Positions 1 through 64,000 of a stretch of 64,000 bases of DNA are shown piece by piece. Both the position numbers and the translations under genes were made by a program. The notes under the pieces were generated by a model that ran no database searches, had not been told where the DNA came from, and was given only the letters and a program-made list of their open reading frames with translations. Origin of the DNA: Clostridiales bacterium (GTDB lineage: Bacteria; Bacillota; Peptococcia; DRI-13; UBA5745). Within the stretch, counting starts at the first letter, position 1; every line of letters starts with the position of its first letter. The stretch covers positions 1 through 64,000 of the forward strand of contig WRIW01000006.1 of the NCBI GenBank assembly GCA_009782505.1, given 5' to 3'.

Positions 1-176
1 CGGGCAAGCCACGCGGTCATAAGAACGGCTAAAAGGTAAACGACCACGATGTTTGTATCTGGAAAGTCAATATAGCGGAATAAATATCCTATCCCGGAAG
101 CAATAAGAAAAATCGCCGTCATAATTATGGCGCGATACAAATTCTTCGTTCTGTTTACATTTTTATTGATTATCAT
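1..176 (-). CDS. N-terminal part of a KdpD/DUF4118-like membrane sensor protein, cut by window edge
   Basis: Manual minus-strand translation from ATG at 176: MIINKNVNRTKNLYRAIIMTAIFLIASGIGYLFRYIDFPDTNIVVVYLLAVLMTAWLAR, typical of DUF4118 membrane segments; not in ORF track because it is open at the edge. Confidence 0.6.
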   Translation of the reverse strand, partial: MIINKNVNRTKNLYRAIIMTAIFLIASGIGYLFRYIDFPDTNIVVVYLLAVLMTAWLA

Positions 177-261
177 AATACCTGTATTCTGCGTTCTGAA
201 ATGCCATGCCGATAGACATTATGACGCAATTATTCCGACTGATATAGTTACCCTTAATCCG

Positions 262-1044
262 TCAGTTCATGCTGCTGAAAATCAGGATGCCGGCCGCAAC
301 CGCCGCGTTCAGGGATTCCGCTTCCTCCGCCAGGGGGATGAACACGCGTTCGCCCACTTCCTCCGCCACTACGCTTAGCAGCCCGCGGGCTTCATTTCCT
401 ATGCACAGCAAGGTTTTGTCCGGCCACTTCATCTGCCGGTAGTCTACGCCGCCCCCCGCCTCGGCGGCTACCGTCGTATAGCCATGATCAAGCGCCCATC
501 TGGCCGCACCGGACCAGGTCATATCGGTAAACACCGGCAGGCGATATATCCCGCCCATGGAAGCCCGCACGCATTTTCCATTGAAAGGGTCTGTGGTGCC
601 GGCGAGACAGATCAGGCCGCTTCCCCCCGCCGCCCAAAGGGTGCGCAGCACGCTGCCCAGGTTGCCGGGGTCCTGTATCCCGTCCGCCAGCACGACCACG
701 CCCCTCTCCGGGGCGAAATCCCGGATGGATAAACGCCGCTGCCCGCATACGCAGACGATGCCCTGAGGCGTCTCCGTCTCCGCCAGGGAGTTTAGCACCT
801 TGGCGGTGACCTGAAAGAATCGCCGTGTCTCCGCGGATAAGGCTTTCAGCAGCTCCGCCCCTCTGTCCGTATCCCCGAATGTCTCATGGTAGTACACTTC
901 CTGTACGGAACCGGCTTTAGCCGCCTCTTCCGCCAGGCGCAATCCCTCCGCCAGAAATAACCCTCTCTCCTCGCGGAATTTTTTTTGCTGAAGCTTCCTC
1001 GCCTCGGCTACCCACTGGTTCTGCGCTGATGTGATGATTTCCAT
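262..1044 (-). CDS. TrmH/SpoU family RNA 2'-O-methyltransferase
   Basis: 260 aa; SpoU motifs such as VLADGIQDPGNLGSVLRTLWAAGG, CIGNEARGLL and IPLAEEAESLNAAVAAGILIF. Confidence 0.92.
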   Translation of the reverse strand: MEIITSAQNQWVAEARKLQQKKFREERGLFLAEGLRLAEEAAKAGSVQEVYYHETFGDTDRGAELLKALSAETRRFFQVTAKVLNSLAETETPQGIVCVCGQRRLSIRDFAPERGVVVLADGIQDPGNLGSVLRTLWAAGGSGLICLAGTTDPFNGKCVRASMGGIYRLPVFTDMTWSGAARWALDHGYTTVAAEAGGGVDYRQMKWPDKTLLCIGNEARGLLSVVAEEVGERVFIPLAEEAESLNAAVAAGILIFSSMN

Positions 1045-1098
1045 GTTGCCTCCGTCCTTGTACGGGCCTGACCATTCCGCGTCTTCAGGTTAGCCCAT

Positions 1099-1130
1099 AA
1101 AAAAGACGCGGGGTACGTCTACTCCGCGTC
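1099..1130 (-). terminator. Rho-independent terminator of infC-rpmI-rplT
   Basis: Minus strand GACGCGG-loop-CCGCGTC followed by TTTTTT, just after rplT. Confidence 0.8.
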
Positions 1131-1145
1131 CGTGGATTTTCTTCT

Positions 1146-1499
1146 TTATAAACTAGTTTTCGCCAGCTCCACCAGTTGGCTGAATCCCTGGGCGTCATGG
1201 ATGGCCAGCTCGGAGAGCATCTTACGGTTGACCTCGACGCCGGCTTTATTTAAACCGTTTATGAAACGGCTATAGCTCATCCCGTTCATCCTCGCCGCGG
1301 CGTTGATCCTGGTGATCCACAGCTTGCGGAAATCGCCTTTTCTATCTTTACGGTGGGCATAGGAGTACGCCAGGGAATGCATGACCTGCTCGTGGGCAGG
1401 CCTGTACAGCTTGGATTTCGCTCCCCGGTAGCCTCTTGCCAGCTTTAATACCTTTACATGCCTCTGATGGGCGCGGCTGCCGCCTTTTACTCTAGTCAT
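1146..1499 (-). CDS. rplT: 50S ribosomal protein L20
   Basis: 117 aa [33 protein letters not shown]..., classic L20. Confidence 0.98.
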
Positions 1500-1508
1500 C
1501 GTGTATTA

Positions 1509-1640
1509 TCCTCCTCTTACTTGTCTTTTTCGCTTCCGGCTTCGCCCGCTTCGTCGAACTATTCAGTCATGTACCCGATGTACACTCCCTCATACTTCTC
1601 CTTGCTTGCCTTGCCACAAGCGAAAAATCCTGCGTAACTT
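1509..1640 (-). repeat. Family A palindromic intercistronic repeat (between rpmI and rplT)
   Basis: Shares TTTCGCTTCCGGC...CCGCTTCGTCG...GTACCCGATGTACACTCCCTC...CTTGCTTGCCTTGCCACAAGCGAAAAATCCTGCGTAACTT with other copies; arms TTTTTCGCTT/AAGCGAAAAA. Confidence 0.8.
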
Positions 1641-1645
1641 GATTC

Positions 1646-1843
1646 TTACTTGTACGGGATCAGCTGAGCTACGCGGGCGGCGTCGCCTTTGTCCATGATA
1701 GCTGCCTTGCGCAGGTTCCTCTTTCTCTTTTGGGTCTTTTTCGTCAGGATATGACTGGTATAGGCGTGGTTTCTGCGGATCTTGCCGCTGCCGGTCTTGC
1801 TGAACCGCTTCGCCGCGCCCCTGTGGGTCTTGATCTTTGGCAT
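1646..1843 (-). CDS. rpmI: 50S ribosomal protein L35
   Basis: 65 aa [36 protein letters not shown]. Confidence 0.97.
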
Positions 1844-1857
1844 GGGATAACTCCTCT

Positions 1858-2373
1858 CTAGTTTGGTTTCGGTGAGATAATGATACTCATGTTCCTTCCT
1901 TCAAGCTTGGCGCCCCGCTCGATGTTGCCCTGTTCGCTGACCACGCCGGCGACCCGGTCAAGGAGCTCTTTGCCAAGCTGTTGATGGGACATCTCCCGTC
2001 CGCGGAACATGATGGTGACTTTGACTTTGTCTCCTTCTTCAAGAAAACGGATGGCATTGCGAATTTTCGTTTGAAAATCATTGTCCTCGATGTTGGGGCG
2101 CAGCTTCACTTCCTTGATGCTGATGATGTGCTGCTTCTTCCGGGCTTCCCTTTCCCGCTTGCTCTGCTCGTACTTATACCGGCCCACGTCCATGATCTTG
2201 CACACGGGCGGCTTCGCGGCGGGGGCTACCTCTACCAGATCCAGCCCGCTTTCCAACGCGATTTGCATAGCATCCCTGGGGGACATGATTCCCAGTTGTT
2301 CTCCGGTCTCACCGACCAGGCGAATTTCTCGGGTCTTGATTTCATCATTGACCCTGAAGCCATCTTTACTGAT
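1858..2373 (-). CDS. infC: Translation initiation factor IF-3, probable non-AUG (ATC) start
   Basis: [28 protein letters not shown]... is IF-3; GGAGGTG lies 6 nt upstream of ATC at 2373. Listed ORF start at 2457 lies upstream of the leader terminator. Confidence 0.9.
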
Positions 2374-2410
2374 ATGTTTCACCTCCATAAATGAATAAGA
2401 TTTGGTTTGT

Positions 2411-2545
2411 GAATAAAGAAAAGCGGAGAAACTCCGCTTTTCATGGCATAACAACACCTGGTTGTATCCTTGTTTACCTGTACGACTTATCGCAAGGTGA
2501 GAAGCGGACGGCTTCTACTTGATGTCGCGGCTGACGCGCTTCCTT
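2411..2545 (-). promoter_or_regulatory. infC/L20-type leader with attenuator terminator hairpin
   Basis: Minus-strand GAAAAGCGGAG-TTT-CTCCGCTTTTC-TTTATT hairpin at 2411-2442 preceded by a leader containing CGCTTCTCACCTT. Confidence 0.75.
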
Positions 2546-2574
2546 AGTTTATGAAAAGAATCCGGTTTTGTCAA
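2546..2574 (-). promoter_or_regulatory. Sigma-A type promoter of infC operon
   Basis: TTGACA-17 nt-TAAACT on minus strand. Confidence 0.65.
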
Positions 2575-2614
2575 TACCGCATGATGTTTTTTTATGGCGG
2601 CAACCGCCGTAATT

Positions 2615-3250
2615 CTACATCAAATCGTCCGGATAGGCCAGCTCCGTGACAACCTCCCCCGTCTTCCCGTCAATGACCGTCATGACGAAGTAGACGTTCT
2701 GCCCCAGCATGAACTGATATTGCTCAAAGGGGTAGCAGAAGAAGTACAGCAGCTGGATAAGCAAGTCGTCGTTGTCGTAGTCCTCCACGTATAGTTGCAT
2801 GGAGCGCATATCGTCGGTATAGGTGATCTTCGTAAGATACCCGACCTCGGAGATGAAGTAGTCGATGTTGTAGTCCACATCCCCCCGGAAGGAGTTCATG
2901 AAGTTCTCCTGCAGCGCTTTGCTCATCGTTATCGTGACCGTATCGTCGGCATTCTTCACCGCGGCGATATAGTCGTTCACCTCGATGAACTCAGGGCTCA
3001 AGTCTACGCCCTCAAACATCTCCGCGGGAAATGTGATGGACACGCTGTCGCCGTGGTCGACGAGGTTTGGCTGCTCATCCAGCCAGGCGGGGCGGTTCGG
3101 GTTCGCGTCCTGCGGAGCAGGGCTGTGGGCGCTGCCGGGGCTGCTTTGGCCGCTGTCTGACCCGCCTTGAGGGCTTCCGCAAGCCGCGAAGGCCAGGACC
3201 AGCATGGCTGCGATACCAAGAGCTAAGATTTTATTCTTGATTATGCTCAT
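2615..3250 (-). CDS. Putative lipoprotein of unknown function
   Basis: 211 aa with lipobox-type signal MSIIKNKILALGIAAMLVLAFAACGS. Confidence 0.75.
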   Translation of the reverse strand: MSIIKNKILALGIAAMLVLAFAACGSPQGGSDSGQSSPGSAHSPAPQDANPNRPAWLDEQPNLVDHGDSVSITFPAEMFEGVDLSPEFIEVNDYIAAVKNADDTVTITMSKALQENFMNSFRGDVDYNIDYFISEVGYLTKITYTDDMRSMQLYVEDYDNDDLLIQLLYFFCYPFEQYQFMLGQNVYFVMTVIDGKTGEVVTELAYPDDLM

Positions 3251-5190
3251 TTGCCGTCCCTGTCCATTTCCATGAGTTCGAGGCTCCGCCCGGCTACTTC
3301 TTCCTTGAGTTTACGCTTGAACGCGAGGAAATTCACCGTGCCCTTGTCGCCCTTGCCTCTTATGCGCAAAGCCACGGCGCCCATGTCCTGCTCCTTGTCG
3401 CCCACCACCAGCATATACGGCGCGCGCTCGTTCTGGGCTTCCCTGATTTTAAAGCCTATCTTCTCGCTGCGCAAGTCGGCCTCCACGCGGAAGCCTTCCG
3501 CCTTGAGCTCCCTTGCCAGGAAGTCGGCGTACTTATGCTGCCTGTCGGTGATGGGCAGTATCTTGACCTGCACCGGCGCCAGCCAGGTGGGAAAAGCCGC
3601 CGCGAAATGCTCGGTGAGTATGGCGATGAAGCGTTCCAGGCTGCCGTAAGCGGTACGATGCACCATCACCGGCCTGTGCTTCTGCCCGTCTTCCCCCACA
3701 TAGGTCAAATCGAAGCGCTCGGGCATCTGGAAATCCAGCTGTATGGTGCCGCACTGCCATGTCCTGCCCAGGGAATCCTTCAGGTGGAAGTCGATCTTCG
3801 GCCCGTAGAAAGCCCCGTCGCCGGGATTGATGGCGTATTCGGCGCCCAGGGACTTCAGCGTATCCTCCAGAGTGGCTTCCGCCATCCGCCAGGTCTCTTC
3901 GTCCCCCAGATGCTGCTCGGGCATGGTGGACAGCTCGAGGCGGTAGTCGAAGCCAAACATTTTATAGATGGAATCGATGAGCCTGACTACACCGGCCACT
4001 TCCTCTGTGATCTGGGATGGCAGCATGTAGAGGTGGGCGTCGTCCTGGGTGAAGCAGCGCACCCGCATCAGCCCGTGGAGGGCGCCGGAGAGCTCATGCC
4101 TGTGGACCAGGCCCATCTCCCCCCAGCGCAGGGGGAAATCCCGATAACTGTGGAGCTCGCTATTGTAGATGAGCAGCGAACCCGGGCAGTTCATGGGCTT
4201 AATGGCATAGTCCTCTTCATCTATGACTGTGGTGTACATGTTGTCTTTATAATTGAACCAATGCCCGCTCCGCTCCCACAGCTCACGGTTGAGGATGACG
4301 GGCGTGCTTACTTCGTCGTAACCCCAGGCCCTGTGCACCTCGCGCCAGTACGCCATTAGCTCGTTTCGCAGGATCATCCCCTTGGGGTAGAAGAAGGGGA
4401 AACCGGGGCCTTCGTCTTTGATGGTGAAAAGCTTCAGCTCCTGCCCAAGCTTGCGGTGATCGCGCTTCTTCGCTTCCTCTATCCTGTCCAGATGCTCCTG
4501 AAGCTCCTGCTTCGAGAAGAAAGCGGTGGCGTATATGCGCTGCAGCATTTTGTTTCTCTCGCTGCCCCTCCAGTATGCGCCGGCCAGGGACATGAGCTTA
4601 TATGCCTTGATGTATCCGGTGGAGGGCACATGGGGCCCCGCGCAGAGATCCGTGAAATCCCCCTGCCTGTAGAAGCTGATCTCCGCGTCTTCATCCAGAT
4701 CGCCGATCAGCTCCACTTTATAGGTCTCGCCCTTATCCCGGAAGAATTTCAGCGCGTCCTCCCGGCCCATGGTGAAACGCTCCAGGGGGATGTTCTCTTT
4801 GATGATTCTCCCCATTTCGGCGGATATGGCTTCCATAGCTTCGGGGTCGAAAGGCTTCTCCGGGTCAAAGTCATAGTAGAAACCGTCCTCGATGGACGGC
4901 CCGATGGCAAGCTTCGTGCCGGGGTACAACCGCAGCGCCGCCTGGGCCATGATGTGGGAGCAGGTATGGCGGTAGGCGTCCCTGCCTTCTTCATCTTCGA
5001 AGGTAAATATTTCCACTTCCCCGTCTTCCATGACAGGTTCGTTCAGCTCGGTCACCTTGCCGTTTACCTTGCCCAGCAGCGCGGCTTTCTTCAAATCGCG
5101 ATCCAGCTCCCCGGCCATGGCTATCAACGTAGTGCCTTGGGGAAACTCCATGGATTTGTCGCGGTTTTTCCACTGAATATGAATGTTCAT
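3247..5190 (-). CDS. thrS: Threonyl-tRNA synthetase
   Basis: TGS domain plus class II catalytic motifs (MNCPGSLLIYNSELHSYRDFPLRWGEMGLVHRHELSGALHGL); start at ATG 5190 preceded by AAGGAGG. Confidence 0.97.
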   Translation of the reverse strand: MNIHIQWKNRDKSMEFPQGTTLIAMAGELDRDLKKAALLGKVNGKVTELNEPVMEDGEVEIFTFEDEEGRDAYRHTCSHIMAQAALRLYPGTKLAIGPSIEDGFYYDFDPEKPFDPEAMEAISAEMGRIIKENIPLERFTMGREDALKFFRDKGETYKVELIGDLDEDAEISFYRQGDFTDLCAGPHVPSTGYIKAYKLMSLAGAYWRGSERNKMLQRIYATAFFSKQELQEHLDRIEEAKKRDHRKLGQELKLFTIKDEGPGFPFFYPKGMILRNELMAYWREVHRAWGYDEVSTPVILNRELWERSGHWFNYKDNMYTTVIDEEDYAIKPMNCPGSLLIYNSELHSYRDFPLRWGEMGLVHRHELSGALHGLMRVRCFTQDDAHLYMLPSQITEEVAGVVRLIDSIYKMFGFDYRLELSTMPEQHLGDEETWRMAEATLEDTLKSLGAEYAINPGDGAFYGPKIDFHLKDSLGRTWQCGTIQLDFQMPERFDLTYVGEDGQKHRPVMVHRTAYGSLERFIAILTEHFAAAFPTWLAPVQVKILPITDRQHKYADFLARELKAEGFRVEADLRSEKIGFKIREAQNERAPYMLVVGDKEQDMGAVALRIRGKGDKGTVNFLAFKRKLKEEVAGRSLELMEMDRDGK

Positions 5191-5281
5191 AGCCTTTCCT
5201 CCTTTTAGGGTGCGGGGGTCAAACCCCTTGATAACCATTGCAGTATATAGCCGCCGCCGGCAAAAGTCAAGCCGGCAGCCA

Positions 5282-5310
5282 TTGACAAGGGCCCGCGTTA
5301 TGCATATGAT
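5282..5310 (+). promoter_or_regulatory. Sigma-A type promoter
   Basis: TTGACA-17 nt-TATGAT upstream of MBL gene. Confidence 0.65.
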
Positions 5311-5348
5311 AGAGCTTGTTTAACGATTCTACGCCGTCTGGAGGGCAT

Positions 5349-6332
5349 ATGCTTACTGAAGAAGTCGCCGCGAATATCTACCGCATACAAGTCACCCTGC
5401 CCAATAACCCCCTGAAGTACCTGAATAGCTACCTGATCAAGGACCCTGACGGCAGCCTCCTCATCGACACCGGTTTCCGTATGGACGAGTGCCGGGCTGA
5501 CCTTCTCGCCGGGCTGGCGGAGCTGGGCGAAAGCCCCGGGGGCGTGGATATCTTCCTCACCCATCTGCACGCGGATCATGTAGGGCTAGCCGCCGAGATC
5601 GTCGGCGAAGGCAGGACGATGATGATAGGCGAGACCGACAGGGACTGGCTGGTGGGTACGATCACTTCTCAGGAGAAGTGGAACAGAAACGCCGAAAAGT
5701 ATCTCGCCGCCGGCATGAGCAGGGAAGCCATCGACGAAATGCCCACCTTCAGCCCAGTCAGGGAAGCCGCCCCCATCATCCTCGGGGACTATGTGGGCGT
5801 CAGTGAAGGTTTCGTACTGGATATCGGCGGCTACCGCCTGCGCTGCGTCGAGACCCCCGGCCACACCCCGGGGCATATGTGCCTGTGGGACGAAGAGAAG
5901 CAGCTGATGTTCACCGGCGACCACGTATTGTTCGACATTACGCCGAATATCACCGTATGGGGCAATATGGACGATTCCCTGCGGTTCTACTTAGACTCCC
6001 TGAAAGCCGCGAAGCCTTACCCGGTCAAGACTGCGCTGCCCGGCCACCGCATGACCGGGGATTTCGCCAAGCGCATCGACGACTTGCTCAGCCATCACGA
6101 CAGGAGGCTGGAAGGGGTGCTGGATATCATCGGCGGCGCCCCCGGCTTATGCGGCGTAGATATAGCGAAGAGGATGAAGTGGAAGATCCGCGCGGATAGC
6201 TGGGAAGACTTCCCCGAAGCGCAAAAGATATTCGCCATCGGCGAATGCCTCTCCCACCTTGAGTACCTGCTGCGGGAAAAGAAAATCACCGCCCGCAAGG
6301 ACGGCGATGTGAACCATTATTACCTTATTTAA
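5349..6332 (+). CDS. MBL-fold metallohydrolase
   Basis: FLTHLHADHVGLAAEIV motif, TPGHTPGHMCLWD; start at ATG 5349 after GGAGGG. Confidence 0.9.
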   Translation: MLTEEVAANIYRIQVTLPNNPLKYLNSYLIKDPDGSLLIDTGFRMDECRADLLAGLAELGESPGGVDIFLTHLHADHVGLAAEIVGEGRTMMIGETDRDWLVGTITSQEKWNRNAEKYLAAGMSREAIDEMPTFSPVREAAPIILGDYVGVSEGFVLDIGGYRLRCVETPGHTPGHMCLWDEEKQLMFTGDHVLFDITPNITVWGNMDDSLRFYLDSLKAAKPYPVKTALPGHRMTGDFAKRIDDLLSHHDRRLEGVLDIIGGAPGLCGVDIAKRMKWKIRADSWEDFPEAQKIFAIGECLSHLEYLLREKKITARKDGDVNHYYLI

Positions 6333-6334
6333 CA

Positions 6335-6540
6335 TGGGGCGCTGCCCCATACCCCGTCTCTCCGCGAGGCAAAGCCCCGCTACGTTCCATAGGCTGTGCC
6401 TGTAGGCAACCTAAGGGTGGCATTTGTCACAGGCTTGCCTATGCTATGCATGCCCTATTCGGTTGGGCGCTGCCCCATACCCCGTCTCTCCGCGAGGCAA
6501 AGCCCCGCTACGCTCCATGGGCAACGCCTGTCGCTCATAC
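6335..6540. repeat. Family B GC-rich repeat, two partial copies
   Basis: GGGCGCTGCCCCATACCCCGTCTCTCCGCGAGGCAAAGCCCCGCTACG(T/C)TCCAT occurs twice and again near 61.9-62.2 kb. Confidence 0.85.
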
Positions 6541-7788
6541 CCCCGGCCTGACCGTCTTGGCGGCGGACCAACCCGCCAGCAGCCCCGATGACCAGGCCCA
6601 TTGGAGGTTGTACCCACCGCAGGGGCCGTCCACGTCCAGTATCTCTCCCGCGGCAAACAAGCCTGGTATGAGATTGGATTCCAGGTTGAGCGCGTTAAAC
6701 TGATTTAGATCCAGGCCGCCCAAAGTGATTTGGGCGTTTTGCCATCCCACGGGCCCTTCCACGGGGAAGGTCCAGCCCTTGATCAGCGCCGCCAGGGCGT
6801 CCAACTCGTCTTTGGTCAGGCTGCCGCAGTCCCTTTCCGCCGTATCAAGATTAGCCGTCTTCATCAGTTGCACGCCGACTATCCGCTGAAATATCCCGGT
6901 GAAGAACTCCTCCAGGGGCCTGCCGGACAAGCGCTCCGCCCTTTGCTGCAGCTCCGCGGTCAAATCGGGCAAAGTGAAATCGGGCAGCAGGTCGAGTGAG
7001 ACCAGGTTGCCTTTGCTGAACCGGGAAAGGTCAAATATGGATATACCGGATAAGCCAAACTCCCGGAAGAGTATCTCTCCCCTCTCCTGGGCCAGCAGTT
7101 TATCATGGCTATACAGGGAGGCTGTACCCGTCACCCGGAGCCCGTTCAACGAGGGCAAACCCAGCTCCCGCTGCTTACTCGTCGGGCACTTCAGCCCAGC
7201 CAGCCCCGGCGTCATGTCCGTGACCGTATGCCCGAGGCTCTCCGCCAGCTTGAAGCCGCTGCCGTCGCTGCCCAGCTGGGGAGCGGCTTTGCCTCCCGTG
7301 GCCAGGATGATGGTCTGGGCTTGGATCAGCCCCCCCGCGCAGGCGAGGTGAAAGGCTTTGTCCCAGTGTATGTTCATCACGGAGAAGTCCGTCTCCACGA
7401 CGACCCCTTTTTCCTCAAGCAGAAGGCGCAGTATGTCGAGCATGGAAGAAGACGTGCCGGAAGCCGGATAGAGGCGCCCGTCCTCTTCTTCCTCGGACAT
7501 GAGGCCGGACTTGGCGAACCGATCCACGATGTCTTCCGGCGAGCACGCGGCAAAAACCCTTCGCACAAAGTCGGGCCTGTTGTACGCCTTCGTGTCGATT
7601 TTCGTGTTGCTGTAGTTGCATCGCCCGTTCCCCGAGGCCAGGAGCTTGCGGCCCACCCGCTGCCCGGCTTCAAGGATGACGACCTTGCCGTCCGCGCCCA
7701 GCCTTGACGCCGCGCCTATGCCCGCCATCATGCCGGAAGCGCCGCCGCCGATGACTGCTACGTCGTAAATGATTTCAGGCTCCGTCAT
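6535..7788 (-). CDS. NAD(P)/FAD-dependent oxidoreductase, HI0933/BaiN-like
   Basis: IYDVAVIGGGASGMMAGIGAA, GRKLLASGNGRCNYSN, CGGYNLQWAWSSG. Confidence 0.88.
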   Translation of the reverse strand: MTEPEIIYDVAVIGGGASGMMAGIGAASRLGADGKVVILEAGQRVGRKLLASGNGRCNYSNTKIDTKAYNRPDFVRRVFAACSPEDIVDRFAKSGLMSEEEEDGRLYPASGTSSSMLDILRLLLEEKGVVVETDFSVMNIHWDKAFHLACAGGLIQAQTIILATGGKAAPQLGSDGSGFKLAESLGHTVTDMTPGLAGLKCPTSKQRELGLPSLNGLRVTGTASLYSHDKLLAQERGEILFREFGLSGISIFDLSRFSKGNLVSLDLLPDFTLPDLTAELQQRAERLSGRPLEEFFTGIFQRIVGVQLMKTANLDTAERDCGSLTKDELDALAALIKGWTFPVEGPVGWQNAQITLGGLDLNQFNALNLESNLIPGLFAAGEILDVDGPCGGYNLQWAWSSGLLAGWSAAKTVRPGV

Positions 7789-7816
7789 GCCCTGCCTACC
7801 CCTTTCTCTTTCGCCA

Positions 7817-8653
7817 TCAACCTATATCTACGGTGGTGAACCCAAATATCCGCTCCAAAGGCTCCCGTTCCTGCTCGCCTTTGTACATCTTGAGCCGGGC
7901 TTCCCAAGGGGTCATCCCCATGGCGAATCCCAGCTTGATGGACTGGACATTGGTTTCCGCCACGTCCATGTATACGCTTTCCGCTACCGTCTTCACCGCG
8001 AAGTGCCGTATCAGCTCTTCCGCCCGGTCGTAGTCGTCCGCGAAGACTGGTCCAAGCCGCCAGCCTTTGCGGCAGCGGCGCATGCAGCCCCAGCCCTTGA
8101 TCTCCCCTTCTTTCAGGACGCAAAGGCTGACCATGGCAGGCGTATCTAACCAGTTCTTGAGGAAAGGCGCCCTGGGCATACCAAAGAAAGCGGCGTCGTA
8201 CTCCACCAGTCGACGGAAGTCGATGTCCTGGGCGGAGTAGATATCGTCGCTTACCCTGCCTTCCGCAAATATGCTGCCGCCGTAGCGGATGACATTGCAT
8301 ATACCGTAGAAGCCGTAGGATTCGTAGAACTCCTTGCCCTCGGGCAAACCATTGATCCGGATGCGCTTGTCCCCCGCCGCCTCCATGGCGTGCTCCCAGA
8401 GGGTCCTGCCTATGCCCCGGCCCCGGTAGGGGGGAAGCACGAAATGGTTTCCGATGACGGCTAAGCGGTCGTCGTAGCCGACGACGGAGACGCCCCCCGC
8501 CATGCCGCCGTCCACCTCCGCCAGAAAGAAGCCGTCGGGGTCGGCCTGGTAAAACGCCACGCCGTCGTACAAACCGGGGTTCCAGCCTTCTTTGTAGGCT
8601 ACCTCCATGGGGAAGACCATTTCCTGGAGGGAAAGGTTTCGGATCGTCAGCAT
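7817..8653 (-). CDS. GNAT family N-acetyltransferase
   Basis: VLPPYRGRGIGRTLWEHAM acetyl-CoA binding motif. Confidence 0.85.
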   Translation of the reverse strand: MLTIRNLSLQEMVFPMEVAYKEGWNPGLYDGVAFYQADPDGFFLAEVDGGMAGGVSVVGYDDRLAVIGNHFVLPPYRGRGIGRTLWEHAMEAAGDKRIRINGLPEGKEFYESYGFYGICNVIRYGGSIFAEGRVSDDIYSAQDIDFRRLVEYDAAFFGMPRAPFLKNWLDTPAMVSLCVLKEGEIKGWGCMRRCRKGWRLGPVFADDYDRAEELIRHFAVKTVAESVYMDVAETNVQSIKLGFAMGMTPWEARLKMYKGEQEREPLERIFGFTTVDIG

Positions 8654-8774
8654 GTCTCGCCCACCTCAGTTATCGATTTCCATATATATACTATTAAACA
8701 AATGTATTCCTGTCAAGTATCGTTTCTGTTCACGGCGAGGCAGCAGTTCACGGGAGTGAACTCTTGCCCATCCG

Positions 8775-9101
8775 TCAGCTTTCCGTGTCGGTCTGCTTTA
8801 CCGGCTTCAGGTTGCCGGTCTTTTTTCTGCGCTCTTCCAGCAGTTCGTACAGTTCTTCGAGCCCCAGCCCCGTTTGCGCCATGAGCACCAGCACATGGTA
8901 GATGAGATCCCCTATCTCTGCCTTCAGCTCCTCGTTGCTCCCGTTTTTCGCGGCGATGATCACCTCGGACAGCTCTTCCCCGCATTTCTTCAGTATCTTG
9001 TCCAGCCCCTGCTCAAAGAGGTAGCTGGTATAGGAGCCTTCCCCGGGGTTCGCCTTGCGGTCTAAGACCACTTCATATAGTTCGTCGATCACTTTACTCA
9101 T
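8775..9101 (-). CDS. hisE: Phosphoribosyl-ATP diphosphatase
   Basis: NPGEGSYTSYLFEQGLDKILKKCGEELSEVIIAAKN; his operon context. Confidence 0.95.
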   Translation of the reverse strand: MSKVIDELYEVVLDRKANPGEGSYTSYLFEQGLDKILKKCGEELSEVIIAAKNGSNEELKAEIGDLIYHVLVLMAQTGLGLEELYELLEERRKKTGNLKPVKQTDTES

Positions 9102-9120
9102 AAATCATACGCCTCGCTTA

Positions 9121-9471
9121 TTATCCCAGGATCGGATTGAAGAAACAGCTGTGGCTGCCCGTATGGCAGGCAGGCCCGGTCTGCTCCACGCGGATGAGCA
9201 GCGTGTCTTTGTCGCAGTCCCCGGCGATGGAGACGACTTTCTGCACATGACCCGAGGTCTCGCCCTTATGCCAGAGCGCCGCCCTGGAGCGGCTGTAGAA
9301 CCAGGTGTACCCGCTCTCCACGGTTTTCTCCAGGCTTTCCCGGTTCATATACGCCAGCATCAGCACTTCCCCCGTGCCATCCTCCACGACGATGGCGGGG
9401 ATCAGCTCCCCCTTCTGAAAGTACTCGTCATACATTTCCGCTTCGCCCCCATCATTCAGCCGGCGCTTCAT
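9121..9471 (-). CDS. hisI: Phosphoribosyl-AMP cyclohydrolase
   Basis: [41 protein letters not shown]-terminal CHTGSHSCF. Confidence 0.95.
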
Positions 9472-10193
9472 TCAGCCGACGCTTCCGCCACTTTGAACGC
9501 TTCAGTAAGGTCCAAGTCGCCGCTGTATATCGCCTTGCCGCAGATGGCGCCGTATATGCCCAGCCCTTTCAGCGCCCGTATATCTTCTAGCCCTTTGACG
9601 CCGCCGCTGGCGATGATTGGGCAGAACACATGTTCCGCCAATGCCCTCAACTGCTCCAGGTTAGGCCCGGCTAAGGTACCGTCCCGGGAGATATCGGTGA
9701 AGATAAGCGCTCCGGCGCCGAGCCTCTCCATCTCCGAGGCAGCGGACAGGTAGTCCGCCCCGCCTTCTTCCAGCCAGCCTTCCACCATGACCCGCCCGTC
9801 CTTCGCGTCTATCCCCACGGCTACCCTGTCCCCATAGCGGGCGGCCGCTTCCGCTACCAGCTCCGGCCGGCGCATGGCCGCCGTCCCCAGTATCACCCTT
9901 TGTATCCCGTGGCTCAGGTAGTAGTTGACAGCGTCCATGTCCCTTATGCCGCCCCCCAGCTCTACCAGGAGCCCGCTTTCCCCGGCTACCCTGAGGAAAA
10001 CCTCGCTGTTTTCCCTGCGCCCGGCTACGGCGCCGTCCAGATCTACCATATGCACCCAGGACGCCCCGGCTTCCTTGAAAGCCGCGGCTGCCGCCATGGG
10101 GTCGGGGGCTACCTCATGGGAAGTGGCGAAATCCCCTTTATATAAGCGCACGCAGCGCCCGTTCTGTATATCGATGGCCGGCAGCAGTATCAC
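9468..10193 (-). CDS. hisA: ProFAR isomerase
   Basis: [22 protein letters not shown]; overlaps both neighbours by 4 nt. Confidence 0.95.
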
Positions 10194-10786
10194 ACCAATA
10201 CGCCTTTCGACGAGAGTATCCCTTGCCCCTGTACGGGAGCCGCCGCCTGGCGCAGGGCATGGCCGAAAGCTTTAAATATAGCTTCGCATGAGTGGTGGTC
10301 GTTTTCCCCTTCCAGCAGGCGTATATGCAGGGTCATGCCCGCGGCGGAAACCAGCCCGCGGAAGAACTCCCGGGCCAGGCAGGTATCGAAGCCCCCGACG
10401 GACGGGTTGGCAAAGGCCGCGTCAAACTTCAGGTAAGGCCGCCCGCCGGCGTCCAGGGCGACCCGGGCCAGGGCGTCGTCCATGGGCAGAAGCATGCTGC
10501 CAAAGCGCGCGATGCCCCCGAAGTCCCCCAGGGCTTCCTTCAATGCCTGGCCGAGGACAATGCCGCAATCCTCCACCGTATGGTGGCCGTCTACCTCCAG
10601 GTCGCCTTTTACCGATACATTCAGGTCCAGCGAGGCGTGAACAGCCATAGCCGCGAGCATATGGTCGAAGAACCCTATGCCCGTATCGATATTAAACGTG
10701 CCCGCGCCGTCCAGATTGAGCACAAGATCGACGTCGGTTTCCTTCGTTTTTCTTTTGCACGCCGCCGTCCGTTCGGTTTTTTTCAT
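10190..10786 (-). CDS. hisB: Imidazoleglycerol-phosphate dehydratase
   Basis: TGIGFFDHMLAAMAVHASLDL, DGHHTVEDCGIVLGQAL. Confidence 0.96.
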   Translation of the reverse strand: MKKTERTAACKRKTKETDVDLVLNLDGAGTFNIDTGIGFFDHMLAAMAVHASLDLNVSVKGDLEVDGHHTVEDCGIVLGQALKEALGDFGGIARFGSMLLPMDDALARVALDAGGRPYLKFDAAFANPSVGGFDTCLAREFFRGLVSAAGMTLHIRLLEGENDHHSCEAIFKAFGHALRQAAAPVQGQGILSSKGVLV

Positions 10787-10827
10787 CGCTCATATCCCCT
10801 TCAATGTTTGATGTGGCTCTGCCCCGT

Positions 10828-11898
10828 CTACTGCAGCGTCCTCAGCGCATCCAGGAACTTCTGGTTTTCCTCCAGGTTCCCCACAGTGACCCGTAGGAAA
10901 TCCGGGAAGCAGCGCACCAGTATCCCTTTTTTCTTCAGAAACCCGTAGACCTCGTTGTTTTTCCCTTTGTTAAAGCAAAGCACCACAAAATTCGTTTTCG
11001 GCTCGGGGATGAGATGGAATTCATACAAGGTTCCCTTCCACTCCGCTTCCAGCTTGAGCAGGGCCCCCGCCAGGAACCCCCGGGCCGCCAGTATTTCCCT
11101 CTGCGCTTCTTTCAATATATCCTGATGCTTGTAGATAGCCGCCCCCGCCGCCTGGGTCATGGCGTTTACATTGTACGGCGATTTCAGGGCCTGTAAGGCT
11201 TTCGTCAGCTTCTTGTGGCAGACGGCGAAACCCAGCCGGATCGCGGCGCTGCCCACCGCTTTCGACGACGTGCGCAGGATGATGAGGTTGTCGAACTCTT
11301 CCGCCTCGTTGATCAGGCTTTGGTTCCAGAAGTCCATATATGCCTCGTCGATGACGACCAACACCTCCGGCAGCTCCTTAAGCAAGGCCCGCAGGGGCAT
11401 TTTCTTCAGCCCCTGGGACGTGGGGTTGCAGGGGTTGGAGAAGATGAGCCCCCGGCAGTGTTCCTCTTTCGCCAGCCTGACCAGGGCTTCCGGCTCGATG
11501 CGGTAGTCCCCGGCCTTTTGGTACCGGACCAGCTCGAGTTCCGCCTCGTCCGCGTAGAATTCATACATGGAGAAGTCCGGTTCGGCGACGAGGACTTTTT
11601 CCCCTTTTGAGAAAAAGCCGCTCAGGATCAGCCCGATGAGCTCGTCCGAACCGTTGCCCGCCGTGACCAGGGCCGGTTCGACGCTGTAGTAGTCCGCGAA
11701 GGCTTTGCAGCATTTGGCTGCCTCGGGGTCGGGGTAGCGGTTGAACGCCACTTTTCTTACCGCCGAAAGGATATCTTTCTTCATATCCGGATGCACGGGC
11801 AGAAAGGACTCCCCGGCGTTCAGGACTACTTTATACTTCCCCTTCTCTGTCTCGTAGGGGGCCAGATTGATCACTTTTTCGTTCAGCTGGTAGGTCAT
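10828..11898 (-). CDS. hisC: Histidinol-phosphate aminotransferase
   Basis: MTYQLNEKVINLAPYE..., GNGSDELIGLI, VVIDEAYMDF, RTSSKAVGSAAIRLGFAV; start set at ATG 11898. Confidence 0.93.
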   Translation of the reverse strand: MTYQLNEKVINLAPYETEKGKYKVVLNAGESFLPVHPDMKKDILSAVRKVAFNRYPDPEAAKCCKAFADYYSVEPALVTAGNGSDELIGLILSGFFSKGEKVLVAEPDFSMYEFYADEAELELVRYQKAGDYRIEPEALVRLAKEEHCRGLIFSNPCNPTSQGLKKMPLRALLKELPEVLVVIDEAYMDFWNQSLINEAEEFDNLIILRTSSKAVGSAAIRLGFAVCHKKLTKALQALKSPYNVNAMTQAAGAAIYKHQDILKEAQREILAARGFLAGALLKLEAEWKGTLYEFHLIPEPKTNFVVLCFNKGKNNEVYGFLKKKGILVRCFPDFLRVTVGNLEENQKFLDALRTLQ

Positions 11899-13190
11899 AA
11901 GCCTTCCTCCCGCCGTATCCTGACGGCATTCGCGTGGGCGTCCAGCCCTTCCTGGACGGCAAGCCGGCGGATATACGGCTCGGCTTCCGACAGCGCATCC
12001 TTGGGATACCACACGTAACTATAATACTTGATAAAGCTCTCAACTGACAAGGGGGAGAAAAAACGCGCGGTAAACCCTGTGGGCAACACATGGTTTGGCC
12101 CGGCGAAGTAGTCCCCAAGGGGCTCCGGGGAGTAATGCCCCAGGAAAAGCGCCCCGGCGTTGGTCAGCCGATCCGTGTAGGCCATAGGGTCGTCCAGCAT
12201 GACCTCCAGGTGCTCCGGGGCAAACGCGTTGGCGAAACGCACGCCGCTCTCCACATCCTCTGTGAGGACAACGGCGCCGTAGCGGTCCAGGGCTTCCCGG
12301 ACGACGGCTTCCCGGGGCAGCAAGGCGGCCTGCCGCTCCACTTCCGCCAGCACCTTGTCCGCCAGGCTCCGGCTATGGGTGACCAGCACGGCGGAAGCCA
12401 TCACGTCGTGCTCCGCCTGGGAGAGCAGATCCGCCGCCGCGTAAGCCGGGTCGGCGCTTTCGTCAGCCAGTACCAGTATTTCACTTGGCCCGGCGATCAT
12501 GTCGATATCCACCTCGCCGTACAGGAGCTTCTTCGCTGTAGCTACGTAAATGTTGCCGGGGCCGACGATCTTGTCCACCCTGGGTATCGTTTCGGTCCCG
12601 TAAGCCAGGGCTGCCACCGCCTGGGCGCCGCCCAGCAGAAAAACCCTGTCCACCCCCGCCAGCGCCGCCGCGGCAAGCACCGCCGGATCCGCCAGACCGT
12701 CCCTGCGGGGGGGCGTGACCATGATGATTTGCCCCACACCGGCGATCTTAGCCGGTATGGCGTTCATCAGCACCGTAGACGGGTAAGCCGCCGTGCCCCC
12801 CGGGACATATATCCCTACCCGGTGGAGCCCCCTGCACTTCCTGCCCAGCACGACGCCGTTTTCCTTTCTCTCTTCGAAGGCGCGGGGCCGCTGCTTGCTA
12901 TGGTATTCCCATATATTAGCAGCCGCTTTCTTCATCGCTTCGATCAGTTCCGGCGCCAGCCCGGCGGCGGCGTCGTCCAGGGCCTGGCGGGGCGCCTCCC
13001 TCACCGGCGGCAGGAATCCGTCCAGCTCCAGGGTAAAGCGGTCGCAGGCTTCGTCCCCGTGCTCCCTGACTTCGCCGATGATGGCGGAGACCCGGGCTTT
13101 GACAGCGGTATCGGTTTCCCTGTCCCTGGCTTTCAGCTCTTCGATGAAGCGGTACTCCGCCGTTCCGTCCGCCTGGATGACCCTCATCAT
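11895..13190 (-). CDS. hisD: Histidinol dehydrogenase
   Basis: GIYVPGGTAAYPSTVLMNAIPAKIAGV, AGPSEILVLADESA. Confidence 0.97.
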   Translation of the reverse strand: MMRVIQADGTAEYRFIEELKARDRETDTAVKARVSAIIGEVREHGDEACDRFTLELDGFLPPVREAPRQALDDAAAGLAPELIEAMKKAAANIWEYHSKQRPRAFEERKENGVVLGRKCRGLHRVGIYVPGGTAAYPSTVLMNAIPAKIAGVGQIIMVTPPRRDGLADPAVLAAAALAGVDRVFLLGGAQAVAALAYGTETIPRVDKIVGPGNIYVATAKKLLYGEVDIDMIAGPSEILVLADESADPAYAAADLLSQAEHDVMASAVLVTHSRSLADKVLAEVERQAALLPREAVVREALDRYGAVVLTEDVESGVRFANAFAPEHLEVMLDDPMAYTDRLTNAGALFLGHYSPEPLGDYFAGPNHVLPTGFTARFFSPLSVESFIKYYSYVWYPKDALSEAEPYIRRLAVQEGLDAHANAVRIRREEGL

Positions 13191-13834
13191 GCCCCTCCCT
13201 TTTCTACTGTGACCAGAGGCCGCAGGCGATGGATGAACCCGTCGATTTCTTCCTTGCGCAGCTTCATGCCAGCGACGTTGACCACAAGCCTGGCGGACAG
13301 GTGGGCGATATGCTCCTTTTCTTCCAGGCCGTTCGCCCGCAGCGTGCCCCCGGTCTCCACAATGTCCACGATGCCGTCGGCCAGCTCCAGCAGGGGGGCC
13401 AGCTCCACGGAGCCTTCGATTTTCACGATGTTTACATCCATGGCTTTGCTTTCAAAGAAGCCCCGGGCGATGTTTGGGTACTTGCTCGCCACGGTTTTCG
13501 CCCCGAAGCCCTGATAGAAATCCTTGCCGACGCCCGCGGCCAGTATCATACGGCAGCGGCCGAAGCCAAGATCCATCACCTCGTAGAGGCTCTGGGCCGA
13601 CTCCATGATGGTGTCCTTACCCACGATGCCCATGTCGCACACGCCGTGCTCCACATAGGTGATGATGTCCTGGGATTTCGCCAGAACAAGGTCCAGCCTT
13701 CCGCCGTCCAGGGGCAGGATGAGTTTCCTGCCCTTGTCCTTTGCCGCCGAGCAATCCATGCCCATTTTCTCCAGCAGCGCTTGTGTCTCTTCCTCAAGCC
13801 TGCCTTTCGCCACGGCGATCCGTAGTGGTTTCAT
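13187..13834 (-). CDS. hisG: ATP phosphoribosyltransferase, short form
   Basis: MKPLRIAVAKGRLEEE..., DIVETGGTLRANGL; short form consistent with hisZ next to it. Confidence 0.95.
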   Translation of the reverse strand: MKPLRIAVAKGRLEEETQALLEKMGMDCSAAKDKGRKLILPLDGGRLDLVLAKSQDIITYVEHGVCDMGIVGKDTIMESAQSLYEVMDLGFGRCRMILAAGVGKDFYQGFGAKTVASKYPNIARGFFESKAMDVNIVKIEGSVELAPLLELADGIVDIVETGGTLRANGLEEKEHIAHLSARLVVNVAGMKLRKEEIDGFIHRLRPLVTVEKGGA

Positions 13835-15060
13835 CCCGGCCCGCCTCCCTTCTCCGCATCCGGCCCGTAGATACGTACGGCCTCGCCCACGGTATGGATG
13901 CTGCTTATCCTCTTGCTTAGCGCGTAGGCCTTACATTGGTCGAGGTTCTCAAATAAGCCGTTTTCCACCGCCCCGCCCCGGCTTTCGCGCAGGGATTGGG
14001 CGTATTTCATGCCGTCGATCTCATAGCCCGGTTCACCCCACACCAGCAGCCCCGGCGCTTCCGATGGCTCCTCCGAGCCCTGATCCAGGCGGTTTTTCGT
14101 CAGCAGATCCACATTTACGCCGAAGCCTACGGCCGGAAGCTTTTCACCGAAGCGCTCCAGGAGGCGGTCATAGCGGCCCCCTACCAGTACGGCCTCCCCG
14201 GATCCCTGTAGGTATACCTGGAAGATGATGCCTGTGTAGTAGTCGTTGGCGTTGACGAATCCCAGGTCGAGCATGACTTTTTCCCCAAGGCCGAAGCGGG
14301 GCAGCATCTCGAATAAGGCGTGCATATATTCGATGATGTCCTTCGTCTCTTGGTCATGGAAGAGCCCCGCCGCCTGGCGGAACACTTCCCCCCCGCCGAA
14401 GAGCCCGGGCAGCGCCTTGATGACCCGTACCGCCTCCCCCTGCCCCATCGTGTCAAGGAAATCGCTGAGGGTAGGGTAATTTTTCGCCTGTATGAGCTGC
14501 CTGAGCTGCTCCTTGACCCTCTCGTCCGGCGTCAGCCTGGAGATCAGCAATTCGCACAGCCCGCCGTGCCCCAGCTCAATGCGGTAGTCCCGCAACCCGC
14601 AGGATTCCAGGGCCTCTGTCGCCAGCTGCAGCACTTCAAGGTCGGCCCGGATGGTATTGGCGCCGATGAGCTCCACCCCCATCTGGGAGGTCTCTATGTT
14701 GTGGCCGCTGTAGAGGTTTTTCTGCCGGTATATCCGCTGATTGTAGTATAACCGCAGCGGTTTCTCACTGTGCTTCAGCCTTGTGGCTGTCAGCCTGGCG
14801 ATGGGCGCCGTGGAGTCGGGGCGCAGGACCAGTATCCTGCCTTCGTTGTCCACAAGCTTGAACATGTGTTCGCTGCCCGTATTACCCGGCGCTTCGGCGA
14901 ATACGTCCAGGTATTCTATCCCCGGCGTGATCACCGGGCGGTAGCCGTAGCTTTGGAAGCTTGCTTTCAGCCTGTCTTCGATCCGGCCCTGGGCTTCGCA
15001 TTCCTCCAGGAGTATGTCTCTTGTGCCCTTTGGCGTGGACAAGTAATCCTTCTTTATCAT
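13831..15060 (-). CDS. hisZ: ATP phosphoribosyltransferase regulatory subunit
   Basis: HisRS-like 409 aa paralog next to hisG (TPKGTRDILLEECEAQGRIE, YYNQRIYRQKNL). Confidence 0.92.
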   Translation of the reverse strand: MIKKDYLSTPKGTRDILLEECEAQGRIEDRLKASFQSYGYRPVITPGIEYLDVFAEAPGNTGSEHMFKLVDNEGRILVLRPDSTAPIARLTATRLKHSEKPLRLYYNQRIYRQKNLYSGHNIETSQMGVELIGANTIRADLEVLQLATEALESCGLRDYRIELGHGGLCELLISRLTPDERVKEQLRQLIQAKNYPTLSDFLDTMGQGEAVRVIKALPGLFGGGEVFRQAAGLFHDQETKDIIEYMHALFEMLPRFGLGEKVMLDLGFVNANDYYTGIIFQVYLQGSGEAVLVGGRYDRLLERFGEKLPAVGFGVNVDLLTKNRLDQGSEEPSEAPGLLVWGEPGYEIDGMKYAQSLRESRGGAVENGLFENLDQCKAYALSKRISSIHTVGEAVRIYGPDAEKGGGPG

Positions 15061-15212
15061 CCCTTATCCGTCCTTTACTACTTTAACGCTTTATCGCTTT
15101 ACTTTGATGAAGTATACATAGCTCCGGCGTGTTTGTCAAGCCTATTGCCGCTTTTTTTGTGTTATAATATTGCTGTTTCGTTACAGTAACGATAGATAAA
15201 GGAGACTGCCCT

Positions 15213-16034
15213 ATGCCCGCGATGATTCCCATGGACCTCCACACCCACAGCGAAAACTCCCACGACGCTGACTATCCCGTCGGCGAGATGTGCGAAGCCG
15301 CCATCAAAGCCGGCGTCGCCGTTTACGCCGTCACCGACCATTATGACGTCAACAACCTAGACCCGGATTTTGCCTTACTCGACCGATCGATAAAGAGATC
15401 CGTCAGTGATATACTGGCCGCGAAAGAGCTCTACCGGGGCAAGCTTGAGCTTCTCGCGGGTATAGAGCTGGGCCAGCCCCTGGAGAAGCTGTCAAAATCT
15501 GAGGAGATCCTGGAAAGCTACCCCTTTGATTTCGTCCTGGGTTCGCTGCACAACGCGCCGGGGCGCCTGGACATATACTACTATAACCGGCCCGGGGATG
15601 GCAGCTTGTTTGACGCCGAGCTGGAAGCCTACTTCTCCGCCTTAGTGGAGATGATACACTGGGGCCGCTTTGACGCCGCCGCCCACATCACTTACCCCTT
15701 CCGCTTCATCTCACCGGGGGACAGGGAAAGCTACCCCTTCGGCCGCTGGGACGATTATCTGGAGGCTGCGGTGAAAACCCTGGCGGAGAAAGGGCTTGCC
15801 CTGGAGATAAATACGAACAACCCTTCTTACATCCTGCCCGGCTTGAGATGGATCAAGCGGTTTAGGGATCTGGGCGGAGAGAAGCTCACCCTGGGCTCCG
15901 ACGCCCATAGCCCGCGAAGGGTGGGTACGGGCATACCGGACGGCATGAGGGCAGCGGCAGAGGCGGGCTTTGATTATCTCTGCTATTTCGTCAACCGCGA
16001 GCCTAAGTATATTCGAATCTCGGATTATCCGTGA
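15213..16034 (+). CDS. PHP-domain phosphatase, probable histidinol-phosphatase (HisK type)
   Basis: MDLHTHSENSHDADYPVGEM, VLGSLHNAP, LGSDAHSPRRVG; divergent from his operon. Confidence 0.85.
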   Translation: MPAMIPMDLHTHSENSHDADYPVGEMCEAAIKAGVAVYAVTDHYDVNNLDPDFALLDRSIKRSVSDILAAKELYRGKLELLAGIELGQPLEKLSKSEEILESYPFDFVLGSLHNAPGRLDIYYYNRPGDGSLFDAELEAYFSALVEMIHWGRFDAAAHITYPFRFISPGDRESYPFGRWDDYLEAAVKTLAEKGLALEINTNNPSYILPGLRWIKRFRDLGGEKLTLGSDAHSPRRVGTGIPDGMRAAAEAGFDYLCYFVNREPKYIRISDYP

Positions 16035-16062
16035 CACAAAAGGGACGGTTCTCTTTGTGTCA
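16032..16062. repeat. REP-like palindrome TGACACAAAAGGGACGGTTCTCTTTGTGTCA
   Basis: 9-bp perfect outer arms flanking GGGACGGTTC core. Confidence 0.8.
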
Positions 16063-16075
16063 AATGCCCAAACCG

Positions 16076-17311
16076 CTACCACTCTTCAAACAAATGCCCG
16101 ATCAGCCGCCATCCTTCGTCCAGATACGGCCCCTTTGCCCCGTTCGCCTCGGTATAGGCAAGCCCGCCGCCGAGGTTTTTCCTGCTGTCGTAAAGCAGAT
16201 ACGGCACCGGTTCGCCGTCATGCCCCCGGTTTGACGTCAGTGTCTTGTGATCGCTGAGGATAAGCAGGCGGAAACCCTCCCCCAGCTTATCCAGCCCCTG
16301 GGTTAGCCTTGACACACAGCGGCTATCCAGCCACTCTATGGCTTGTATCTTGCCTTTCGTGTCGCCGTTGTGCGTGCACTCGTCCGGGGCTTCGATGTGG
16401 AGCAAGGCGAAATCCGCCCCTGCCGCCAGCCCTTCCAGGACGCCGTCGGTCTTGCCTTCGAAGTCCGTATCCAACTCGCCCGTCGCCCCTGGTACGGTCA
16501 TATAGCGCAAGCCGACCAGGGCGCCTATGCCCCACACCAGCGGCACGGCGCTCATGACGAAGCCGTCCTTATGATACTTCTCCCGGAAGTCCGGCAGGGC
16601 GATGGCTGAGCCTTCCGCCCATATCCATATCCCGTTAGCCGGCAGCTTTCCTTCAGCGCGGCGCCCTTCGTTGATGGGATGCTTGTCCAGTATCTGATGG
16701 GCCAGCTCCATCATTTCGTTGATGCCGGAAGCCGCCGGGCAGCCGGCAGGCAGCAGCCCGCCCACTTCCTCCCCCAGATGGTCGTGGGGGGGGATGGCGA
16801 CGAGCCCCTTGATGTCGGCGCCCTTCTGCACGGCGATGTGCCGGAAGGAAGGATTCAGGTGGAAGGCCATGCGGTTCTTCTCCGCCAGCTTCTGAAACCT
16901 TTTGTCCGCCAGCAGGCTTTGCATGAGGGCGACGGAGCTTTCCCCTTCGATGGATCCGCCGCTGTGGGAGAGTATCTTCTTGCGCCGATACGGGACGTCG
17001 CCGTCTTCCAGGGCGACCATATTGCAGCGGTAGGATACGTCCCCTTCTTCCAGGCTGACCCCCGACCCGGCTGCTTCCAGGGGGGAGCGGCCGGAGAAAT
17101 ACTTCCTCGGGTCGTAGCCAAACACGCTCAGGATAGCCGTATCACTGCCCGGCGCCACGCCCTCCGGTATCGTCCGGACGCTGCCCAGCTCGCCCTTCAT
17201 GGCAAGCCCGTCCATCACCGGCTTGCGGGCATACTCAAGGGGGGTCATGCCCCCCAGCTCGGGCACGGGGTTGTCCGCCATCCCGTCGCCGATCACAATG
17301 ACATATTTCAC
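16076..17311 (-). CDS. Cofactor-independent phosphoglycerate mutase, ApgM-type
   Basis: MKYVIVIGDGMADNPVPELGGMTPLEYARKP, GSDTAILSVFGYDP. Confidence 0.9.
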   Translation of the reverse strand: MKYVIVIGDGMADNPVPELGGMTPLEYARKPVMDGLAMKGELGSVRTIPEGVAPGSDTAILSVFGYDPRKYFSGRSPLEAAGSGVSLEEGDVSYRCNMVALEDGDVPYRRKKILSHSGGSIEGESSVALMQSLLADKRFQKLAEKNRMAFHLNPSFRHIAVQKGADIKGLVAIPPHDHLGEEVGGLLPAGCPAASGINEMMELAHQILDKHPINEGRRAEGKLPANGIWIWAEGSAIALPDFREKYHKDGFVMSAVPLVWGIGALVGLRYMTVPGATGELDTDFEGKTDGVLEGLAAGADFALLHIEAPDECTHNGDTKGKIQAIEWLDSRCVSRLTQGLDKLGEGFRLLILSDHKTLTSNRGHDGEPVPYLLYDSRKNLGGGLAYTEANGAKGPYLDEGWRLIGHLFEEW

Positions 17312-17428
17312 AACTCGCCTACTCCTTTGTCGTTAGATTTGCCTAATTCTTTTTCTAATAAATTTATTAGTAATTTTAGTCTATTGTGCGGACAAAAGCA
17401 AGGCGCTGCCAGTATTGAGTGTGAAAAT

Positions 17429-17466
17429 ACCCACCCGGCAAGGCTTTATGCTGCCCTGCCGGGTGG
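17429..17466. terminator. GC-rich hairpin, likely terminator
   Basis: CCACCCGGCAAGGC-TTTATGCT-GCCCTGCCGGGTGG. Confidence 0.6.
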
Positions 17467-17536
17467 ATTACTCTTTATGCGTTTTGCGGCAAACACGCCG
17501 ACTTAACTATATCAAGCGTATACTTTAACAGCCCTC

Positions 17537-17920
17537 TTATAGCTCCGCCTTCCACAGGCCGTGGAGGTTGCAGTACGCGAAGGCGGCGACGGCTTTGTCG
17601 CCGACGACCCCGAACACCAGTTCCGGCGCTTCTCCCGCCTTCAGGTTCTTGCGCTGCCCGCCCCTCTCCGTCTGCAGGTATATCCATTCGATGTGATGGT
17701 CCTCCGCCATGGGATGGGCGGCTGAACCCACCGATACCGTGCACTTCTCGCCGGATACCTTCACGACAGGGATGTGCTTCTCCCGGGCCGCTTCCGTCGA
17801 GTTGGGGATCAGCTCTTTCATCGGTTTGCCGCAGCACACCAAGGGCGCGCCGGTGATGGTGATGGCGCCTACCAGGTTGCCGCAGGTCACGCAGGTGAAG
17901 AACGCTTGTTTTTTCGCCAT
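17537..17920 (-). CDS. Desulfoferrodoxin / superoxide reductase
   Basis: FTCVTCGNLVGAITITGAPLVCCGKPM, EKCTVSVGSAAHPMAEDHHIEWIYLQTE, CNLHGLW. Confidence 0.93.
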   Translation of the reverse strand: MAKKQAFFTCVTCGNLVGAITITGAPLVCCGKPMKELIPNSTEAAREKHIPVVKVSGEKCTVSVGSAAHPMAEDHHIEWIYLQTERGGQRKNLKAGEAPELVFGVVGDKAVAAFAYCNLHGLWKAEL

Positions 17921-17944
17921 GATATAATCCCTCCATTCTTTTTT

Positions 17945-19387
17945 TTACAAATCGTAATACTTCTTAAACTCCAGGGGATGGGGGACGATGCTCACTTCCT
18001 CCGCGTCTTTCCTTATCTTCTTCAGCTGGTCGTCGATCAGGCCCTGGGAGAATACCCCTCCGTTTAGCAGGAACCCGTGATCCTTCTCCAAAGCGTCGGC
18101 CGCCTCCTCTAGGGATTTGGGCAGGCCTTTCACTACTTTTTTCTCTTCCTCGGTGAGGTAGTACATATTCTTGTCGTAAGGCCCGAAGCCAAGCTTAGTG
18201 GGGTCGGATTTCTTCTGGATCCCGTCCACGGCAGCCATGACGATAGCCGAATAACACAGATAGGGGTTCGACGTAGCGTCCGCCGGCCGGAACTCAAAGC
18301 GCTTGTCCTCCGGCTGGATGGCGTATCCCGGTATGCGGATGACGGCGCTGCGGTTAGCTGTGGCGAAGCAGATGGTCACCGGCGCCTCGTAGCCGGGCAC
18401 GAGCCTTTTGTAGGAGTTGGTAGACGGGCAGGTAAACGCCGTCAGGGCGGCGGCGTGCTCCAGGATGCCGCTTATGGCGTAGAGGGCTGTAGGGCTCAGG
18501 TTGGAATAACCCTTCTTGTCGTAGAACACGGGCTTCCCCCCATTGAACATCTGGAGATGCACATGCATGCCGTTGCCCGCTTCCCCATAAAATGGCTTCG
18601 GCATAAACGTCACGGTCTTGCCGTTTTTCACCGCGATATTTTTCACGAAATACTTCAGCTTCTGCGTCCTGTCCGCCATCTCCCTCAGGGTGGAGAAGTT
18701 CAGCTCGATCTCCACCTGCCCGGGCCCCCCGTTTTCCGAATGGTGGTACTTCACCGGGACGCCGTTGTCCTCCAGGGTGCGGACCATCTGGTTACGCAGC
18801 TCGTAGCTCACGTCCTGGGGCTGGTCGGCATGGTAGCCCTTATGCCCCATCACCTTGAAGCCTTTGTTTCGGTACAGGTCGTCGTAGGGGCTGTCGATGG
18901 AGTTCCAGCCGGCCTGAGCCGAGTCGAGATGCACCTCGATGTGGTTCATCTCATTGCGGTACTCTACATTGTCCAGCACATAGAACTCAAATTCCGGCCC
19001 GAAAAGGCAGTTGTCCGATATCTTCGCGTCCTTCAGGAAACGCTCCGCTTTTTCCGCCACATACCTGGGGTCGCCCTCGAAGCGCGTGTACGTCTCGTCT
19101 ATCCGGTAGATGTCGCCGATCATGGATATGGTCGGCGTTTCGATCACCGGGTCTACGAAAGCGGAGGACAAGTCCGGGATAAATACCATATCCGACTTCT
19201 CCACCGTCAGGAAGCCGTAGCTGGACCCGTCGAAGCCGATGCCTTTTTCCAGCAGCTCCGGGGTAAACCGCTCCACCGGGACGGACAGGTGATGCCACCT
19301 CCCGTCCAGATCGATTTCCTTAAAATCAAACATCTTGATGTTGTGCTTCTTCACCAAAGCCTGGATATCCGCGAAAGTCTTAGTCAT
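17945..19387 (-). CDS. glnA: Glutamine synthetase type I
   Basis: GIGFDGSSYGFLTVEKSDMVFIPD, NGMHVHLQMFNGG, FRPADATSNPYLCYSAIVMA. Confidence 0.96.
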   Translation of the reverse strand: MTKTFADIQALVKKHNIKMFDFKEIDLDGRWHHLSVPVERFTPELLEKGIGFDGSSYGFLTVEKSDMVFIPDLSSAFVDPVIETPTISMIGDIYRIDETYTRFEGDPRYVAEKAERFLKDAKISDNCLFGPEFEFYVLDNVEYRNEMNHIEVHLDSAQAGWNSIDSPYDDLYRNKGFKVMGHKGYHADQPQDVSYELRNQMVRTLEDNGVPVKYHHSENGGPGQVEIELNFSTLREMADRTQKLKYFVKNIAVKNGKTVTFMPKPFYGEAGNGMHVHLQMFNGGKPVFYDKKGYSNLSPTALYAISGILEHAAALTAFTCPSTNSYKRLVPGYEAPVTICFATANRSAVIRIPGYAIQPEDKRFEFRPADATSNPYLCYSAIVMAAVDGIQKKSDPTKLGFGPYDKNMYYLTEEEKKVVKGLPKSLEEAADALEKDHGFLLNGGVFSQGLIDDQLKKIRKDAEEVSIVPHPLEFKKYYDL

Positions 19388-19461
19388 CAGTATCTGCTCC
19401 CCTTATCCGTTAATCTATTGAAATGCATGAGATATTCTACCACAACGGCATCGATTATTCA

Positions 19462-20967
19462 CTAAAAATTCGTCTGCTTGCTCTCCTTCAGCACCACGTC
19501 GTGATGCCCGCCCTCCACGATACTGGTAGCCGACACCAGGGTCAGCTTCGCGTTTTGGTGCAGCTCGGGGATGGACATGACGCCGCAGTTGCACATGGTG
19601 GCCTTCACCTTGCTCAAGGAGTTGCGCACATTGTCTTTCAGCCCGCCGGCGTAGGGCACATAGGAGTCCACGCCCTCCTCGAAAGCCAGGCTCTCGCTTT
19701 CCCCTAAGTCATAGCGCTGCCAGTTTTTCGCCCGGTTGGAGCCTTCGCCCCAGTACTCCTTCATGTAGACGCCGCCTACCAGCACCTTATTGGTCGGGCT
19801 CTCGTCGAAGCGGGCGAAGTAGCGGCCCATCATCAGGAAGTCCGCCCCCATGGCCAGCGCCAGGGTCATGTGGTAGTCGTACACGATGCCCCCGTCGGAG
19901 CAGATGGGGATGTAGACCCCCGTCTCCTCATAGTAGGCCTGCCTGGCCGCCGCGACCTCGATGAGGGCGGTAGCCTGGCCCCTGCCTATGCCTTTCTGCT
20001 CCCGGGTGATGCAGATGGAGCCGCCGCCTATCCCCACCTTCACGAAGTCCGCCCCCGCGTCCACCAGGTAGCGGAAGCCTTCTTTATCTACCACATTACC
20101 CGCGCCCACCCTGACCGCGCCGCCATAGGCTTCCCTTATCCACGCCAGAGTGTCGCCCTGCCATTGGTTGTACCCTTCCGAAGAATCGATGCACAGCACG
20201 TCCGCGCCGGCTTCCACCAGCGCCGGTACCCTTTCCTTGTAGTCCCTTGAGTTGACGCCCGCCCCTACCTGGTAGCGTTTCTGGCTGTCAAGCAGCTCGT
20301 TTACATTCTCCTTGTGGCTGTCGTAGTCCTTGCGGAACACCATATACTTCAGCCTTTGCTCCTTGTCCACCAGAGGCAGGGCATTCAGCTTATGCTCCCA
20401 TATGATATCGTTGGCCTCGCTCAGGGTGGCGGTGTCCGGGGCGCAGATGAGGTCCTCGAAGCGCGTCATGAAGCTCTTCACCTTCGTCTCCGGGCTCATC
20501 CGGCTGGGGCGGTAATCCCGGCTGGTCACGATCCCCAGGAGCTTGCCGTTGGCGGTGCCGTCTGTGGTGACGGACATGGTAGAGTGCCCTGTCTTCGCTT
20601 TCAGCTTCAGCACTTCCTCTAATGTGCTCTCCGGGGTGATGTTGGAGTCGCTGGGTACGAAGCCGGCTTTGTAGCCCTTGACCTTAGCTATCATCTGGGC
20701 CTGGCTCTCGATGGGCTGGGAGCAGTAGATGAAGGCTATCCCCCCTTCCCTCGCCAGGGCTATAGCCATGGTATCGTCGGATACCGACTGCATGACGGCG
20801 GAAACCAGAGGGATATTGACGCCGATGCCGGGCGATTCGCCTTTGTTGAACTTGACCAGAGGGGTCCTCAAGTCGATATTGGCCGGAATACAATCATGGG
20901 ATGTAAAACCCGGCACCAGCAGGTATTCCCCGAAGGTGCGGGAGGGTTCCGGAAAGATATAAACCAT
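19462..20967 (-). CDS. guaB: IMP dehydrogenase
   Basis: [30 protein letters not shown]-type segment, [22 protein letters not shown]. Confidence 0.95.
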
Positions 20968-20982
20968 AAGCGTCTCCTCCTC

Positions 20983-21195
20983 TTTTGCTTGTCTATTTCG
21001 CTTCTGGCTACGCCCGCTTCCGCCTTCCGTTCGGTTACGTACGAGTGGTACGCGCCCTCACGTCCGACGTCGCTTGCCTTGCCAGAAACGAAATATCCTG
21101 CGCAACTTTTTCTTTTGTTTGTTTCGCTTCTGGCTACGCCCGCTTCCGCCAAAAACGAAATATCCTGCGCAACTTTATCTTTTGTTCTATTTCGT
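20983..21195 (-). repeat. Family A palindromic repeat, full unit plus flanking second half-unit
   Basis: TTTCGCTTCTGGCTACGCCCGCTTCCGCC repeated at a 126 bp offset; arms TATTTCGCTTCTGGC / GCCAGAAACGAAATA. Confidence 0.85.
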
Positions 21196-21196
21196 T

Positions 21197-21769
21197 TCAC
21201 TCAAAGATGACTTTGTCGCCTTCGAAGGCCTTGATTTTCGCCAGGGACTCTACCCTTACGCCCTTCCCTCTCAGCAGCGCTCCGCCTTCCTGGAAGCTCT
21301 TCTCGATGACAATGCCGCAGCCGGCAAGATAAGCTTCCGACTGCGCTACGATGTCCGCCAGACCAAGCAGCGCCGCCCCCGTAGCCAGGAAATCATCCAC
21401 GATAAGGATACGGTCCTCAGCCCGGATGTACTTCTGCGCCACCTGGATGTCGTAGGTCGTACCTCTGGTAAAGGACGTCACTTGGGAAAGGTAGAGGTCG
21501 CCGTCCAGATTCTTGGATTGGGTCTTTTTCGCGAATATCACCGGGCAGCAGTCGAAGTGAAGGGCGGTGATCACGGCCACCCCTATGCCGGAAGCCTCCA
21601 GGGTGAGTATCTTGTTGACGCCTTCCCCCGCGAATATGCTCTTGAATTCTTTTCCGATTTCGTCAAACAGGCTGATATCCATCTGGTGGTTGAGAAAGCT
21701 GTCCACCTTCAGAATATTGCCAGCCTTCACATGGCCCTCGTTGAGTATCCTTTCCTTAAGCAGCTCCAT
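21197..21769 (-). CDS. xpt: Xanthine phosphoribosyltransferase
   Basis: LTLEASGIGVAVITALHFDCCPVIFAKK, ILIVDDFLATGAALLGLADI; start at ATG 21769 after CGGAGGTGG. Confidence 0.93.
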   Translation of the reverse strand: MELLKERILNEGHVKAGNILKVDSFLNHQMDISLFDEIGKEFKSIFAGEGVNKILTLEASGIGVAVITALHFDCCPVIFAKKTQSKNLDGDLYLSQVTSFTRGTTYDIQVAQKYIRAEDRILIVDDFLATGAALLGLADIVAQSEAYLAGCGIVIEKSFQEGGALLRGKGVRVESLAKIKAFEGDKVIFE

Positions 21770-21839
21770 GATATCCACCTCCGATTTGCCCTATGATTTG
21801 CGTGTCAACAGGTAATCAATGAACTATATATAGTGTTAC

Positions 21840-21868
21840 ATTATATCGCCATATACTGTACCTGTCAA
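21840..21868 (-). promoter_or_regulatory. Consensus sigma-A promoter for xpt
   Basis: TTGACA-17 nt-TATAAT, exact consensus on minus strand. Confidence 0.85.
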
Positions 21869-21876
21869 TAAGCAAT

Positions 21877-22647
21877 TCAAAACAGATATCCGCCGTCCAC
21901 GCTTACGACCTGCCCGGTGATATACGCGGCTTCCCGTCCGCTCAGGTACAGGGCCAGCCCGGCTACGTCTTCCGGGGCGCCAAGCCTGCCCAGCGCCGTA
22001 TCCTCAGCCAGCCCGCGAAGTATGCCGACGCCCAGCTCCCGGTTCATGGCTGTGTCGATGACCCCCGGCGCTACGCAGTTCACCCTTATCCCCGACGGCC
22101 CCAGCTCCTTGGCAAGGGCCTTCGTCATCCCCTCCAGGGCAGCCTTGGCCGCGGAGTAGTGTACCTCGCAGGAGGCGCCCGCCCTGCCCCACATAGAAGA
22201 AATGTTGATAATGCTGCCGGACTTGCGGCGTATCATAGCGGGCAGCACCGCTTTGCAGCAGTAGAAGGCGCCATGGACATGTACGGCGAACATATGTTCC
22301 CATTCTTCATCGCTGATTTCAGTAAACAGGCTTTGCCGGCTGTACCCGGCGTTGTTCACCAGGCAGGCGACTTCCCCCAGCCCTGCTTCCACCTTGGCGG
22401 CCATGACCCTGACCTGTGCCGCGTCGCTGATATCCGCCTGGAAGCAGCAGGCTGGCGCTCCGTATCCGGAGGCCAGCCTCAGGGCTTCTTCCGCCCCTTC
22501 CCGGTCGCGATGGTAGTGTATCGCCACTTGATAGCCCGCGGCGGCGTAAGCGCGTACCAGCGCCCTGCCGATGCCGCCGGAGGCGCCGGTGATCAGCACG
22601 GTTTGTGCCCCGCTGCCGCCGGCGCCCTTCCCTTCATATAAGCTCAC
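21877..22647 (-). CDS. Short-chain dehydrogenase/reductase (FabG-like)
   Basis: VLITGASGGIGRALVRAYAAAG, YSAAKAALEGMTKALAKELG, VSVDGGYLF; GTG start at 22647 overlaps the stop of the upstream gene. Confidence 0.88.
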   Translation of the reverse strand: MSLYEGKGAGGSGAQTVLITGASGGIGRALVRAYAAAGYQVAIHYHRDREGAEEALRLASGYGAPACCFQADISDAAQVRVMAAKVEAGLGEVACLVNNAGYSRQSLFTEISDEEWEHMFAVHVHGAFYCCKAVLPAMIRRKSGSIINISSMWGRAGASCEVHYSAAKAALEGMTKALAKELGPSGIRVNCVAPGVIDTAMNRELGVGILRGLAEDTALGRLGAPEDVAGLALYLSGREAAYITGQVVSVDGGYLF

Positions 22648-24104
22648 TGTTTTTGTCCCACGACTTTCTCCACGGCATTCAATATATTCTGGTAGCCCGT
22701 GCACCGGCATATGTGGCCGGATATCAGCTTGCGCAGCTCCTCCCGGCTGTATGTCCTGCCGCTTTCCACCAGCTCCGTAGCCGTCATGATGAGCCCCGGG
22801 GTGCAGAATCCGCACTGTATGGCCGCTTCGTCGATGAAGGCTTGCTGTACCGGGGTCAGTTCGTTATCCAGCCCCCGCAGGCCTTCCGTGGTCAGCACAT
22901 GCCTGCCCTCCGCCCAGCGGGCCAGGTAGATGCAGGAATCGATGGACTTCCCGTCCACCAGCACCGTGCAGGCGCCGCACTCCCCTACGTCGCAGCCCTT
23001 TTTCACGCTGGTCAGGCCCAGCCGGTTGCGCAGCATATCGGCCAGGGACTCGCGGTTGTCTACAGGCACTTCCACAGCCTTGCCGTTTACGGTGAGGCGC
23101 AGCAGCCAGTGCCGCCCGTCCCCGAAGCTTTCCCCTGTCTTGCGGGCAGGCGCGCCTTCTCCGGGCCGCCCCGGCGCCCCTTGCGCCGGCTTCACGCCGC
23201 CCTTGGCTGCTTTGGCTTCCTCAAGGCAGGCCATGCCGCCCCGGTAAGCTATCTCCTCCGCTATCTGCAGGCGGAACCTCCGCGACGCCCGCCACGAATC
23301 CCTGGGGCTTATCTCCTCCAGGGCTAGCTCCCCCAGCTTGCGGAAAGCTTCTTCCCCCGCCTTCATCCCGGCTACGGCTTTTTCAGCCCCGGGGCAGCGG
23401 CAGGGCGTGGGGTTGGCTACGCCGTACGCTATCCTTACATCCTCGATCACGGCTAAGTCGTCGCTGAAGCGGCAGTACACCGCGCAGCCCAGGGTGGCGA
23501 TGTCCATGGCGTTGCGCATGGAGTACTTCGTATAGTGCCCGAAGAAGCCTTCATACTTCTTCCGGCGGATGATGATATCCGTCAGCATCTGATCCGGGGC
23601 GATATCCACCTTGCCCGGTCCCAGGTAGAAGGCGCCGATCTCCTTCTCTTCGCTGGAGATAAACCCCGAAGCGCCGATACGGCTCAATACCAGCTCCGCC
23701 TCCAAGGCAAACAAGCTGGAAGCGCTGTCCGCGCTGGTGATCCCGTTGCAGATATTGCCGCCTATAGTGCCTACGTTGCGAAGCTGGGGCCCGCCGGCCT
23801 GATCTACTGCCCTGCCTAGCATGGGTATCCTTTCCCGGATGACGGGATCCTCCGCTACCTGGCTGAATGTGGACAGGGGCCCGATGTGGATGTTCTCCTG
23901 CTTATCCAGTGTCACGCCGGACAAGCCGGGTATATCCCTTATCCCGATGAGCTCAGCCCCGGCCAGCTTGCCTTCCCGTATCTGTATCAGCAGATCGCTG
24001 CCCCCGGCTATCCAGCGCGCGCCGGGATGCGCCTCCTTTAACGCGAAAGCTTCCTCTAATGTGCCCGCTTCATAGTAGTGATCGATGGCAAACATTACCT
24101 TCAC
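22644..24104 (-). CDS. Xanthine dehydrogenase-family FAD-binding subunit fused to 2Fe-2S subunit
   Basis: N-term FAD domain (ARWIAGGSDLLIQI, LRNVGTIGGNICNG) then linker then 2Fe-2S domain (KKGCDVGECGACTVLVDGK, QCGFCTPGLIMTATEL, HICRCTGYQNI). Confidence 0.92.
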   Translation of the reverse strand: MKVMFAIDHYYEAGTLEEAFALKEAHPGARWIAGGSDLLIQIREGKLAGAELIGIRDIPGLSGVTLDKQENIHIGPLSTFSQVAEDPVIRERIPMLGRAVDQAGGPQLRNVGTIGGNICNGITSADSASSLFALEAELVLSRIGASGFISSEEKEIGAFYLGPGKVDIAPDQMLTDIIIRRKKYEGFFGHYTKYSMRNAMDIATLGCAVYCRFSDDLAVIEDVRIAYGVANPTPCRCPGAEKAVAGMKAGEEAFRKLGELALEEISPRDSWRASRRFRLQIAEEIAYRGGMACLEEAKAAKGGVKPAQGAPGRPGEGAPARKTGESFGDGRHWLLRLTVNGKAVEVPVDNRESLADMLRNRLGLTSVKKGCDVGECGACTVLVDGKSIDSCIYLARWAEGRHVLTTEGLRGLDNELTPVQQAFIDEAAIQCGFCTPGLIMTATELVESGRTYSREELRKLISGHICRCTGYQNILNAVEKVVGQKQ

Positions 24105-26422
24105 TCCCCCTTTCCGGACGTCCGGGCGCTACCGGGCGCGCCGATGAGGCCCGCGTCGGCAAAAGCTTCGGTGAGCTTCTGGGGCGACATGGGTATGCGG
24201 TCCAGGGCAACGCCCGTGGCGTGGTAGATGGCATTCCTCAGGGCGGCCGCCTGAGGTATAGTCGGCGGCTCCCCAAGAGCTTTGTTGCCGAAAGGCCCCG
24301 TCGGGTCGTAGGTCTCCACGAACTCCACCGACAGCTCCGGCGTGTCCATGCTGGTGCCTATCTTATAGTCCAGGAAGTTGCCGTTGAGAAGCTTCCCCTT
24401 GTCGTCATATAGCATTTGCTCGCTCATCGCGTAACCCAGGCCCATGGACATGCCGCCGTGCACCTGGGCTTCGGCGAGCTGGGGATTGATGAGCCTGCCG
24501 CTGTCATGGATGCTGTGGAGGGCCAGCACCTTCACCTTACCCAGGGGGACGTCCACTTCCACCTCGGCAAAGCAGGCGCCGAAGGAAAAAGTATTTTCCT
24601 TGCAGTCGTTCGTCGTCTCCGCCGTGATATGGATGGACTCATGCAAGCTGTAGAAAGCTTCCAGAGCCACCGGCGCCAGGTCGGAGATCACGTCCCCGGT
24701 CCTGCGGTGGATGATCTGGGAGTTCATCAGCTCTAGATTCTCCTTGTTATAGTGGAGCAGCTTCGCGCTGTACTCCAGTATCTTCTCTTTGAAGAGTGAC
24801 GCCGTCTTGAGTATGGCTTTCCCGCTCACATATGTCTGGCGGGAGGCGTAAGCCCCCGTATCAAAGGGCGCCACGTCCGTATCCTGGAAAGATACGATAT
24901 GTACGTCCCCGAAGCGCAGCCCGGAAGCTTCGGCAGCCATCTGGGTGAAGACCGTATCCCCGCCCTGGCCTATCTCCGTGGCCCCCATCTGCAGCTGGGC
25001 TGTGCCGTCCTGGTTAAGGATCATCCGGCAGCTTGCGGTCTCAAGGGATATGGGGTAGACGCCCGTCTTATAGGAAAATATCGCCATACCCACGCCCCGC
25101 CGGAGGCTGCCGCTCTGGTTCTGATAAGCCTTGCGTTTCTTCCCCCAATCCACTAAGGTCTTGCCCCGCTCAATGCACTCGGCAAGGCCTGTGCTGTGGC
25201 AGACTATGCCCGTGCCCGGGTCCACAAAACCCATCTGCATGGCGTTTAGCTCGCGGAAGTCCACCGGGTCCATGCCCAAGGCCGAAGCGACGTCGTCCGA
25301 GTGGGACTCCATGGCGAAGTTGACCTGGGGTATGCCGTAGCCCCGCATAGCCCCGCCGCTGGGTAGATTGGTATATACGGTATACGCCTTGCCTTCGGTG
25401 AGCTTCTCCGCGTGGTATAGCTGGCGGAAGCCTGTCACGGTATTTGCCACGATGGAGTGCCCGTGGGAGGCATAGCCCCCCTGGTTGGATATGGCTGTGA
25501 TGTGCCTGGCAAGGAAGCGCCCGTCTTTGTCCACCGCCGACTTGAGGTGGACGTCTATGCTGTGGCGAATCCTGGTGGCAAAGAAGGTCTCTTCCCTGGA
25601 TATGGCAAGCAGCACGCAGCGCCCTCCCACCTGGGTCGTAAGGTAGGCGTTGAGGGGCTCGTACAGCACCTCCTGCTTATTTCCAAACCCGCCGCCTATA
25701 TAGGGCTTGACGACCCGTATCTTCCCCCAGCCTATCCCCATCGCCTGCCCGGCCACACGCCGGACGATATGGGGTATCTGCGTAGAGCTGACGATGGTGA
25801 TGCGGTCGTTTTCCATATAGGCGAAGCTCACAGGCTTCTCGATATGGCAGTGCTGCACGGATTGGGTGTGGTAATCCCCCTCAAAAATCCTCACCCCTTC
25901 GCCGGGGTCTGCCCAGTCGAAAGCGCCGTAAGCATAGTCGGACTCCTTCAGGATATTGCCCGGATAAGCCTCGTGGATCGCGCCCGCGCCCTCCGCCATC
26001 GCCGCTTCCGAAGATAGCAGCGGCGCGTATTCCTCATACTCCACCTCGATGAGGGCCAGGGCTTCCCTGCACGCCGGCTCGTCCTCCGCGATCACCGCGG
26101 CTATCTCGTCCCCTACATACCTGACGCGCCGGTTGAGGAGCCTGCGGTCCGCCACGTCCTGGTGAGCTTCCTCCGTAGACCAGGGGTGCCCCGCTGTAGG
26201 GAAGTCGATCTCCGGGACGTCGAAGCAGGTCACGATGCGAACCACGCCCTTTACCCCGGCGGCCTTAGATGTATCGATTTTCTTCACCAGCCCGTTAGCT
26301 ATGGGGCTGCGCTTCAGCATCGCGGTGAGATAGTTGACCGGAAGCATGTCCTCTGTGTATTTCGCCTGGCCTGTTACCTTCGCGTACCCGTCCACACGGG
26401 GGACGCTTTGACCTACCGTCAT
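24101..26422 (-). CDS. Xanthine dehydrogenase-family molybdopterin-binding subunit
   Basis: 773 aa, GYAKVTGQAKYTEDM, KPYIGGGFGNKQE, RGYGIPQVNFAME, GKALGEPPTIP-like C-term. Confidence 0.93.
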   Translation of the reverse strand: MTVGQSVPRVDGYAKVTGQAKYTEDMLPVNYLTAMLKRSPIANGLVKKIDTSKAAGVKGVVRIVTCFDVPEIDFPTAGHPWSTEEAHQDVADRRLLNRRVRYVGDEIAAVIAEDEPACREALALIEVEYEEYAPLLSSEAAMAEGAGAIHEAYPGNILKESDYAYGAFDWADPGEGVRIFEGDYHTQSVQHCHIEKPVSFAYMENDRITIVSSTQIPHIVRRVAGQAMGIGWGKIRVVKPYIGGGFGNKQEVLYEPLNAYLTTQVGGRCVLLAISREETFFATRIRHSIDVHLKSAVDKDGRFLARHITAISNQGGYASHGHSIVANTVTGFRQLYHAEKLTEGKAYTVYTNLPSGGAMRGYGIPQVNFAMESHSDDVASALGMDPVDFRELNAMQMGFVDPGTGIVCHSTGLAECIERGKTLVDWGKKRKAYQNQSGSLRRGVGMAIFSYKTGVYPISLETASCRMILNQDGTAQLQMGATEIGQGGDTVFTQMAAEASGLRFGDVHIVSFQDTDVAPFDTGAYASRQTYVSGKAILKTASLFKEKILEYSAKLLHYNKENLELMNSQIIHRRTGDVISDLAPVALEAFYSLHESIHITAETTNDCKENTFSFGACFAEVEVDVPLGKVKVLALHSIHDSGRLINPQLAEAQVHGGMSMGLGYAMSEQMLYDDKGKLLNGNFLDYKIGTSMDTPELSVEFVETYDPTGPFGNKALGEPPTIPQAAALRNAIYHATGVALDRIPMSPQKLTEAFADAGLIGAPGSARTSGKGE

Positions 26423-27756
26423 ACAACACCCTCCTCCTTACTTGCCTTTTTGAATCCTGCGTTACCCAGTGGCCTGTCAAATATATTCTTTCCGCGGACG
26501 TACTTTTCCTCGATCACGTTTCTATCCGGCTGATAGACGACTCTGGCAAGCCTGCTTTGCATGTCGAGGGGCCCGGTATCCAGATTGCGGCTGTCGTCGA
26601 TGACCAGGGCGTCAAACTCATATCCGGGCAGGAAAGAGCCTATGTTGCCGAAAAATGCCCCGCCCCCCAGGGTGCCCAGATAGAAGGCTTCCTCCAGGGT
26701 CAGGGCTCTGCACGACTCGTCGACGAGGCGCCAGTACAACTTTGATACTTGTATCGCGTCGCTCATGGCGCGAAATATGGACGTATGGCTGCCTCCAGCC
26801 ACGTCGCTCCCCAGCCCTACCGGTATACCCGCGTCCAGGAACCTGCGTACAGGCGCGATCCCCGAGGACAAGTTCATATTGGATTGGGGGCAATGGGCTA
26901 CGAATACCTGCCGCTTTCGCATAAGCTCTATTTCCTCATCGCTCATCCAGACGCAATGCGCCATCACGGTGGGCGTATCCCCGCCAAACATACCGAAGGC
27001 GTCGTAGGCTTGCGCATAGCTGCCCGCTCCCGGGCAAAGCTCCCTGACCCAGGCTACTTCCCCCTGGTTCTCCGAAAGATGGGACTGCACGGGCAGCCCG
27101 TAGCTCCGCTGCACGGCTTTCAGCCCACTCATCAGCCCGTCCGTACAGGAAGGGATGAACCTGGGCGTCAGTATCGGCTTGACATTCGCGTATCGCTTCT
27201 CACCCAGCGCCGCCTGCAGCCAGATCTCCGTGTCCGCCAGGGAAGCCTCGGCGCTTTCCTCCTGGAGCGGCGGTATACCGTTTCGGTCCATATTGACCTT
27301 GCCCACATAAGCCGCGAGCCCGGATCCTTCAAGGATGTCCATCAGCAGCAGCGTAGCCGGCGTATGCCTGGTGGCGAAGACCACCGCCCGGGTATTCGGC
27401 CCGCGGTATACCTCGTCCGCGAAGGCGCGGTAAGCCTTCTCCGCGTACGATAGATCCTCATACTTCGATTCCTCCGGAAATGTATGGCGGTTCAGCCACT
27501 GGATGAGCTCCAGGTCCATGCCAAGCCCCCAAAATGTATACTGCGGGGCGTGGACGTGCAGATCTACCAGGCCCGGGACGATCAAACGGTTCTGGTGGTC
27601 GGTAAGCGGCAGCGAGCTGAACTCTTCAGGCAGCTCCTGATACGCGCCCTTGCATACGCCGTCGGCGCAGACCAGATAAGCGTTTTCCATCACTTCCAAG
27701 TCTCCGGAAGCCCGGCTAAAACACAGATCCCCCTTTAGTACAAATCCTTCGCTCAT
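26419..27756 (-). CDS. Amidohydrolase, probable guanine deaminase
   Basis: VPGLVDLHVHAPQYTFWGLGMDLELIQWL, HLSENQGEVAWV, HCPQSNMNLSSG, GLGSDVAGG. Confidence 0.88.
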   Translation of the reverse strand: MSEGFVLKGDLCFSRASGDLEVMENAYLVCADGVCKGAYQELPEEFSSLPLTDHQNRLIVPGLVDLHVHAPQYTFWGLGMDLELIQWLNRHTFPEESKYEDLSYAEKAYRAFADEVYRGPNTRAVVFATRHTPATLLLMDILEGSGLAAYVGKVNMDRNGIPPLQEESAEASLADTEIWLQAALGEKRYANVKPILTPRFIPSCTDGLMSGLKAVQRSYGLPVQSHLSENQGEVAWVRELCPGAGSYAQAYDAFGMFGGDTPTVMAHCVWMSDEEIELMRKRQVFVAHCPQSNMNLSSGIAPVRRFLDAGIPVGLGSDVAGGSHTSIFRAMSDAIQVSKLYWRLVDESCRALTLEEAFYLGTLGGGAFFGNIGSFLPGYEFDALVIDDSRNLDTGPLDMQSRLARVVYQPDRNVIEEKYVRGKNIFDRPLGNAGFKKASKEEGVV

Positions 27757-27775
27757 GAAGTCTATACTCCGTTCG

Positions 27776-28747
27776 TCATTTCTTCATCCAGTAAGGCTTG
27801 ATCAGCGACTCCTTCGCGTCGCCGCCCCCCTGGTCGTTCGCCGGCTCTGCCGGCTGGCTTTTCCCCTCGCCGGTATTTCCGCCATCCCTGCTTTTCCTTC
27901 TGTCCGCGTTATGCTCCTGGCGTTTTGCGCTCCTCTTCATCATAGGCTGGTCCTGGCGCTTGATGTTTCCCCGGCTCTGCCTGCCGGCCTCCTGGGCCTC
28001 TTCCTTCGAGCCGTCCCGGACACCTTCCCCGGCGCTCTCCCTGGTGTTTTCCCTGGCGCTTTCCACGATGCTTTCACTTGCGCCGTCACGGGTATTATCC
28101 CTCGCGCCGTCTCTGGCGGCCTTGCGTTCGCCTCTGCCTTTCTGTGCTCTCTGGCCCGTTTCCTTCTTATCTCCCGATTTGTCCCTCGCCTCTTTTCGCC
28201 CCTCCGAAGGCTTCCCATCCCGGGTCCGGGCGGCTTCCCCATCCTTCTCCCCGCGGTTCGCGCCATCCGGCTGGCCCATCAGCTTACGGCGGCCCGGCGT
28301 CCTGCCTTCCCAGAAGTCCGGCTGCATACGCGGGGTCTCCGAAAGCTCAAAGGGGACGATTTTCTTCTTCCTTGGCACAAAAGGCTTATCCGCCTCGTAG
28401 GATTCCCTGGTGAAATCCACATAAGTCAGATCCAGGCTCGGCCTCTCGGGGAAAACCACCCCCGGCTCCAGGTCGAGGGCATGGGCATGGAAGCTTGGCG
28501 GGCCCTCAGGCCTCGGCGCCGGCTTTGCCTCCGGCTCCGATTCCGGCTCCAACTCGTACCACAACTCCCGCTCCTCGCGGGTCTCCCTATCCACAGACTT
28601 TTTCTTGCGATGAAAATTCGTATTATTCTTACGGTCGCCTGCCTCCCCGGACGGCTCGGGCTTCCTGTTGTCCTTATCTCTATGCTTTTTTCCGGCGCCG
28701 CCCTGTCTGCGGGGCGCCCCTTCCGCCTTGTCCTGAAACCCTTCCAT
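27776..28747 (-). CDS. Highly charged, predicted disordered protein of unknown function
   Basis: ATG at 28747 with AAAGGAG; R/K/E/D/G-rich; ends in LIKPYWMKK. Confidence 0.6.
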   Translation of the reverse strand: MEGFQDKAEGAPRRQGGAGKKHRDKDNRKPEPSGEAGDRKNNTNFHRKKKSVDRETREERELWYELEPESEPEAKPAPRPEGPPSFHAHALDLEPGVVFPERPSLDLTYVDFTRESYEADKPFVPRKKKIVPFELSETPRMQPDFWEGRTPGRRKLMGQPDGANRGEKDGEAARTRDGKPSEGRKEARDKSGDKKETGQRAQKGRGERKAARDGARDNTRDGASESIVESARENTRESAGEGVRDGSKEEAQEAGRQSRGNIKRQDQPMMKRSAKRQEHNADRRKSRDGGNTGEGKSQPAEPANDQGGGDAKESLIKPYWMKK

Positions 28748-28830
28748 AAATGCTCCTTTCAAACTACATATGTATAAAATATCATCATTTCTCAATGAGG
28801 GCAATATCGTCTTTCCCCCAAAACATTTTC

Positions 28831-28858
28831 TTTACAAATCCTTTCTTTTTGCTATAAT
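28831..28858 (+). promoter_or_regulatory. Promoter for tRNA-Ala
   Basis: TTTACA-16 nt-TATAAT. Confidence 0.6.
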
Positions 28859-28891
28859 GGTAAAGTCACATCTCACCGGTGGCAATCGATC

Positions 28892-28964
<73 letters not shown>

Positions 28965-28983
28965 CTATGCAACTCCAAAGGCG

Positions 28984-29022
28984 AACCCTGATTATCATTA
29001 GGATGATCGGGGTTTTCCTTTT
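28984..29022 (+). terminator. Terminator after tRNA-Ala
   Basis: AACCCTGATTATC-ATTAG-GATGATCGGGGTT then T-rich tract. Confidence 0.65.
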
Positions 29023-29032
29023 TGAAGTAATC

Positions 29033-29293
29033 TTAATCGTTATAATGACCGCCGCATTGAGCGATAATGAGTTGATTGTCTTCTGCTTTGTAAACTATGC
29101 GATTTGCTTCATCAATGCGGCGGCTCCAATATCCCTGCAAATTTCCTGTCAACGGTTCCGGCCTACCAATGCCAGTGAAAGGATGGCGGTCAATATCTGC
29201 TATAAGTTTATTTATACGTCTAAGGGTTTTCCTGTCCTGTGTTTGCCACTCAAGATACTCGTCCCACGCCTTATCGTGCCATACCTTATTCAT
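29033..29293 (-). CDS. Txe/YoeB family toxin
   Basis: 86 aa KVWHDKAWDEYLEWQTQDRKTLRRINKLIADI...GIGRPEPLTGNLQGYWSRRIDEANRIVYK. Confidence 0.92.
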   Translation of the reverse strand: MNKVWHDKAWDEYLEWQTQDRKTLRRINKLIADIDRHPFTGIGRPEPLTGNLQGYWSRRIDEANRIVYKAEDNQLIIAQCGGHYND

Positions 29294-29552
29294 CTTCTAC
29301 CTCTATCAGTTCATGGGCAGAGAGGTTTTTACCCGCTTCAATGTCAGCAATTCTGCGGTTAAGTTCCGTTTGGTTTTTCGTGCCGTAAAACGGGTCATAA
29401 ATCTCAAAAGGAATTTTACCTTCGCGCAATGATTGTCGGGCGAATACGTTAAATGCCGTGGACAAATTCATTCCAAAATCGCCAAACATTCTCTCGGCCT
29501 GTTCCTTAACTTCCCTGTCGAGCCTGATCGTTACATTGATTGTATCAGCCAT
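29286..29552 (-). CDS. RelB/DinJ family antitoxin
   Basis: MADTINVTIRLDREVKEQAERMFGDFGMNLSTAFNVFARQSLREGKIPFEI; start at 29552 after AGGAGG; overlaps toxin. Confidence 0.9.
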   Translation of the reverse strand: MADTINVTIRLDREVKEQAERMFGDFGMNLSTAFNVFARQSLREGKIPFEIYDPFYGTKNQTELNRRIADIEAGKNLSAHELIEVEDE

Positions 29553-29719
29553 TATAAACACCTCCTTATTCCTGCAACCTAAGTATAGCATAATAATTCG
29601 TGCATATCAATTGTTTTGCACGATTTATTGCACTTGTTTGCTTTGAATTCAACTCTTGCTTTGCTTTGGGTTTGCTTTTGATTAAAAATCCTAACCGCTC
29701 ATGATAACGCTTCATCGCA

Positions 29720-30034
29720 TTATTCTTGCATATCGGCAATTTGATTCATGCAACTGTCCAATTCCCGTACATAACCGTAATCGGCATCGCTAAAGCCAAG
29801 CAGGTCGTTGCATATGCCTGCGTCCACGAAATAGAACTTTTCGTGGGTCTTCAGATGCAACTTACCCTTCAGATCGTACCGCCGCGCCCGGTAGAGGATA
29901 TAAGCGTTCTCGAGGAGCCGCAGATAGTTATCGATAGTATCGTTCGTTGTTTTCCAGCCCGTGCTTACCAGATAATCGCTCACTCTCTTCGTGGAGGTGA
30001 GATTGCCAGCATTCGCTTTTTCAACAGATATCAA
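29720..30034 (-). pseudogene. Truncated DUF4143-type ATPase fragment
   Basis: NAGNLTSTKRVSDYLVSTGWKTTNDTIDNYLRLLENAYILYRARRYDLKGK...FYFVDAGICNDLLGF resembles mid-region of DUF4143 proteins; AAA domain missing. Confidence 0.65.
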
Positions 30035-30130
30035 TCCCTTTCAATAATACCAAATAATCCTGCGGTTGAATAGACAAATGAGCCAAGCTTACACGTGACA
30101 TGCAGTATGCCAGTGATTCTGTCCACTATT

Positions 30131-31462
30131 TCAAGCATTAGGTATTCCTCTGTTTTCAGCGATCGCTGTAGCGATAAGTAGCCTGTCATATTGGTCGCGG
30201 TGATGATACGGCCCGGATGATTCGACCAGCATGGCTTCCTGTTCAAGCCGTACGCCGGATTTGATCATGTACTCGATGCAGGGATAGCAGTCAGCCAGTT
30301 CGGGCATATCCAATAAAGAGATCAAGCGTTTTTGGTAAGCCTCAGGAAAACCGACGGTAAACTCCGCGAAATGCGCCAATTCATCCAGGTTCATCCTCCA
30401 TGGCCGGACGCCGGGCAGAATTTCTCTGCGCAACCGGGCAAGCATACGAAAGCCGCCAAAATCAATATCGCCCCAGTGAAAAAACGCGCCGTCGTCCGGC
30501 AAGGACGACACTATTGCTTCGAGGAACATACGCTTAGCTGGACTATACTGCCCGCCATGAAAAAAGACAAATTCGTCTTTCTCCTTATTCTTATGGACAT
30601 AATCAACATAGTTGGCATAATTTTCAACAGATAAAATCCGTCGCACATGATCGCTAAAGGATATCTGTCCTTGCCTGATATCATCGATCGTCAGCGTCCC
30701 CCCAAAAGGTAGCGGGGAAAAATCAACGACGCCCCGGGGAAGCGTGATCTTCAGCGCGCCGGAAAAGGCGAACTGCTCAGGATAGGGGACAAGCCCGGCT
30801 AGCCGCAACGCTTCATCATCCGTGCAATCGTCCTGCGCCAGATATTTCCTTAGTACCCGGGCCAGCCGCGCTTTGACCGTGCGTTCAAAGTGTTTGGAAT
30901 CCCCAAAGCAGCGCATGGAGAACACCCGCTCCAGGGTTTCAATTTCCGCGCTGTCCGCGAGAACAGAAACGGCTTTCAGTAAATCGTCCTGTTCCTGAGG
31001 AGTGCCGGGCATGACGGCGCCGACGGCGCGTTTCCGCGCGATCACAGCGATCGTGTCCTCCAGCCAGCGGCGCGACCATTCCGCCTGCGTCCGCCCCAGG
31101 AGCGCGTTCAACCGCAGAAGCAGGTCTTCCGCCTCGTCTCCTTTGGGGCGCCGCCCGATATGGGCGTAGGCTTGCCTGACGGCGCCGGGATCAAGCCATA
31201 GTTTCGCCAAGATGTGATTTTGCTGCCCGCGCATCCATTCATATCCGACCAAGCCCTGTTCGGCCAGATCCAGGACCGCCTGGTTGACGTCTTTTCTGAT
31301 CAGGGGATCTTCGATATCGTACGACGGAAAGTCCGTCTGCCCGCCGTCATATAGCCTCATCATTTTGCGGCGGGACGGTTTTTCGCCGCGGATATAGGCA
31401 GGGCTGTCTTCATACCAGTCCAGCAGGAGCGATAAAATCTGCCGTTGATAATCATGCCTCAT
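30131..31462 (-). CDS. jetD: Wadjet anti-plasmid protein JetD (TOPRIM-like, DUF2220)
   Basis: 443 aa downstream of JetC; C-term FFHWGDIDFGGFRMLARLR; start at ATG 31462 overlapping JetC stop. Confidence 0.88.
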   Translation of the reverse strand: MRHDYQRQILSLLLDWYEDSPAYIRGEKPSRRKMMRLYDGGQTDFPSYDIEDPLIRKDVNQAVLDLAEQGLVGYEWMRGQQNHILAKLWLDPGAVRQAYAHIGRRPKGDEAEDLLLRLNALLGRTQAEWSRRWLEDTIAVIARKRAVGAVMPGTPQEQDDLLKAVSVLADSAEIETLERVFSMRCFGDSKHFERTVKARLARVLRKYLAQDDCTDDEALRLAGLVPYPEQFAFSGALKITLPRGVVDFSPLPFGGTLTIDDIRQGQISFSDHVRRILSVENYANYVDYVHKNKEKDEFVFFHGGQYSPAKRMFLEAIVSSLPDDGAFFHWGDIDFGGFRMLARLRREILPGVRPWRMNLDELAHFAEFTVGFPEAYQKRLISLLDMPELADCYPCIEYMIKSGVRLEQEAMLVESSGPYHHRDQYDRLLIATAIAENRGIPNA

Positions 31463-34400
31463 CAGCGAATTCCTCCAGCTGTCTTGGGTCAAAAGCCCGT
31501 ACGCAAGTTTTCTGCCCCTCTCTTAATACGCCAAGATTACGGTCGGCCAGAGCGCCGACGTCGGGGATCTTATCCGGCGGGGCCGCAAAGATCACCTGAA
31601 ACTGAAAACGCCTAAGCAAGCCTATGCTTTGGATGATACGCTCCCCGTCCATCTTGGAAAAAGCCTCGTCAAACAGGATCAGCCGCGTCGTATTTGCGGT
31701 TTTGTCCCTGCCGATCCGATATAATTGGACAAAAGAAGCCAGCACGGCGACATAAAAAGGCGTCTGGGTTTCTCCGCCGGATTTCTTGCCCATCGTCCTG
31801 GACAACCGCTCCGATTCCCCGCCGGGCTTGATGACTTCCAAATCAAACTTCAGATAGGTCTTATAATCGGTATAGTGCTGAACCCGCTTTTCATAGTCGT
31901 CATACCCCAAGGTCTTTGCCGGGCCCCCGTCGTTGGTCAGCATCTCAAATAGCTCCGCGATTTCTTCCCGGTACTTCTCGTTGTATTGGCCGGAGAGCAA
32001 ATTGTAGCCGCCGAAGAGAAGCATTTCATCCACGATCATATCATAGTAGCGTTTGATCTCATGGTCGGGATTCGCGGTCACGCGGAACTGATAGGTATCC
32101 TCGCCGAAGTTGGCGAATTTCATCGCCGCGTTCAATTCGTCGATATGCTGTCTTGCGTTGCGGATATTACTCTGCAGTTTGCTGAGAAAATCCTCCTGGA
32201 ATTGCTGGAAAGCCTTATTCCGCGTATCCTCTATCTTGGTTTCATATTCAGGCAGCCTGTTTTCCGTGTACTCCAGCCAAATATTGTGGTATACGGCATT
32301 GTCCGGGTCGTTTACGTCGTACCCGGTTTTATACGTTCCATTATATTCAAGCCGGAAATCCCTGGTCTTTTCCCAGTATTCTTCCTTAGCGTTTCGTGAA
32401 CGGCTTTGCTCGCGGTGAAAGGCCCTGGATATCTCTTCCGCGCTTTCTCGTCTCGAGATTTCCCGTTCATACCTTTGGCTGCCGGTTTCATCCGCCCACT
32501 CCCTGTCGTACGACGCTTCCAACGCTTCGCGGAGATCCTCTTCCTCGCTTTCGAGACCGGGCAAGGTTTCCTCTTCATATGACTTAAACCTGTCTTTAGC
32601 GGAACCGACTTTCTCAAAGATTTCGCGGATACGATCGCGGTTTTTCATGATGGCGTCTTCCCGCTCGCCCAGCCTTTGACGAAGGATCTCGATCGCGCTC
32701 TTATCAATCGACTCCGCGTCGGCGGTAAGGCGCTGGATCGCTTCTGCCAGGAGCGGGAGCTCCAAATATTTCTTGGCGGAATCGATGATTTGCCCAACCA
32801 TAAACGCGTCGAGCCGGAAAAACCTGTCCGTCTCCTTAAGCGCCGGGATAATCGCGATCAAGACGGATAGTATCTCCTGAAGCCAGGATATCTCCTCCTT
32901 CACTTTTTCCAACCTGAGCCTGGCGCCCGTCCGTCCGATAGCCGGGTCTTTCCAGCGCTTCGGATCCATGGCGCGGACGACGAAGTTCTGATAAAGTACG
33001 CCATCGTCGGTGACCGAGGTTCTGAATTTCCTGAGTTCCTTTATGGAATCACATTTCCGGACGCGGCCCAGCGTGAAGTCGATAAATAGCCGGACCGCGG
33101 CGTCCTCTGTCTCCAATTCCTCCGCAAGACTGCCTTCGTCCCTGACCGGGCTCATACGCTGAAGTTTTTCCGTATCGACAAGCCCGGTGGTGTACACGCT
33201 TTTCTGCCGCTTGATGGAATCATAGAGCTGAAACGCGGTATAAAAATGCTCCGGCGCGACGATCACATAGAATTTTTGCGTGTGCAAATAGCCTTCGACG
33301 ACGTCCCGCCAACGGTCGCCGCGTATCTCCGCCTCTTCCGCCAGGATGACCGCTTTCGCTTCCGGCCCGTATTTGGAACGAAGCCGGCTTTCAACGGCTT
33401 CTTTCAGGTCAATCGCATCTTGAGGGAAGCGATAGACGCCCTTTTCCAGCGATTCTTTTTCCGCGGCCAATTCCGCCAGACGACGCGCCATCTCCTCTTG
33501 GGCGTCGGTCAGCCGCCCGCTGAGGCTTACGCAGCGGTCGCGGTAATCATCCGCTTCCCTGGCCAGCGCGACAAGTTTTTCGCTGCCGGTATGCGCGAGA
33601 AGCTCTGCTTCCGCATCCCGCTCTTTTGCTTCCCGCAAGGGGCCCGCTTTCTCCAGCAGGGCGTCCCCTTCGGCGCCGACCGCTTCGATCCTCGCGCCCA
33701 GTAATGGATCCATTTCCGATAGATTGGTGAGCAGTATTTTTTCTCTGATATTCACAATCCAGGTTTTCCAGGAGGACGTCGCCTGGTGCAGCCTCGCCGA
33801 CATTATCTCAAACGTATTGATCAGTTCGCCGCATTGTCGTTTCTTTTCGTCGATTTCTTTCTGCAGGCCTTCCAGCCGCTTCGCGTTTTCGTCGCTGTCA
33901 AGCTGCAGCTTCAATGCGTCGCGTTCTGTCTGTAGCTGCGCCTGCTGCCTTTCCTCGCGGACCAGACTATCCCCGAGTTCACGCAATTCATGGGCAAGCC
34001 GCTCTATGTTTTGCTTACAGGCCTCGATTTCGCTTCTTTTCGTCTCCCACGCCGCCCGTTCAAGCAAATAGCTGTATAGCGTTTCGTTGTCTTTATTCTT
34101 AATAAACACGTCGTGGGCATCGCCGATCTTTGCTAATAATACGATACGCTCCTGCAGGATTTGCGATTCTTTTTTCAACGAGTCGTAGCTGCGGATATTT
34201 TCCTTCATATCCGCGATATTGATTTCCAGCTCTTCGCCACAGACAAATTCCGTGATAAATTTCTCGATCTTGACGTCCGGATCGAAAGAAACCGTCTTTT
34301 TGATGAGGTCGGTAAAGCGCTGGGGCTGCAGCCCCCCAAGGCTGCCGCATAACGCTTCGCGGAAGTCGCGGTTCACATTGGTCGTGTAACTTTGTCCCCC

Positions 34401-34880
34401 GGGGTAATTTGCGCGGAGGAAGGCTCTAAGCCCTTCTATGTTTAGCGGTACGCTTTGTTCGACGAATTCATTTTCCGGGATGGGGCCGTTGAACTGAAAA
34501 AACAGCCGCTGAACATCATTTTCGCCGAACGTGTCGAAGCAGCAGCCGGCGGAGAAAAAGTTTCCCTTCGCGTCGTCCACAAATTCGAGTACGACATAAC
34601 TGGTAAAACGTCCGTTTCGCAGATAGCGGAAGCCTGCGCCTTCCTCGTCGCCCAGCTCGCAGCGCAGATAGCCGGTCAGCGTCCGGTTCCCTTTCTGATT
34701 CGCCGCCCTATTGAAATAGGAACCGCTGGTATCGCTTAGCAATACCAGTTGCATAGCGTCGATGATCGTGGATTTGCCGGAGGAGTTTTTACCGGTAAGA
34801 AAGTTAATTCTGTCAAATTCGATCATTTCGTGGGTAAAAAAATACCAATGGATCAGGAGCATACGGGTTAAAATTTTCAT
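31452..34880 (-). CDS. jetC: Wadjet SMC/MukB-like ATPase JetC
   Basis: Walker A FLTGKNSSGKSTIIDAMQLVLLSDTS, coiled coils, signature GKKSGGETQTPFYVAVLASF and Walker B LILFDEAFSKMD. Confidence 0.92.
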   Translation of the reverse strand: MKILTRMLLIHWYFFTHEMIEFDRINFLTGKNSSGKSTIIDAMQLVLLSDTSGSYFNRAANQKGNRTLTGYLRCELGDEEGAGFRYLRNGRFTSYVVLEFVDDAKGNFFSAGCCFDTFGENDVQRLFFQFNGPIPENEFVEQSVPLNIEGLRAFLRANYPGGQSYTTNVNRDFREALCGSLGGLQPQRFTDLIKKTVSFDPDVKIEKFITEFVCGEELEINIADMKENIRSYDSLKKESQILQERIVLLAKIGDAHDVFIKNKDNETLYSYLLERAAWETKRSEIEACKQNIERLAHELRELGDSLVREERQQAQLQTERDALKLQLDSDENAKRLEGLQKEIDEKKRQCGELINTFEIMSARLHQATSSWKTWIVNIREKILLTNLSEMDPLLGARIEAVGAEGDALLEKAGPLREAKERDAEAELLAHTGSEKLVALAREADDYRDRCVSLSGRLTDAQEEMARRLAELAAEKESLEKGVYRFPQDAIDLKEAVESRLRSKYGPEAKAVILAEEAEIRGDRWRDVVEGYLHTQKFYVIVAPEHFYTAFQLYDSIKRQKSVYTTGLVDTEKLQRMSPVRDEGSLAEELETEDAAVRLFIDFTLGRVRKCDSIKELRKFRTSVTDDGVLYQNFVVRAMDPKRWKDPAIGRTGARLRLEKVKEEISWLQEILSVLIAIIPALKETDRFFRLDAFMVGQIIDSAKKYLELPLLAEAIQRLTADAESIDKSAIEILRQRLGEREDAIMKNRDRIREIFEKVGSAKDRFKSYEEETLPGLESEEEDLREALEASYDREWADETGSQRYEREISRRESAEEISRAFHREQSRSRNAKEEYWEKTRDFRLEYNGTYKTGYDVNDPDNAVYHNIWLEYTENRLPEYETKIEDTRNKAFQQFQEDFLSKLQSNIRNARQHIDELNAAMKFANFGEDTYQFRVTANPDHEIKRYYDMIVDEMLLFGGYNLLSGQYNEKYREEIAELFEMLTNDGGPAKTLGYDDYEKRVQHYTDYKTYLKFDLEVIKPGGESERLSRTMGKKSGGETQTPFYVAVLASFVQLYRIGRDKTANTTRLILFDEAFSKMDGERIIQSIGLLRRFQFQVIFAAPPDKIPDVGALADRNLGVLREGQKTCVRAFDPRQLEEFADEA

Positions 34881-34936
34881 AAGCGAATCTCCAGAAGGCG
34901 GTTACGCCTGAATTTTGCTTTTGGCGGCGGGAGCGT

Positions 34937-35623
34937 TCAGGCGTTATAGACTCCTAAGCTCTGCGTGTCGTCCGTTTCGCCGCCAGGGTCGGAAAGGTCT
35001 TCTTCCCCGCCGTCCGGCTCCATCTTCAGATCCTCCAACTCGAGGATGATATCATTGATCCCCTGATTGGTAATCACCGCCAGGATCGACGGTAGGATCA
35101 AAATACGGTTGCCCTCCGGATCCCAGGCTGTGGTTTCCATTTTTTCGATGAGGCGGAAATGGGCGAGCGTTCGCTGCGCTTCAATACGCTCCTTTTGCGT
35201 CGTTTTGCCATTCTTTAAAAGTCCGAGGGCGTCCATTTTCTGCACGACGTCGGAAGTGCTCGTCGGCACGGTATGAAAGCTGCTTGCCTGTTCCCGCTGC
35301 TCCTCATAAATCAACCGGCAGGTATACAGGAAAAGCGTGGTGAACTGATCCATGCGAAAACGATTATTGTCATGGATATTGATCAGCGACATAAATCCGT
35401 AGATATTGTCATTTTCCAGCTGCCAGCCCGCCACGGAGAAATATTCTTTAAATAGATCGTAGAAGCGCGACGCGATTTGGTAATCCCTGTTTGGCAGCGT
35501 CATTTGCTTAGCCGGCTGATAGGAATACTTGGTCAGATAGGTGTGAGCCAGCAAATGATTAGCAATCCTGCGATACTCACCTTTTTCATAAGCGCTCAGC
35601 GCTTCGTAATCTTCACTCCACAC
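34937..35623 (-). CDS. jetB: Wadjet protein JetB (MukE-like)
   Basis: 228 aa between JetA-like and JetC; conserved order and size; overlaps JetA. Confidence 0.82.
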   Translation of the reverse strand: MWSEDYEALSAYEKGEYRRIANHLLAHTYLTKYSYQPAKQMTLPNRDYQIASRFYDLFKEYFSVAGWQLENDNIYGFMSLINIHDNNRFRMDQFTTLFLYTCRLIYEEQREQASSFHTVPTSTSDVVQKMDALGLLKNGKTTQKERIEAQRTLAHFRLIEKMETTAWDPEGNRILILPSILAVITNQGINDIILELEDLKMEPDGGEEDLSDPGGETDDTQSLGVYNA

Positions 35624-37019
35624 CTTGGCCTCCTCCTCCCTTTCTACTAAACGTCAATTTAGGGATCCTGTATCCGTTGATATCCAAACTGCCGATTCCC
35701 GGCTTGACGCTGAAGTTTGTATCCCTTTCTCCCGCCCGGATTGCTGATAAAAGAAGCAGGATAAATTCCCTGTCGCCCGGAATGTCCACACCTTCGGTGG
35801 AAAGAAAATCTTCGTCTCCAAAAAGCGCGTCCATATACTGCCGGATACGGAGAAGAGAGTAATCGGCGCGCATAAATTTAAGCTGCCGTTCGGCCTCTTT
35901 CTCCGATAGCCGCGCTTCGGCGCTTATGGCCAGCGGGTCGACCGATATCCGGCGGCTTTTGACGTTTCTATGCCATAAGGAGCGCCCGTCGATGAATTCC
36001 TGCCGGTTGATGCGAAGTTTGCGTTCCATTCGGTCGTATAGCCTTGCCTGATCATCGCCCCTGGACGCGGCGAAACCTTTGAGCAATGACACCAGCTTGC
36101 CGCCGATCGTCTGATCAGCCGACATATGATACCGGATGGCGTCTATGGAAAGCTTCGTATAGTTACTGTGCTTTTTATCGATCTCAGCAACAATAGCGCC
36201 CAGGGATTGATATACATCCAGAATATAATCCATATCGCCGATGATCTCGCGCCCGGCTTCTTCTTCGCTATCATAGCGGCGGATCGTCATCGCGCGCTTT
36301 CGCATCTCCGCCATCCTGCCAGAATCCCCGATGGCGCCGGTTATAATCTCCCGTATAGGCGCCATATAGCGATATACGGAATCCATCGTTTTGATGGGGT
36401 GATAAATGCGATCCGCTAAGGCCTTGTATTCGTCAAAATGATCCCGCAGCAGGACATTGACGTCGCGGTGCCCCTGGATTTTTCTCAGATAGCCCCGTAT
36501 CCCGTGATACAGTTTTTTTAACTCATAGACCAGTTTTTCCGTGTTGGCTTTCGCATTCACCACGGCCTCGTACATTTGGTGCGGTTGATTGTCCCGGGCT
36601 TCTTTCAAACCGGAATAGGTAGAAAAAACAAGCGAGTTATACTCCCTTGTCTGGTCGTCGCTCAGATCATGAAGCAGCTGCATGACCTGTATCGCATAGG
36701 TTCTCGGTGTGATTACTTCAGTGAAAGATCCGTCCAAATACTCCCTGTCTACCCAGCCTGCTGCAACAAAGCGGTTCAGGATCAGCCTGGCTTTCGCGCT
36801 CAGCGTAAGCCCGCCTTCCGCGACCTCGTCGTCGTCTTCGATTTCATAGGAACGGTTCTCCAGCAGTCCGATCAGGGCGGAGATATAATCGCCGGTCTCA
36901 ATATTCAATTCAAATTGAAACGCGCGATGCAGAAGCATCAGCGCGTCTGCGTAAAGCTCCTTGTTTTTTGAAGACAATATGGAGAAAAAATTACCGGGGA
37001 TCGTTTCGAACAGGTTCAT
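35613..37019 (-). CDS. jetA: Wadjet protein JetA (MukF/kleisin-like)
   Basis: 468 aa MNLFETIPGNFFSILSSKNKELYADALMLLHRAF...; first gene of jetABCD. Confidence 0.82.
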   Translation of the reverse strand: MNLFETIPGNFFSILSSKNKELYADALMLLHRAFQFELNIETGDYISALIGLLENRSYEIEDDDEVAEGGLTLSAKARLILNRFVAAGWVDREYLDGSFTEVITPRTYAIQVMQLLHDLSDDQTREYNSLVFSTYSGLKEARDNQPHQMYEAVVNAKANTEKLVYELKKLYHGIRGYLRKIQGHRDVNVLLRDHFDEYKALADRIYHPIKTMDSVYRYMAPIREIITGAIGDSGRMAEMRKRAMTIRRYDSEEEAGREIIGDMDYILDVYQSLGAIVAEIDKKHSNYTKLSIDAIRYHMSADQTIGGKLVSLLKGFAASRGDDQARLYDRMERKLRINRQEFIDGRSLWHRNVKSRRISVDPLAISAEARLSEKEAERQLKFMRADYSLLRIRQYMDALFGDEDFLSTEGVDIPGDREFILLLLSAIRAGERDTNFSVKPGIGSLDINGYRIPKLTFSRKGGGGQGVE

Positions 37020-37266
37020 AAAAAGATTATATCACAGGTTGTACTTATTGCCCAGATAATGGAATGCGCAATGAAAAAGCCGTTGCGTTGCTTTACTATG
37101 GCTTGTTTTACGCATCCCACAGAAATCACGTTTCAGTTTATCACTTTCTGAGAGGGTTGCGAAAACGTCTGCCTTTGGAGAGCGCCGCGATCCCTTTGAC
37201 GCCCCCTGCTCATCTCAATGTGTGACAAATGAATCACATTGTCAACATAGCCGCCCTCACATCGCT

Positions 37267-38556
37267 TCATATCAGGTACGCCGCGTATAGCGGGACGGAT
37301 TTCACGCCGTTCACAAATCCAAAGTTTTTCGCCGATACCCTGATCGCGTATTTCGGGCGATATTTTTTGATATAAGAATTTAAGCTCAGCGAGCGGACGT
37401 TTTGATTCGCCTTGACTTCTACCGGGATGAGATCCCCTCCCGCCATGATGACAAAATCCACCTCCGCCGTGGAATCGGATTCCCAGTAATACAGCTCATA
37501 GCCGTTGCTCGCAAGGGTTTCCGCTATATAATTCTCCACGATGCCCCCCATAAACGTACCGTCGAAAACGTTTATATTGTCCGCGGACAACCCGGCCTTA
37601 TAGCTGCACAAACCTACGTCGTTCATATAAAGCTTAAATGCCGATACGTCTTGCGTCACGGCGGGCGGCATATCGCCGCTTTTGATTTTTGTGCACTTCA
37701 GCACAGCTCCGGCCCTGACCAGCCAGTCGATGGATTCGCCGAAAAGGCTCGCTCTCGCCCCTTTGGATATCATCTTGTACTGAAACTTCCGGTTGTCTTT
37801 CGCCAACTGGGGTACGATGGAGTCATATGTGCTGATTGTTTTTATACTCTGGGATTTATCCGAATACTTTGTCATATCCGACGCGTATGTATCCAGGATT
37901 ATCCTTTGTATTTCCCTATAGCCCAATACTTTATCATGATGAAAATAGTTATACGCGGCAAGAGGCATCCCCCCCACCAGGACATACTCTCGGTATAAAG
38001 CGAGCAGCATGTCATGCAACCCCTGCTCCATCGGCGTGTTTTGTTGAAAATGCTCCTCGACCATCTCCACGAAAGCAGCCAAATCGGATTCCAGCAAAAA
38101 TTCTCCGAAATTCAATGGATGCATCACTTTTGTCATGACTTTTCCCACGGGGAAGGAAAAATCCTTCGACGTGATATGTACGCCGAGCAGCGAGCCCGCT
38201 CCAATCAAGTCATACTCCTGGGCTTCCTCACAGAAATACTTAAGGGACGTAAGGGCCCGGTTACACATCTGTATCTCGTCAAATATAATCAGAGTGCCGC
38301 CCGGAAGGATGGCAGCGCTGAAATATCTCTCCAGCTTGGGAATCAGTTTACGCGGGTCTATGCTTTCGCTAAATAAGGACGCAAGTGCCGGATCTGTCTC
38401 GAAATTCAAGTAGATTGAATTTTTGTAGTGGTTCGCGCCGAATTCTTTCAGCAAATAGGTTTTCCCGGTCTGCCTGGCGCCATACAGAAGCAGAGGCATC
38501 TTCTCTTTGCCTAAGCCCTTCCACCATATCAGATACTCTTCCATTTTACGCTTCAT
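37267..38556 (-). CDS. AAA ATPase with DUF4143 C-terminal domain
   Basis: LLYGARQTGKTYLLKEFGANHYKNSIYLNFE, IIFDEIQMC, and C-term VDFVIMAGGDLIPVEVKANQNVRSLSLNSYIKKYRP. Confidence 0.9.
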   Translation of the reverse strand: MKRKMEEYLIWWKGLGKEKMPLLLYGARQTGKTYLLKEFGANHYKNSIYLNFETDPALASLFSESIDPRKLIPKLERYFSAAILPGGTLIIFDEIQMCNRALTSLKYFCEEAQEYDLIGAGSLLGVHITSKDFSFPVGKVMTKVMHPLNFGEFLLESDLAAFVEMVEEHFQQNTPMEQGLHDMLLALYREYVLVGGMPLAAYNYFHHDKVLGYREIQRIILDTYASDMTKYSDKSQSIKTISTYDSIVPQLAKDNRKFQYKMISKGARASLFGESIDWLVRAGAVLKCTKIKSGDMPPAVTQDVSAFKLYMNDVGLCSYKAGLSADNINVFDGTFMGGIVENYIAETLASNGYELYYWESDSTAEVDFVIMAGGDLIPVEVKANQNVRSLSLNSYIKKYRPKYAIRVSAKNFGFVNGVKSVPLYAAYLI

Positions 38557-38598
38557 TGACGTGGCTCCGTTTACATAGAATCGCTATTCCTTTGTCTA

Positions 38599-38627
38599 AA
38601 TTAACACAAACCGCAGCGCATTGTCAA
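38599..38627 (-). promoter_or_regulatory. Promoter for DUF4143 ATPase
   Basis: TTGACA-17 nt-TTAATT on minus strand. Confidence 0.5.
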
Positions 38628-38695
38628 GAATAGTGCGTATTTTTGCATTTATCCATGAAGTTTAATGTAAAAATACACATTAATCCTCACTCTCG

Positions 38696-39562
38696 TCACG
38701 CGTACTCGATCACAATGTCCGCCTCGACGATCCCGATCCCGGTATCCAGGGCTATCCTCTCATCCGGGTTGATATCCAGCCTCGACGTCATGAAGGGCGG
38801 CTCGATCACGCACAAGACGCCTTTTTCAGCTTCGATCTGCTCGCATATCGTTTTACAGGTAATATTTGACACCTCAAACAACGCGGACAGCTCCAACTCG
38901 TCGATGGCTTCCGGCTCGAAATCCATCATTTGATAAATCAGATTGTTGATAAACGCGACGGGATATACGAAAGTGATGAAACCGCTGACGCCGCCGGAAA
39001 GCAGCATTTCTATCGCCACCGAGTTTTCGAAGCCCTCGTCGTGGCTTTCGACTTGCTTCATGGCGCCCATATCAAGCCCCGCCATCTTGTGCAGCACATT
39101 AAATACGCTTTGCCGGATGATCTCGCTATGGGTGTGCGGGACTGCCACCTGAGGCTCCAGCCCGGCGTTTCTCGCAAACCTACCAATGCCCTGGTCGATA
39201 TCGGCCACATGGTAGAGCAGCCAGGCCACGAGCATGCCGGAAAAATCCTTGACGTCTTTTTCGGCGAAATCCGAGCCCGTCATCTTCTGCTCATGCTCCA
39301 GAATCGTGTTGATGAAGCCTTGATGGAGCTTTTGATGCGCTTTGAAATCCGGGTAACCGATGGATTCCTGATAGGTTTCTTCTATGCCGAAATGAAACAC
39401 AGTATAGTCCTTCAAAAAACGGATTGCCGATATGCAGCTCTCTTTGTTGCTCTCCAGGCTGTCGTTGATTTTCCCCAGCAGTTCCTCGGCCCTCTCAAAG
39501 AGCGCCCTGTGCTGCCCGTCGATGGTGTCGTTCCCGATGCTTAACCTGTCTTTCCATAACAT
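38696..39562 (-). CDS. Bacteriohemerythrin fused to CheX-like domain
   Basis: N-term hemerythrin motifs (IDGQHRALFE, HFGIEETYQESIGYPDFKAHQKLHQGF, YHVADIDQGIG); C-term ~150 aa CheX-like (SVFNVLHKMAGLD...LELSALFEVSNITCKTICEQIE). Confidence 0.83.
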   Translation of the reverse strand: MLWKDRLSIGNDTIDGQHRALFERAEELLGKINDSLESNKESCISAIRFLKDYTVFHFGIEETYQESIGYPDFKAHQKLHQGFINTILEHEQKMTGSDFAEKDVKDFSGMLVAWLLYHVADIDQGIGRFARNAGLEPQVAVPHTHSEIIRQSVFNVLHKMAGLDMGAMKQVESHDEGFENSVAIEMLLSGGVSGFITFVYPVAFINNLIYQMMDFEPEAIDELELSALFEVSNITCKTICEQIEAEKGVLCVIEPPFMTSRLDINPDERIALDTGIGIVEADIVIEYA

Positions 39563-39576
39563 AGCTAACCCTCCTT

Positions 39577-40404
39577 CTATTTCACAAACAGGCTGATTTC
39601 GCCGCTGCTCAGCGTGTGGCGGCGCCCCCGGCTGTCTTCCACGATGAGGAAACCCTGGTCGTCGATATCCACGGCCCTGGCCGCGCTTAGCCCCTCGGCG
39701 CCCGTGATTTGCACCTCCCTGCCCAGTACGCAGGAGCGCTTCCTGGCTTCTTCGATCAGCCGCCCGGTATAGTGCCCGCCGCCTTCTTCCAAGTCCTTCC
39801 CCATCCGCCGGACGCCCTCGATGAGCGCGGCTGCCAGCCGGCTCCGGGAGACTTGCGCCCCTCCCGCGTCCAGGGCTCCGGCTTTGCCTGCCAGCTCGGC
39901 AGGGAAGCCTTCGCCGCTCTCTTTCACATTGACGCCTATACCCACGATGTAGGCGCCGCCGACGGCTTCCGTCAGGATACCGGCTATTTTTTTACCGCCC
40001 AGGTACAGGTCGTTCACCCATTTGATCTGCATCCGCGCGCCGCAGCTCTCCTCGACGGCTTCGGCGGCGGCTACGGCAGCCCCGGTAGTCAGCAGCAGGA
40101 TCCGGCTGCCGGTCAGCTTTGGCCGCAGGATCACGCTGAGGTATACCCCGCTGTCCGGCGGTGAGTAGAAACTCCGCCCCATCCTGCCCCTGCCCGCTGT
40201 TTGCCGATTGGCAACCACTGCTGTGCCTGCTGGAGCGCCGTCGGCTGCCAGCTCTTTCGCCATATCGTTTGTGGAGACTACGCTTTCATATACGAATATC
40301 GTCTTTTGCCCTGCGTTCAGCGGCGTTTGTTCAGTATCTCCCACCAGATAAGCCGCTATGCTTTCCGCCGTCAGCGAATCGTCCCTTGCTATTTCCCAGC
40401 CCAT
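39577..40404 (-). CDS. birA: Biotin--[acetyl-CoA-carboxylase] ligase
   Basis: VVSTNDMAKELA, RQTAGRGRMGRSFYSPPDSGVYLSVILRP, IKWVNDLYLGGKKIAGILTE. Confidence 0.93.
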   Translation of the reverse strand: MGWEIARDDSLTAESIAAYLVGDTEQTPLNAGQKTIFVYESVVSTNDMAKELAADGAPAGTAVVANRQTAGRGRMGRSFYSPPDSGVYLSVILRPKLTGSRILLLTTGAAVAAAEAVEESCGARMQIKWVNDLYLGGKKIAGILTEAVGGAYIVGIGVNVKESGEGFPAELAGKAGALDAGGAQVSRSRLAAALIEGVRRMGKDLEEGGGHYTGRLIEEARKRSCVLGREVQITGAEGLSAARAVDIDDQGFLIVEDSRGRRHTLSSGEISLFVK

Positions 40405-40408
40405 TCCG

Positions 40409-41401
40409 CTACCTGACCAGCCCGGTATCTTCGGGCAAGCCCATCATCAGGTTCATGTTCTGTATCGCCGCGCCCCCGGCGCCCTTGCCCAGATTGTCCA
40501 GGCGGCAAGCCAGGGTGATGCGCTCCTCGTTGCCCAGCACGAATATCTCCGCCCTATCTGTATCGTTGCAGCCCATAGCGTTTACGTAGCTCTTGCCCTC
40601 GCAGGCGCCGCCCCCCTCGTAGGGCATGACCCGCACCATGAGGCTGTCATTATAATGCTCCGCCAGGGCTTCCCACAGCCTTTGCGGGGATACTGCCTTT
40701 CCCGAGTCGCTTAGCAGCCTTGCCGCCAGCGGGGTATATACCGCCAGACCCCTGGGGAAATCCGCCACGATAGGCGAGAAAGCCGGCGGATATGCCAGGC
40801 CGGAATACCGGTGCATCTCAGGCAAGTGCTTGTGCGCCTGCCCCAGGGCATATTCCCTAGGCGCGTCATAGTCCGGGTACAGCTCAGCCCGCCGAGGATC
40901 CTCATACTCGCCGATCATAGGCTTACCCCCGCCGGTATAGCCGGTTATGCTGTGGCAGGATATGGGATAATCCCCCGGGATGAGCCCTTTCCCGACCAGG
41001 GGGCTTACCGGCAGCAAGAAAGCGGCGGCATGGCAGCCTGTATTCGCTACCCGGGCGGCTCCCGCTATGGCTTCCCGCCTGGACGCGGATAACTCCGGCA
41101 GCCCATACACCCAACCCGGATGCACCCGGTGAGCCGTGCTGGCGTCGATGATCTTCGTCCTGTCGTTCCCCGCTTCGATCAAGGCGACCGCTTCCGCCGC
41201 CGCGTCGTCGGGCAAGCACAGAAACACCACATCCGCCTTGTTTATGTACTGTCGGCGGGCTTCCCCGTCCTTCCTGTCCTCTTCGGGTATCGTTAGCAAA
41301 CATACGTTCGGGTGCCCCGCCAGCCGCTGTATGATTTGCAGCCCGGTGGTTCCGGCCTGTCCGTCCACATATACGTTGAACTGCCCTGTCTTGCTAGCCA
41401 T
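40409..41401 (-). CDS. argC: N-acetyl-gamma-glutamyl-phosphate reductase, type 2 form
   Basis: FNVYVDGQAGTTGLQIIQRL, ANTGCHAAAFLLPVSPLV; start at ATG 41401. Confidence 0.88.
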   Translation of the reverse strand: MASKTGQFNVYVDGQAGTTGLQIIQRLAGHPNVCLLTIPEEDRKDGEARRQYINKADVVFLCLPDDAAAEAVALIEAGNDRTKIIDASTAHRVHPGWVYGLPELSASRREAIAGAARVANTGCHAAAFLLPVSPLVGKGLIPGDYPISCHSITGYTGGGKPMIGEYEDPRRAELYPDYDAPREYALGQAHKHLPEMHRYSGLAYPPAFSPIVADFPRGLAVYTPLAARLLSDSGKAVSPQRLWEALAEHYNDSLMVRVMPYEGGGACEGKSYVNAMGCNDTDRAEIFVLGNEERITLACRLDNLGKGAGGAAIQNMNLMMGLPEDTGLVR

Positions 41402-42833
41402 TCTTACCGCCGCCTTCATTTCTTTTCTTTCGTTCCACTTCGATTCCCAACACATTCGCCGCGGCGCTCTCCCCCGCCGTCCAACCGGTGGAGAAAGCCG
41501 CCTGCAGATTGTACCCGCCGGTGTAGCCGTCTACATCCAGCAGCTCCCCGGCTATGTATAGCCCTTCCGCCTTCTTCGACGCCATCGTCCGGGGGTCTAC
41601 TTCCGACAGGTCTACCCCGCCCACTGTAATGATAGCTTCTTCCAGTGGCCTGGTCCCGGTGATCGGCACGCTTAGAGCTTTCAGGGCGCGGCTGATATCC
41701 CAGCGCTGAGCCCGGGTCAGCTCCGCTATCGCCTGCTCCCCGTCCAGGCCGGCCTGCTTGATCACAGCGGGGATAAGCGCCCGGGGTAGCAGGTCCACCA
41801 TGGCGTTTGCCAGCCGTTTCCTTTGGTATCGCTGGAAATCCCTCTGCAGCCGTTTATCCAGTATCTCCGGGGACAAAGCCGGCTTTAGATCGATGCGCAC
41901 GGCGTAGGTCTCGCCACTTCGCTGATAGAAACGGCTCAGGCTGAGGATGACCGGCCCCGTCAGGCCAAAATGGGCGAAGAGCATCTCCCCCTGGAACTCC
42001 GCAAGCTTCCGCTGTGAGCCGTGAGCGTCTGCCGCTTCCCCGCCGGGCGGTTCGGCGCCGGAATCGCCGTTGGTTTCAGCCGCCGCCCTGGTTGCTACCC
42101 CGCTGCGCGGTTCGTCGACGGCAGCGCCCGGCCCGGCCCATAGGGAAGCCTTTACATTTCGCAAGCTCAGCCCGGACAGAGCCCCGACCCAGCTTTCCGC
42201 CGACTCAAGAGGTACCAGAGCAGGGCTCAGTTCGGTTATCCTGTGTCCGGCTTCCCCAGCCCACGCATAACCGTCCCCAGTGGAGCCGGTCAAGGGGTAG
42301 GACATGCCCCCTGTGGCGATGACCACCGCCTTCGCCCGTATCTCCGAGTTGTCCCAGGGATCGTAGACCGAAACCCCGGCGACGCGTTGCATGCCGCCGC
42401 CGCCAGCCGGCTCCAGGATGAGCCCTTGCACCTTGCAGCCCCGGATGATCTCGACCCCCGCTTCCGCCGCCAGCCGCTCCAGGGCGTCCGCTACGTCCGC
42501 CGCCCGGTCAGACATGGGGAAGACCCGTCCCCCCCGCTCTTCCTTCGTCTCGACCCCCGCCTCTTCCAGCAGCCGGCGGATATCCTGGTGAAAAAGCCGT
42601 GAAAAGGCGCTATACAGGAACTTTCCCTTCTCCCCATACTGACGGATGAAAGGCTGGAGCTCCTTATTATTCGTGATGTTGCAGCGGCCTTTGCCCGTGA
42701 TCCTCAGCTTTCTGCCCAAGACATTGTTCTTCTCGGCTAAAATAACCCGGGCCCCCATACGGGCAGCCCGGATAGCCGCTAAAAGACCGGCGGGGCCTCC
42801 GCCCACTACCAACACATCCGTCTCTCTAAACAT
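41394..42833 (-). CDS. Second HI0933/BaiN-like flavoprotein
   Basis: VLVVGGGPAGLLAAIRAARMGARV, GRKLRITGKGRCNITN, DGYTGGYNLQAAFSTG. Confidence 0.88.
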   Translation of the reverse strand: MFRETDVLVVGGGPAGLLAAIRAARMGARVILAEKNNVLGRKLRITGKGRCNITNNKELQPFIRQYGEKGKFLYSAFSRLFHQDIRRLLEEAGVETKEERGGRVFPMSDRAADVADALERLAAEAGVEIIRGCKVQGLILEPAGGGGMQRVAGVSVYDPWDNSEIRAKAVVIATGGMSYPLTGSTGDGYAWAGEAGHRITELSPALVPLESAESWVGALSGLSLRNVKASLWAGPGAAVDEPRSGVATRAAAETNGDSGAEPPGGEAADAHGSQRKLAEFQGEMLFAHFGLTGPVILSLSRFYQRSGETYAVRIDLKPALSPEILDKRLQRDFQRYQRKRLANAMVDLLPRALIPAVIKQAGLDGEQAIAELTRAQRWDISRALKALSVPITGTRPLEEAIITVGGVDLSEVDPRTMASKKAEGLYIAGELLDVDGYTGGYNLQAAFSTGWTAGESAAANVLGIEVERKKRNEGGGKNG

Positions 42834-42835
42834 CT

Positions 42836-42996
42836 CGCTTGTCTCTTTCGCTTCTGGCGACGTCCGCTTCCTCCAAAAACTCAGTCATGTACCCACTGTA
42901 CACTCCTTCGTTTTTCTCGTTGCTTGCCTTGCCAGAAACGAAATATCCTGCGCGACCGGCTGTCTCTTTCGCTTCTGGCGACGTCCGCTTCGACGT
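42836..42996 (-). repeat. Family A palindromic repeat (between ileS and flavoprotein gene)
   Basis: GTCTCTTTCGCTTCTGGCGACGTCCGCTTC twice at 121 bp offset; arms CTTTCGCTTCTGGC / GCCAGAAACGAAAT. Confidence 0.83.
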
Positions 42997-42997
42997 C

Positions 42998-45754
42998 CTA
43001 CCCCAGTACCTTGGCGCAGCGGGGGCAAAGCCCGTCTTCGTTCACATCCTCATGATAGATCCAGCACCGGGCGCATTTCTTCCCCTGGGCGGGGACGACT
43101 TCCGCCGTCAGCGCTTCCCCCTCCGCCATCAGCAGCTCGGCCTGGGATACGATGAACAAATCCGCCAGCATACCCTCATACTCCTCCAGCCAGCCATAAA
43201 CGCCCCTGCCGGCTTTGAGTATCACTTTCGCTTCCAGGGAATGACCGATCATCTTATCCGCCCGGGCGTCCTCAAGCACCTTCAGTACCTGCTCCCGGAC
43301 GTCGATCAGCTGTTTCCAGCGCCCGTCCAGCCCGTCGTCCCTCCACTCTTCCCGCCCCTCCGGCCAGAAGCCGAGCTGGGCGAAGGGGAGCTCTTCAGAC
43401 TCCGGCAGGTACTGCCATATCTCTTCGGCAGTGAAGGTCAGGATGGGCGAAAGCATCAGCGTCAGGGCCTGCAGCGTCTCCCAAAGCGCCTGCTGGGCGC
43501 TCCTGCGCTGGGGCGAATCCGCCTTCTCGCAATACAGCCGGTCTTTGATGATATCCAGATAAAACGCGCTCATCTCCACCGTGCAGAAACGATGAATGGC
43601 ATGATAGGCTGTGTGGAACTCAAACTCGTCGAATGCCCTGGTCACGGTTTCCATCACCCGGGCCAGCTGATCAAGGGCCCAGCGGTCGATTTCCATTAGT
43701 TCCCCATAGGGCCGCCCATCCCGCTCATGGTCGTAATCATACACATTCCCCAGCAGATAACGCACGGTATTCCGCATCTTTCGATAGGCTTCGGATATCT
43801 GCTTCATGATGCCGTCGGAATTCGCCATGTCGTTGCGGTAATCCACGGAAGCGACCCAGAGCCTCAGGATGTCCGCCCCCATCTGCTTGATGACTTTATG
43901 TGGGTCTACGGTATTGCCCAGGGACTTGGACTGCTTACGGCCCTTTTCATCCACGAGGAAGCCGTGGGTCAGCACCGTCCTGTAGGGCGCGCTCCCCCTC
44001 AGGGCGACCCCGGTGCACAAGGACGAGTTGAACCAGCCCCTGTGCTGGTCGCTGCCTTCCAGGTACATATCCGACGGCCAGCCCAGCTCGGGGCGTTTGT
44101 CCAACACCGCCATATGGCTTGAGCCGGAGTCGAACCATACGTCCATGATGTCTTTTTCTTTGCGGAAAGACTTCCCGCCGCACCCCGGGCACGCAAAGCC
44201 CTCGGGCAGCAGCTCAGCCGCTTCCCTTATCCACCAGGCGTTGGAGCCTTCCCGGCCAAATATCCCCGCCACCCGGTCTATGACAGCCCTGTCCACCACA
44301 GGCTCTCCGCAGTCTTCGCAGTAGAATATCGGGATAGGCACGCCCCAGGCGCGCTGCCTGGATATGCACCAGTCCCCCCGGTCGGCGATCATATTGTGGA
44401 TGCGGTCGCGCCCCCAGGGCGGCACCCACCGCACCTGGCTGTCGATGGCGTCCAGAGCCTCCTGGCGGAAGCCGTCGATGGAGACGAACCACTGCTCCGC
44501 CGCCCGAAACATCACCGGCTTCTTGCATCGCCAGCAGTGGGGGTACTGGTGTCGGAGGGTGCTCTTCGCCAGCAGCATGCCTTTTTCCGCCAGCAGCTTC
44601 AGTATCGCCGGGTTCGCGTCCTCGATAAACATACCGGCCACCGGACCGCCTTCTTCGGTAAATACCCCGCGGATGTCGATGGGGCAATACGTATCCAAAC
44701 CGTACTTCACGCCCATTTCGAAGTCTTCCGCCCCATGGCCCGGGGCGGTATGGACGCAGCCCGTGCCGGCTTCCGTGGTCACATGCTCCCCTAAGATCAT
44801 CAGGGAATCCCTGTCCAGGTAGGGATGGCGGCAGATAAGCCCTTCCAGCTCCTTTCCCTGGATGCTTTCCATTATATGTAAGTCTGACAGGCCGCAGGCG
44901 CCGGCGAAGGATTCCAGCAATGCCTCGGCGACCAGATAGCGCTCCTTCTTATCCTCCCGCGCCGCTTCGGCTACCACGTAAGTCAGCTCAGGGTGGAAGC
45001 ATACGGCCAGGTTGGCGGGGATGGTCCAGGGGGTGGTGGTCCAGATCACCACGGACACGTCTTTGGTCTTCACCACGCCTTTCCCGTCGGCAAGGGGGAA
45101 TTTCACATAGATGGAGTGGGATTTTTTGTCCTCATACTCGATCTCCGCCTCCGCCAGGGAAGTCTCGCATTCCGGGCACCAGTACACCGGCTTCAGCCCT
45201 TTGTAGATGTAGCCTTTCGCCGCCATTTCCCCAAACACCCTTATCTGGGCTTCTTCGAAATCCGGCGTCAGGGTGATGTACGGATGATCCCAGTCCCCCC
45301 GTACCCCCAGCCGTTTAAACTCTTCCCTCTGTATATCCACGAATTCCAGGGCAAACTCCCTGCACCTGTCCCGGAAGACCAGGGTATCGATCTCATGACG
45401 CTTCAGCCCCAGATCCTTCTCCGCCCTGTGCTCGATGGGCAGCCCGTGGGTATCCCACCCCGGCACATAAGGAGAATCAAAGCCTGCCATGGTCTTATAT
45501 TTCACGATCATGTCCTTGAGGACTTTATTCAACACATGTCCAAGGTGTATATCCCCGTTGGCGTACGGGGGCCCGTCATGCAGTATATATTTCGGCCGCC
45601 CGGCCCTGGACTTCTGCGCCAGCCCGTAGATATCCGCGTCCTCCATCCGCTTCAGCAGTTCCGGCTCCTTCTGGGGAAGCCCGCCCCGCATGGGGAAATC
45701 CGTTTTCGGCAGATTGAGGGTATCGTTGTATTGTTTTTCCGGTTCCTGTGCCAT
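42998..45754 (-). CDS. ileS: Isoleucyl-tRNA synthetase
   Basis: HDGPPYANGDIHLGHVLNK (HIGH) and KQSKSLGN (KMSKS); C-term zinc-binding CARCWIYHEDVNEDGLCPRC. Confidence 0.97.
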   Translation of the reverse strand: MAQEPEKQYNDTLNLPKTDFPMRGGLPQKEPELLKRMEDADIYGLAQKSRAGRPKYILHDGPPYANGDIHLGHVLNKVLKDMIVKYKTMAGFDSPYVPGWDTHGLPIEHRAEKDLGLKRHEIDTLVFRDRCREFALEFVDIQREEFKRLGVRGDWDHPYITLTPDFEEAQIRVFGEMAAKGYIYKGLKPVYWCPECETSLAEAEIEYEDKKSHSIYVKFPLADGKGVVKTKDVSVVIWTTTPWTIPANLAVCFHPELTYVVAEAAREDKKERYLVAEALLESFAGACGLSDLHIMESIQGKELEGLICRHPYLDRDSLMILGEHVTTEAGTGCVHTAPGHGAEDFEMGVKYGLDTYCPIDIRGVFTEEGGPVAGMFIEDANPAILKLLAEKGMLLAKSTLRHQYPHCWRCKKPVMFRAAEQWFVSIDGFRQEALDAIDSQVRWVPPWGRDRIHNMIADRGDWCISRQRAWGVPIPIFYCEDCGEPVVDRAVIDRVAGIFGREGSNAWWIREAAELLPEGFACPGCGGKSFRKEKDIMDVWFDSGSSHMAVLDKRPELGWPSDMYLEGSDQHRGWFNSSLCTGVALRGSAPYRTVLTHGFLVDEKGRKQSKSLGNTVDPHKVIKQMGADILRLWVASVDYRNDMANSDGIMKQISEAYRKMRNTVRYLLGNVYDYDHERDGRPYGELMEIDRWALDQLARVMETVTRAFDEFEFHTAYHAIHRFCTVEMSAFYLDIIKDRLYCEKADSPQRRSAQQALWETLQALTLMLSPILTFTAEEIWQYLPESEELPFAQLGFWPEGREEWRDDGLDGRWKQLIDVREQVLKVLEDARADKMIGHSLEAKVILKAGRGVYGWLEEYEGMLADLFIVSQAELLMAEGEALTAEVVPAQGKKCARCWIYHEDVNEDGLCPRCAKVLG

Positions 45755-45824
45755 TTGTGTTTCTCCTAACATATGCCGCGCCGTACATGCCTCCGCCGGC
45801 GCCGCTGCTCCATATAGCCCCCGG

Positions 45825-47183
45825 TCAATCCTCCGGCGAGCCGTACATGTCGTCCAGCGCCTTGAGGGCGTCTTCCATTTTTTGCGCCAGCAGCACGACT
45901 TTTTCCATACTCTCCGTCTCGTCTTTGACGATAAACGGCGAGTCTCCCGCGCCGCCTGATTCGCCGGCGTCCCCCGGCTCCTCGCTTCCCGCGGTAAATG
46001 GTTCGGTAGGCTTATCCGGCAGGATGAAGCCCGGATGGTTGGCCAAGGTGTACTCGGGGCTGCCTATAGGCTGAGCGCCCAACCCGCCATCGTTTAGCGC
46101 CACTTCGTCCGCTCCTGTATCGTCCTGCGCCGCGCCGCCATCCGCCGCCTCATCCGTCACGGCGCCCTCCCGGCGATATAGGTTCGCCGCGTACTGCCCG
46201 ATGACTTCTTCCGGCTCGATGACCACGGTAAACCCGCTGATGCCGGGTTTATCCGCCTCTGCGTCATCCCCGGCGTGTGCATACTCCGCTGCCTCTTCCG
46301 TATCAGCCGGAACCGCTCCCGCCGCCCATTCTTCTTCAGCCGCCGGCGTTTCCGCCGCTTCCGTTATATCCGTAGCCGCTATCTCATCCGCCGCCGCTTT
46401 AGCCATTTCCGCTTCCTCGTACTCTGACGGCGTATCATCCCGCATCGCCGGCTCGCCGGCTTCCGCCGCGCCCATTACTGCCGCGCCGCTCTCCTCCGCT
46501 GCCGCTTCCCCGGCCGCGTCCGTTGCGCCCGCGTATACCGGCGCCTCTCCCGCCGCACCGGCTGCTTCAGCCGCAGCATCCTCCGCGGTTATGCCGGTCA
46601 TGCCGGCTTCCGCGCCTTCGCTTTCCAGGGAGACCACGTCGGGAAGCGTCTGCTCCTGCCCGCCGTCCTCGCCCATCAGATCCCTCTCATGCCCTCCGTG
46701 GAGGAGCTTGTCCATATCGCTGTCGGTGAGGACCAGCTCTTTGTCTTTGTAGCCGTCCAGCAGCTCCATCTGGAACTCCAGGAAGCCTTTATGCTTCAGA
46801 TACAGCTGCTTCTCATACAGGCGCAGGTGCTCGATGCGCTGGCGGGCGTCCAGTACGTCCCTTTCCGCATCCTGGACGATTTTGTCCCCCTTGTTTTCCG
46901 CCTCGTGAAGGATCACATCGGCCGCTTTCTTCGCCCGAGCCGCTTCCTCGTCGTGTACCCGCTGGGCCAGGAGCATGGTCTTCTCCAGAGCGGAGCTGAC
47001 CTCCCGGCTTTTGCCCATCTCTTCTTCCAGGAGGACGATCCTGTCCTTCAGCTCCTTGTTTTCCCTGAAGTAGGTCTCCTGGTCGCGGATGATCTCATCC
47101 AGGAAAGCGTCCACTTCCTCCATCCGATAGCCGCGAAATGCCCGGGTAAATACTTTATTGTGGATATCTAGTGGCGTCAGCAT
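45825..47183 (-). CDS. DivIVA-domain protein with long Ala/Glu-rich C-terminal extension
   Basis: LTPLDIHNKVFTRAFRGYRMEEVDAFLDEIIRDQE N-term; ~280 aa low-complexity tail. Confidence 0.88.
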   Translation of the reverse strand: MLTPLDIHNKVFTRAFRGYRMEEVDAFLDEIIRDQETYFRENKELKDRIVLLEEEMGKSREVSSALEKTMLLAQRVHDEEAARAKKAADVILHEAENKGDKIVQDAERDVLDARQRIEHLRLYEKQLYLKHKGFLEFQMELLDGYKDKELVLTDSDMDKLLHGGHERDLMGEDGGQEQTLPDVVSLESEGAEAGMTGITAEDAAAEAAGAAGEAPVYAGATDAAGEAAAEESGAAVMGAAEAGEPAMRDDTPSEYEEAEMAKAAADEIAATDITEAAETPAAEEEWAAGAVPADTEEAAEYAHAGDDAEADKPGISGFTVVIEPEEVIGQYAANLYRREGAVTDEAADGGAAQDDTGADEVALNDGGLGAQPIGSPEYTLANHPGFILPDKPTEPFTAGSEEPGDAGESGGAGDSPFIVKDETESMEKVVLLAQKMEDALKALDDMYGSPED

Positions 47184-47297
47184 TGTTTATCTCTCCTCGT
47201 CACTTGTTTATATGATCTTAAATCCGTGAACTTTGTTAAACGCTGTGATTTGTCGCGCGACCCGCCCAAGGCAGCGCGGTCCTATTGAGTCGCTGCC

Positions 47298-48104
47298 TTA
47301 TATATTCGCGCATTTCTCAGCGCCGGCCTTCACCGCCTCCATCATCGCCCCGCGCAGCCCCGCTTTCTCCAGGGCATAGACGCCTTCGATGGTGGCGCCC
47401 CCCGGGGAGCATACGCCGTCCTTCAGCTGCCCGGGATGCCCCTGGCCGGCTAAGACCATCTCCGCCGCCCCCCTGACCGCTTCCGCAGCCAGCTTCTGAG
47501 CCACCTGGCGGGGCAGCCCCATCATGGCGCCCCCGTCAGCCATGGCTTCGATTATCATATACACATAAGCGGGACCGCAGCCGGCGACGCCGGTAGCGGC
47601 ATCGATAAGGCGCTCCTCCAGGGGTATCACGGCGCCCACCGTCTCAAATATCTTCTTCGCGAATTCCACGTCCCGCTCCCCGGCTTTGCTGCCGGCGCAC
47701 AGGCAGGTGACGCCCGCGCCCACCATGGCGGGGGTATTCGGCATCACGCGCACCACGGGCAGCGCGCCGCCCCTCCCCGGCTGCAAAGCGCTTTCCAGTT
47801 GAGCCGTGGTCACCCCGGCCATGATGGAGATGACTCTGTGGGAAGGTCTCAGCCCGGGCCGCAGCGCTTCAGCCGCCCCGGCGAAGTACTGGGGTTTGAC
47901 TGCCATGACCAGTACCTCGCATGCACCGGCAAGCTCCCCGTTGTCCGCCGTACAGCGTATCCCGTATGTCTTCTCCATATGCTCCCGGCGCTTCCCGTCG
48001 GGATCCGCGCCCCGTATATCCTCAGGCGCGAAGCCGCCCTTCAGCATACCGCTGACGACCGCCTCCGCCATCATGCCGGAGCCGACAAACCCTATGCTCG
48101 TCAT
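47298..48104 (-). CDS. proC: Pyrroline-5-carboxylate reductase
   Basis: IGFVGSGMMAEAVVSGML, GCGPAYVYMIIEAMADGG, GHPGQLKDGVCSPGGATIEGV. Confidence 0.95.
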   Translation of the reverse strand: MTSIGFVGSGMMAEAVVSGMLKGGFAPEDIRGADPDGKRREHMEKTYGIRCTADNGELAGACEVLVMAVKPQYFAGAAEALRPGLRPSHRVISIMAGVTTAQLESALQPGRGGALPVVRVMPNTPAMVGAGVTCLCAGSKAGERDVEFAKKIFETVGAVIPLEERLIDAATGVAGCGPAYVYMIIEAMADGGAMMGLPRQVAQKLAAEAVRGAAEMVLAGQGHPGQLKDGVCSPGGATIEGVYALEKAGLRGAMMEAVKAGAEKCANI

Positions 48105-48127
48105 GTCCCTCGCCCCTTCAGCTCGTT

Positions 48128-48592
48128 TTAATCCTCGTACTGTATCTGATTGATCCAGGGGATGACTTCCTTAGGCTGGGAGATGTTCAGCAGATCCCCG
48201 GTGATCTCCACATGGGAGGGGACTGCCACAAATATACTTCCTCCGGCTTTCTGCATGGAGCCTTCGAGTGCGTAGGCCGTGCCGCCGACAAAGTCGATGA
48301 TGCGCCTGGCGGTAGGCAGATCCAGGGCCTCAAGGTTGATGATCACGCTTCGCCTCGCCTTCAGATGGTCGGAGATGACCTGGCAGTCGTCGAAGCTGAT
48401 GGGCTCCACCAGCACTACCCGCAACGCGTCCTTCGCGTTTGCGGTAATGGGTACGACCTTACTCCTGCCCGCGCCGTTTCGCCGGGCTCTGTCCGGAAGC
48501 TCTTCGTCGATCTCTTCCCTCTCCTCGACGGCTTCCTCTTCCACCTCGTCGCTTAAGCCCATGATCTCCATGAATTTGTCGAATACTCCCAT
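48128..48592 (-). CDS. sepF: Cell division protein SepF
   Basis: DDCQVISDHLKARRSVIINLEALDLPTARRIIDFVGGTAYALEGSMQKAGGSIFVAVPSHVEI. Confidence 0.94.
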   Translation of the reverse strand: MGVFDKFMEIMGLSDEVEEEAVEEREEIDEELPDRARRNGAGRSKVVPITANAKDALRVVLVEPISFDDCQVISDHLKARRSVIINLEALDLPTARRIIDFVGGTAYALEGSMQKAGGSIFVAVPSHVEITGDLLNISQPKEVIPWINQIQYED

Positions 48593-48663
48593 AACAACGC
48601 TTCCTCCTCCTGCGAAATTCAGCTTATCTTTTCGTTATCAAAGCGCTAGTACCATGATCCAGC

Positions 48664-49362
48664 CTATCTCCCGCCAAATATAGCCGTCCCCACGCGGACA
48701 TAATCCGCGCCTTCGGCGATGGCCGCCTCGAAATCATGGCTCATCCCCATGGACAGATACCGTATATCCGCCCCCGGCACGGCCCACGAGGCCGCTTCGT
48801 CCCGTAATGCCCTCATCCTGCGAAACAAAGCCCTCGACCCCTCCGGGTCCTCATGATACTGCCCTATGGTCATCAGCCCCAGTACATGGACGCCGGGCAG
48901 GGCCGCTATCTCCTCCAGCCCCTGCCGCAGGCCCTCCGCGCCAAAGCCCGCCTTGGTCTCCTCCCCGTCGAGGTTCACTTCGATGAGGACGGAGGCTTCC
49001 ACCTGCTTCAGCAGCGCTTGGCGGCTGATTTCCCTCGCCAGGGCCGCGGAGTCCACCGAGTGGATCATCGCCGCTTTATCAATTATATATTTAACTTTGT
49101 TTCTTTGCAATCGTCCAATGAAGTGCCATTCAATATCTTTTGGCAAAACAGGCTGTTTTTCCGTCAATTCCTGAGCCCTGTTCTCTCCAAACAGGCGCTG
49201 CCCCAATCCATAAGCCTCGCGAACCGCTTCGGCGGGGAAAGTTTTCGACACGGCGATGAGCTTTACCTCACCCAGCCCCCTGCCCGCGGCTATGCAGGCT
49301 TCCCGGAAAGCCTCTTCCGTGCGCCTATAGCCGTCGGTTATGGTAAAGGTGTCGCCCGCCAT
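48664..49362 (-). CDS. YggS/YlmE-family PLP-binding protein
   Basis: LIAVSKTFPAEAVREAYGLGQRLFGENRAQEL, SMGMSHDFEAAIAEGADYVRVGTAIFG. Confidence 0.94.
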   Translation of the reverse strand: MAGDTFTITDGYRRTEEAFREACIAAGRGLGEVKLIAVSKTFPAEAVREAYGLGQRLFGENRAQELTEKQPVLPKDIEWHFIGRLQRNKVKYIIDKAAMIHSVDSAALAREISRQALLKQVEASVLIEVNLDGEETKAGFGAEGLRQGLEEIAALPGVHVLGLMTIGQYHEDPEGSRALFRRMRALRDEAASWAVPGADIRYLSMGMSHDFEAAIAEGADYVRVGTAIFGGR

Positions 49363-49377
49363 TCCCCCAGACCCCCC

Positions 49378-50496
49378 TCAATCCCTCAGACGCATGCCGT
49401 CCCAGATGAGCCACGGCCTTGTCGCGATGACGTCCCCCGGGCTTATGTCCCCCGGCTCCGTCCCTTCGATGAATTGTAGCCCGTCTTTTTCCTCGGTTAT
49501 ACTCACTGGCGTCCAGCGCACCTTGTGCTTCTCCACCATATAGACCCCTGTTTCGCCGTCCTTCATCACCACGGAGCCTGCCGGGGCGGCTATCCTGGCG
49601 TCCGTGCCCAGCACCAGGGTCAGCCGGTGCCGCCTGCCGTGCCGCAGGGGCTCCAGCCCGGACTCCAGCTTCATAAGAAGCCCCCAGCCCGCCGATATCT
49701 CCTCGCACAGCAGCACGGTCCCTTTGCCCGGGTTGCCTTCATCCAGCCTCATGGTTACCGTATCCGCCACTTGGAAAGGCTCTTCCTCCTGGGCCGGAAG
49801 CCTCATATAGATATAGCAATCCGACAGATTGTCCGTCACCTTGACGATAGCCGTGCCGCCGTACACTTCCTTGGGCTCGGTCTTTGCCGGCGCGGCGGGC
49901 TCCTGCCCGGCGGCGCTGTCAGTCTCTTCGCCGGCGTCCCAGTTCTCCTGCTCCAGCTTGTCCTGGATCAGCCCCGTCAGCCCCTGGCTTCCCCGGCGGG
50001 GCTCCTCCTCGTCCCCTATCTTACTCTCGAGGAAGGGTATCGTCAGCTCCGCGTAATCTTTCGTCCCGTTGACGAGTTCCAACCCGTCGGGCTCGAAGGA
50101 AACTATGCCCGCTACCGGGCTGTATATCCGCCGGTTTCCCGGCTCGCTCAGGCGCGTGTCCCCCAGGAAATTCAACCTTGCGATCTCCAGGCCTTTCGAC
50201 ACCCTCTCCCCTTCGTTGACCATGGGGATAAGCACGCCCCCTTCATCCGTGGTGGTAACCAGCTCCCGCTGAAAGGACCATGCCGGCCCTTCGGCTGTGT
50301 TCTCCCAGGATATCTCGGCGATCATCCCCAAGCCGGCGAAGTAGGTCAAAGCCGCTTCCGCTATGGTGTACAGGCTCCCTGACAGAAATATCAGGCACAC
50401 CGCCACGATGATCAGCTTCGTCTGCCGCTGGCCCCTGCTCTTGTTGCGTCTTATCGTGTCGGTTTTTGTTACTTCAGCCAATTTGCTCGACCTCAT
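49378..50496 (-). CDS. HlyD-like membrane-anchored adaptor protein
   Basis: Single TM (KLIIVAVCLIFLSGSLYTIAEAAL) and lipoyl/HlyD-like segments; start likely ATG 50496. Confidence 0.7.
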   Translation of the reverse strand: MRSSKLAEVTKTDTIRRNKSRGQRQTKLIIVAVCLIFLSGSLYTIAEAALTYFAGLGMIAEISWENTAEGPAWSFQRELVTTTDEGGVLIPMVNEGERVSKGLEIARLNFLGDTRLSEPGNRRIYSPVAGIVSFEPDGLELVNGTKDYAELTIPFLESKIGDEEEPRRGSQGLTGLIQDKLEQENWDAGEETDSAAGQEPAAPAKTEPKEVYGGTAIVKVTDNLSDCYIYMRLPAQEEEPFQVADTVTMRLDEGNPGKGTVLLCEEISAGWGLLMKLESGLEPLRHGRRHRLTLVLGTDARIAAPAGSVVMKDGETGVYMVEKHKVRWTPVSITEEKDGLQFIEGTEPGDISPGDVIATRPWLIWDGMRLRD

Positions 50497-50555
50497 ATGC
50501 GGATATACTGCGTTATATGGGCGGCTAGCGCCGCGTTCGCGGGACGTCCGCGCCC

Positions 50556-50601
50556 TTGTGCGCTTCGGATAGCGGATGGGGGCCCGTAGGGTCGGACGCT
50601 T
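50556..50601. repeat. Family C repeat copy 1
   Basis: TTGTGCGCTTCGGATAGCGGATGGGGGCCCGTAGGGTCGGACGCTT; related copy at 54907. Confidence 0.7.
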
Positions 50602-50625
50602 TTCCCTCCGCTCCACGAACCGCGC

Positions 50626-51486
50626 TTACCCCCGGCTTAATGCCAGAAAGGCGGCTTGCCTCCCCCTGTCCCCTTCCCGGTGGGAGAAGAAAACCTCCTC
50701 GTGTATCGTGCACATCCCGGAGAGGGATATCCGGTCTTCCGGTATGCCCATTTCTGAAAGTAATATCGCGTTTGCCATGCCTAAGTCCAGGTAAGCCTTA
50801 CCCGGCTCCGCAGCCGGCTTGATTATGGCGCCCATATCGTCCGGCCTGCTCCCGAACCTTTCCCAAACTTTCGCCAGCACGGGTTCGTCCACCTCATAGT
50901 GGCAGCCGCCCGCCCCCGGGCCTATGGAGGCGAGCATATCCGCCGGCTCGCTGCCAAAAGCAGCTTTCATGCCGGCTACCAAAGCCCCCGCCATATCCGC
51001 CATCGTTCCCTTCCATCCCGCGTGGCCCAGTCCGATAGCCATATTTTTTGTGTCGATGATATAGATCGGTATACAGTCCGCGTGTAGGGTGACCAGTACT
51101 ACTCCCGGTATATTCGTCACTTGCCCGTCTGCCACAGGCAGCTCCACGACCGGCTCCATTATCCCTCTTCCGGCGTCCTTTTCTGTGACGATCCTTATCT
51201 TAGTACCGTGTACCTGGCGCAGGCACGACCATCTCTCGAGGGGGATGCCGGCGGCGGTAGCCAGTAGGCGGCGGTTTTCCTTCACCGCCTCATGGTCGTC
51301 CCATGTATACCCGATGTTCAGCGTATCGCAAGGGGCATGGCTTACGCCTCCTCCGCGGCAGGAAAAGCCTTGCTTCACAAGCCCGGTATCCGTCAGAAAG
51401 CTGTCTTCCGCCCAGTTTATCCCTTGCATGTCCTGCCATCGCCAATAGCCGCTTTTTCCATTCCAGCCTGTCATCCGCGCTTCCAT
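50626..51486 (-). CDS. pgeF: PgeF/YfiH-family (laccase domain) protein
   Basis: RQVHGTKIRIVTEKD, LHADCIPIYIIDTKNMAIGLGHAGWKGT, IGPGAGGCHYEVD. Confidence 0.93.
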   Translation of the reverse strand: MEARMTGWNGKSGYWRWQDMQGINWAEDSFLTDTGLVKQGFSCRGGGVSHAPCDTLNIGYTWDDHEAVKENRRLLATAAGIPLERWSCLRQVHGTKIRIVTEKDAGRGIMEPVVELPVADGQVTNIPGVVLVTLHADCIPIYIIDTKNMAIGLGHAGWKGTMADMAGALVAGMKAAFGSEPADMLASIGPGAGGCHYEVDEPVLAKVWERFGSRPDDMGAIIKPAAEPGKAYLDLGMANAILLSEMGIPEDRISLSGMCTIHEEVFFSHREGDRGRQAAFLALSRG

Positions 51487-51863
51487 CTCCTTGTTTATCC
51501 GATAATCATAACACTTTCAGGAAAGAATCGCCAGAAAAAAGTAAAATCACACTTTATTCTATATTCTATAAAGTGTGACCGTGCTTTTCCTATATGTTAT
51601 TTTCGCTTCCATGTAATTACATTGTCATATCATTCCATTTATAGGCTTTCGGCTATTCCCTTTTAATATTCTTGAATAATCCGATTCTTCTTGACTCGAA
51701 TTGCATTGCCTTATGGTAATATCCGCTGTGACATCGACCCATTTCGGCTATTGTGTCACATCGTCGTTTACCATAGCGCAACTCTATAAAGGCACACGCA
51801 ATGGGGCAAGTGAGGGACGCGCCTCGTTGTGAACGTACGTTCTTGCGCCCTTACCCGCCCCTT

Positions 51864-52367
51864 TCACCCTTCGGGTAATAGTACCATGGCGCCGGCCCCC
51901 CGGCTCGCGTTCATATCGATGACCCGTTGATTAGCGGAGCCCCGGAAGCGCAGGCCGATATCCCGCAGCTTTTCCACATACGGACCGTCCACCAGTATAT
52001 CCGTCGCTTCCAGCAGCCTCGCGGCTTGAGGATCCTTCGCAGCTAACTCAAGGACGTCGTCGTAGACATAACCGGTATAGGTCGTTATACTCATTCCCCG
52101 CTTCCGCGCCAGTTCCGCCAGGTCGGCCATTTCCCCGGCTTGCTGGAAAGGCTCGCCGCCGGACAGGGTCAGGCCCTGTACGGAATCCGGCAGCTTCCGA
52201 ATGATACGAAACAGATCCCGCACAGACCACTCCTCGCCCTTTGCGGGGTGCCAGGTTTCCGGGTTGTGGCAGCCTGGGCAGCGGTGGGGGCAGCCTTGGG
52301 CAAATACGACGAAGCGCACCCCGGGGCCGTCGACGATACTCTCATGCAATACTCCCGCTATCCTCAT
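51864..52367 (-). CDS. nrdG: Anaerobic ribonucleotide reductase activating protein
   Basis: MRIAGVLHESIVDGPGVRFVVFAQGCPHRCPGCHNPETW; upstream part of the ORF is repeat-derived. Confidence 0.95.
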   Translation of the reverse strand: MRIAGVLHESIVDGPGVRFVVFAQGCPHRCPGCHNPETWHPAKGEEWSVRDLFRIIRKLPDSVQGLTLSGGEPFQQAGEMADLAELARKRGMSITTYTGYVYDDVLELAAKDPQAARLLEATDILVDGPYVEKLRDIGLRFRGSANQRVIDMNASRGAGAMVLLPEG

Positions 52368-52371
52368 CTCA

Positions 52372-52600
52372 CTCGTCCTTTTCGGCTCCGGCTGCGTCCA
52401 CATCCTCATTCTACTCAGTCACATACCATCAGAAGTATGCTCCTTCGTGAATTTCGTCGCTTGCCTTGCCGGAACCGAAAATTACTTCGTGAGACATACT
52501 GTCGTCCTTTTCGGCTCCGGCTGCGCCCACATCCTCATTCTACTCAGTCACATACCGTCAGAAGTATGCTCCCTCGTGAATTTCGTCGCTTGCTTGTCAA
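52372..52600 (-). repeat. Family A repeat, two tandem copies (129 bp offset) between nrdD and nrdG
   Basis: TCGTCCTTTTCGGCTCCGGCTGCG(T/C)CCACATCCTCATTCTACTCAGTCACATACC(A/G)TCAGAAGTATGCTCC(T/C)TCGTGAATTTCGTCGCTTGC twice; arms TTTTCGGCTCCGGC/GCCGGAACCGAAAA. Confidence 0.87.
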
Positions 52601-54732
52601 CCGCCGCTGCTCACCGGGGGAAGCTTCATATGGGTACGGCGGGCTTTCGCTTCTGCCAGCTTGCTGTCGTTGAAGTTGTCCAGGGTGGACAGGTACCCCG
52701 TGATCCGGCGCACCCGGCTTATGCCCGTGCCGCCGCACTTCGGGCAGTGGTCAGTCTCGATGACGCCGTTGAACCCGCATTCTTTGCAGATGTCCACCGG
52801 GAAGTTCACCGCGGCGTAACCCATGTCGTTGTCATACATCGCCCGCACCAGGGTCTCGAAGGCCTCCAGGTTGCCCTTTGGCGCAGAGGACAGCTCCACG
52901 TAAGAGATGTGGCCCGCGTTGCAGTACTTATGGTATGGGCCTTCCAGCGCTATTTTCCGCAGGGCGTCGATTTCATACTCCACGGGGATGTGGAAGGAAT
53001 TCGTGTACCATTCCTTATCGGTGACCCCCGGTATGACGCCGTACTTCGCGGCGTCCAGCCTGGTGAATACCCCGGACAGCCCCTCCGCCGGCGTCGCCAG
53101 TAGGCTGAAGTTCAAATTATGCTGCTTGCCGGCTTCGTCGCAGCGCAGCCGCATATGGCTGATGATGGACAAGCCCAAGGCCTGGGCGCTGTCGGATTCG
53201 CCGTGATGGCTTCCCGTCAGGCACTTCAGGCACTCCGCCAAGCCGATGAACCCCATGCTTAGGGTGCCATGGCGTATAGCCTTCTCCACCGGGTCGTTTG
53301 GCCCCAGATCCTCGCTGTCCACATAAAGGTGCTGGCCCATCATGAAGGGGAAGTCCTTCATCTTCAGGTTCTTCTGCACCTCATAGCGGTTGAGGAGCTG
53401 CTTGACCACTAAGTCCACCGCCTCGTCCAGGAGTTGCCAGAATCCGGCCAGGTTCCTCTCCGCCCGGATGGCCAACCTGGGCAGATTGATGGTGGTGAAG
53501 GACAGATTGCCCCTTCCGTTGGTCACGTTCATCCCGTGGATATCGCTGATCACCCTGGTCCTGCAGCCCATGTAGGCGACTTCCTCGTCCCGGTAAGGCG
53601 TATTGAAGGTGGAGTCCTGGAAAGAGAAGTTGGGAAACAGCCGGGAACAGGCCACCCGCATACTCAGAAGGAATAGGTCGTAGTTGGGGTCTTCCGGCTC
53701 ATAGTTGACCCCGTCCTTGACTTTAAAGCAGGTATTGGGGAACAGGGGCGTCTCCCCCCTGCCCAGCCCTTTCTCATAGGCCAGGAGAAACTTCTCCGTG
53801 ACCAGGCGGCCGCTCCAGGAGGTATCCGTGCCGAAATTGATGCTGGAGAAGGGCACCTGTGCCCCCGCCCTGCTGTGCATGGTGTTGAGGTTGTAGATGA
53901 AGCCTTCCATCGCCTGGTAAGTCTCGTCCTCCGTCCGCTTCATCGCCGCTTCGTTCAGCTTCTCCTCGTCGGCGGTAAGCCCCAGCTCGCCCAGGTCTGC
54001 CCTGAGCATTTTCTTCTGCCGCTCGAACTCCAGTTCCACATAGCGGGCCATATCCCGGTCGAAGTAGGCGAAGGACTGCCCGCCGTGCATGTCGTTCTGG
54101 TTGCTTTGGAGGATGATGGCCGCCAGGGCCGCGGCCGTCTTTATCCCTTTGGGCGGGCGTATATAGCCATGGCCGTTGTTGAAGCCCTCTTTAAGGAGCC
54201 TGTCTACCGGTATCTGCAGGCAGGTCACGGTCTTGCCGTACCAGGAGAGGTCGTGGATGTAGATGTCCCCGTCCGCGTGGGCAGCCGCTTCGTCCGGGGG
54301 CACGACCCGCTTCAGGTAGTAGTTTTTCGACGCTGCCTCGGATATCTGCAGTACCTTCGCCGAAGGGGAGTTGCCTACGTTGGCGTTATCCCGGTTAGTC
54401 TCCTTGAGTATCTCCGCCACGGCGTCCATAAGCTCCGTCCGGCCCTCGCGCACCATGGAACGCTTCTCCCGGTACAGGATATACGCCTTGGCCGTCTGGG
54501 CGTGGCCGCGCTCGATAAGGGTCTTCTCCACGATGTCCTGAACCTCTTCCACGGTAAACACATGGTCCTCCGGGTATGTCTTCATTTCCCGGATGGCGTC
54601 CAGAGTAAGCTCCATAGCCGTCTGGCGGTCGTCGCCGCCCACGGACTGCGCAGCTTTAAATATCGCGTTAGTGATCAACGTATCGTTGAAAGGGACTATC
54701 CTGTCGTCGCGTTTTCGTATCTGCGTTAACAT
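52597..54732 (-). CDS. nrdD: Anaerobic ribonucleoside-triphosphate reductase
   Basis: ATP-cone N-term, GYL/YAAVNFPVDICKECGFNGVI...CPKCGGTGISRVRRITGYLSTLDNFNDSKLAE. Confidence 0.97.
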   Translation of the reverse strand: MLTQIRKRDDRIVPFNDTLITNAIFKAAQSVGGDDRQTAMELTLDAIREMKTYPEDHVFTVEEVQDIVEKTLIERGHAQTAKAYILYREKRSMVREGRTELMDAVAEILKETNRDNANVGNSPSAKVLQISEAASKNYYLKRVVPPDEAAAHADGDIYIHDLSWYGKTVTCLQIPVDRLLKEGFNNGHGYIRPPKGIKTAAALAAIILQSNQNDMHGGQSFAYFDRDMARYVELEFERQKKMLRADLGELGLTADEEKLNEAAMKRTEDETYQAMEGFIYNLNTMHSRAGAQVPFSSINFGTDTSWSGRLVTEKFLLAYEKGLGRGETPLFPNTCFKVKDGVNYEPEDPNYDLFLLSMRVACSRLFPNFSFQDSTFNTPYRDEEVAYMGCRTRVISDIHGMNVTNGRGNLSFTTINLPRLAIRAERNLAGFWQLLDEAVDLVVKQLLNRYEVQKNLKMKDFPFMMGQHLYVDSEDLGPNDPVEKAIRHGTLSMGFIGLAECLKCLTGSHHGESDSAQALGLSIISHMRLRCDEAGKQHNLNFSLLATPAEGLSGVFTRLDAAKYGVIPGVTDKEWYTNSFHIPVEYEIDALRKIALEGPYHKYCNAGHISYVELSSAPKGNLEAFETLVRAMYDNDMGYAAVNFPVDICKECGFNGVIETDHCPKCGGTGISRVRRITGYLSTLDNFNDSKLAEAKARRTHMKLPPVSSGG

Positions 54733-54747
54733 AGTATAAACCTCCCT

Positions 54748-54975
54748 GACTTGTCTTTTCCGTCTCTGACTGCGTCCGCTTCGTCGTTCAGCTCAATCAC
54801 ATATTGAAGATATGCTCATTCGCCGCCCTCCTTGCTTGCCTTGTCAGAGCCACAAAATCCTGCGTCACTTTTTTGTCTTTTCCGTCTCTGACGGACATCT
54901 GCGTAATTGTGCGCTTCGGATAGCAGATTGGAGTCCGCAGGACTGGCGCTTCGTCGTTCAGCTCATTTTTTCAAG
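54748..54975 (-). repeat. Family A repeat between nrdR and nrdD
   Basis: TTGTCTTTTCCGTCTCTGAC at 54751 and 54873; arm CTCTGAC/GTCAGAG. Confidence 0.78.
54907..54952. repeat. Family C repeat copy 2
   Basis: TTGTGCGCTTCGGATAGCAGATTGGAGTCCGCAGGACTGGCGCTT, related to 50556-50601. Confidence 0.7.
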
Positions 54976-54995
54976 ATTTCAGGCGTCGCGCGATC

Positions 54996-55472
54996 CTACG
55001 CGTTGTGCTCCCGCGTCAGCAGATCCTGGATTTCCTTCATAAACGTGTTGATATCCTTAAACTCCCGGTAGACGCTGGCGAACCTTACATAAGCCACTTT
55101 GTCGATGTCTTTTAGTCGCTCCATGACTTTTTCGCCTATGAGGATAGTGGGGAACTCCCTGGATCCCGAGGTCTGCCGGAACTCCCTTTCGATCTCCTCC
55201 GTCGTCTGCTCCAGAAACTCCATGGATACCGGCCTCTTCTCGCAGGCTCTGAGCATGCCATTTAGTATCTTTTGGGAATCGAAACGCTGCCGGCTCCCGT
55301 CTTTCTTGATTACCCACAAGTGAACTTCTTCCAGGCGCTCGAATGTGGTGAACCTCTGGGAGCAGGCGAAACACTCCCTGCGGCGGCGGATAACGCTGCC
55401 GTCTTCGCTGTCCCTGGTCTCCAGTACTTTTGAATCATCATGTCCGCAATACGGGCAAATCATTATAACCAC
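54996..55472 (-). CDS. nrdR: Transcriptional repressor NrdR
   Basis: MICPYCGHDDSKVLETRDSEDGSVIRRRRECFACSQRFTTFE. Confidence 0.97.
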   Translation of the reverse strand: MVIMICPYCGHDDSKVLETRDSEDGSVIRRRRECFACSQRFTTFERLEEVHLWVIKKDGSRQRFDSQKILNGMLRACEKRPVSMEFLEQTTEEIEREFRQTSGSREFPTILIGEKVMERLKDIDKVAYVRFASVYREFKDINTFMKEIQDLLTREHNA

Positions 55473-55475
55473 CTG

Positions 55476-55522
55476 ACCCTCAATATAGTGTCTGAGCTAA
55501 TAATAGCAACTATATACAGGTA
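55476..55522 (-). promoter_or_regulatory. Putative pair of NrdR boxes
   Basis: ACCCTCAATATAGTGT (55476-55491) and CAACTATATACAGGTA (55507-55522); starts 31 bp apart. Confidence 0.6.
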
Positions 55523-55575
55523 TGTCAATACTAAATCGCAAAAAAGAAAACACGTGTTGTTATTCGTTTTTTGTC

Positions 55576-55605
55576 TTGACACACGTATATAATACGTGTT
55601 ATCAT
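55576..55605 (+). promoter_or_regulatory. hicAB promoter with embedded operator palindrome
   Basis: TTGACA (55576-55581) ... TATCAT; ACACGTAT-ATA-ATACGTGT perfect inverted repeat at 55581-55599. Confidence 0.65.
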
Positions 55606-55627
55606 GGTACAGAAGGAAGGTCTCAGC

Positions 55628-55813
55628 ATGAAGGTAGGCGAACTCATAAGGCTCGCAAGAAAACACGGATGCTATATTAAGAGGCACGGCTCAGAACACG
55701 ATATCTGGGTCAGCCCAATCACAGGTGGTTCTGCTTCGATTCCGCGACATCAGAGTAAAGAATTGGGAACTGGTATTGCCGAGCGAATAAAGAAAATATT
55801 AGGGCTGCCGTAA
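55628..55813 (+). CDS. hicA: HicA-type toxin
   Basis: MKVGELIRLARKHGCYIKRHGSEHDIWVSPITGGSASIPRHQSKELGTGIAERIKKILG. Confidence 0.92.
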   Translation: MKVGELIRLARKHGCYIKRHGSEHDIWVSPITGGSASIPRHQSKELGTGIAERIKKILGLP

Positions 55814-55851
55814 GCTTATGCCCTGACATGATACAGAAGGAAGGTCTCAGC

Positions 55852-56250
55852 ATGAAATATTCTTTTACCGCGATTTTTACTCCTGAAGTTAACGAGACAA
55901 TTAGCGTTTACTTTCCGGATTTACCAGGTTGTTGTACAAGCGGCGATGATATCCCCGACGCCTTATGCATGGCGCAGGACGCTCTATGTCTGTGTTTGTA
56001 TGATTTGGAGCAGGATGACAAGCCAATCCCTGCCGCAGGGCAGCCACATGAAATTAAAACATCCGGAAACGAATTCACTAGCGTAGTCGCGGTGGATACG
56101 GATGCTTACCGCCGTTTTTTTAAGAACAAATCCATCAAGAAAACCCTTACGATTCCGGAGTGGCTAAATGATCAAGCCGAAAAGGCAAATATTAATTTCT
56201 CGCAGACATTACAAAAAGCGCTAAAAGTCGAATTAAACATTTCGGAATAG
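55852..56250 (+). CDS. hicB: HicB-type antitoxin
   Basis: MKYSFTAIFTPEVNETISVYFPDLPGCCTSGDDIPDALCMAQDAL...; C-terminal DNA-binding-like segment. Confidence 0.92.
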   Translation: MKYSFTAIFTPEVNETISVYFPDLPGCCTSGDDIPDALCMAQDALCLCLYDLEQDDKPIPAAGQPHEIKTSGNEFTSVVAVDTDAYRRFFKNKSIKKTLTIPEWLNDQAEKANINFSQTLQKALKVELNISE

Positions 56251-56357
56251 GTTATAATTCCCATATAATACCACTAAATAAGTTTAACGATTATTCTTGC
56301 TTTTCCCGGAAGGATTTAGTATAATGCTTTGGTGACCAGTCAAAGGGGGGAAAACAT

Positions 56358-56549
56358 ATGTCATTCAAATGCGATATCTGCGGCAAAGGCAAATCGGTTG
56401 GCATGAAGGTCAGCCATTCGCATATCCGTACAAAGAAAGTCTGGAAACCTAACCTTCAGCCGGTACGGGCCACGGTCAATGGCCAGACCGTCAGGCTCCG
56501 GGTCTGCACCCGCTGCCTCCGTTCAGGCAAGGTCCAGCGGGCCGTCTGA
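56358..56549 (+). CDS. rpmB: 50S ribosomal protein L28
   Basis: CDICGKGKSVGMKVSHSHIRTKKVWKPNLQPVRATVNGQTVRLRVCTRCLRSGKVQ. Confidence 0.97.
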   Translation: MSFKCDICGKGKSVGMKVSHSHIRTKKVWKPNLQPVRATVNGQTVRLRVCTRCLRSGKVQRAV

Positions 56550-56573
56550 TTCCATCCCCTATACAAAATGAAG

Positions 56574-56612
56574 CGGGCGTATCTTTCGCGAAAATCGATA
56601 CGCCCGTTTTTT
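56574..56612 (+). terminator. Terminator after rpmB
   Basis: CGGGCGTATC...GATACGCCCGTTTTTT. Confidence 0.85.
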
Positions 56613-56723
56613 ATTACGCTGCTGCATACGCCCGTTTTTGTCGCGCCGTCGTTTGCGCCCGTTTATCGTGCTCCGCCGACGTGAGGCAAACCGCCGCCGC
56701 CGCCGCGCCGCCCGGACGCCCCG

Positions 56724-57620
56724 CTAGACCCGGAACAGGTCCGTGCTCAGATACTTTTCGCCCCTGTCCGGCAGGATAGCCACTACCACGCCGCTTTCCA
56801 GCTTCTCTGCCGTCTTGATGGCCGCCAGCATAGCCGCCCCGCTGGACATGCCCACAAATATGCCTTCCTCACGCACGATGCGCCTGGCTATCTCGTAAGC
56901 CTCCTCCGTGTCTATCATGATGCTCTCGTCGATCTCATTCACGTCGTAGATGCCGGGGACGATGGCTTCCTCCATATTTTTCAGCCCCTGTATATAATGC
57001 CCCTTTACCGGCTGGGCCTCGATGATCTTCACCGAAGGCTTTCGCTCCTTGAGCATTTTCCCTACGCCCATGATGGTCCCCGAGGTGCCCAGGGAAGAAA
57101 CGAAATGGGTGACCCGGCCCCCGGTTTGCTCCCATATCTCTTCCGCTGTGGTCTTATAGTGGGTGATCTTGTTTGACTCGTTGGAAAACTGGTTGGGGTT
57201 GAAGTAGCCCTCCGGATTTGCCGCCACCAGCTCCTTCGCTTTGATGATGGCGCCATCCGTGCCCTTGCCGGGGTCGGTGAGGATGATTTCCCCGCCGAAA
57301 GCCTTGATCATTTTCTGCCGCTCCACGGATACGGCTTCGCTCATCACGATTTGTACCCGATAGCCCTTCACCACCCCGATCATAGCCAGCCCAATGCCGG
57401 TATTGCCGGAAGTCGCTTCGATGATGATTTTATCTTTCGTCAGTATCCCGTCCTGCTCGGCTTGTTCGATCATTTTCAGGGCTATCCTGTCTTTGATGCT
57501 GCCTGTGGGGTTGAAGCCTTCCACCTTGGCGTAGAGCTCCACCGCCGGGTTCGGGTTCATGCGGTTGATCCGCACCATGGGCGTATGCCCGATCGTATCA
57601 AGAATATTACCGTATATCAC
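56724..57620 (-). CDS. cysK: Cysteine synthase A
   Basis: NPTGSIKDRIALKMIEQAE, EATSGNTGIGLAMIG, SLGTSGTIMGVGKML. Confidence 0.95.
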   Translation of the reverse strand: MIYGNILDTIGHTPMVRINRMNPNPAVELYAKVEGFNPTGSIKDRIALKMIEQAEQDGILTKDKIIIEATSGNTGIGLAMIGVVKGYRVQIVMSEAVSVERQKMIKAFGGEIILTDPGKGTDGAIIKAKELVAANPEGYFNPNQFSNESNKITHYKTTAEEIWEQTGGRVTHFVSSLGTSGTIMGVGKMLKERKPSVKIIEAQPVKGHYIQGLKNMEEAIVPGIYDVNEIDESIMIDTEEAYEIARRIVREEGIFVGMSSGAAMLAAIKTAEKLESGVVVAILPDRGEKYLSTDLFRV

Positions 57621-57680
57621 AATCGTACCTCGATTCAGTCCATACTTTTCTTATCCGCGTTTCTGTTACCGATTACACGC

Positions 57681-59252
57681 TCAATCCAGCAGGCCGTCGT
57701 AGTCCGCCCACTCCCCTTTGACCCGCCCCTGCTCCCGCATGTGCTGCAGCAGGTAGTATATGACATGGTATTCATCCGGGGCAAAGCTCTTCTTCAGGGC
57801 GTCCACGCCAAGGTCTCCGCCGGCGGAGGCCAGCCCGTTCAGCTTCTTCTGTATCTCGATGATGGCTTTGGCGCTGCGCTTCCCTTCCTCTACCTGGGGC
57901 TGATCGTAGGGGTTGATCCCCACATACGCCGCGATATAGCCGACGATGCGCTCAAATAGGGCAATGAGCCCGCCCAGGGAGAATGGATCCAGGCGCTCCA
58001 TAGTGATGGCCATGCTCTCCCGGCCCCGCGCCTTCATCGCGTTCATGGTGCCGTGGCAGAAAGCCAGCAGATAGTCGCCCATGGTGACGCCGCCTTCCTC
58101 TACCTCCGTGTCCACAGCCTGGCCCTTCTCTTGCAGCACTTTGATGAATATTGCGAAGAAATCATTATGCCCCGCCAGGAGCTGCTGTACGTAGGAGTGC
58201 TGGTCCGTAGTGCCCTTGTTGCCGAAGATGGACAGGCCCGAATGCCTGGGCCCATTGTCCGTCTCCAGGGTTTTCCCCAGGGATTCCATGAATAGCTGCT
58301 GGAGGAATTTGCCCCAGAGATCCAGTTTGTCCTTGTACGGCAAGACTACCAGGTGGTGCTTTCCGTTCCCCTCGGACTGGAGGATCATATAGTGGGCCAG
58401 AAGCATGGCGGGGTTATCGGGATAAGCGGGGCTCCTGGTCAGCTCATCCATGGCGTAGGCGCCCGCCAGCAAGCCGTCGGCGTCCAGCCCAAGCAAGGCC
58501 AGGGGTAGTGTGCCCACGGGGGAGAGCACGGAAAACCTTCCCCCTACCCAGTCCCACACGGGGAAGATGTCCAGCCATTGCTGCCCTTTGGCGTATTCAT
58601 ACATCGCCGAGCCGTCCATGGTCACCGCCACGGCATGTTTGCTGAACAGCAAACCTTTCTCCCTATAGACGCGCTCGAGGACAGTGTAGAGGTTGCGTAT
58701 CTCCGTCGTGCCGCCGGATTTCGAAGCCACCACAAAGAGGACTTTATCCAGATTCCCCTCACCGACGCTGCGGATCATGGCGTCCACAGAGTCCGGATCC
58801 GTATTGTCCAAGGTGAAGAGCCCCAGCTTGAAGCGGTAGTCCGACAACGCCTTGCTCACGCACTGGAACCCAAGCTGCGACCCGCCGATGCCGATGACGG
58901 CCAGGTACTTAAAAGCTTCGCCCGCCTCGTTGGCTACGCGCCCCTCGTGGACATTCCCGGCGAATTCCTCTATCCGGTCTACCGCGCGGGTGATCTCGTC
59001 GCCTATGCCCTTGTCCGGGGCCAGGCCGGGGTTGCGCAGCCAATAATGCCCCACCATCCTGTCTTCGGATTCGTTCACATGTACGCCCTTTTCCGTGTCT
59101 GCCATGACCTTGTTCGCCTTCTGATGAAAGCCCGGGTCGATAAGCGTGGTCAAATCGAAGTTTAACGAATGGTTGAAATCGAGGGAAAACACCCCTCTTT
59201 CATGGGTGTACCGGACAGATTTGCCGGTTTTGGTGATAGTCCATGCCGCCAT
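57681..59252 (-). CDS. pgi: Glucose-6-phosphate isomerase
   Basis: FVVASKSGGTTEIRNLYTVLERV, VSPVGTLPLALLG; ends in PGI-type C-term. Confidence 0.92.
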   Translation of the reverse strand: MAAWTITKTGKSVRYTHERGVFSLDFNHSLNFDLTTLIDPGFHQKANKVMADTEKGVHVNESEDRMVGHYWLRNPGLAPDKGIGDEITRAVDRIEEFAGNVHEGRVANEAGEAFKYLAVIGIGGSQLGFQCVSKALSDYRFKLGLFTLDNTDPDSVDAMIRSVGEGNLDKVLFVVASKSGGTTEIRNLYTVLERVYREKGLLFSKHAVAVTMDGSAMYEYAKGQQWLDIFPVWDWVGGRFSVLSPVGTLPLALLGLDADGLLAGAYAMDELTRSPAYPDNPAMLLAHYMILQSEGNGKHHLVVLPYKDKLDLWGKFLQQLFMESLGKTLETDNGPRHSGLSIFGNKGTTDQHSYVQQLLAGHNDFFAIFIKVLQEKGQAVDTEVEEGGVTMGDYLLAFCHGTMNAMKARGRESMAITMERLDPFSLGGLIALFERIVGYIAAYVGINPYDQPQVEEGKRSAKAIIEIQKKLNGLASAGGDLGVDALKKSFAPDEYHVIYYLLQHMREQGRVKGEWADYDGLLD

Positions 59253-59261
59253 ATATCGCTC

Positions 59262-59435
59262 CTCCTTACTTGCCTTTTTTGCTTCCGGCTGCGCCCGCTT
59301 CCTCAGCCCCTTCGGTCACGTACCGTCAGAAGTACGCTCCCTCGCGGCTTTCGTCGCTTGACTTGCCAGAAACAAAAAATTCTGCGTAACTTTTAACCTT
59401 TTTTGCTTCCGGCTGCGCCCGCTTCCTCAGCGCTC
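59262..59435 (-). repeat. Family A repeat between pgm and pgi
   Basis: CCTTTTTTGCTTCCGGCTGCGCCCGCTTCCTCAGC at both ends, 124 bp offset; distal copy overlaps the pgm stop codon. Confidence 0.85.
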
Positions 59436-61148
59436 AACTAATTCGTGGATTTTTTTCTTAAGCTGCTCCTGGCGCTCCAGGCCCTTCTCCGGCGTGTCCG
59501 CCAGTATGGAGTAGTACACTTTCAACTTCGGCTCCGTACCCGACGGCCGGGCGGCCAGCCAGGAGTCCCCCTTGAGCTGGAAGCGCAGGACGTTGTCTTT
59601 GGGTATCCCGTCCACCCCCTCCAGGAAGTCCTCTACCTTCTCCACATCCGGCAGTATCTCTTTGCCGGAGCGGCGCAACTCGTCCATGATATGTTTCATC
59701 TTCTCCAGCCCGTCGAAGCCCGGGATGACGAAAGTATCCAGCAGATCCATATAGCGCCCATATATGCTGTATATTTCTTCCAGACGGTCGATCATCGTCT
59801 TGCCCTGGTCCAGCCAGTACGCCGCCGCCTCGCAAAAGAGCATGGTCGCCCCTACGGCGTCCTTATCCCGGACGAAGTCGGCGATGAGGTAACCGTTGCT
59901 CTCCTCGTAGCCGAACACGAACTCCTTGGTATCCCCCGCCGCGGCTGCCGCTTCCACCAGTGCCATCTGCTCGCCGATATATTTGAAACCGGTCAGGCAC
60001 TTCACGATCTCCAGGCCGTAAGCCTTCGCGATGACTTCCCCCAGCTTGCAGGTGACGATAGTATTCACAAACACGCCTTTTTCCGGGATAGCCCCCAAGA
60101 GCTTCTTTCTTGTAAGGGCGTAGTCTACCAGCAGTACGCCGATCTGGTTCCCGGTGATGTTGCGGAACTCCCCCTCATGGCGGATAGCTGTCCCCAGTCT
60201 GTCCGAGTCCGGGTCGGAGCCTACCACGATGTGGGCTTCCGTCTTCGCCGCCAGAGCGATAGCCATGGACAGTGCTTCGGTCTCCTCGGGGTTCGGTTGC
60301 CTCACCGTGGGGAAGTCCCCGTCGGGCAGCTCCTGCTCCGGCACGACCTGCACCCGGGAGAAGCCATCCTTCGCCAGCATCTCCCGGATGTATAGGTTAC
60401 CCGAGCCGTTTAGCGGGGTATAGACCACCGAGAGCGCCCCCTTAGCCCCCCCGTCGTCCAGGAGGGAATGGGACAATACCGTGTCCACATAAGCATGGCG
60501 GAGTTCCTCGCCCAGCATCTTGATTTTGCCCTCTTTGACCAGGGCGTCGAAGTCCGCTTTCGGCAACGGGCTGAACAAGGGCTGTACCTCGATGACGTCC
60601 ATGAGGGGCTGTGCTTCCAGGGGCGGGAGCTGGCAGCCGAAATGATTGTATATCTTCATCCCGTTGTATTCTTTCATATTGTGGCTGGCGGTCAGCACGA
60701 CCCCCGTGGCGCAGCCGTATTTCCTGATGGCATTGGACAATACCGGCGTCGGCGTTGGCCTGTCTGCCAGATAGACCGTGACCCCCTGCTCCGCCAAGGT
60801 CACCGCCGTATGCCTGGCATACTCCTCCGAATGATGCCTGGTATCATAGGCGATAGCCGCGCCTTTGGCCATGGCTTCCGGGCCCATTTGCTTCAGCCAC
60901 AGGGCCACCCCCGTGATCGCCCGCCGTACGGTATAGGGGTTCATCCTGTTGTTGCCGGGGCCCATCACCCCCCGCATACCGCCGGTACCGAAAGCCAGGT
61001 CTTGCCCGAAGCTCTCTTCCAGCTCCTTGTCTCCCGTCATCCGGCGAATGGCTTCTTTGGTATCCTCATCCACATAAGGGCTGTCCAGCCATTCTCGGCG
61101 GTTCGCCTCGCCGATCTCACGGTAGCTCAGGTTGCCTTTCTCACTCAT
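59427..61148 (-). CDS. Phosphoglucomutase/phosphomannomutase
   Basis: LAFGTGGMRGVMGPGNNRMNPYTVRRA, GVVLTASHNMKEYNGMKIYN, GSDPDSDRLGTAIRH, ARPSGTEPKLKVYYS. Confidence 0.95.
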   Translation of the reverse strand: MSEKGNLSYREIGEANRREWLDSPYVDEDTKEAIRRMTGDKELEESFGQDLAFGTGGMRGVMGPGNNRMNPYTVRRAITGVALWLKQMGPEAMAKGAAIAYDTRHHSEEYARHTAVTLAEQGVTVYLADRPTPTPVLSNAIRKYGCATGVVLTASHNMKEYNGMKIYNHFGCQLPPLEAQPLMDVIEVQPLFSPLPKADFDALVKEGKIKMLGEELRHAYVDTVLSHSLLDDGGAKGALSVVYTPLNGSGNLYIREMLAKDGFSRVQVVPEQELPDGDFPTVRQPNPEETEALSMAIALAAKTEAHIVVGSDPDSDRLGTAIRHEGEFRNITGNQIGVLLVDYALTRKKLLGAIPEKGVFVNTIVTCKLGEVIAKAYGLEIVKCLTGFKYIGEQMALVEAAAAAGDTKEFVFGYEESNGYLIADFVRDKDAVGATMLFCEAAAYWLDQGKTMIDRLEEIYSIYGRYMDLLDTFVIPGFDGLEKMKHIMDELRRSGKEILPDVEKVEDFLEGVDGIPKDNVLRFQLKGDSWLAARPSGTEPKLKVYYSILADTPEKGLERQEQLKKKIHELVER

Positions 61149-61182
61149 TTTTGATCGCGCCTTTCCTCAGTATTTTCTCTGC

Positions 61183-61884
61183 TTACGTGGCGATCTCCCT
61201 ATCCGCCTGCATGCATAACAATACGCCCTCATCCCAGTCCAGCCTGGCCTTGTCCGCCGTAAGCTCATTGCTTACGCCCAGGGGGAAACCGCTGATGAAC
61301 CGTCCCCCTGCCGGCTGGTATTTCAATCCTTCCTGCACGAATCCCGTGACTTCCGAGGTAAGTGCAAATAAGGATACATACTCGCCTATTTTACCATAGA
61401 TCCACTGCCCCCGTCTGGGGAGAAATATTTTGACGCCCCTGTCCTCGATGACGACCTCCGGCAGGCCCTCGGCCCCCGGGCCGTAGGCTTCCCCGTACTC
61501 CGGCTCAAGGGCCAGCTGGAGCAGCATGATGTTGGCGTAGCTGTGGTCGGGCCAATCGCCCAGGGCGCCCCATATCCGTATGCGCCCATACCCCCGGCTC
61601 AGGGCTTCCTTTATAACGAAACTGCCGTCTGTGTCGTTTTTCTCCACCGGGCTCACCGTCAGCCTGCAGCCTCCTCTTTCCAGGCGCATCGTCTCGTCCC
61701 CTGTCAGGGAATCCATATCTCCGAACACTTGTTCCGGGATGAAATCCAGCCGCAGCAGGTGCCTGGCGCCGCTGTCGGCTGCGATCACCGTATCCGCTTC
61801 CTTCAGCCGGAGCTGAAACAAGCCGGCGTCTTTGATTTCCCCGCCCAGTACAAGCAGGCATGTCTCGTTCCAGTGCCGCGTCAT
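61183..61884 (-). CDS. thiN: Thiamine diphosphokinase
   Basis: VIAADSGARHLLRLDFIPEQVFGDMDSL, EKNDTDGSFVIKEALSRG. Confidence 0.93.
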   Translation of the reverse strand: MTRHWNETCLLVLGGEIKDAGLFQLRLKEADTVIAADSGARHLLRLDFIPEQVFGDMDSLTGDETMRLERGGCRLTVSPVEKNDTDGSFVIKEALSRGYGRIRIWGALGDWPDHSYANIMLLQLALEPEYGEAYGPGAEGLPEVVIEDRGVKIFLPRRGQWIYGKIGEYVSLFALTSEVTGFVQEGLKYQPAGGRFISGFPLGVSNELTADKARLDWDEGVLLCMQADREIAT

Positions 61885-61890
61885 TTGCCG

Positions 61891-62202
61891 TATGTCGCTT
61901 CCTTTTCCTATGTTCGATGGGGCTCTGCCCCATACCCCGTCGCTCCGCGAGGCGAGGCCCCGCTGCGCTCCATAGGCTGCGCCAGCTTGCGTCCTAAGGG
62001 TGGTATTTGCCCAGGCTTGCCTATGCGCCGTGCTCAGTATGTCGCTTCCCTTTCCTATGCTCGATGGGGCTCTGCCCCATACCCCGTCGCTCCGCGAGGC
62101 GGGGCCCCGCTACGCTCCATAGGCTGCGCCTGCTTGCGTCCTAAGGGTGGTATTTGCCCAGGCTTGCCTATGCGCCGCGCTCAGTATGTCGCTTCCCTTT
62201 CC
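61891..62202. repeat. Family B repeat: two tandem 147-bp units plus partial third boundary
   Basis: TATGTCGCTTCC begins at 61891, 62038 and 62185 (147 bp exactly each); unit contains GGGGCTCTGCCCCATACCCCGTCGCTCCGCGAGGC. Confidence 0.92.
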
Positions 62203-63060
62203 TTGAGTTCCTTTAGCAAAGCCCGGTAGCGGCGGTAGCGGCCTTCGTCCACCGCGCCCTCCCGCGCGCCCTGGCTGACGCCGCAGTCACGGTCCTGATC
62301 ATGGATACAGGAGCGAAATCGGCAGTTTGCCGCCAGGGGCTCGAATTCGGGGTAGTACTCCGCCAGCCCCGCCGACGTCACCCCTTCCGGCATGAGCAGT
62401 TGGCTGAATCCCGGGGTGTCCGCCACCCAGCCGCCGATAGCCAGAGGTATCCATTCCACATGGCGGGTGGTATGCCTGCCCCGCCCCAGCTTGTCGCTGA
62501 TTTCCCCGGTCTTTAATTCTATGCCGGGTTCTATCCTGTTCAGCAGGCTTGATTTGCCTACCCCTGATGGCCCCGCAAGCACCGTCATCCTACCCGCAAG
62601 CCTCTCGCCAAGCTCCTTGACGCCCGCGCCGCTTACCGCGCAGGTGGCAAGCTGCTCCACCCCAGCCGCATCGTATGGCTTCCGATACCCTTCCAGCACC
62701 GCCTGACCGGCTAAATCCATCTTATTCCAGCATAGGAGCGGCTGGATGCTTTCCGCCTGTATCATGATCAACAACCTGTCCAGAAGCCACATATCCGGTT
62801 GAGGCTGATCCGCCGCCAACACGATGAGGGCCAGATCCACATTCGCTACGGGCGGCCTGAGCAGCCTGTTGCTTCGTGGGGCGACTTCCTCGACTATGCC
62901 TTTGCGCCCGGATTCATCCACCACGCCAAAGGCAACGATATCCCCGGGCAACACCTCCTGCTTCTCCCGGCGGAAACGCCCCCTGAGCCTGCATTCCCAC
63001 AGCCCATGGGCGCCCGCATCCACGGTGTAGAAGCTTCCCACGCCCTTCAGCACCCTGCCC
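62181..63060 (-). CDS. rsgA: Ribosome small-subunit GTPase RsgA (start codon uncertain; ORF open to 63434)
   Basis: VLAGPSGVGKSSLLNRI, GRGRHTTRHVEW, ADTPGFSQL, zinc region CRFRSCIHDQDRDCGV; upstream in-frame part is repeat-derived. Confidence 0.9.
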
Positions 63061-63066
63061 GGTAAC

Positions 63067-63285
63067 TTGTCTGTTTCGCTTCTGGCGACGCCCACTTCCG
63101 GCTCCCGTTCAGTTTCGTACGTTTGGTACGCGCCTTCACGTTCGCCGTCGTTTGTCTTGCCAGAACCGAAACATCCTGCGTTACCCTCGCATTTGTCTGT
63201 TTCGCTTCTGGCGACGCCCACTTCCGGCTCCCGTTCAGTTTCGTACGTTTGGTACGCGCCTTCACGTTCGCCGTCGTTTGTCTTG
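63067..63285 (-). repeat. Family A repeat, two tandem copies with 93-bp identical segment (126 bp offset)
   Basis: 63067-63159 and 63193-63285 read identically. Confidence 0.92.
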
Positions 63286-63318
63286 TTTCTTTCCCCGATG
63301 ATTCCACACCTTTCTGAG

Positions 63319-63522
63319 AGGAGATACGCGAGGGAGCGTACTTCAGATGGTACGTGACCGAGCAGTTCGACGAAACGGCCGCAGTCAGTACCTATGCCGC
63401 TACTAAGTGACGCCGGATTTTTGGATTCTGACAAGGCAAGCGACGAATGTCGCGAGGGAGCGTACTTCTGACGGTACGTGACCGAGCAGACAGAGGATGC
63501 GGCTGCCGTCAGAATCCAAAAA
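63319..63522 (+). repeat. Family A repeat in opposite orientation, partial plus full copy (124 bp offset)
   Basis: CGCGAGGGAGCGTACTTC at both; full copy bounded by perfect 15-bp arms TTTTTGGATTCTGAC (63418-63432) / GTCAGAATCCAAAAA (63508-63522). Confidence 0.88.
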
Positions 63523-63528
63523 GACGCG

Positions 63529-64000
63529 TCAGTCGGGTCCGGGGCCTTGGCTGACGACTATATCGATCGGCGTCCCTTCCTGCATCTGGGTCTCCCCTGC
63601 CGGCGTCTGCCGGATGATCGTATCCTTCGCCCAAGTCCAGCTCATCTCATAACTCGTGTACCCGAACTCTATCCCCAGCGAACGGGCCGCTTCCTGGGCG
63701 TCCGACACAGGCATGCCCACGAAGGACTGGACCCTGACCAGCTTCACCACCGGCCCCAGGCTGATCACGACGTCTACCTTGTCTCCAGGCTTCATCTGCG
63801 TATCCGCCTCGGGGTTTTGGGCGATGATGTGCCCTTCCGGCGTGTCGCTGTCGTTGATGGTATCCACATTGCCCAGTACCAGCCCGGAGTTGCTCAAGGC
63901 GATGATCGCCCCCTGCTCCGTCAGCATGGACAGATTGGGCGCCGGATATGTCGCTTGCCCCCGGCTTAGGGTCAGCCGCACTGTACTGCCCGGCCGTACC
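63529..64000 (-). CDS. C-terminal PASTA repeats of a Ser/Thr protein kinase (partial at window edge)
   Basis: PASTA-type repeats PNLSMLTEQGAIIALSNSGLVLGNVDTINDSDTPEGHIIAQNPEADTQMKPGDKVDVVISLG; upstream of rsgA as in PrkC loci. Confidence 0.85.
   Translation of the reverse strand, partial: VRPGSTVRLTLSRGQATYPAPNLSMLTEQGAIIALSNSGLVLGNVDTINDSDTPEGHIIAQNPEADTQMKPGDKVDVVISLGPVVKLVRVQSFVGMPVSDAQEAARSLGIEFGYTSYEMSWTWAKDTIIRQTPAGETQMQEGTPIDIVVSQGPGPD

Follow-up and report, generated by a model that had tools for sequence, protein, structure and literature searches.

A mobile, covarying hairpin repeat at gene borders of a Clostridiales genome, probably a distant relative of ERIC

ERIC repeats, a common tool of strain typing, have been known since about 1990, but it is not settled where they came from, which enzyme mobilises them and what they do. 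ERIC (also IRU or RU-1) is a 127-bp enterobacterial repetitive intergenic consensus that folds as one long, imperfect hairpin whose tip and loops carry conserved motifs, and its dispersed, non-coding copies lie between genes, at gene borders. Its reported range is the Enterobacteriaceae and Vibrionaceae (PMC10969869), which keeps it within the gamma-proteobacteria, and a TA duplication is one of its hallmarks (PMC2759123). In Yersinia, ERIC copies at gene 3' ends expose an RNase E site and lower transcript levels, depending on orientation (PMC2229807, PMC10969869). Two other repeats are comparable to the element described here, by description only. The Correia (NEMIS) elements of Neisseria are MITEs whose transcripts fold into hairpins that are cleaved by RNase III (PMC2229807, PMC10969869). 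RUP of S. pneumoniae, an IS630-type MITE, is also a small non-coding intergenic mobile repeat, and it recalls some relatives of our element that bear terminal inverted repeats (TIR), for which a TA target is suggested (PMC2229807); unlike our element, RUP has no described conserved folding core.

Copies in the window and in other genomes

The window, by which we mean the whole 64,000-nucleotide stretch of DNA analysed, comes from the draft genome of a Clostridiales bacterium (83% complete, 73 contigs). An earlier note on this DNA had counted at least eight loci sharing one repeat unit, and all eight were recovered by direct-repeat search, BLASTN and a covariance model, R1, built from 18 full copies of this genome. 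The same methods gave a total of 8 full copies (129-133 nt) and 4 partial ones, all of them R1 matches. The copy at 20980..21109 (minus strand, R1 cmsearch score 141.3 bits) lies between xpt (21197-21778) and guaB (19462-20967), with its 3' end adjoining the guaB Shine-Dalgarno sequence; this guaB is nearest (76%) to that of uncultured Clostridia/Oscillospiraceae. The predicted fold has an energy of -60.2 kcal/mol, compared with -33.6 +/- 3.1 in shuffled sequences (z -8.6). In tandem with this copy, on its 5' side, is an internally deleted mini-hairpin at 21110..21176 (minus strand; R1 cmsearch 35 bits, and sequence) that retains the outer stem and has lost the core. We considered whether a longer composite of mini-hairpin and full hairpin was the true unit and rejected this, as most upstream remnants do not fold by themselves.

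Six of the remaining full copies are also on the minus strand. The copy at 1512..1641 has a 3' end that enters the Shine-Dalgarno sequence of a 117-aa ORF (1146-1499, ATG start), and that at 42830..42959 occupies the spacer between ileS and a gene of the aminoacetone-oxidase FAD family. The copy at 52364..52496 fills the nrdD/nrdG spacer, with the nrdG ATG directly after its 3' arm, and a 5'-truncated tandem copy (52507..52610, minus strand) sits directly behind the nrdD stop; a further copy, at 54742..54871, is upstream of nrdD. The copy at 59261..59393 is upstream of a glucose-6-phosphate isomerase-like gene, whose Shine-Dalgarno sequence adjoins it, and that at 63058..63187 is in the rsgA start region and has the outer arms GGTAAC/GTTACC. 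Two partial copies consisting of the core only follow, one in tandem (63212..63285, minus strand) and one inverted (63316..63383, plus strand). The eighth full copy (63404..63536, plus strand) is reversed relative to the neighbouring copies, and its 3' end overlaps the TGA stop of an antisense ORF at 63529-63981. Many copies are in tandem or have the 3' remnant of another copy just before them.

The window also holds a second, GC-rich repeat at 61890-62183, made of two 147-nt tandem units that are 96% alike, with relatives at 6307-6531; the ERIC-like model gave no match to this repeat at either place. An Rfam L20_leader was found at 2409-2526 on the minus strand with 59.6 bits, barely over threshold.

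A covariance model search of the whole 1.98-Mb genome returned 44 matches; half of these, 22, were full-length and scored over 100 bits. The copies are dispersed and non-coding: the unit holds no ORF, and a called gene covers just 2 of 41 copies. Between 3 and 25 copies per genome were found in other members of the genus and family. The element is absent from most of the order and returns with up to 35 copies per genome in another family of the same class (f10, genera g23 and g30; 47 genomes of the class were sampled), and phylum-wide, 27 of 400 genomes had matches, some of them weak. No similar DNA turned up when plasmids and phages were searched with the window copy.

Several distant copies are located within rRNA operons or immediately next to tRNA genes. 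The rRNA-operon copies (L286 in genome G245, L142 in G005, L289 and L270) include two in one 16S-23S spacer, and the others are upstream of 16S and 5S. In Listeria fleischmannii (L106), two related hairpins at 2312-2425 and 6589-6716 each precede a hairpin resembling an intrinsic terminator, with a T run, and at the latter the identical terminator sequence stands on either side of the element. The arrangement may reflect an RNA transcribed on its own, or the insertion of the element into a terminator.

Fold, covariation and strand

In the direction of the gene that follows it in most window copies, the unit is a single rod-like imperfect hairpin of about 130 nt. Its outermost helix of 4-6 bp encloses an asymmetric loop, GCAGGAT/GACAAG, followed by a stem of 14-15 bp (P1) that is free in sequence. 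Beyond P1 come a conserved loop, CAAGGC/ACGCAG, a variable middle stem and, toward the tip, the G.A-rich loops GCGAGG/CCGAGC and GGGAGC/GTGACC; the tip itself, CGTAC-n-GTACG, is conserved. The internal loops are mismatched, yet they are the best conserved parts across classes.

Covarying end stems, described in the earlier note, are present, and further covarying helices lie inside. Double changes were seen at 19 of 32 pairs in the 18 own-genome copies and at 27 of 32 when relatives were included (53 copies). The 53-copy alignment had 318 compensatory cells compared with 84 +/- 9 in shuffles, which ignore kinship, and slid structures paired just 33-42% of its cells. Since the shuffles are blind to relatedness, we ran a tree-aware null on sequence-only MAFFT alignments, using our own implementation modelled on R-scape, not R-scape itself. 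All 4 significant column pairs among the 18 own copies fell on the predicted structure, as did 15 of 16 among 81 copies from f10, the sixteenth being one column off.

The wobbles were asymmetric between strands. On the sense strand of the own copies there were 41 G.U and 6 A.C wobbles, and in columns with a Watson-Crick majority the counts were 120 vs 33 and 92 vs 36, from model-fitted alignments in which a mild bias is possible. The G.U excess on the sense strand, together with the conserved internal loops, indicates that one folded strand is selected, beyond mere palindromy. Covariation beyond the tree and strand-asymmetric wobbles thus bear out the suggestion of a selected RNA or ssDNA structure, and they argue for selection on one folded single strand, whether RNA or ssDNA.

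Siting at gene borders and mobility

The earlier note had placed most copies between a stop codon and the ribosome-binding site of the next gene, and their placement relative to genes is not random. By a simple, crude gene caller trained on the loci, 22 of 36 own-genome copies had the 3' end no more than 16 nt from a gene, against a null mean of 10.6 (p<=0.0005), and 6 of 36 had the 5' end so placed. By the same caller the 3' end was this close in 69 of 75 f10 copies, compared with 18.9 expected from uniform placement, and the 5' end in 2 of 75. In its own genome the element mostly has its 3' end at the Shine-Dalgarno sequence of a co-directional gene, and most copies are co-directional with both neighbours. 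In f10 the outer helix almost always adjoins or overlaps the stop codon of a neighbouring gene on the opposite strand (antisense in 66 of the 69 close cases). Deposited annotation gives this antisense-stop geometry on plasmids of Allorhizobium, Agrobacterium, Sphingobium, Shinella and Novosphingobium, and also at E. coli ybhI and in Rahnella.

Presence and absence at syntenic sites bear out the earlier suggestion of a mobile palindrome. On syntenic contigs the spacer between gcvT and gcvH (both named from sequence) is empty in genome G035 and holds a 155-bp insertion in G041 that starts right behind the gcvT stop. The xpt-guaB insertion is absent from two congeners. Downstream of secA the element is found in four g23 species with wholly different stem sequences and the same fold; it is truncated in another species and absent or nearly erased in others. 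Two further syntenic sites likewise show presence and absence. Neither GGGC nor GCCC occurs at the empty gcvT site, so the outer helix arrived with the insert, and we rejected an inverted target duplication as its origin. At another site host codons do supply one strand of the outer helix (Gln/Glu-Asp codons at a gene end).

In some genomes the hairpin lies within terminal inverted repeats of 20-30 bp of differing sequence, in the manner of a MITE. Such repeats, of at least five different sequences, enclose the core at L151, L165, L191, L194-L198, L211, L213, L215, L224, L271 and L276; some of them start with CTAG or TAAGG, so that an insertion can provide a stop codon. Window copies are mostly without outer inverted repeats, and 1 of 91 f10 copies has them. 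The TIR-bearing relatives begin TAAGG/CTAG; the sole clean empty site, that at gcvT, lies in A/T-rich DNA and is ambiguous for a TA duplication. An autonomous IS with the TIR of these copies was looked for and discarded, as the pattern matched just the two MITE copies themselves. REP/BIME elements with a RAYT, which pair a 20-40 nt palindrome with a Y1 transposase, were also rejected: the unit is 130 nt, and the Y1 domain PF01797 was absent from the element's own genome, which is 83% complete.

Relationship to ERIC and possible role

The path to ERIC led from the Listeria fleischmannii copy through a BLASTN match to alphaproteobacterial plasmids, whose copies have a core that we took to resemble ERIC and then tested with covariance models. 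Model R2 was built from Bacillota copies only and R3 from four enterobacterial ERICs only. R2 matched the E. coli ybhI ERIC across all 130 positions (25.4 bits, E 1e-5, 6 kb searched). At E<=1 in the 64-kb window, R3 gave six matches, all of them elements in the right orientation, and so found six of the eight full copies and nothing else. The best was the nrdD/nrdG copy, over the full model (E 7e-7), followed by the copies at 63.4 kb (E 2e-5), in the ileS spacer (E 4e-5), at 1.5 kb (positions 1526-1627, E 1e-3), at 59.3 kb (E 6e-3) and upstream of nrdD (E 0.06). Among 34 element loci from Bacillota, alphaproteobacterial plasmids and Listeria, R3 had 17 matches, the best with E 1.5e-9. The scores of both models were modest, at 25-43 bits. 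R3 at E<=1 had no direct match to any f10 copy tested, and f10 is tied to ERIC via the own-genome copies and R2, plus the common motifs AAGGCGGC and CAACGCAG. ERIC and the elements have AAGGC, GGAGC.TAC, GTGAC, ACGCAG and GACGAG in common, at corresponding positions of the hairpin.

Because R2 and R3 match reciprocally, we file the window element in the ERIC superfamily, probably (at about 80%) as a distant relative of E. coli ERIC. The earlier note had recognised no named family; by the reciprocal models the element would be of the ERIC kind. It resembles ERIC in length, hairpin form and siting, down to the antisense stop codon at the 3' end, which is likewise present in the copies of E. coli ybhI and Rahnella. 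Unlike ERIC, the window elements have arms that vary freely with compensation and occur in tandem and internally deleted forms, and the own-genome copies mostly adjoin a Shine-Dalgarno sequence in sense orientation at the 3' end and have no conserved TA-flanked ends that we could see. The host, a member of the Bacillota, is outside the reported range of ERIC, which is a range and not a trait of the element. The matches point to ERIC relatives on plasmids of alphaproteobacteria as well as in several lineages of the Bacillota, where the open-access papers searched do not report them.

A new class of structured RNA, unrelated to ERIC and with a similar hairpin by chance, seems improbable to us. 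It would account for the lack of any Rfam match to the element at gathering and relaxed thresholds, for the modest bit scores and for the failure of the ERIC-only model on f10. Against it, the reciprocal matches are specific, each R3 match in the window being an element, primary motifs are shared at corresponding positions, and the same siting beside antisense stop codons recurs. A different question is whether the folded strand has a function at all, or whether this is a pure DNA palindrome in which template switching during replication corrects one arm from the other. The outermost helix of 4-6 bp is almost without wobbles (one pair is AU in 29 copies, GC in 22 and GU in none), its 3' strand can be host sequence (the first tRNA bases at L132, and the gene-end codons mentioned above), and at the own-genome loci L116 and L128 the outer internal loop, conserved elsewhere, has become part of a perfect palindrome. 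But template switching would remove the mismatched internal loops, which are the best conserved parts, and predicts no strand preference, whereas one strand has three to seven times as many G.U as A.C wobbles. This explanation is unlikely overall and already weakened for the core.

Strand-specific folding suits ssDNA as well as RNA, and an attC-like or IS200-like site could be imagined, in which a bottom-strand hairpin by a stop codon is cut as ssDNA for DNA exchange or insertion. As in integron cassettes, the gene that ends beside an f10 copy lies antisense to the selected strand. We regard such a site as very unlikely, given that the genome (83% complete) has no Y1 transposase, the neighbours are ordinary housekeeping genes (guaB, secA, nrdDG) and not cassettes, most own-genome copies are co-directional with both neighbours, and no attC R-box motifs were seen by eye.

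The preferred reading is a non-autonomous, MITE-like mobile hairpin of the ERIC superfamily in a member of the Bacillota. A host transposase would move copies in trans, and insertions away from gene borders would be purged, so that only border copies survive. A co-transcribed sense strand would form an RNA hairpin, and this would determine how the mRNAs on either side are processed or how stable they are, as with Yersinia ERIC. RNA processing is the likeliest role by this analogy, and the copies in the co-directional nrdD-nrdG, xpt-guaB and ileS-FAD gene spacers appear placed to act in that way. The main fact that an RNA-processing model leaves unexplained is that the selected strand in f10 is antisense to the adjoining gene; there, the target of selection may be ssDNA while the element transposes, or antisense read-through. 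More tentatively, and with the odds somewhat against it, the ERIC core could be a cross-phylum strand-specific module (RNA or ssDNA), carried on varied mobile ends, be they MITE inverted repeats of several unrelated sequences or none, and steered 3' end first to gene borders by a shared recognition step, not by chance and purging alone.

The element is a genuine, mobile, structurally constrained repeat. With the hairpins of alphaproteobacterial plasmids, the homologous covarying family in Bacillota amounts to hundreds of independent copies, which allow direct tests of structure, strand, insertion rule (stop codons or ribosome-binding sites) and mobilising partner.
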